Origin: Planctomycetota bacterium
Lineage (GTDB): Bacteria > Planctomycetota > UBA8108 > UBA1146
Reading direction: 5' to 3'
NCBI GenBank assembly: GCA_002691835.1
Contig: NZJA01000071.1
Location: forward strand, 1 to 27,850
DNA length: 27,850 bases
Part shown: piece by piece, positions 1 to 27,850 of the stretch
Layout: each line of letters starts with the position of its first letter
How positions within the stretch are numbered: the first letter of the stretch is position 1
Program-made: the position numbers and the translations under genes
Notes under the pieces: generated by a model
Told to the model about the DNA's origin: nothing
The model's input: only the letters and a program-made list of their open reading frames with translations
Database searches by the model: none

Positions 1-1
1 A

Positions 2-664
2 GGCAAAGTAACGCACTCAATTGGCCTCCCCATGAACGGATCTATTCCTGCTGGGATGGTCCTAAGGGCTCGAACTGTGATGAAGCTGGTGGGCCTCGAA
101 ACTGAACTTCATCGTGGGGCGTCAGTTCTTTCGCATGGTATGGGCAAACGATTGGGTGTTGCCCAGTCGATTCTGGCTCATCCTGAAATCGTACTGCTCG
201 ACGAGCCGACCGCTGGACTCGATCCAGCGAATGCCCGTCAGATTCGAACCCTGATGAGAGAGTTGGGTAAAAACTCTCTGGTGATCGTTTCATCTCACAA
301 TCTGCTTGAGCTCCAGGATTTGATCGATGAAGTGGGAGTGATCGTCAATGGCGAGCTGGTAGCCAGTGGAACCGTTGAGGAAGTCACCCGGAGAGAGCGT
401 CGATTCGAAATCATTTTCGACTCCGAGGTCACTCCAGAAATTGTTGTTGAACTAAAAAAACTGTCTCAAGTGAATCAGGTCGATTACGACAGCTTTCAAA
501 TGACGGTGGGCCTTGATGCGGATCATGAGGATGGTCTCAACGGCGCACTCTCTCAGCTATTTCTGTTCTTGGTCGAGCAAGGGATGCCACCCCATGAAAT
601 TCGTGAGGGTGCGAGTTTGGAGCAGGCTTATTTGAGATTGACGGGGGAGGATTCCGCCACCTAG
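2..664 (+). CDS. ABC transporter ATP-binding protein, 5' end missing
   Basis: The C-terminal part of an ABC ATPase. The reading frame is open from base 2, so the gene begins before the window and the ATG at 32 is internal. Visible motifs are an ABC signature variant (LSHGMGKR, near base 150), a Walker B with catalytic Glu (IVLLDEP) followed by the D-loop (AGLDP), and the H-loop histidine (VIVSSHN). The Walker A must lie upstream. The end, with EIREGASLEQAYLRLTG, matches the C-terminal extension of the CcmA/GldA/NosF-type exporters, where this ATPase energises a separate membrane permease. That permease gene is not in the window. The gene converges on the polyferredoxin gene with only 5 bp between stop codons. 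The subfamily is an inference; the ABC ATPase identity is firm. Confidence 0.9.
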   Translation, partial: GKVTHSIGLPMNGSIPAGMVLRARTVMKLVGLETELHRGASVLSHGMGKRLGVAQSILAHPEIVLLDEPTAGLDPANARQIRTLMRELGKNSLVIVSSHNLLELQDLIDEVGVIVNGELVASGTVEEVTRRERRFEIIFDSEVTPEIVVELKKLSQVNQVDYDSFQMTVGLDADHEDGLNGALSQLFLFLVEQGMPPHEIREGASLEQAYLRLTGEDSAT

Positions 665-669
665 GTCTG

Positions 670-2568
670 TCAGTTCTGACGAACCCCTGGCACTGAATTG
701 ACCGCAGGAGAATCTCCCCCTGTGGCACGGAACTCAGAGATCCTCCTACGCATTTCGAAAACTTCTTCGCTGTCAGGTGCTGAATCGAGCAGTCGATCGA
801 TATCGCCCAACAATCCTTGATTGAATCCAATCCAGGGGATCAGCGCTTCCAGATGCCTAGCTGCGGCAAAGTAGTTCCCAGACTGAACAGAGGCCGTGGC
901 CTGCTTCTGACCAAGTAACCCTCTCAGTGTGACGAGGGGAGGCTGCAGCCCCCAGCGGTCACGGGAGGTTTCAAGCCACTCGGAAAGGGAACGTGGCCCT
1001 TCCTGCTTCTCGATCAACTGTCCTAATCGAAGCAGAAGGTCGTGGCTTGGTACTGAAGATTCATCGAGGGTGCTACTCCACCACAATCTGGCTGCAGGCA
1101 AGTCTCCCGAGACGGCACTCATGTAACCGAGTCTTTCTTCGAGACGGGTCCCTTCGGGTTCGAAGAGAGCCCAGCCACCACGGTTGATCGACAGTTGGGA
1201 CTGAAGAAAGCCCACGGCATTTTGAGCAGCAACTACAGTTTCCTGGGGAACCGGAGGTTTACCAGGCAAGAGGACTTGATCGAGATTGACAGCGGCTTTT
1301 TCCATCCAGTGGGATGATTGTTGCAGGTCCCAGCGCGACTTCCCCGCAGAGATCGTGAGGATGACGCAAGCGAGAGTGATGACCAACAACCCCAGTCCTC
1401 CCCGAGTCAAAACTCCTCCGCGTCGTAATGGACGCTGTTGCAGTGAGACATCCGAGTCGAGAAGAAGTTGCGCCGATTTCCAGCAAAGGAATGTGACAGA
1501 CAGGGCGATCCCGGTTGCCATGAGGAGTGGAATTTGTTCGTAGACTCCACGCCAACTGAACCAGCCAAGAATGAAGGCTCCTGCGATGAGGATTTCACCA
1601 GTCCAGGACAAATGTGATTTGCGAGCAACCTTTTGAGCCTCAGGGCTTTTTTTGGCGAGAAGGCCAGGCTTGCCCAATCCAAAGGAGAGCACGCCGTTGG
1701 GACAGACATCCACACAGTCCAGGCACTTCATGCAGCCCGCATCGACGACTTGGCTATGCACCTTGATTTCTCTGGAGATCTGAACGTTTGAAGTACAGTT
1801 GGCGGTGCACAAGCCACAGGATTCACATTTGGACATGTCGGCGACGATTCGCATCGGTGAGACGCGATCGGCGACATTGAAAAAAGCACCATAGGGGCAG
1901 CCATAGGTGCAGAAACCCTTGGCCCCAAGAAGATAGACGACCACAAATCCACAGACGAAAAAGAACGGGATTGAAACGATCACTGAGGGGAAGGTTGCCC
2001 AGAAGTTGTCGACAAACAAATGGTTGGAAAATCCGGGCCACGCTTTGACTGGAGAGAACCAGTTTGTCAGCCCTGGAATCATGGATTCAAGAAAAGGGAA
2101 AGTTTCTCTTTTAATTGAGGGCCAAAGAAACATGTAGAAGGCGAGGACGAAGGGGATCAGTGATAACAGCCGACTGCGAAAGGGTCGTGGGGTGATCCCC
2201 ACTTTTTTCATTAGCCAGCCACAGAGATCTTGCAGAGCCACCATGTGACATGCCCAGCCACAAAACCAGCGACCGAGGATGGCGGTGGAGAGAATCGCCA
2301 CCACAAAAAAGATGAAGCCCGCGTTGACCTGCCCATTTTCGAGTGTGTACATGCTTTCAGAGGGCTCGATGGGGGACAGGGTTCTACCTGTCAGCCACCA
2401 ATGGATGAGATGTCCAGCGATGAGGACGTGAACGAATCCGAGGGCCCATGCTCTTCGACGGCCTGAACGGCCGGGAGCTCTCGTCCCTGAACGGCGAAAA
2501 CCTTCACAACCTGGTTTTGGACGAACTGATTTGTTCACCACTTTTCTCCCTCTGCTGAAATCCATCAT
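670..2568 (-). CDS. Membrane 4Fe-4S polyferredoxin, NapH/NosR/CcoG type, with C-terminal helical domain
   Basis: An integral membrane iron-sulfur protein of about 632 residues, probably moving electrons across or along the inner membrane. Counted from the upstream TTG at 2583, it has a first membrane helix near residues 47-66, a CGWACH motif at 108-113, a CTYGCPYG motif at 225-232, and two ferredoxin clusters, CESCGLCTANC (253-263) and CMKCLDCVDVC (284-294). Helices flank these, with a last one near 395-413. The remaining 220 residues are soluble, rich in Ala/Leu and TPR-like, which is not usual in NapH or CcoG. The start is uncertain: ATG at 2568 or 2565 has no clear ribosome site, whereas a GTG at 2538 sits just after AGAGGGAG. 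The substrate and partner are unknown. Nitrous-oxide or nitrate functions cannot be assigned because no nos or nap gene is present. Confidence 0.85.
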   Translation of the reverse strand: MMDFSRGRKVVNKSVRPKPGCEGFRRSGTRAPGRSGRRRAWALGFVHVLIAGHLIHWWLTGRTLSPIEPSESMYTLENGQVNAGFIFFVVAILSTAILGRWFCGWACHMVALQDLCGWLMKKVGITPRPFRSRLLSLIPFVLAFYMFLWPSIKRETFPFLESMIPGLTNWFSPVKAWPGFSNHLFVDNFWATFPSVIVSIPFFFVCGFVVVYLLGAKGFCTYGCPYGAFFNVADRVSPMRIVADMSKCESCGLCTANCTSNVQISREIKVHSQVVDAGCMKCLDCVDVCPNGVLSFGLGKPGLLAKKSPEAQKVARKSHLSWTGEILIAGAFILGWFSWRGVYEQIPLLMATGIALSVTFLCWKSAQLLLDSDVSLQQRPLRRGGVLTRGGLGLLVITLACVILTISAGKSRWDLQQSSHWMEKAAVNLDQVLLPGKPPVPQETVVAAQNAVGFLQSQLSINRGGWALFEPEGTRLEERLGYMSAVSGDLPAARLWWSSTLDESSVPSHDLLLRLGQLIEKQEGPRSLSEWLETSRDRWGLQPPLVTLRGLLGQKQATASVQSGNYFAAARHLEALIPWIGFNQGLLGDIDRLLDSAPDSEEVFEMRRRISEFRATGGDSPAVNSVPGVRQN

Positions 2569-2648
2569 ACCGAATCGGGCCAATTTCGAGAATGGTGATC
2601 ACCCAGTTTCAGCGGGAAGTTGAACTCTTTCATAGTCGGGCATCAAAA

Positions 2649-2681
2649 AAAGAGGGTGGATCCACAGGATCCACCCTCTTT
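2649..2681 (-). terminator. Intrinsic terminator of the thioredoxin-like gene
   Basis: A perfect inverted repeat: a 15-bp stem (2649-2663 pairing with 2667-2681) around a 3-nt loop. Read on the minus strand, the stem core GAGGGTGGATCC is followed by a run of seven T. It lies about 25 bp after the stop codon of the exported thioredoxin-like gene. This is a canonical Rho-independent terminator for minus-strand transcription, and it separates that gene from the polyferredoxin gene further on. Confidence 0.93.
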
Positions 2682-2705
2682 CAACAGGAATGTCATTCTC
2701 CTGAT

Positions 2706-3674
2706 TTAGTGGTCAGGAACCCCGTCACCATCATGATCGTGGTTTCCTTCAGAGTGATCGAGATTGATGATGGCCTGTTCGATCATCTTTTTACCCTGCT
2801 CATTGTCGGCGACCAGAGGGTCAGCCAGCATTCGCTGGAGGAACTTGCGGGCTTCCGGCTTTCGATCCTGCTCCATCAACCATTGCTGGCAGAACCAAAG
2901 TGCATTAAGAGCATCCGGTCCACCGACGCTGGGGTTTTCGCTCAAGAAAGCGACCAGTGTTGGGAAGTCAGGCTCTTGGGTGTTCATCAGCTCCTGAAGA
3001 CGCATGTTGGCTTTATGGGCAGCCACCAGCTTTTTCAGGTCGTCGTTGTCAGATTTCTCTGCCATTTCCAGGTACATGGAGTATCCGGGGTAACCCAGAA
3101 GCTCATTCTTGGTCATGACACCAAAGACGTCGGTGAGCATTTTTTCAGCGGCATCTTTTTCGGCGGCGAGCATTTTCTTGAGCTTGTCACCGTCGGTCCG
3201 AAGATCAGAAATATTTTTCAGGTAGGCGTCGGGTCCTCCGGGGAGATATCCAGTTCTTCCGTAGGGGCGCATCATGGCATCGGCAAGAATGATGGTCGGG
3301 TAACCGTTGACTCCCATCTCATCGCGATGCTTATCATTCAGTTCTGGAGCCACGACCTTGGCTTTGAGTTCTTCAGCTTGGGGGAAGTCGAGGTACAGAT
3401 AGATAAACTGTTTGCCGGCAGTTTCGTCAAATGCTGGCTTTGAGAAGACTTCGCCGTCGAGCTTCTTGCACCAACCACACCAGTCACTGCCGGTGAAGTT
3501 GATCAGGATGTCTTTCCCTTCCTTTTTTGCTTTTTCCATGGCGACGGAGATGTCCGTCTCCCATGGCAGGCCTTTGTCCTCTTCGGAGGTTTTCTCCTGG
3601 GCAGCAAGACCGCAAGGGGTCAGAACGAGCATTAAGGCGAACAGAAACAGGATCCCGGTCAGTGAAGACTTCAT
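2706..3674 (-). CDS. Exported thioredoxin-fold protein (Thioredoxin_7-like)
   Basis: 322 residues. An N-terminal signal peptide (about residues 1-25, ending LAA before Gln) predicts export. A thioredoxin fold follows, with the active-site motif WCGWC (Cys66 and Cys69) in the context INFTGSDWCGWCKKL, and a cis-Pro type stretch NGYPTIIL further on. This pattern is typical of periplasmic Thioredoxin_7 or DUF255-like proteins that reduce or form disulfides. The C-terminal half is helical and probably a protein-interaction region. The last residues, HDHDGDGVPDH, resemble a single calcium-binding Asp loop. The start is supported by GAAGGAG seven bases upstream of the ATG. The gene ends at a strong terminator. 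The specific substrate cannot be read from the sequence. Confidence 0.85.
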   Translation of the reverse strand: MKSSLTGILFLFALMLVLTPCGLAAQEKTSEEDKGLPWETDISVAMEKAKKEGKDILINFTGSDWCGWCKKLDGEVFSKPAFDETAGKQFIYLYLDFPQAEELKAKVVAPELNDKHRDEMGVNGYPTIILADAMMRPYGRTGYLPGGPDAYLKNISDLRTDGDKLKKMLAAEKDAAEKMLTDVFGVMTKNELLGYPGYSMYLEMAEKSDNDDLKKLVAAHKANMRLQELMNTQEPDFPTLVAFLSENPSVGGPDALNALWFCQQWLMEQDRKPEARKFLQRMLADPLVADNEQGKKMIEQAIINLDHSEGNHDHDGDGVPDH

Positions 3675-3709
3675 GGGTTCTCCTTCAGGGTTTGGTATTT
3701 CAGAATTAA

Positions 3710-3730
3710 AGATCTCTCATGAGGAGATCT
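3710..3730. repeat. Short inverted repeat in the ketosynthase/thioredoxin intergenic region
   Basis: AGATCTC at 3710-3716 pairs with GAGATCT at 3724-3730 around a 7-nt loop. It lies 36 bp upstream of the thioredoxin-like start codon and about 150 bp downstream of the ketosynthase stop codon. On the minus strand the stem is followed by TTAATT, a poor T-tract. It could be a weak terminator for the ketosynthase gene, an operator or leader hairpin for the thioredoxin-like gene, or chance. Nothing else is seen in the 205-bp gap. Confidence 0.3.
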
Positions 3731-3879
3731 CAACATCGTCCGATTGGCCCAGAGGCAAACACGGATGATGAACGAAGCTGAGAGAATATCCGATGCTCAG
3801 ACCCTCCGGAAGAGCGTTTAGCCACCTGTGGTGAGGTGATTGAGCAATTTGCTGAAAATTACCGGAGGATCGAGCTCAA

Positions 3880-5490
3880 TTATCCATCTAGCGGGCGACA
3901 GATCACACAGGCGTTGATTCCACCGACGCCCATGGAGAGTTTTCCTGCGAGGCCTTCTGGCAAGGGGACGGCGTCAGGGCCGGTGAAGTTCCGGTGAACC
4001 TCGGAGATCTGCGGATTTATCTCCGATTCGTTCAAGGAAGTCGGTGCCAGTTGTCCTGATTCTCCGGCGAGCATTTGAGCGGTCAGTTCCCAGCCGCCGC
4101 AGACACCCATTCCATGACCAAATGTTCCCTTACGGGCAGTCATGAGGATTTCTTCGGGGAAGAGCTTGCGAGCATTTTCGACTTCCAGATAGTCACCGGG
4201 TGTTGCAGTACAGTGAAGATCCCATGTTGAGACCGATTCAGGTTTCGCGTCAGCGGCATCGAGGGCTGAATGGATCGAGGCCGTCGGACCTTCTTCGCTG
4301 GGCGTGATGATGTGATCCGCATCGGAAGTCAGGCCGACTCCGATGGGTTCCATGCCGATAGGTTTGAATCCACGAGCCTGCATTTTTTCCATATCGCCGA
4401 TGATCCAGACACAGGACCCACCACTGATGTGGGTTCCTCGCAAACCCGTCAATGGTTTTGAGACTTCCCCGTCATTCGACAGGACGCGAGCGGCATTAAA
4501 AGCTCCAACGACCATCGGGTGAGGTGGGGGATCTGCTGCACCGACGACGACGGCTTCAGCTTCGCCTCTTTGAATGGCATCCATCCCGAGCTTGAGTGCG
4601 ACGCCAAAGGTGGAGCATGCTGCAACTGGGGAGAAGCTCGGTCCCGTGATTTTTCCCATCATGGTGATCTGGGTGGCGACGGAGCTGTGAATGTTCCAAA
4701 GGAGGTTAGGTGAGACCGCATTCCACGGTTCGATAGGGACTCCCCAATCCTTCCGCAGCTGGGCAGATTTTTTCATCTTTCCACGGATCACCGATGATTT
4801 GTTGCTTTCGACTTCGCCGAGGATGCTTTCGCCTTCGATTTCACGGCTACATTCAAGATACTCTTTCAGACGAGAAGAGCTCTCGGCCCAGTAACGGTTC
4901 CATGTCCTGCGGGCAGCATCCCGGGTCTGCGGAGACACCTTTTCAGGATCTTCGGGCATCCCTTCAAGGGTCTCAGGGTTTGTATCGCCGGCATCATAGG
5001 CTGCTCGTGCAGGGCAGTTTTCAGCACTCGCCCAAAACTCATCCCACTGACTTTGTGCTCGATCAGCCGCGATGGCTACTTCGGAAATGGTGGGCAGATC
5101 TCCGAGACCGGTTCCCACATAGACATGTGCTGCATTCCCCAACTCCTGAAGGGTCTTTTCGATTCCAGGATTTTGTTCAAGAGATTGAATAAAACTGCCT
5201 ACCGCCATTAAGGTCGGACTGCCCATTTTACTCTGCAGCTGGCCAAAGCGGTTTGGTGGAAAACGATCGTCGATCCAGGAGTGATATTTTTCAAAATCGA
5301 AATCGGGTTCCCCTACGAGGAAATTACTGGGTCCGAAATCATCAAACTTCTGCAGCCAAGATCCTCCGGAATAGAGTTTTTGACGAAAAGTTTCTACGCT
5401 GTCGCAGCCAGGAGCGACAACACCCCAGCCAAAGATACCGATTCTTGACTGGGTTGGTTGGCTGGCGATTGGATTCTGCGACTCTGTCAT
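3880..5490 (-). CDS. Beta-ketoacyl synthase (KAS I/II-type fold) with large internal insertion
   Basis: 536 residues from the chosen start. The condensing-enzyme active site is complete. The nucleophile Cys292 lies in AACSTFG. His426 lies in LHCTATPGD, which matches the HGTxTxxGD element. Lys454 and His459 lie in KGTFGHGMG, and GGINA closes the fold. The family makes C-C bonds by decarboxylative Claisen condensation of acyl thioesters. FabF-type proteins are about 410 residues; the excess lies mainly at residues 135-255, a charged helical insertion between the GTGLGD element and the active-site Cys. No acyl carrier protein, reductase or acyltransferase gene adjoins it, so the pathway is unknown. 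Two ATGs are close together; the second (5490) has GAGGAG at proper spacing, while the first (5496) touches that site. Confidence 0.85.
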   Translation of the reverse strand: MTESQNPIASQPTQSRIGIFGWGVVAPGCDSVETFRQKLYSGGSWLQKFDDFGPSNFLVGEPDFDFEKYHSWIDDRFPPNRFGQLQSKMGSPTLMAVGSFIQSLEQNPGIEKTLQELGNAAHVYVGTGLGDLPTISEVAIAADRAQSQWDEFWASAENCPARAAYDAGDTNPETLEGMPEDPEKVSPQTRDAARRTWNRYWAESSSRLKEYLECSREIEGESILGEVESNKSSVIRGKMKKSAQLRKDWGVPIEPWNAVSPNLLWNIHSSVATQITMMGKITGPSFSPVAACSTFGVALKLGMDAIQRGEAEAVVVGAADPPPHPMVVGAFNAARVLSNDGEVSKPLTGLRGTHISGGSCVWIIGDMEKMQARGFKPIGMEPIGVGLTSDADHIITPSEEGPTASIHSALDAADAKPESVSTWDLHCTATPGDYLEVENARKLFPEEILMTARKGTFGHGMGVCGGWELTAQMLAGESGQLAPTSLNESEINPQISEVHRNFTGPDAVPLPEGLAGKLSMGVGGINACVICRPLDG

Positions 5491-5496
5491 GAACAT

Positions 5497-5727
5497 CTCC
5501 TCGGCAGGAACCCGGGGGACTCGGGCATGCGGGCTCCCAACGGTCGCATCTTCCCGTTTTCCGTGAGTCTAATCCAGTGATATCTAGTTTGTCGTCCCCT
5601 TTCAGGGTGACCGAATTTGAAATTTGCGGCTGAAAGAAAAGAGCGTAAGGCTGGAGTTCGCAGAAGGAGATCCTGTCAGCTCATGAAATTCGAAGCCCGC
5701 TTCCCCGCGATCCTTGGTTCAGCATGA
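5497..5727. other. Intergenic region upstream of the ketosynthase gene
   Basis: No convincing reading frame on either strand. It should contain the minus-strand promoter of the ketosynthase gene, but I see no clear -35/-10 pair. The ribosome site GAGGAG of that gene is at about 5497-5502. Confidence 0.4.
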
Positions 5728-6103
5728 TCAGGATCCTAAAGAGATCCCCGTAGGCTCCGGAGTGGCTGTAGGCTCCGGGGTGGCTGCTGGCTCCGGGGTG
5801 CTGCTGGAAGGTGGCGCTTTCTTCCATGAGGTTTGGATGGGCTCACAGAATGGCTGGGTCGATTCACGACAAGCGCTGCAAGGGTCTCTTCGAAACGCTT
5901 TGGAAAGTGTGACTCAGGGAAAGGGCCAGACGGGATGCTTTCGCCAGGGATGCAGGGGTGGAATCACTGGAAGACTTATATAAGAGTTCGAGGAGTTTTT
6001 GTAACTGCCGGCTGTTGACCTGCTGGGGATCTGTCAAAACCTGCGAGCCTGGAGCTGCCCCGTCGTCTGAATCTTCACAGTCTGGATGTTTGCAGCCGGA
6101 CGT
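5728..6103 (-). pseudogene. Degraded or frameshifted minus-strand ORF with TPEP repeats
   Basis: The pdxT reading frame stays open for 79 codons past its single TAA stop, down to 5864. It contains a coding-like stretch (SGCKHPDCEDSDDGAAPGS, then a Leu/Gln-rich helix QLQKLLELLYKSSSDS). A second minus-strand frame is open from 5913 to 5731 and encodes an end rich in Pro, with three TPEP units, before a stop at 5728. The two frames overlap at 5867-5913, so one frameshift there would join them into about 125 codons. Neither frame has an ATG; a TTG at 6037 is the only in-frame alternative noticed. It may be a decayed small gene, a sequencing error in a real gene, or chance in GC-rich DNA. No function can be given. 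Confidence 0.35.
5750..5803. repeat. Three tandem 18-bp repeats
   Basis: Three adjacent 18-bp units (5750-5767, 5768-5785, 5786-5803) with the core GGCTCCGGGGTG. The first two differ at one base and the third at a few. Because the period is a multiple of three, the repeat reads as a peptide repeat in every frame: Thr-Pro-Glu-Pro on the minus strand, matching the degraded ORF, and Gly-Ser-Gly-Val on the plus strand. Confidence 0.8.
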
Positions 6104-6676
6104 TTACAGTCCCAGAAACCAGCGGTGGAGTCTGGGGTCGTTGGTCAGTTCGGGGTGGAAACAACAAGCGATGCAGCGATCCTGCTGAACTGCGACAGCT
6201 TCCCCTTCTCGGTGAGCGAGAATGTTGACGCCATCTCCAAGGTTCGAAAATTTGGGAGCTCGAATAAAGACTCCCTCACCAGTGCCAGGTCCGAGGCCTG
6301 ATTCCCATTCGATTTCGCCGACAAAGGAGTGAACCTGGCGACCATAGGCATTGCGATCGACTTCCACGTCGAGCAGCTCAAAGCGAGGCGGTGCCTGTTG
6401 TGGATTCTTTCCCATCAGAATCGCTCCGGCACAGGTTCCCATCAGCGCGAGTGAGCCTTCCCTGACACGGTCAGGGATCTTCTCATCGAGTCCGTGAAGC
6501 TTCAGGAGATGATGGAGGGTCGTGCTCTCGCCACCTGGAATGATCAGATGGCTGATATCTTCCAGCTGATCCGGCTTACGGACCTCAACAGGTTCGGCTC
6601 CCGCTGCATGCAGGGATCTGAGGTGGGGTTCCACAGATCCCTGCAAGGCGAGAACCGCAGCGTGAACTGCAGACAA
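6104..6676 (-). CDS. pdxT: Pyridoxal 5'-phosphate synthase glutaminase subunit PdxT
   Basis: 190 residues, the usual PdxT length. It is the class I glutaminase that hydrolyses glutamine and channels ammonia to PdxS for vitamin B6 (PLP) synthesis by the DXP-independent route. The catalytic triad is visible: Cys82 in GTCAGAIL, and His174 and Glu176 in FHPELT. The PGGEST loop (residues 47-52) and the RNAYGRQ motif (108-114) are diagnostic of the family. The N-terminus (AVLALQGSVEPH) also matches. The gene starts three bases after the pdxS stop codon, so the two are surely co-transcribed and probably translationally coupled, giving matched subunit amounts for the 12+12 complex known for this enzyme. 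The reading frame is oddly open beyond the stop. Confidence 0.97.
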   Translation of the reverse strand: MSAVHAAVLALQGSVEPHLRSLHAAGAEPVEVRKPDQLEDISHLIIPGGESTTLHHLLKLHGLDEKIPDRVREGSLALMGTCAGAILMGKNPQQAPPRFELLDVEVDRNAYGRQVHSFVGEIEWESGLGPGTGEGVFIRAPKFSNLGDGVNILAHREGEAVAVQQDRCIACCFHPELTNDPRLHRWFLGL

Positions 6677-6679
6677 GAT

Positions 6680-7597
6680 TTACCAGCCCCGGTCCTGAAG
6701 ACGCTCTGCTTCAGGGAGCTTGCTCGCATCAATCCCCGGCATCGCTTCTCCCAGATCCCGGGAGGCATTGGCAATTTCGCGGGCATCTTCGAAATGAGCA
6801 GTCGCATGAACGATGGCCTTGGCAGTTTTCAGCGGATCCGTTGATTTGAAAATCCCTGAACCGACAAAAACTGCTTCCGCACCGAGGCGCATGGCCAAAG
6901 CCGCATCCGCAGGGGTGGCGATTCCACCTGCTGCAAAGTTCGGAACAGGCAAGCGGCCTTCCGTTGCGACCTGACAAACGAGGGAGTAGGGAGCGCCATG
7001 GTTTTTGGCAAGGGTCATCCACTCTTCCTCTGGTGAGGTGGTCAGTCGACGGATTTCAGAATGGATCGCTCGCAGGTGACGCACCGCTTCAGTGATATCA
7101 CCGGTCCCGGCTTCTCCCTTGGTCCGAAGCATCGCAGCTCCTTCACCGATCCGTCTCAAGGCTTCACCGAGGTTGGTCGCTCCACAAACGAAAGGCACTG
7201 TGAAACGGTTTTTGTCGATATGGTGAGCGTGATCGGCAGGCGTCAGAACTTCTGATTCGTCGATAAAGTCGACCTCCAGAGATTCGAGGATTTCGGCTTC
7301 GACGAAATGACCGATTCGAGCCTTGGCCATCACCGGGATCGAGCAGACCTTTTGAATCTCCTCAACTTTTTCAACCGGAGACATACGGGCAACGCCTCCA
7401 TCTCTGCGGATGTCGGATGGGACCCGCTCCAGAGCCATCACCGCCACAGCACCTGCCTCTTGGGCAATGTGTGCCTCTTCGGCGGTGGTGACATCCATGA
7501 TCACTCCACCTCGAAGCATTTCCGCAAGACCGATTCTGGTTCTGTGGGCTTCGGAAAGATCCGTTCCTCTCAGGGGGGATCGGTATCCAGCACTCAT
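6680..7597 (-). CDS. pdxS: Pyridoxal 5'-phosphate synthase lyase subunit PdxS
   Basis: 305 residues. PdxS builds PLP from ribose 5-phosphate, glyceraldehyde 3-phosphate and ammonia supplied by PdxT. The TIM-barrel landmarks are present: Asp35 in GGVIMDV, the first Schiff-base lysine Lys92 in MAKARIGH, and the second catalytic lysine Lys160 in [11 protein letters not shown]. Also present are the phosphate-binding region [14 protein letters not shown] and the FVGSGIFKS motif. The frame is open to an ATG at 7660, but the internal ATG at 7597 is preceded by AAAGGA at good spacing and gives the family's usual N-terminus, so it is chosen. PdxS and PdxT form a two-gene minus-strand operon. Confidence 0.97.
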
Positions 7598-7977
7598 GTT
7601 TGAAGTCCTTTCCGGCTTTAGACCGGGGCATCGGGAAATCGATCTCCCTCGATCAGCCACTCCTATGAAGTTTGCACCCGGAAATCGCCGGATGCGAGCA
7701 GATCGGGGGACTCTACGGGTTTCCCGAGGCGATTCTGGTGGTTATTCTGTATTCCGACCTGCGGGAGATTCGGGGACATGAATCGCGGGGATACCCCTGG
7801 AGCAATCCAGAGGTGGGGGAATTCGAGGACAAGGTTTCTGATTCACAGGGTTTTCATGGAGTTTTCAGGCTCTGTGGGGGTCCTGCTTGATATTGGAAGA
7901 TTTCCGGTGGGGTATTCAAAGCGTCTGAGGGGGAGATCCCCCTACCGACCTGCCCTGTTTGACGATTGGAATAGTTG

Positions 7978-7999
7978 AACCGGTCCAATAACCGGTCCA
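7978..7999. promoter_or_regulatory. Direct repeat AACCGGTCCA x2, possible operator
   Basis: AACCGGTCCA occurs at 7978-7987 and again at 7990-7999, a 12-bp period. Each copy contains the palindrome ACCGGT. It lies about 210 bp upstream of the first amidohydrolase gene, in a divergent intergenic region. Tandem sites at near helical-turn spacing fit binding of a regulator, but no regulator gene is nearby and no known motif was recognised. Confidence 0.3.
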
Positions 8000-8130
8000 C
8001 ATCCGAAGTGTGTCGAGACACGGCATGCAGAGCCTGCTTTCGCCTGATGAGTTGCGGGGATTCCCGCCCGAGGCGTTCAGGGTTTGCGGGTGCAATAAAC
8101 AGAGAACGATGGTTGAAGGGACTCCTGAAT

Positions 8131-8146
8131 TTTTCCATTTGGAAAA
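8131..8146. promoter_or_regulatory. Perfect inverted repeat TTTTCC-N4-GGAAAA
   Basis: TTTTCC (8131-8136) and GGAAAA (8141-8146) are separated by four bases, 65 bp before the ATG of the first amidohydrolase gene. The symmetric, AT-rich form is what an operator could look like. A leader hairpin is less likely because the stem is weak. Assignment is by position only. Confidence 0.3.
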
Positions 8147-8211
8147 GCTGATCAGTAGCATTCTTGTGGGAACAATGACTGGACGAACTTCTTTGGAAAG
8201 AGCCAACACTT

Positions 8212-9531
8212 ATGTATACACCAAAACTGTGGCTGATCATGATCCTCCTGCTCTGTCCGAGTTGGGTCCATGGTCAGTTGTTCGAGAGACCGGTCGTTCT
8301 GCAAGGGGTCAGTGCCCCGTCCCGCGGAGCGATTGTGGAAGATCTGACCATCATGATTCGTGGTGGCAGAATCGCTGAGATTTCTCAAAATGCGGATGTG
8401 CCACTGATGTCGAAGAAGATTTCGGCTCAGGGTCTTTTCGCCACGGCAGGACTCGTCGACCACGCCTCGGTCTTGACCCTTCCCATCGGGGGGGCTGGAG
8501 AAGCGAAGCAGTGGAGCTGGGATGGGTTTGACCGATTCTCCCAAGACGCCATTGAAGAAGTTCTTTCTTCCGGAGTGACCCGGGTTCATCTCGTGCCCGT
8601 CAGAAATGGCGGGATTGCCGGGCGATCCTGCTGGGTTTCTCTGAAGGGGGCGGGAAAGGGCGGCATGGGTGTGCTCGTCGAGGAAGAAGCCGCCCTTTGT
8701 ATCGATCTTTCCAGTGGGTCCCCTGCTGCTCGTATTCGGGCCTTCGACAAGGTTTTGGAACAGTTTCGGGGAGCTCGCGAGCGTCGTGAAAGCCTCGACA
8801 GTTACGAATCAGACCTCGAAGAGTATCTTGAGGAACTGAAAAAGTGGGTCGAGAAAAAAGCAGACGGTGAATCAGAAGGGAAACCTGAAGAAAGCCAAGA
8901 GGAAGGTGAGGAGAAGTCGGATGATGCTGAAAAAGCTCCCGAAAAACCTCGTCGGCCCGATCTCGCTGAAGAAGCAGATATTCTTCTGCGAGCGCTGGAC
9001 CACAAGATTCCAGTCCTGATCACCGCACGGAAGTCAGCGGATCTCCTCAACGCCTGTGAACTGATCCGCATGTTTGATCTGGATGCCATTCTTCATGGTG
9101 CAGACGAAGCAGCGCTCGTGGTCAATCAACTCAAAGACCTCGAAGACATTTCTTTTATTATCGACGAACCTGCCGGATCGATGTCCGCCTCGGGTCCTGG
9201 CGTGTTCACCTCAAGCCCGCGCCGTTCTGCAAATCTGGCTCAGCTACTGACCGATCATGAGTTTGATTGGGTGATCGGCAGCGGCGGATCAGGATCGGGA
9301 CTTTGGCGAATGACGAGGAAGATGACGGGCGACTCCGCTCTTTCAAGCGCACAGTCCACCAGTCTTCGGGGCATTCGAAGTCGCCGCGATGGACTCCGTC
9401 CTGGACAGAATCACATCGTCCTGTGGAGTGCCAATCCAGAAACTCAGGCTTCTGCCCGACCTGTGAAAGTCATCATTGATGGCGAAGTGGTCTGGCAAGA
9501 AGCATCGGCAGCGAGAGGGGGGCGTTTCTGA
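8212..9531 (+). CDS. Exported amidohydrolase-like protein 1, predicted catalytically inactive
   Basis: 439 residues. A signal peptide (about 1-21, cut before Gln22) predicts export. The early beta-sandwich strands (IVEDLTIMIRGGRIAEI) and the end (NHIVLWSANPETQASARPVKVIIDGEVVW) are amidohydrolase landmarks. Where active members read GxxDxHxH, this one has GLVDHASVL (80-88), so the HxH metal site is lost, and no later His/His/Asp set is seen. Residues about 175-250 form a charged coiled-coil insertion with a Glu/Lys-rich stretch, at the position where this family often has a shorter helical insertion. It is the first gene of an eight-gene block, and its stop overlaps the next start (TGATG). A non-enzymatic structural or partner role is an inference. 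Confidence 0.82.
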   Translation: MYTPKLWLIMILLLCPSWVHGQLFERPVVLQGVSAPSRGAIVEDLTIMIRGGRIAEISQNADVPLMSKKISAQGLFATAGLVDHASVLTLPIGGAGEAKQWSWDGFDRFSQDAIEEVLSSGVTRVHLVPVRNGGIAGRSCWVSLKGAGKGGMGVLVEEEAALCIDLSSGSPAARIRAFDKVLEQFRGARERRESLDSYESDLEEYLEELKKWVEKKADGESEGKPEESQEEGEEKSDDAEKAPEKPRRPDLAEEADILLRALDHKIPVLITARKSADLLNACELIRMFDLDAILHGADEAALVVNQLKDLEDISFIIDEPAGSMSASGPGVFTSSPRRSANLAQLLTDHEFDWVIGSGGSGSGLWRMTRKMTGDSALSSAQSTSLRGIRSRRDGLRPGQNHIVLWSANPETQASARPVKVIIDGEVVWQEASAARGGRF

Positions 9532-10733
9532 TGTCTCAGCACACAATTCTGAAACGTAATTTCCGGCATCGACTCCTGACAAGTGCGGTCTTCAGTCTTT
9601 GCATTGCATTCAGCCTGCTTTTGATTTCGACACCGGCCTTTTCCAGTGATCAGGGAATGATGATCACCGGGGCAAAAGTTCTTCTCGCAGAGGGAACTCT
9701 GGAGGGGGACTGGACCGTCATCATTGATCAGGAAGGAAAGATCGAGGCCTTGTTGCCCGATTCCACGGTCGATGAGAAGGCTCGAAAGCGGATTTATCGA
9801 GCTCCCGAAGGATCGGTGTTGACCCCGGGCCTTCATGATCTGATGGGCGCTCTGGGGACCCGTGGAAAACCGGGCACCCTGCGGTCGGGAACAGTCCTTG
9901 TCGATGAGAACCTGGATGCAGGTAGCAGTTTCGACGGCAGTGATCCATGGCTCGATGTGGCTGCCCAGCATGGTGTTCTCTACACCACACTGGTGGCACA
10001 ACCCTTGGGAGTGGTCAATGGCAGGAGTGCGACATTCCTTTGTCACACTGCGGCTTCGGCCACCCGATTGGGGGAGGGCAAGACCATGTTGGCTCTGGGT
10101 GATTCAGTCCTCTCTAGAGACCGGATGCCGACGAGCCGTACCTCGTTGCTTTCGATTTGGCGAGAGTGGATGGGGACTCAACCGGACCTACTAAAAAAAC
10201 CAGGACTACTTTTTGTCGCCGAGGGCATCGATTTGCGTCAGGCGTTGGCGTTGCCCTGGCCTGCGGATGCGATCCCGGTGTTTATTCACACGGGTGGAGA
10301 TGCCCGCTCTCCGATTGAGCTGTTGGGCGACCGTCTGCAGAAATCCCATATGGTCGTTGGCCCTCTGTTAGAGGGTGGAGACCAGGCACACCTGATGATG
10401 GCTGTTCGCGCATCCCGTCAGGGAGTCGAGTTGAGTTTTGCTGGCGGGCTTCCCGCGGGGCCGGCCGATCACTTGCGTGGGAGTGCTGCCATGGCTGTCG
10501 CTGCCGGAATGGATGCTGCTGCGGCTCGCAGGGCACTTTTCAGTAATCCTGCTCATGTTTCAGGGGCGACCGGAACCGGCGTGATCACCACCGGAAACCG
10601 GGCAGATTTGGTGCTTTTCTCCGGAGACCCTCTGGACCCTGCTTCCAAAGTGATCCACGTCTGGCGAGGTGGACATGGAACGCGGGTGGCTGAGCCCACC
10701 GAAATCAAAGAATTGGAGACCATCAGAAAATGA
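9531..10733 (+). CDS. Exported amidohydrolase-like protein 2, strongly diverged
   Basis: 400 residues, with a long N-terminal region and a hydrophobic signal segment (about 15-38, ending AFSS). It has the family's early strands (MMITGAKVLL, then WTVIIDQEGKIEAL), the turn VLTPGLHDLMGALG (96-109) where active enzymes have the HxH motif, and the end NRADLVLFSGDPLDPASKVIHVWRGG. Only one His (102) remains near the HxH position and it is displaced, so metal binding is unlikely. The gene lacks the long charged insertion of its neighbours and is the shortest of the block. Start and stop overlap both neighbours (TGATG upstream, ATGA downstream), which suggests coupled translation. The family call rests on end motifs and context, because the middle is very diverged. 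Confidence 0.78.
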   Translation: MSQHTILKRNFRHRLLTSAVFSLCIAFSLLLISTPAFSSDQGMMITGAKVLLAEGTLEGDWTVIIDQEGKIEALLPDSTVDEKARKRIYRAPEGSVLTPGLHDLMGALGTRGKPGTLRSGTVLVDENLDAGSSFDGSDPWLDVAAQHGVLYTTLVAQPLGVVNGRSATFLCHTAASATRLGEGKTMLALGDSVLSRDRMPTSRTSLLSIWREWMGTQPDLLKKPGLLFVAEGIDLRQALALPWPADAIPVFIHTGGDARSPIELLGDRLQKSHMVVGPLLEGGDQAHLMMAVRASRQGVELSFAGGLPAGPADHLRGSAAMAVAAGMDAAAARRALFSNPAHVSGATGTGVITTGNRADLVLFSGDPLDPASKVIHVWRGGHGTRVAEPTEIKELETIRK

Positions 10734-12256
10734 AAAACATACTGATGAACAAATCGACACTCTGGGTCCTGATCTTCCTGATGGGGGGATGGGGGATGTC
10801 GGTGAATGCAGAGGAGGAGACCGTTGATCCGGTGAACTCTTATGCCGTCAAAGCTGGTAAAGCTCATCTTGGAAATGGGCAGACCATCGAAAATGCCCTG
10901 ATTGTCATTCGAGATGGGCGGATTGAAAGTGTGACGGCTGGTGGAAGCGCTCCTGAAGGTCTCGCAGTTCTCGAAGTGAACGAAGTGACACCGGGTCTCA
11001 TCGATGCCAATGCAAAAATTGATGTGATGGATGCGCTTCTTTACCCGACCGAGGATCCCAGACTGTCGATCCTTCGAGCATTGGGAATGGAAGATCAGTA
11101 CCACGGGGGAGATGTCTGTCCTTGCGGGACCGTCTGTCCTGCCGTGACACTTCACCGCCACGATGAGAGCTGCCTATTCTGTGGATACCCTGAGCATGAT
11201 CCTCATGCTCATGCCCACGATGAAGAGGAAGAAGACGAACTCTTTGAACTCGAAAAGCAGGCGATGGCTGCAGGAGTTCCTGGTGAAAGTGGTCTGGTCA
11301 CGGATCAGTCCAGTGAAGTGGTGCCCCAGTTTGAGATCATGGACGGAATTGATCACGGTTCGAAGGATTTTGACCGTCTTCTCAAAGAGGGAGTGACGAC
11401 CGTCTACATTAGCCCGGATGGTTCTGCAGTGATCGGCTCGCGAGGGGCGACGATGCGAACCGGGGGACCTGTCACCGACCGGTTCATGGGAACCGGATCT
11501 GTGAAAACAGTGGTTGGTAGCGATGCCTACAGATACGGCACCCGTAACCGCAGCCCTTTCCGAGGATTTGTTTCGATTTACACCCGCCGTCCTGATTCCC
11601 GTATGGGTGTGGGCTGGGTCTTCCGCCGCGCCTTTTACGATGCCCTCTTGAGAGCCCGTGGTCTTGAACCGACCGGGGCCGACAAGACATCTGCAGAAGC
11701 ATCAAAGGTTTTGCAGGGAGTCCTTGCGGGTGAAGTTCCCATGCGAATTCAGGCCCGGACAGGAAGCGATATTGAGACCGCTTTCCGTTTCGCCAAAGAG
11801 TTTGGGATTACCTTCACTTTGGAGGACCCTGTCGAGGCCTGGAAACGCGTAGATCTTCTCAAGAAAACGGAAACGCCGGTCGTGTTTGGGCCGATCTTTG
11901 ATCAGCCCAGTGGCATTACAGCCGGGTCCAGTGAGATGAGAAATCGTCGACTGCACACTGTTCGGGATCTCTCAAATGCGGGGATTCCAATGGCGTTGAG
12001 CGCACAGGACCTCCGCGGTGAGGAAGGACTGGCCCGTCAGGCAATGCTCGCCATCCGTTATGGAGTCGAGCCCGCTGAAGCACTCCGCATGGTGACGCAA
12101 TACCCGGCGGAATTGTTGGGAATCGAAAAAGAGGTGGGAACTCTGGAACCCGGCCGCAGGGCGGACCTGGTCTTCTGGAATGGCTCCCCATTTTCGGCAT
12201 TGACCCGAATCGAAAAGGTCATGCTGGACGGTGTACTTTCATACGAGAAAAACTGA
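10730..12256 (+). CDS. Exported amidohydrolase-like protein 3 with Cys/His-rich insertion
   Basis: 508 residues. Signal peptide 1-27 (ending VNA before Glu). The fold landmarks are clear: NALIVIRDGRIESV, VTPGLIDANAKIDV (HxH replaced by Asn-Ala-Lys), SRMGVGWVFRRAFYDALL, and RIQARTGSDIETAFRFAKEFG, which aligns with the HAHRADDI segment of active relatives but has lost the histidines. The C-terminal EAL...YPAELLGIEKEVGTLEPGRRADLVFW is typical. Residues 125-163 are an unusual insertion with Cys at 130, 132, 136, 148 and 151 and His at 142, 144, 156, 159, 161 and 163, followed by an acidic run. This could bind zinc or another metal; no CxxCH heme motif is present. The catalytic site is lost, so the role is unknown. 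ATGA overlap with the previous gene. Confidence 0.85.
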   Translation: MKNILMNKSTLWVLIFLMGGWGMSVNAEEETVDPVNSYAVKAGKAHLGNGQTIENALIVIRDGRIESVTAGGSAPEGLAVLEVNEVTPGLIDANAKIDVMDALLYPTEDPRLSILRALGMEDQYHGGDVCPCGTVCPAVTLHRHDESCLFCGYPEHDPHAHAHDEEEEDELFELEKQAMAAGVPGESGLVTDQSSEVVPQFEIMDGIDHGSKDFDRLLKEGVTTVYISPDGSAVIGSRGATMRTGGPVTDRFMGTGSVKTVVGSDAYRYGTRNRSPFRGFVSIYTRRPDSRMGVGWVFRRAFYDALLRARGLEPTGADKTSAEASKVLQGVLAGEVPMRIQARTGSDIETAFRFAKEFGITFTLEDPVEAWKRVDLLKKTETPVVFGPIFDQPSGITAGSSEMRNRRLHTVRDLSNAGIPMALSAQDLRGEEGLARQAMLAIRYGVEPAEALRMVTQYPAELLGIEKEVGTLEPGRRADLVFWNGSPFSALTRIEKVMLDGVLSYEKN

Positions 12257-12308
12257 GAACAACCTTCCGTCAGCAGAGGCTGCGGAAGCTTTGAAACCGA
12301 GGTATTCG

Positions 12309-13868
12309 ATGTCGACCTTGACTCACAAAATTCTGGCTTTGGGAGTGTCCCTGCTGGTTCTTTTTCAGCATGGCTCCGTAGAAGCCCAATCCTCACCGAA
12401 GGTCGCTCTGACCGGCGGCAAGATTTTAACGATCTCCGGGGCTCCAGTCGTCGATGGCACCATTCTGATTGAGAATGGCATCATTCAGGCTGTCGGGGGT
12501 GGCGATATGGCGATCCCTTACGATGCCATGGAGGTAGATTGCAGCGGCATGATCCTCGCTCCTGGATTGGTGGATTCCCACAATCCAGCCGGTCTGGATA
12601 TTCCCAACGAAAATCTGTCGGTGGCACCTTTTGTCGACGTTTATGACGCCATTGATCCTTCCCGATTCTTTTTTGAGGACTCTCTTCGCAATGGAGTTTC
12701 GACCGTTCACGTCATGCAGGGAAATAACTGCGTGGTCGGTGGAGTGAGCCGAATCGTGCATCCGATTGGATTGTCTCCGGATGAGATGACTCGTTTGCCG
12801 GGAATCGCTCTCAAGATGTCTGTGACTCCAAAGGGTGGCTACGACCGACTGCGTCAGCGCGCTGAGCTTCGAGAAGTCTTTAGTGAGTTTGACCGTTGGC
12901 ACGAAAATCTTGCGGAAACCCGTTATGACCAGGAAGCAGAGAGCAGCGATGAGATGGACGCCCTGCCCCCTGCCGAGGCCCGCGAGAAGGGGAAATCTCT
13001 GATCCGTGAAGAAGATCTGGATGATCGCCATCGTCACCTGGCCTACCTCGAGGGTGGGAAGCTTGGCGCATGGATTCATTGTGGTTCAGCGACGGATGTC
13101 GCTCCTGCGTTGGCAATGATCGAGAAGAGGGGCTGGGGAGGAAGAGCAGTGCTCGTTCTCTCAGGAGATGCCCATTTGGCAGCGGATGAAATCGCTGCTG
13201 CAAAGGTCCCCGTGGTATTGGACAGTGACCTGATCCACCGGGAAAGAGACGCCATTACTGGAGAAATTGAAGAGACCTTTATTCCCGAAGTGATGCGCAA
13301 AAAGCGGATCCGCTTCGCTCTTCAGAGTGGTCGCAGCAATGTCATGCCGGAGCATCTTTTGACTTATCAGGCGGCAAGGCTTGTTCGCAACGGTATGTCT
13401 CAAGAGCAGGCATTGAGAACGATTACTCTGGGTGCCGCAGAAATCTGCGGGGTTGCAGATCAGTATGGGTCCATCGACAAAGGAAAAGTCGCCAACATCG
13501 TCATGTGGACCGGCAACCCACTCGAGATGACTTCCTGGGTTCAAAAGGTCTGGGTCGAAGGAATTCTGGCCTATGACCGCGAGAAAGACGCTCGACTGGA
13601 GAGATTGTTCCCGGAGGCCGCTGAGGTCGAAGGTGCCGGTGAGCCTCTTTCGGAGGATGGAGCCGCCGCCGAGGTTGACTCAGGAAAATCCGAAGGCGAG
13701 TCGGAGGAGGAAGGTGCTTCGACAAAAGAATCCGAATCGAGCGCCGAAGTTGACGGATCCGAGCCATTGAAGAAAGATGATGGCCAAACTGACGGCGGTA
13801 AAACGGAGCCTGAAACCGATCCTGAGCCGACTCCTGAACCGGATTCCGGAAACAAGGGAGGGCTTTAG
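12309..13868 (+). CDS. Exported amidohydrolase-like protein 4 with acidic C-terminal tail
   Basis: 519 residues. The frame is open further upstream, to an ATG at 12231 inside the previous gene, but the ATG at 12309 has GAGG nearby and begins a clean signal peptide (1-27, VEAQ cut), so it is chosen. It has GTILIENGIIQAV, then ILAPGLVDSHNPAG: His91 survives but the second His of HxH is Pro93. A later His257 (WIHCGSATD) lies where active enzymes have a His. The catalytic Asp element reads ALQSGRSNV and is lost. The repeated end (AEICGVADQYGSIDKGKVANIVMW) is typical. The last 86 residues (from about 434) are low-complexity and strongly acidic, rich in Glu, Ser and Asp, and finish with Pro-Glu-Pro repeats. 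The tail may keep the protein soluble or bind cations or partners. Confidence 0.84.
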   Translation: MSTLTHKILALGVSLLVLFQHGSVEAQSSPKVALTGGKILTISGAPVVDGTILIENGIIQAVGGGDMAIPYDAMEVDCSGMILAPGLVDSHNPAGLDIPNENLSVAPFVDVYDAIDPSRFFFEDSLRNGVSTVHVMQGNNCVVGGVSRIVHPIGLSPDEMTRLPGIALKMSVTPKGGYDRLRQRAELREVFSEFDRWHENLAETRYDQEAESSDEMDALPPAEAREKGKSLIREEDLDDRHRHLAYLEGGKLGAWIHCGSATDVAPALAMIEKRGWGGRAVLVLSGDAHLAADEIAAAKVPVVLDSDLIHRERDAITGEIEETFIPEVMRKKRIRFALQSGRSNVMPEHLLTYQAARLVRNGMSQEQALRTITLGAAEICGVADQYGSIDKGKVANIVMWTGNPLEMTSWVQKVWVEGILAYDREKDARLERLFPEAAEVEGAGEPLSEDGAAAEVDSGKSEGESEEEGASTKESESSAEVDGSEPLKKDDGQTDGGKTEPETDPEPTPEPDSGNKGGL

Positions 13869-13869
13869 A

Positions 13870-16602
13870 ATGCAGACAGGTAAGCGGACCCGGCGTACCG
13901 GGTTACTGCTCTTCTTGATGCTCATTGTCACGGCCCTGTTTTCTCCAGCAGGAGAAGTGCAGGCGGGTGGAGACTTTGTTCTTCGAGCCGGACATCTGCA
14001 CACCGGAGAGAAAGCGATCACCGATGGAGCGTTGGTCGTTCGCGATGGTCGTGTGGTGGCGAGCGGTTCATGGGCGCAGATTCAACCTGGCCTTATGGGG
14101 GATCTACCGATCCTGCATTGGCCAGACGCCTACGTGACACCGGGACTCGTGGCTGCTTCGAGCAAAGTAGTTGGCCCTCATCGGGGTCAAGAGTCTATCT
14201 CCGCGGCATATCTTGCAGCGGATGGCTACGATACATACGGTGATCACCGCCCATTACTGGAGACCGGTATTACCACTGTTCATGTGAATCCCGGCGAGCA
14301 CCGGTTGATCTCAGGTCAGGGAGCCGTCGTAAAATTGGTAGGGGATCCTGCGAACCGGGTTCTCAGCCATTCCTCGGATCTTTCGATCTCTTTGAGAGAT
14401 TCCGTCGATAGTCCTGATCCACTTTTGGAGATCCCGTTTCCAGCTTCCAGTGATGTTCAAATCGAACCTCCCACTGCTCAGAGACCGGTCAGCCGGATCG
14501 ATCGTCTCCTCGCACTGCGGGAAGCTGTCGAGGATGCTGGTGAAGATCCTCTTGCCCATGGTCGCTTGGCAAAAGTCTGGCAAGCGGGCACTCCCTTGAG
14601 GATTGCCGCGGATGCGATGCCCGACATTCAGGGAATCCTCGGGATGATGTCAACGGAAACCCGTAGAGGTTATCTGGTGACAGATGCGATCGTTTCCGGG
14701 ATGGAAGCTGCACTCGTGGCCGCTCAGATTCCGGTTGTTTTACGTCTGAAAGAGCCTCAGGGAGATACCCCAGATGGAGGAGTTGTCAGCGCGTATGGCT
14801 TTCCAGATCTTCAGGGGACACCCGAATGGGCTCTCGCTCCAGCCGGCGAACTTGACGAGATGGGTTGGGCAATCAGTGAGGCTGCGGCAAAGATGGAGTC
14901 TCCTGAATCCGTGATTCCCTGGGTGACTCGCAATGCGGCGAGGATTCTCGGAGTGGCTGACCGTGTTGGTCACCTCGAAACCGGAGCAGATGCCGACATT
15001 GTCGTCTGGAACGACTCTCCCTGGGAACTTCATTCACGTCCGATCGAAGTGTTTGTCGAGGGCCTGCGGGCTTGGCAACCACAAGAAAAAAATGCGACGG
15101 TGATTCGGGCCGAGACGATATGGATCTCTCCTGAGGAGCAGATTTCGAATGGTCAGGTTCTGATCGAGGATGGCATCATTACGGCAGTCGGTCGGCTGGT
15201 TCCCCATCCTCCACACTGCCAAGTGATCCATGCTGGACCGGGAAGTTTTTTGGCTCCGGGATTCATCGACTGCTATGGCCATCTGGGACTGGAAGGCGAA
15301 TCCGCTTCCATGGGAACGGGTGACCGTCTTCATCGACTCCTCGGGGTCACCGGGGCACGTGAACACAGCGTTGCCCTCGCCGGAATCACGACTCAGTTGT
15401 TGGCTCCACGGCGATTACAGAGGGGATCAGGCATCGGTGTCTTGTCGAAGACCTCTGGAGACAGTCGCCATGCAAGGATCGAAGATGAATATTCGATGCT
15501 TCTTTTGGAGATTTCTGATTCTGGCTTCAGTGCGATTCGCCGTCTTTTCGATCAAGGCAAGAAATACCTCGAGTCATGGCAGAAATATGAGAAAGACCTT
15601 GCCGAGTGGGAGAAGAAAAAAGCCGCAGGTGAAGAGGTAGAAAAGAAGAAGGAAGATGAAGTCGAGCAGGTCGCAGAGGAGAATCTGGACGATCCTCTGA
15701 CCGGAATCTGGGAGATGACGATCAGCGGTGGTCCGATTCCTGAACCCGAGTCTGCGACGATCTCCGTCACTTTGACGGGCTCGGAGTGGGAGGGGAGAGT
15801 GATCGAACCGTCTCCACCAGTTCCTGTTCGAATCGTCGGTACCCTCGAAGGGTCAACGATGAGAGGTTCCATCGAAATTCCCGATGATGCCCTCCCGGAT
15901 ACCCCCAAAATCGAAGCTGAATTGATCGGAGAGGATGCCCTCGAAGGGAAAATATCGATTTTGACGTTTTCTGCGGACCTCAGCGGTAAGCGAACGAGCA
16001 AGGAAGCGAAAACTTTCAAGGTGACCCGGCGGAAAAAACAGGCTGACGACGGCCGTCCGATGCCACCGAGAGTGAGAGCGAATCTTGAGCCGTTCCGTAC
16101 GGTGTTGGAAAAGAAAACTCCAGTTCTCGTTTCGGTCTCTGGTTACAACACTCTTCCTTCAGTGGTTCAGTACTTCACCGAGAGGGAGATCCCCTTCGCG
16201 GTGCAAATTGACGAAAACATGCGATTCCAGCGCGACCTTCTTCTGGAGAAAAAAATCCCGGTCTTGCTATCAGATCAAATGAGCTTTGAAGCCGCTGATC
16301 AAACCTACATGCCTTCGACCTTTTTGGGGCGTGCAGGGATCACTGTGGGATTCAGAAGCTCAGCCGGTGACGGAGCACGTCGATTGCCATTCCGGGTTCG
16401 CAATGAAGTTTCGAACGGGATGGCTCCGGATGCTGCTCTCGATGCGCTAACTCGGGGAGCCGCACACATTGTGGGGGCTCATGATCGAATCGGCAAAATC
16501 AGTGAAGGTATGGAAGCCGATCTTTTGATTTGGAAAGGCCACCCCTTTGAGGCGGGAAGTCGTCTCGAGAGGGTCTTTGTTAACGGAGAGGAGGTCCGCT
16601 GA
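13870..16602 (+). CDS. Exported double amidohydrolase-like fusion with inserted beta-rich domain (protein 5)
   Basis: 910 residues, about twice the family length. The start at 13870 lies one base after the previous stop and has GGGAGGG upstream; an in-frame ATG at 13777 is inside the previous gene. Signal peptide about 1-32. Unit 1 (about 37-405) has DGALVVRDGRVVAS and VTPGLVAASSKVVG with no His, and ends with ILGVADRVGHLETGADADIV. Unit 2 (about 408-910) has NGQVLIEDGIITAV and FLAPGFIDCYGHLG, where only the second His of HxH (His471) remains. Unit 2 also holds a charged coiled coil (about 563-605) and then a beta-rich domain (about 605-720, starting LTGIWEMTISGG) inserted in the barrel. It ends with IVGAHDRIGKISEGMEADLLIW. 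Both units look inactive. The fusion fits a stable pairing of two paralogues in a larger assembly. Confidence 0.85.
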   Translation: MQTGKRTRRTGLLLFLMLIVTALFSPAGEVQAGGDFVLRAGHLHTGEKAITDGALVVRDGRVVASGSWAQIQPGLMGDLPILHWPDAYVTPGLVAASSKVVGPHRGQESISAAYLAADGYDTYGDHRPLLETGITTVHVNPGEHRLISGQGAVVKLVGDPANRVLSHSSDLSISLRDSVDSPDPLLEIPFPASSDVQIEPPTAQRPVSRIDRLLALREAVEDAGEDPLAHGRLAKVWQAGTPLRIAADAMPDIQGILGMMSTETRRGYLVTDAIVSGMEAALVAAQIPVVLRLKEPQGDTPDGGVVSAYGFPDLQGTPEWALAPAGELDEMGWAISEAAAKMESPESVIPWVTRNAARILGVADRVGHLETGADADIVVWNDSPWELHSRPIEVFVEGLRAWQPQEKNATVIRAETIWISPEEQISNGQVLIEDGIITAVGRLVPHPPHCQVIHAGPGSFLAPGFIDCYGHLGLEGESASMGTGDRLHRLLGVTGAREHSVALAGITTQLLAPRRLQRGSGIGVLSKTSGDSRHARIEDEYSMLLLEISDSGFSAIRRLFDQGKKYLESWQKYEKDLAEWEKKKAAGEEVEKKKEDEVEQVAEENLDDPLTGIWEMTISGGPIPEPESATISVTLTGSEWEGRVIEPSPPVPVRIVGTLEGSTMRGSIEIPDDALPDTPKIEAELIGEDALEGKISILTFSADLSGKRTSKEAKTFKVTRRKKQADDGRPMPPRVRANLEPFRTVLEKKTPVLVSVSGYNTLPSVVQYFTEREIPFAVQIDENMRFQRDLLLEKKIPVLLSDQMSFEAADQTYMPSTFLGRAGITVGFRSSAGDGARRLPFRVRNEVSNGMAPDAALDALTRGAAHIVGAHDRIGKISEGMEADLLIWKGHPFEAGSRLERVFVNGEEVR

Positions 16603-17843
16603 TGAGGATCCCAGCAATCATGACGAGACTTTTGCTTTTGCTCTTCATTTTCAGTGCCCCGGCGACGGCGGGTTTCGGTGAAACCCTGGCATTTAAAGTC
16701 GGAAAAGTCGTGACCTTCGATAATGAAGAACGCGTCATCAATAACGCCACCGTCATCGTGGAGAATGGCAAGATCACAGCAGTGGGGAAATCCAAAGAGA
16801 TTCAGATTCCTGCCAATGCAAAAGTGATCGAACATAAAGATCTCTGGCTGGTTCCCGGGTTTGTCGAGTGCCACAACCACACCGGCGGAGGATCTTCTGA
16901 TCTTCACGATTATGTTTATCTGACCAACCCAGGTTTGCGAACTCTGGAGTCGATCATCCCCGACAACCCTGAAATGATTCGGGCACGGGCGGGAGGCGTG
17001 ACAACCGTTTTGACGATCCCCGGTAGCGGAAACAACATGTCGGGTTTTGGTACGATTCTGAAGACCGCTGGAGGCTCTGTTGAAGAGTCGGTTCTGAAAG
17101 CTCCGGGTTCTTTGAAGATCGCACAGGCTGGAAACCCAGAGCGTTACTTCTATGGTGTCGGTCGTTCTTTCATGAACTTCAATACACGTCAGACTCTTCA
17201 AAAAGCTCGCGATTACCATCTTGCCAGAACTGAATGGGAAGAAGGTCGCCTTGAGGTTGAGCCTGCGTTCAATCTGAATTGGGAAGAGTTCAGACCTCTC
17301 TTCCGTCGAGAGACAGTGGCTTCGGTTCATACCCAGATCTATCAGGTTTTGATGACCACTGTCAAAATGGTTGCCGGTGAGTTTAATATCAGGACTGTTC
17401 TTGACCATTCCACTTTTGATGCATGGAAAGTAGCACCGCTGGTCAACGCGGATGAATCCATCTACACCATCAACGGACCTCGCCAGCTGCACTATGACCG
17501 TACCCAAAGGCGACTGATGGGTAATGCTGCCCGTTGGTGGCAGGGAGGTGTCCGCAAACTGGGAATCAACACCGATTCACCGGTGGTTCCGCAGGAGGAG
17601 CTGGCCTACCAGGCGAGCATGGCTTGTTACTACGGTTGGAAACCTTATGAAGCTCTCAAGGGGATCACTCGAATCCCAGCAGAAGCGCTGATGATGGATC
17701 ACCGTCTGGGCAGTATCACTGTGGGATTAGATGCCGACTTTTGTTTGTGGACAGGTGACCCCATCGATCCGAGATCTTCTTGTGAAGTGACGGTGATCGA
17801 TGGCGAAGTTACCTACGAAGCCAGTGAGAAGAGGGTGTTCTAA
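16602..17843 (+). CDS. Exported metal-dependent amidohydrolase 6, the only unit with an intact active site
   Basis: 413 residues; signal peptide about 1-23 (ATAG). This unit keeps the complete metal-site pattern: His91 and His93 in VECHNHTGG, a candidate carboxylated lysine Lys172 in SLKIAQAGNPERYFYG, His243 in SVHTQIY, His269 in LDHSTFDAW and Asp325 in INTDSPVV. That is the order expected for a binuclear amidohydrolase, which uses a metal-bound water to cleave amide or related bonds. The substrate cannot be deduced; relatives of this exported group are often annotated as imidazolonepropionase-like or simply amidohydrolase. It has no long charged insertion. It starts by TGATG overlap after a strong GGAGAGGAGG site and ends by TAATG overlap with the next gene, so it sits in the middle of the translationally coupled block. 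Confidence 0.92.
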   Translation: MRIPAIMTRLLLLLFIFSAPATAGFGETLAFKVGKVVTFDNEERVINNATVIVENGKITAVGKSKEIQIPANAKVIEHKDLWLVPGFVECHNHTGGGSSDLHDYVYLTNPGLRTLESIIPDNPEMIRARAGGVTTVLTIPGSGNNMSGFGTILKTAGGSVEESVLKAPGSLKIAQAGNPERYFYGVGRSFMNFNTRQTLQKARDYHLARTEWEEGRLEVEPAFNLNWEEFRPLFRRETVASVHTQIYQVLMTTVKMVAGEFNIRTVLDHSTFDAWKVAPLVNADESIYTINGPRQLHYDRTQRRLMGNAARWWQGGVRKLGINTDSPVVPQEELAYQASMACYYGWKPYEALKGITRIPAEALMMDHRLGSITVGLDADFCLWTGDPIDPRSSCEVTVIDGEVTYEASEKRVF

Positions 17844-19162
17844 TGAGATTCATCAAATGGGCATGGGTCTTTTCAGCACTGCTATGTGTCTCCGCGGATC
17901 TGTCTGCAAATGACAGGGTGACGGTGATTCGTGCGGGAGCGGTGATCACCGGGACCGGAGAAACTATCAGTCCGGGTGAAGTGGTCATCGAAGATGGCAA
18001 GATCTCACTGGTGGGATCTCAGCTGGAAATCCCTGAGAATGCAAAAATAATTAATGCCCCCAATCAAACACTGATGCCGGGCATGGTTCTCTCAAAGACA
18101 AGCCAGGGTTTGATCGGCAGCAGAGTCAGTGGAATCGGCTGTGACCAGACGGTTCTTAATCGCTGGGTCGATTCTGAAATGGATTGGGATTCTTTCCTCG
18201 AAGCAGGATTTGTCGCGGCTGCTTTTGTACCAGCGGGAACAGGATTCCACGGTCAGGCGATCGTGGTTCATACAGCTTCTGAGGCTGAAAACCGAATTCT
18301 TCGTGAATCTGTCTACCTGCCTCTGACAGTGACCGGATCGACTTCCCTTCATCGAACGATCGCACAGGCTTTCGATGGTGCGCGTAAAGAGATCGAAAAG
18401 GTCAAAAAGGCTCGGGAGAGCTGGGAGAAAGAGCAAGAGGAAGCCAAGAAGAAGGCTGAAGAGGCTAAGAAAAAAGCCGCTGAAAAAGGCGAAAAAGAAC
18501 AAGCTGCTGAAGCTAAAGGTGACAAATCCAAAGAGGGTGAAGGGCCGAAAGAATTCAAGGCTCCGCCGATGAATCCGGCATTGATCCCGATTGTCGATAT
18601 TCTTGAGGAGAAATCCTCAGCCATGCCAATGGTCGTCTCGATAAGCACACCTGGATCGATGCTTCATTTGGATTCAGCACTTTCGAAAGTGAAAGAACTT
18701 GAAGAGAGAGATCCTCAATCGATCTTTGTCCTTCCGGCAAGTCGGAATGGGGCATTCCATGAGGTTGTGGATCTTCTGATCGAGCGTAAAGCAACAGTCA
18801 TGATTCCTCCCGGAATGAGTGCTTTCCCTGATACCTATTATCGCTTTCATGTGCCTGCTGCGCTTTCGCGGGGGGGGTGCGAAGTGATTACTCTTCCAAG
18901 GTCTGACAATGCAAGTGGACTGAGAGGCATACCGGGTCTGCTCTCTGAGCAAATCCGCTATGGAATGTCGAAGGATGATGCGATTGCTTCTGTTACCTCC
19001 GCTCCGGCAAAGTTTTTGGGACTCGGAGATCGCATGGGAACGATTGAAGAAGGTAAAGACGCACACTTGATTCTGCTCAATGGATCGCTGCTGGATCCTG
19101 GAGTTCAAGTCATGAAAACCATGATCTCCGGTGAAGTGGTTTGGGATCGGGAGGAACGCTGA
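17843..19162 (+). CDS. Exported amidohydrolase-like protein 7 with Lys/Glu/Ala coiled coil
   Basis: 439 residues; signal peptide 1-22 (LSA before Asn). It has PGEVVIEDGKISLV, then LMPGMVLSKTSQG (78-89) where HxH should be, with neither His kept. The end is typical: FLGLGDRMGTIEEGKDAHLILLNGSLLDPG. Residues about 179-240 form a long alpha-helical stretch of Lys, Glu and Ala repeats (EEAKKKAEEAKKKAAEK), almost certainly a coiled coil or single alpha-helix, followed by a Pro-containing link. The gene shares an A with the previous stop (TAATG) and has a good purine-rich site (GAAGAGGG). It is predicted inactive; the coil suggests a contact or spacer role. Confidence 0.83.
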   Translation: MRFIKWAWVFSALLCVSADLSANDRVTVIRAGAVITGTGETISPGEVVIEDGKISLVGSQLEIPENAKIINAPNQTLMPGMVLSKTSQGLIGSRVSGIGCDQTVLNRWVDSEMDWDSFLEAGFVAAAFVPAGTGFHGQAIVVHTASEAENRILRESVYLPLTVTGSTSLHRTIAQAFDGARKEIEKVKKARESWEKEQEEAKKKAEEAKKKAAEKGEKEQAAEAKGDKSKEGEGPKEFKAPPMNPALIPIVDILEEKSSAMPMVVSISTPGSMLHLDSALSKVKELEERDPQSIFVLPASRNGAFHEVVDLLIERKATVMIPPGMSAFPDTYYRFHVPAALSRGGCEVITLPRSDNASGLRGIPGLLSEQIRYGMSKDDAIASVTSAPAKFLGLGDRMGTIEEGKDAHLILLNGSLLDPGVQVMKTMISGEVVWDREER

Positions 19163-20565
19163 TGTTCACAAATATCCGAATTTTCATGGCGATGTTGGCC
19201 TTTGTCATCGTCTTTACGGACCTTCCTCTGTATCCGGGGGGCTTCAGTCTTTCTGAAAGCATCTCGGAAGCCCAAGATCCGCCTCGTCGACGCAGAAGAG
19301 GTCGTCGCGCACCGACTCCACCTCCCGTGCCTGAACCAGAGCCGGAGAAGAAGGAAGTCGTCGCTTCTGATTCTGAGGACGAATATCTGGTCGTCAAAGG
19401 TGCAACGATTCACACGGTGACGGGTGGAACCCACAGGAATGGAACTTTGATCTGTAAGAATGGCAAAATCTATCAGATCATCGCCGGTCCTGCCGATGGC
19501 CCCGAGGGAGCCGAAGTGATCGAAGCTGCTGGCCACCACGTTTATCCAGGCTTGGTCGCCTTTCGTTCCTCGGGACTCGTGGGCTCCGGTGAGGCTGAAA
19601 AGAGTCAGGACCCTTTCGATCTCGACACGACGATGGGGTTGGCTGCAGGGATCACTTCTACCTGGAACGGTTCTCGGGTAACCAAACTTGTTCACGGTAG
19701 CCTCGAGGATTTGACGATTCGTCCCAAGTCTTTCAGCGGTATCAATTACAGCTATCGAAATCCCCGTGGACGCCGTGAATTACGTCAGGCGTTCGATCGG
19801 GTTCAGGAGCATCTGCGAGCTCTCGAGCGTCATGCCGAGGAGAAAAAGACGAACCCGGAAGCCGAAGCTCCCAGTGATAAATGGATCAAGGGGGTCTTTG
19901 CGATTGCACGTAGCCTGCTGACAGGAGACAGCCAAGCGTTGGTCCGTACCCGATCGATGGCTGAGATGCGTGAATATTCTTCTTTGGCACGCAAGTATGG
20001 GTTTGAAATCATCTTCGAAGGTGCAGAAGAGGGATGGATCGATCCCGGTGTCCTTTCAAGAACCGGCGCCACTGCGGTGATCTCCCCTCGTGCTCGTGTG
20101 AATGCAAGTGAGGAATTGAATCGAGAAAGTGGCTCGAGCATTGAGAACGCAAAGCGACTTCATGAGGCCGGTATCCCTTTGGTGATTATTCCACAAAGCA
20201 CCGGTATTGCTCTTTGGGGTCTTGCAGGCAGGGATCTGTCGCACCTTCCTCTGGAAGCGGCTTTTGCAGTGCGGGGTGGCCTGCCTGAACAAGTGGCCAT
20301 CGAGGCCATCACGATCGAGCCGGCGAGACTTTTGGGAGTCGCCGATAGAGTGGGATCCCTGGAGGTGGGAAAAGATGCCGACTTTATCATTACCGATGGC
20401 GATCTTCTGAGTTACATGACCTTGGTGCGCTGGTCTTTCGTCAATGGCGAGATTCAGTACGACAAGGAAGATGAAGGCCTTCTGGATCATATTAGACCTG
20501 GCGGCGATCTCGATGCTCCGCCACCGGATGATCACTGGCCACGAAGATTGGGAGATCCCCTCTAA
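19162..20565 (+). CDS. Exported amidohydrolase-like protein 8, last gene of the block
   Basis: 467 residues. The ATG at 19162 overlaps the previous stop (TGATG) and follows GGGAGGA; a TTG at 19141 is in frame but inside the previous gene. A hydrophobic segment (about 7-24) and SISEAQ suggest a signal peptide. Residues 40-66 are a linker with an Arg-rich run (RRRRRGRR), then Pro/Glu repeats. The amidohydrolase part begins near residue 75 (YLVVKGATIHTVTGG). The turn reads VYPGLVAFRSSGLVG, so HxH is lost. A helical charged segment (about 200-240) and the usual end (RLLGVADRVGSLEVGKDADFIITDGD) follow. The C-terminus is extended (HIRPGGDLDAPPPDDHW). Predicted catalytically inactive. Confidence 0.84.
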   Translation: MFTNIRIFMAMLAFVIVFTDLPLYPGGFSLSESISEAQDPPRRRRRGRRAPTPPPVPEPEPEKKEVVASDSEDEYLVVKGATIHTVTGGTHRNGTLICKNGKIYQIIAGPADGPEGAEVIEAAGHHVYPGLVAFRSSGLVGSGEAEKSQDPFDLDTTMGLAAGITSTWNGSRVTKLVHGSLEDLTIRPKSFSGINYSYRNPRGRRELRQAFDRVQEHLRALERHAEEKKTNPEAEAPSDKWIKGVFAIARSLLTGDSQALVRTRSMAEMREYSSLARKYGFEIIFEGAEEGWIDPGVLSRTGATAVISPRARVNASEELNRESGSSIENAKRLHEAGIPLVIIPQSTGIALWGLAGRDLSHLPLEAAFAVRGGLPEQVAIEAITIEPARLLGVADRVGSLEVGKDADFIITDGDLLSYMTLVRWSFVNGEIQYDKEDEGLLDHIRPGGDLDAPPPDDHWPRRLGDPL

Positions 20566-20599
20566 TCAGAGGTCTCCCTTTCCTGTCATAAGTTCTTGG

Positions 20600-20636
20600 G
20601 CCGTCCTTCCTGGATTGACACATCCGGAAGGACGGC
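20600..20636 (+). terminator. Strong hairpin after the amidohydrolase block, no T-tract
   Basis: GCCGTCCTTCC (20600-20610) pairs perfectly with GGAAGGACGGC (20626-20636). Inside, after one unpaired T, GGAT pairs with ATCC, leaving a 6-nt loop TGACAC. The stem starts 34 bp after the stop of the last amidohydrolase gene. No run of T follows on the plus strand, so it may terminate imperfectly, protect the 3' end of the mRNA, or act as a protein-binding palindrome before the next gene. Confidence 0.6.
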
Positions 20637-20642
20637 AAGAAT
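20615..20642 (+). promoter_or_regulatory. Possible promoter of the propeller/dockerin-like gene
   Basis: TTGACA at 20615-20620, identical to the sigma-70 -35 consensus, is followed 16 bp later by AAGAAT (20637-20642), a 4/6 match to the -10 box. It lies 65 bp before the ATG of the next gene and its -35 falls in the loop of the hairpin. Planctomycete promoters are poorly known, so this is tentative. Confidence 0.3.
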
Positions 20643-20706
20643 TGATCTCACAGCGTCCCTAAAGAAGCGCAGCCTTTGCGTGGTCCCCCTGTGAGAATGG
20701 TTTTAA

Positions 20707-22749
20707 ATGTCACCCTCCAAATTGTGGATTTTTTGGATAGCCCTTCTTCTTTGCTTACCGACAGGTGGTCAAGGATCCGTCGCTCATGGCCAGTGCCAAG
20801 AAGACGATCTTGAGGTGTTTGGGGTCAATCCTGGGGATCGATTGGGTCGCTCTGTAGCAGTCAGTGGCGGGAGAGTTTTCGTCGGCGCTATTGGAGACGA
20901 TGGAGGTGGATTCCTGAGTGGCAGTGTCCGCTCTTTCAAAAGAGGACTTTCCGGTTACCAGCTCGAACACGTTTTCAGTGGGCAGTCAGGGGCAGAGTAT
21001 GGCTCTTCCCTCGCTGCAGAGGGCAGTTGGCTCGCAGTGGGTGCGTCTGGACTCGGCTACATTGAAATGTGGAAACGAGATCGCTTTGGCTGGGTGTATC
21101 ATTCGCTGATCAGCGACCCTGCTGGGCACGACGGAGATGGATTTGGAAGCAGTTTAGACCTGAAGGACGATCTGTTGATCGTCGGTAGCCCAACGTTTTT
21201 GACGGATATCGGTGAGGCTGGTTGCGTCACTGTTTGGCGAAGAAGTTCTATGGGAGATTGGCAATTTGAAGAGCGTCTTCTCGCCCAAGATCGGGTCGAA
21301 GGAGATAATTTTGGGACAGCTGTTTCTCTCGATTCTGTTGGGGGAATGTTGGTCGGCTCTCCTGGAAGAGATTCCAACGGCATCGACAGTGGTATCGCAA
21401 TTCTCTACAACGGTGGACAAGACGGCTGGTTTGAAACAGCGCGCTTTGGTTCATTCGTCGCACAACCCGGTGATCGCTTTGGGACTTCTGTGGGCTTAGT
21501 GGAAGATCATGTCTTCGTGGGTAGTCCATACTCCAATTTTTCAGGGCCCAATTCGGGACAAGTTGTTTCCTACCGAAGATCTAACTCCATCTGGATACTA
21601 CAGCCATTGATCAATCCTGATCCGGGTTCCACTGGAACCGGTTTTGGGGCGACTTTGGCGATCGATGGAAACCTGCTCGCTGTCGGTGCGCCGATGGACA
21701 TGGGGGCAGAGGCCATGCCATCCGGAAGGGTCAACATCTATCGGTATCAACAGGATTGGAATTTAGAGAGCTCAATGTTTGGCCATCCAGGTTCTTTTTT
21801 GGGAACTGCGATCGCGGTCGACAAGGGAATGGTGTTTTCTGGTGCTCCTCTTGATTCAACTCTTGCAGTGTTGGGTGGTGGAGTCAAATTTGTCGCCATT
21901 GGTGACACTGATTGCGATTGGAATGGGCAACTGGATTCATGTGAGATCGCTGAAGGAACCGCCAATGATTGCGATCTGGATGGGATACCTGACGCTTGCG
22001 CGATTACCCAAGGATTGGTGGCCGACTGTGACTTCGACATGATCCCAGACAGTTGCTCTACGATTTCTGGTGGAGTATCAGACTGCGATGCCGACGGAGT
22101 CCCTGATGAGTGTGCCACGACTTTGGGTCTTGTCTCTGATTGTAATGAAGACCAAATACCTGATGTTTGCCAAGATGATTGTAATCAGAATGGAGAGCCT
22201 GATGCCTGTGAGGTTCTCGTGAGCCAGGCAGATTGCGATCAGAATGGTCTTCTCGACGAATGTGAAATCGCTGCTGGTCAGCTCTCTGACTGTGATGGAA
22301 ATGGCTTACCAGATATTTGTGAAGATGACTGTGATGAAGATGGTTTACCCGATATCTGCGCCGTGATTTTAGGCCTTGTTGAGGATTGTAATGAAAATTT
22401 AAATCCAGACTCGTGTGATTTGTCTGACCCCACTCTCAACGCAAATGGGAATGGTTACATTGACGAATGTGAACCCCGATTTATCCGTGGCGATGCAGAT
22501 GGTGTTGAGGGAGTTCGATTAGCGGATGCCGTCCTGTTGATATCCAGGGTCTTTGGAGAAATCGTCATCGTCGATTGCGAGGAAGCTGCTGATGCCAATG
22601 GCGATGGATTTTTGGATATTTCCGATGGATTGTACTTGCTGATTTATGAGTTTGCTGGCGGGCCTCCTCCACCAGCACCTTTCCCTGAATGCGATATTGC
22701 GCCGAGCCTAACAAGCTTCCCTTGTACGAATCATCCGTCCTGTCCCTAG
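20707..22749 (+). CDS. Secreted FG-GAP-like beta-propeller protein with Asp/Cys calcium-type repeats and dockerin-like end
   Basis: 680 residues. Signal peptide about 1-29 (AHGQ). Residues about 35-395 hold seven repeats of the type GDxFGxSVxxxxxxxxVGSP (for example GDRLGRSVAVSGGRVFVGA), as in integrin-alpha FG-GAP propellers, so a seven-bladed propeller is expected. Residues about 402-587 contain eleven units of the form DC(D/N)x(D/N)GxxDxC, which resemble thrombospondin type-3 or dockerin calcium loops, each with two Cys that could form disulfides. Residues 594-660 have two EF-hand-like loops (DADGVEGVRLADAV and DANGDGFLDISDGL), a dockerin-like pair followed by GGPPPPAPFPEC. This layout is common in planctomycete surface or secreted proteins. 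The ribosome site is weak. The stop overlaps the convergent gene. A role in cell-surface adhesion or structure is an inference. Confidence 0.85.
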   Translation: MSPSKLWIFWIALLLCLPTGGQGSVAHGQCQEDDLEVFGVNPGDRLGRSVAVSGGRVFVGAIGDDGGGFLSGSVRSFKRGLSGYQLEHVFSGQSGAEYGSSLAAEGSWLAVGASGLGYIEMWKRDRFGWVYHSLISDPAGHDGDGFGSSLDLKDDLLIVGSPTFLTDIGEAGCVTVWRRSSMGDWQFEERLLAQDRVEGDNFGTAVSLDSVGGMLVGSPGRDSNGIDSGIAILYNGGQDGWFETARFGSFVAQPGDRFGTSVGLVEDHVFVGSPYSNFSGPNSGQVVSYRRSNSIWILQPLINPDPGSTGTGFGATLAIDGNLLAVGAPMDMGAEAMPSGRVNIYRYQQDWNLESSMFGHPGSFLGTAIAVDKGMVFSGAPLDSTLAVLGGGVKFVAIGDTDCDWNGQLDSCEIAEGTANDCDLDGIPDACAITQGLVADCDFDMIPDSCSTISGGVSDCDADGVPDECATTLGLVSDCNEDQIPDVCQDDCNQNGEPDACEVLVSQADCDQNGLLDECEIAAGQLSDCDGNGLPDICEDDCDEDGLPDICAVILGLVEDCNENLNPDSCDLSDPTLNANGNGYIDECEPRFIRGDADGVEGVRLADAVLLISRVFGEIVIVDCEEAADANGDGFLDISDGLYLLIYEFAGGPPPPAPFPECDIAPSLTSFPCTNHPSCP

Positions 22750-25700
22750 GACGTCGACTCCGCTAAAAATTCAACGTCGCAAACAGTTCCCGAATTGACG
22801 TGTGCCAAACGAACCTGGAGATCCTTCAGAGGGATTCCCCAACCGTTATGGACCGCTTGCCGATATCGATCCATCTGTTCTCGATATGATTCTATGAGAT
22901 CGGAGGCATTTTTAGCAGCCGAGTCGGTTTTGAAATCGATCAGCTCTGCCGAGATGATTTTCCCACCAGCTTTTATGAGCACCATGCGATCGATGACGCC
23001 GTGAAACTTTTGATCAGAGACTTGAGTTAAAATTGGAACTTCTACCTCAAGGGTTAACTCGTCAGACTTTTTACAACCGAGTCTCTTCCGTGTGGCCGTT
23101 TCGTCAAACAGGTCTGCGAATTCACTTTGATCAAAGGCATGGCAGACGATGGATACCGCTTCCTGATGGAGAGATTTTTCTCTTGGAAAGTCTGAATGAA
23201 GCAGTTCGAGGGCTATTGCTGGGGATGAAGCTTGCCAGTGACTCTGCTCGAGCAGGTGATGGATCAGGCTACCGAGGTGTAATGCTCTTCGGCGGGTTTG
23301 ATTCAGGTTTGTTGCTTTATGAGAGGCGCGGGCTGTCTCTTCCCTTGTTGGATTCGCTTGTGGGCGTCTCTTTCCAACTTTCCTTCGCTTTCGCTTCTCT
23401 GATTTCGTAGCAGGCCCCAGGTCTCCGGGAAGTCCGCACTCAAAAAGAGTGGCCCCGTTGGCGATCTCTGCGTTAGGAGCAAGCTGAGACACCAGCAGGG
23501 ACGCGTAGGTATTGGCGGAGTAGTTCCCACTTTTCGGTGGAGGAGAGAGCAGCATCGTCAAAGTGTTCTTCGCTCGTGTCATCGCCACATAAAGAAGACA
23601 AAGAGCTTCATTGAATCGTTGATCTCTGGATTGTTGCAGCATTTGTGGGAAGGGATCGCCGACGAGCTCCTGCTGTTTTTCACCAATATATCGAGAGAGA
23701 TGAACCGGCCTTGAATCTTCTTCCAGAGTCAGAAGGTCCGGGACAGGTGTGAATAACTGGAAATTGAGTTCGGGGAGAATCACGGCATCAAATTCGAGTC
23801 CTTTTGCCTGATGGATGGTCATAACCTGGACAGGGGATCCCCCAGGCCGTGGAACAGAACGTTGACGAAGTCCCTGAATCAGATCTCCAAGGCGAAGACC
23901 ATGAAATCCGAGTGATCGGACCTGTTCCATCAGTTGTCGAATCCGTAGTTGATCTTCTGGTGAGCACAGTTTTGAGAACTCGTCGCAGATGGGGCCAAGG
24001 ACCTCTGCTAAACCCTGACTGAAGATTTGCTGTCGTAACTCGCTGGAAACGTCGTCCCAATCTTTGTCGTCCGCTTTACCAAGGATTTGTGGAATGGGGG
24101 ATCTCTCCACGGCAAGTTTCATCGTGCTGTCATCCGGGTGCTCGATCAGTTCGAGCAGTGCCAGGATTCTGCCCACTGCCGGCGAATCTGTGAGCGGATT
24201 CCCGCGTTCCTCACTGGCTTCAATCCCTTTGGATTTGAGAGCCTCGACCAAATGAGAGATCTGGGCGTTTTTACGGACAAGAATTGCGATGGTGCAACCG
24301 GGAGAGCTTTTTTGGAGCCGTTCCACTTCTTCCAGAGTTTCCAGATAGGGCCAAATCTTGCTCGATTTACCTTCGTATTCCTGAGCGATACGCAGGGTGA
24401 CATGGCCTTCAGGTTTGGATCCTAGTCGATCTGCGACCCGGTGTTCATCGAAGAGTGAGCTCCAGTGATCAACCGTCGACTGATCTCCTGGTTTTGGAGC
24501 TCTTTGACTGAGATCTCCAAATGTCCTGTTTACGGTTTCGATCACCGGTTCAGAAGATCTCCAGGAGGCATCGAGTCGGACTTCTGAATCAGGTTTCAGT
24601 TTTTGTTGGAAAAGTTCCATCACCTCGGCTCGGCCACCTCGCCAGCCATAAATAGCCTGTTTACTGTCTCCGACACAGAAGAGTGATCGGCCTCCCGCAC
24701 TGTCAGCAGATAATTCATCGATCAGCGGGTCGAGAACCGCAAACTGAATAAATGAGGTATCTTGAAATTCATCCAGAAGAAGGTGGCGTACGGAAGCATC
24801 CATACGATTGTCAACGAGCCCCATTTGTCCGAGTACGCGAGCCTGCAGAAGAGCCACTGGAACATCATTGTAATTGAGTCCGCCTTGATCCTTGAGCCCT
24901 TGGGTTCGATATTCGTCGAATCGTTGAAGGAAGCTGCCAGTGGACTGATTTTGGATACGAATCAGGTCGCAGTAGTCGCTTTTGACCTGTTTCAAGAAGA
25001 CATTCAGAATCTCTATGAGTTCTTCCGGAAATGGTTTTCGATAAAATTCGTATTCACGTTTCAGCGCTTTTGCCAGTAATCCCTTATTGCATGCTTCGAT
25101 TCTGGCCTGAAGATCTTCACTCCAGACATCCTGAATGTCCTGAAGGGCTTCTTCCCACTTGACGAGTTTCTTTTTTCCAGAAGCATCCTTGGGGCATTCC
25201 AGTTTGATCAGTTCATCCCATGCACGGTCTAGAGCTTGTTGAGTTGGCCCTTCCTGTTTGACTGGGAGATCCCAAGCAGTTGGCGGGAACTCACGCCACT
25301 TTTCGTGAAAACGGGTCACCAATCTTTCCAGATCAGCGGCTACCTGACTTCCAAGGCTTCCTTTATTCAGACGGTGCATTAATTGACGGGCATCGCTGCT
25401 TTCTTCTTCCTCCAATATTTTTTGGATGGCACCTGATCGAATTCTTGCGAGAACTTCTTCATCGAGTATTTGCCATCCAGGAGCCAAGTCACATTCGTAG
25501 GTAAATCCTGTAGCGATCTTGGCAAAGAAAGCATCCAATGTTGAAACCTGACATTTGTGCAGCAGTGAAAGAAGTCGAGTCAATGCTGGCTCTATCCAAC
25601 GTCGGACGGCTTCATCCGGCGAAACTGATCCCAGTTCTGTGGCGAGTTGAGTAAATCCCTCCGAGCTGAGAGCTTCTTTGAGGTCCTCGATTTGGTTCGG

Positions 25701-25892
25701 TTCCAGAGCAGACAGTAATCGCTCTAGAATCCTTTCCATGATTTCGCCGGCTGCAGTGCGAGTGAAGGTAACGGCGAGTATCGAATCTGGAGTTTCCCCT
25801 GAGAGGATGAGTCCGAGGTATCGGGTGGTCAGGGCATAGGTTTTACCAGATCCTGCACTGGCCCGAATAATGCGGTGGTAAGGGAATCCCAT
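22746..25892 (-). CDS. addA: AddA-like ATP-dependent helicase/nuclease subunit A (UvrD/RecB type)
   Basis: 1048 residues. A superfamily 1A helicase with a C-terminal PD-(D/E)XK nuclease, used in double-strand-break end resection before recombination. Helicase motifs are Walker A ASAGSGKT (11-18), TFTRTAA (motif Ia), DEFQD (374-378), GDSKQAIYGWRGG (motif III), VMTIHQAKGLEFDAV (motif V) and LLYVAMTRAK (motif VI). The nuclease has GSLIHHLLE (His878/879), Asp968 in GVIDRM, Asp986 and Lys988 in IDFKTD, and a YREQMDRY element, so it looks active. The start at 25892 overlaps the stop of the upstream gene (TAATG) and follows AGAAGGGG; the frame is open further but lies within that gene. Gene order B then A is as in Bacillus addBA. 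RecB or PcrA-nuclease relatives are the alternative. Confidence 0.88.
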   Translation of the reverse strand: MGFPYHRIIRASAGSGKTYALTTRYLGLILSGETPDSILAVTFTRTAAGEIMERILERLLSALEPNQIEDLKEALSSEGFTQLATELGSVSPDEAVRRWIEPALTRLLSLLHKCQVSTLDAFFAKIATGFTYECDLAPGWQILDEEVLARIRSGAIQKILEEEESSDARQLMHRLNKGSLGSQVAADLERLVTRFHEKWREFPPTAWDLPVKQEGPTQQALDRAWDELIKLECPKDASGKKKLVKWEEALQDIQDVWSEDLQARIEACNKGLLAKALKREYEFYRKPFPEELIEILNVFLKQVKSDYCDLIRIQNQSTGSFLQRFDEYRTQGLKDQGGLNYNDVPVALLQARVLGQMGLVDNRMDASVRHLLLDEFQDTSFIQFAVLDPLIDELSADSAGGRSLFCVGDSKQAIYGWRGGRAEVMELFQQKLKPDSEVRLDASWRSSEPVIETVNRTFGDLSQRAPKPGDQSTVDHWSSLFDEHRVADRLGSKPEGHVTLRIAQEYEGKSSKIWPYLETLEEVERLQKSSPGCTIAILVRKNAQISHLVEALKSKGIEASEERGNPLTDSPAVGRILALLELIEHPDDSTMKLAVERSPIPQILGKADDKDWDDVSSELRQQIFSQGLAEVLGPICDEFSKLCSPEDQLRIRQLMEQVRSLGFHGLRLGDLIQGLRQRSVPRPGGSPVQVMTIHQAKGLEFDAVILPELNFQLFTPVPDLLTLEEDSRPVHLSRYIGEKQQELVGDPFPQMLQQSRDQRFNEALCLLYVAMTRAKNTLTMLLSPPPKSGNYSANTYASLLVSQLAPNAEIANGATLFECGLPGDLGPATKSEKRKRRKVGKRRPQANPTREETARASHKATNLNQTRRRALHLGSLIHHLLEQSHWQASSPAIALELLHSDFPREKSLHQEAVSIVCHAFDQSEFADLFDETATRKRLGCKKSDELTLEVEVPILTQVSDQKFHGVIDRMVLIKAGGKIISAELIDFKTDSAAKNASDLIESYREQMDRYRQAVHNGWGIPLKDLQVRLAHVNSGTVCDVEFLAESTS

Positions 25893-27850
25893 TATTCTGC
25901 CCCTTCTGCGGAAGAATCTTCTACGAGGGCAGAAAGACTCTTTTCGGCGTCGATAACGACTCCGGCCAGGGCTCGATCCCATGGTGAGGGGAGAACCTGC
26001 AGGGCTCTCGTCTCAGGATCAAGAATCTCAGAGACGATTTCATGAGCGAGATTGATGGCATCTTCGTAGTCGTTCTCTGTCCATGGAGCGATTTGAATCG
26101 AGCGCGCGGAGGTTTTGCCTGGGAGATTGAAGAAGCCGACTTCGGCGTCTTCCGGAATCACTTTTCCCCCGAGATTTAATGTCGGTGCAAAGTGTCGATA
26201 AAGGGGAAGCTGTAACTTTTTCCAGTCCTGATCCTTCCCCGCTTTTCGACCATGATCCTTTTCAGGAGAAGGTCCTTGATCACTGGTTTTGTAATCGAGG
26301 ACCCGCCACCGATTACTTTTCTCATGAAAGTCGATGCGGTCGATTCTTCCAGAAACTCCAAGGCTTCCGCTGTCGACGGTGATTTTACAAACTGCTGGAT
26401 CGAGTTGTATTTCGGTAGCCATGATGCGCCAACCTTTGAACCGAATTCTCGCCTGTTGATCAGCCCAGATTTCTAATCTTGCTCGTGCTTGTTCTACCTG
26501 AACCAATACTGCTGCACGTGGATGAAGCGCCAAGGATCTGTTGCGATATTTTTCTAATAGAGAATTGACCGCAGCCAAGATGTCTTCCCTGTTTTCAAGG
26601 TCGCGCATCTGATCCGATTTTCCATATTCTTCCAAAACCCAATGAACCATATTTCCAAATGCCATCGGCGGAAGTTGTCGGTCGCGATCATGACACTCTG
26701 AACAACCCAGATCTCTTTCTAGCTGAAACAGAACCGGGTCAACAATCCAGCGGGCGAAGCCCGTCACCGAGATTTTTTCGGGGCTGGGCATGTCTACCCA
26801 AGTGGGAGGGCCGAGATCAGCCAGTTCAGGGGCTGTTGGGTTGAGTTCTTCTTCGAGCAGAATCCGTTTTTTTGGATTGAGAAAGTCGCGTAGTCGTTGA
26901 ATTCCTGACTCGCCCCTTAACAAGAGCCGAGATGGTAATTGTGGATTTCCTTGGGAGTCTCTGGCAGGAATCGCTACAACCGTCTGTCGACGTCCATCGA
27001 CGAGGTTACGCAGGAGGTGAGTATCTCTGGCGACTCTTTCTTCATATCCAGGAATCTGTAATTCACGCCGTAGGGATTCGGGTAGCAGGGGATCAGAAAT
27101 ATATGATCCCGAGATTTTCCCTTCACTGACTCCTGTCAGGATGAGATGGGGCGCATCGTCCATGGCAAGTTCAAGCCATCCGAGGCCCTGAATCGCATGG
27201 GGATCATTTTCTGAAGGGATCATCGAGCTGGCGGTCAAATCACTCAGGAGACTCGCAAAGTTGTCTGCGGAAAGTTGAACTTCTGAGCAAGGGCCACACT
27301 CCCGAAGTTTTTCGAGAGTTTCCAGAATGACTTCGCCATCTCCTTCAGGAACGAGAGGAATGCCGTCATCGTCTGAGCCGAGAAGATTCGCCAGGACTTG
27401 AAGATATTGCTCAACCCGATTCAACAACGAATCCTCGCCATTTTTTAGAGGTTCGAGTTGTTCACGCAGATGCAGCAAGGCGGGAGGCGAGTGAGTATCT
27501 TCGGCTTTGTCTGGCTGTCTCTGGGTACTCCAGCGATCTAAATCCCCGAGAACGAGTTTTCTTTGATCATCGCGTCCAGTCCTGATGGGTAAGCGACTGA
27601 GTACGTCCGGATGTCGTGCCAGTGCCAAATAGGACTCTGCCGAATCAGTGGCGAGTACGTTTCGAACCCCTTCGACAAGCCTTCCGCCGGAGGTCGCTGA
27701 ATGGGGGATTCCTGAGGCCGGGTGAAGACCCATTCCATGGCGTCTCAGGGATTCTGTGATCCAAGGAGTCAGATCATCGTCGAGGAGCCCTAAAGAGACA
27801 TCCTGGATCTGTTTAATGCTGGACTGTTGAGAAACGTGGTCGACGATGGC
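25892..27850 (-). CDS. addB: AddB-like PD-(D/E)XK nuclease subunit, 5' end beyond window
   Basis: The last 652 codons of a protein; the frame is open to the window edge with no stop, so the ATG at 27733 is internal. It contains a divergent helicase-fold stretch (HLILTGVSEGKISGSYISDPLLP) as in the inactive AddB helicase region, then a C-terminal RecB-family nuclease. The nuclease has FGNMVHWVLEEYG, Asp in GRIDRID (26339-26341), Asp and Lys in LDYKTSD (26294-26296 and 26288-26290), and QLPLYRH. In AddAB the B subunit cuts the opposite strand and helps recognise the chi-like signal. Bacillus AddB has Cys residues after the nuclease core for an iron-sulfur cluster; here none follow it, though a CSEC pair precedes FGNMVHW. 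It is translationally coupled to the AddA-like gene. A generic PD-(D/E)XK family label is the conservative alternative. Confidence 0.8.
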   Translation of the reverse strand, partial: AIVDHVSQQSSIKQIQDVSLGLLDDDLTPWITESLRRHGMGLHPASGIPHSATSGGRLVEGVRNVLATDSAESYLALARHPDVLSRLPIRTGRDDQRKLVLGDLDRWSTQRQPDKAEDTHSPPALLHLREQLEPLKNGEDSLLNRVEQYLQVLANLLGSDDDGIPLVPEGDGEVILETLEKLRECGPCSEVQLSADNFASLLSDLTASSMIPSENDPHAIQGLGWLELAMDDAPHLILTGVSEGKISGSYISDPLLPESLRRELQIPGYEERVARDTHLLRNLVDGRRQTVVAIPARDSQGNPQLPSRLLLRGESGIQRLRDFLNPKKRILLEEELNPTAPELADLGPPTWVDMPSPEKISVTGFARWIVDPVLFQLERDLGCSECHDRDRQLPPMAFGNMVHWVLEEYGKSDQMRDLENREDILAAVNSLLEKYRNRSLALHPRAAVLVQVEQARARLEIWADQQARIRFKGWRIMATEIQLDPAVCKITVDSGSLGVSGRIDRIDFHEKSNRWRVLDYKTSDQGPSPEKDHGRKAGKDQDWKKLQLPLYRHFAPTLNLGGKVIPEDAEVGFFNLPGKTSARSIQIAPWTENDYEDAINLAHEIVSEILDPETRALQVLPSPWDRALAGVVIDAEKSLSALVEDSSAEGAE

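Follow-up and report, generated by a model that had tools for sequence, protein, structure and literature searches.

Layout of the block

In the window, the 27,850-nt stretch of planctomycete DNA analyzed here, eight open genes (g1 to g8) lie side by side on the plus strand at 8212..20565 and encode nine amidohydrolase-like units, g5 being a double gene. This is the arrangement given in the earlier note, whose count of seven other genes next to g6 is also correct; those seven encode eight units with a lost metal site (dead units, as opposed to the live unit g6). The likely starts are 8212, 9531, 10730, 12309, 13870, 16602, 17843, and 19162, and the junctions are overlaps of 1 or 4 nt or, between g4 and g5, a gap of 1 nt; only g3 and g4 are 52 nt apart. 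The first two genes, g1 (8212..9531, 439 aa) and g2 (9531..10733, 400 aa, starting on the final base of the g1 stop codon), encode dead amidohydrolase-fold units that are predicted to be exported. The dead unit g3 (10730..12256, 508 aa) overlaps g2 by 4 nt and carries a Cys/His-rich insert that follows strand 1, and the dead unit g4 (12309..13868, 519 aa) keeps three of the six ligand places in the window. The double gene g5 (910 aa, counted from 13870) consists of two dead units, the first half g5a (13870..15096), with a low-confidence model, and the second half g5b (15097..16602), with a beta-rich insert. Of the nine units, only the one encoded by g6 (16602..17843, 413 aa, predicted exported) has all the residues of a subtype I metal site. 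It is followed by two dead units that are also predicted to be exported, g7 (17843..19162, 439 aa) and g8 (19162..20565, 467 aa, with a conserved C-terminal tail).

The N-termini of all eight products are hydrophobic, the best stretch of 12 residues having a Kyte-Doolittle mean of 1.82-3.11, compared to 1.27-1.62 for three neighboring genes taken for cytoplasmic. This hydropathy measure supports the signal peptides previously assigned to all eight, and the products of the block would be exported. The genes next to the block in the window are ones that we take to be pdxS, pdxT, and a helicase gene. Since the flanks differ between lineages, the neighbors provide no functional lead. A Glycos_transf_3 protein is encoded downstream of the block in 22 loci.

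Metal sites and fold of the nine units

Subtype I amidohydrolases bind metal through an HxH motif, an Asp, two His, and a bridging Lys (PMC11342369). All six ligands are present in g6 (H91, H93, K172, H243, H269, and D325); among the g6 rows taken from the loci the set is complete in 129 of 130, and it is complete in all 121 rows formed by the window plus the best 120 out of 1813 relatives, which points to a binuclear subtype I enzyme. The closest PDB structure is 3ooq, an amidohydrolase of Thermotoga maritima MSB8, over the aligned part of 3ooq; no paper describing it was found in our literature search. The best NCBIfam match of g6 is Xaa-Pro dipeptidase (NF051886), an assignment we rejected as the score of 72.4 does not reach the curated cut-off of 500. 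The reaction is probably amide-bond hydrolysis in a small peptide-like substrate.

The aligned ligands bear out the claim that only g6 has an intact HxH, Lys, His, His, and Asp. The replacements for HxH in the other units (DHAS, HDLMG, NAK, HNP, AASSK, YGH, LSKTS, and AFRSS) had all been quoted correctly, and between none and three of the six aligned ligands survive in each of these units in the window, where g4 keeps the most (H91, K172, and H243). No complete six-ligand set was found outside g6 in 569 rows from units g1-g5, g7, and g8 of the loci, a count that depends on the alignment, in which a shifted row could conceal a ligand. None of the aligned ligands is left in 66/75 rows of g5a (read at five places, the H269 place being an alignment gap), 53/79 of g7, and 65/78 of g8. 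Among g4 orthologues H91 is kept in 57/70 rows and K172 in 65/70; g5b retains HxH in five loci; and g2 of two distant loci, L063 and L095, has five of six ligands, the best of all dead-unit rows. The remnants vary by lineage, and no partial ligand set was found to be constant across the orthologues of any unit. We considered and rejected the insert of g3 as a substitute metal site, with at least four Cys in just 16 of the 62 g3 rows examined. Partial sites exist, and we found no general replacement of the kind that would undercut the view of the seven other genes as pseudoenzymes.

The nine units share the amidohydrolase superfamily fold (a barrel with a flanking beta domain). In profile-profile comparison every other unit aligns onto g6 with a probability of 98-99.9, which becomes 100 for g1-g4, g7, and g8 when the alignments are widened. 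Pfam Amidohydro_1 matches g3-g8 above and g2 below the cut-off and does not match g1, so that membership of g1 and g2 rests on profile comparison and synteny. Predicted structures support the fold well for g8 and weakly for g5, whose model has 3ooq as its first Foldseek match. Relatives of g8 are annotated in source records as "amidohydrolase family protein" or "imidazolonepropionase-like amidohydrolase". They are probably not hydrolases, a warning against taking the amidohydrolase names of such dead units at face value.

Conservation, split sets, and smaller relatives

The same gene order and the same ligand loss recur in related loci, so the observation exceeds chance; the order is kept across distant planctomycetes, whereas its absence from relatives would have refuted the reading of the earlier note. 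All units are under strong purifying selection, with dN/dS values of 0.019-0.30 for the dead ones, which rules out relaxed selection and agrees with the proposal that site-less frames are maintained by selection. Together with the 569 rows lacking a complete site, this supports the classification as pseudoenzymes. Near-invariant positions number 111 in g3, 136 in g4, and 113 in g8. At E 1e-60, g6 is absent in 289/392 genomes of the phylum sample. For g4 a cut-off of 1e-40 was picked after the list was seen; at 1e-20 there are matches in 139/392 genomes, the weaker of which are probably other amidohydrolases. The four cases of g4 without g6 all run into the end of their contig, and one of them still includes part of g6. 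Among seven genomes with g6 and no g4, four loci (L044, L085, L100, and L102) are cut by contig ends, and in the other three (L091, L094, and L101) the block is present, its g4 position being occupied by a divergent unit. In distant loci several units score almost equally well against the neighboring unit type, and unit labels there therefore lean on position. Duplication in related loci affects the live unit only, which may then be present as two to five local copies.

Three genomes (G009, G186, and G158) carry the set in split form with both halves retained, and a single operon is therefore not needed. In genome G361 one g6-like gene stands by itself, other units being absent from the 7.8 kb upstream and the 10.8 kb downstream of it; the full block is also present, on another contig. 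Fusions within the block connect dead units only, none of those found there including g6. Within the same subfamily there are live-dead pairs (L107-L114), a two-part version being found in another phylum, and one-chain dead-live-dead proteins (L031/L032). The dead partner of the pair has D, G, and F fixed at three ligand places. In an 81-row tree the live units of g6, pairs, and chains group together (support 89) and the dead partners fall elsewhere, as an early separation of live from dead units would predict, but AU tests rejected neither local pairing (p 0.256 for the pair of the G009 phylum, 0.13 for L024/L030) nor a single origin of the block (p 0.386).

Interpretation and comparison with known systems

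The fixed row suggests a machine in which one sister part works and eight do not. We consider it likely that the products of the block form a single exported hydrolase, a hetero-oligomer. Catalysis would fall to g6, as a binuclear metal amidohydrolase, and the eight paralogues, with the fold retained and the metal site lost, would be obligatory subunits, each tied to its own position and with a structural or gating role: they would hold, cap, or stabilize g6 and influence how its active site can be reached. Assembly around g6 is favored by the fusions, live-dead pairs, and dead-live-dead chains; the assembly and its stoichiometry are inferred. Counting against the hetero-oligomer are the restriction of block fusions to dead units, the split sets, the lone g6-like gene of G361, the absence of g6 from most of the phylum sample, and g1 and g2, which are weakly conserved and below the Pfam cut-off.

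The dead units could instead be independent periplasmic binding proteins that kept the pocket and bind a ligand uncleaved, with no need for contact with g6. The high conservation of several of them (such as g3, g4, and g8), the fixed D, G, and F in the pair's dead partner, and the split sets in G186 and G158, where adjacency of all genes is dispensable, are in line with such a role, which we nevertheless regard as unlikely: independent binders would not require a fixed order over such distances, nor do they need dead-dead fusions or dead-live-dead chains. It is quite unlikely that some dead units are still enzymes, using another metal arrangement or no metal. The g4 remnants, the five-ligand g2 rows, the HxH of g5b, and the Cys/His-rich g3 insert in the window's relatives speak for residual activity, against which stand the inconstancy of the partial sets and the many g5a, g7, and g8 rows with no aligned ligand.

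A constructive neutral ratchet, by which a duplicated homo-oligomer became a set of interdependent subunits that lost redundant sites, is compatible with the existence of a complex whose dead parts have no new function. Lineage-specific site remnants and the form with one dead partner fit this route, but separate conserved unit lineages and live-only expansion look more like division of labor, and we think it very improbable. That the dead units are relics being lost, chance survivors in an operon, would agree with the fact that eight of the nine units have lost catalytic residues; the low dN/dS values, the frames open and in order across loci, and the retention of both halves of split sets make it extremely improbable.

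Returning to the hetero-oligomeric hydrolase, a broader version is on balance doubtful. It would be an exported machine of nine parts, common among planctomycetes, whose eight dead parts make up a dedicated chamber or gate, while substrate range is changed by swapping or multiplying the live unit only. Eight different dead units and one live unit (or two to five live units locally) would then occupy fixed places, a subunit specialization that may be likened to the proteasome or chaperonin.

CRMP/DPYSL proteins, too, have the amidohydrolase fold without its metal site, which was lost as they took on structural roles; unlike the products of this block they are eukaryotic and cytosolic, and they are not encoded in an ordered gene block. 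Another precedent is the pseudo-dihydroorotase (pDHO) of the Pseudomonas class A2 aspartate transcarbamoylase, an inactive dihydroorotase homologue described as needed for assembly and activity of its partner, with a homologous domain in yeast ura2 (PMC7053772). It resembles the dead units in being an inactive amidohydrolase homologue, and here too dead homologues are encoded and conserved together with a live partner; partner dependence is described for pDHO and proposed for the block. The live partner of pDHO is a transcarbamoylase and that of the block a sister amidohydrolase. To our knowledge, export is no part of the pDHO system. Aspergillus niger ochratoxinase, a subtype I enzyme, has the same six ligands as g6 (PMC11342369); the site present in subtype I amidohydrolases is missing from the dead units. 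No prior description of such a system was found in the literature, judged by titles and abstract openings with few subscription papers covered. Compared to the one dead subunit type of the pDHO precedent, the block has eight dead paralogues per live unit, in an order held by selection across distant planctomycetes, and single-gene removal makes the question of why enzymes recruit dead self-copies directly testable. In the L107-L114 pairs and L031/L032 chains, as in the block, a live unit is accompanied by dead ones, one to two of them versus eight in the block; together these systems offer a graded natural series in which the number of dead partners ranges from one to eight.

The gene block and its metal sites

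The block, at 8212 to 20565 on the plus strand, consists of eight genes (g1 to g8) with likely starts at 8212, 9531, 10730, 12309, 13870, 16602, 17843 and 19162. Neighbours overlap by 1 nt (g1/g2, g5/g6, g6/g7, g7/g8) or 4 nt (g2/g3), or are separated by 1 nt (g4/g5) or 52 nt (g3/g4). All eight products have an N-terminal hydrophobic stretch of the kind seen in export signals and are putatively exported, as judged by hydropathy alone. Pfam Amidohydro_1 matches g3 to g8 above the cut-off and g2 below it, and the Pfam search of the window genes gave no such match in g1; in profile-profile comparison all units align on g6 with a probability of 98-99.9, and wider alignments raise this to 100 for g1-g4, g7 and g8. 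Since g5 holds two units (g5a and g5b), there are nine in total.

Subtype I amidohydrolases, as described in PMC11342369, bind one metal by HxH and an Asp and the other by two His, with a carboxylated Lys as the bridge. The corresponding ligands of g6 are H91, H93, K172, H243, H269 and D325 (HHKHHD), and all six are present in 121/121 rows made up of the window and the best 120 of 1813 g6 relatives. The earlier note had described eight genes with a lone intact site, and this observation is right: across loci the site is complete in 129 of 130 g6 rows (the remaining row has gaps at both N-terminal ligand places), and not one complete six-ligand site occurs among the 569 rows for the eight remaining units (58 g1, 66 g2, 68 g3, 70 g4, 75 g5a, 75 g5b, 79 g7 and 78 g8, window rows included; g5a is readable at only five of the ligand places). 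We call units with a complete site live and the others dead. The dead units of the window keep zero to three ligands. Elsewhere, g4 has H91 in 57/70 rows and K172 in 65/70, HxH is retained by g5b in five loci and by g2 of L065, L071 and L095, and the most ligands found among g2 are five, in L063 and L095; g2 of these four distant loci may still bind metal. Such remnants are read as a stepwise decay from enzymes.

Three further features were seen in the window. A Cys/His-rich insert at about residues 125-163 of g3 (CPCG, CLFCG, HAHAH), present in the window's relatives and absent from the majority of distant g3 units, could bind metal. At about residues 200-310 of its half, g5b contains a beta-rich inserted domain (TGxWE...SGGPxPEPE), and at some distant loci g5b is ~100 residues shorter. 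Directly downstream of g8, positions 20707-22749 encode an FG-GAP repeat protein with a hydrophobic N-terminus; similar genes occur at 13 other loci, mainly in near relatives.

Conservation, gene order and copy number

Scanning bacterial genome contigs with g6 yielded 23 loci, two of which (L022, L023) are weak N-terminal matches only. Seventeen of the remaining 21 are labelled planctomycete; the other four are L003 and L004 (no phylum label), L009 (Bacillota) and L015 (Gemmatimonadota). Apart from L015, which begins at g4, these 21 keep the block colinear over the extent of their contigs. In the phylum sample around genome G008, g6 was found at E 1e-60 or better in 103 of 392 genomes and g4 at 1e-20 in 139; at 1e-40 or better, a cut-off picked after the list had been seen, g4 was found in 100 genomes, 96 of them with g6. 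The four g4-only genomes have a contig edge inside or just past the block; among the seven g6-only genomes, contig ends truncate the locus in four, and in the other three a divergent unit takes the position of g4. Sixty fetched loci and the first 21 make 81, and 51 of these carry every gene from g1 to g8 in order (each dead unit and g5 counted once, segments of 70 bits or more; some unit labels in the most distant loci lean on position). Of the 30 incomplete loci, 21 stop within 500 bases of a sequence end, on the side where genes are missing, five have fused genes, two have unclear labels (L060, and L072 with its first slot scored as g5b) and two are split (L015, L042).

Nei-Gojobori dN/dS for 14 locus pairs, with unsaturated dS only, ranges from 0.006 to 0.30, and from 0.019 to 0.30, not near 1, in the dead units. 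Among the first 21 loci and the window (up to 22 rows), g6 has 174 positions with at least 95% identity, g4 136, g8 113, g3 111 and g5b 107, with fewer in g7 (71), g5a (70), g1 (46) and g2 (33). Purifying selection thus acts on every frame, and conservation is lowest in g1 and g2. The earlier note's interpretation, that intact but site-less frames are selected for a non-catalytic role, is largely borne out by this selection and by the conserved block.

Two to five g6 copies lie between g5 and g7 in 24 of the 81 loci, and each complete copy has an intact metal site; read by eye, no dead unit is multiplied in these 24. The units form old, separate lineages in trees: FastTree required 12 label changes (the minimum for ten groups is nine; seven groups take two changes each, as some of their distant rows are placed elsewhere), and a smaller-set tree 17 (minimum 16), with long branches flagged in both.

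Split sets and simpler live-dead systems

Genome G186 has g6-g8 (L042) on a contig with 11 kb of unit-free sequence upstream and carries g1-g5 on a different contig (L115). In G158, no g6 appears in the >4 kb that follow g1-g5 (L116); its g6-g8 occupy a separate contig (L045). In both genomes the genes keep their order within each half. Both halves persist despite the broken link, and these split but complete sets thus point to a common task and not to linkage alone. A g6-like gene in G361 (L106) has no other units nearby, and a full block is found elsewhere in that genome (L105); g6 relatives can therefore stand alone. The G009 chromosome, titled Gemmatimonadota, has g4-g8 in one region and, in a second, a cut g1, g2, g3 and part of g4 (L015, L028), so that g4 occurs twice, once cut. 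In its phylum, a g6 relative turns up in 9/150 genomes at E 1e-50 or better; g6 of G009 is planctomycete-type at 60% identity, whereas the other eight are at 32-35%, and the G009 set is read as a possible horizontal transfer.

The loci of those other eight genomes are L107-L114, and in every one an HxH amidohydrolase adjoins one without HxH. In seven, the motif is HHKHHD for the live gene and [AM]xDQGF for the dead gene; in the eighth the dead gene reads AHDQGF, and the live gene is an over-long frame checked for HxH alone. HxH occurs in 0 of 121 dead-partner rows (query and best 120 of 1264), whose four ligand places read D, Q or E, G and F, with D, G and F fixed. A second locus in planctomycete-type genomes repeats the live-dead habit: L024 and L030 are live-dead pairs, L029 (G009) is live-dead in one chain, L026 and L027 (the latter from G009) have one chain with dead and live halves and an adjoining dead gene, L025 and L034 resemble L026 in motif and domain layout, and L031 (3202-8082, 1626 aa) and L032 (3769-8373, 1534 aa) are dead-live-dead within one chain.

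A possible assembly and its precedent

Fusions among dead units also occur in the block. Given these fusions, the chains, the close packing, the co-occurrence and the fixed order, the simplest account would be a physical assembly in which one live subunit type is held among dead sisters. Within it, g6 would cleave the substrate and the dead units might serve as scaffold, gate or substrate capture. What the analysis newly shows is that the block is conserved across planctomycetes, that only its live unit is multiplied, that sets can be split yet complete, and that simpler systems of live-dead pairs and chains exist. The best precedent for an inactive partner is pDHO of Pseudomonas ATCase, which, according to PMC7053772, is inactive, yet needed for activity, in a dodecamer. 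The block is probably an extreme variant of the known 'enzyme with pseudoenzyme partners'.
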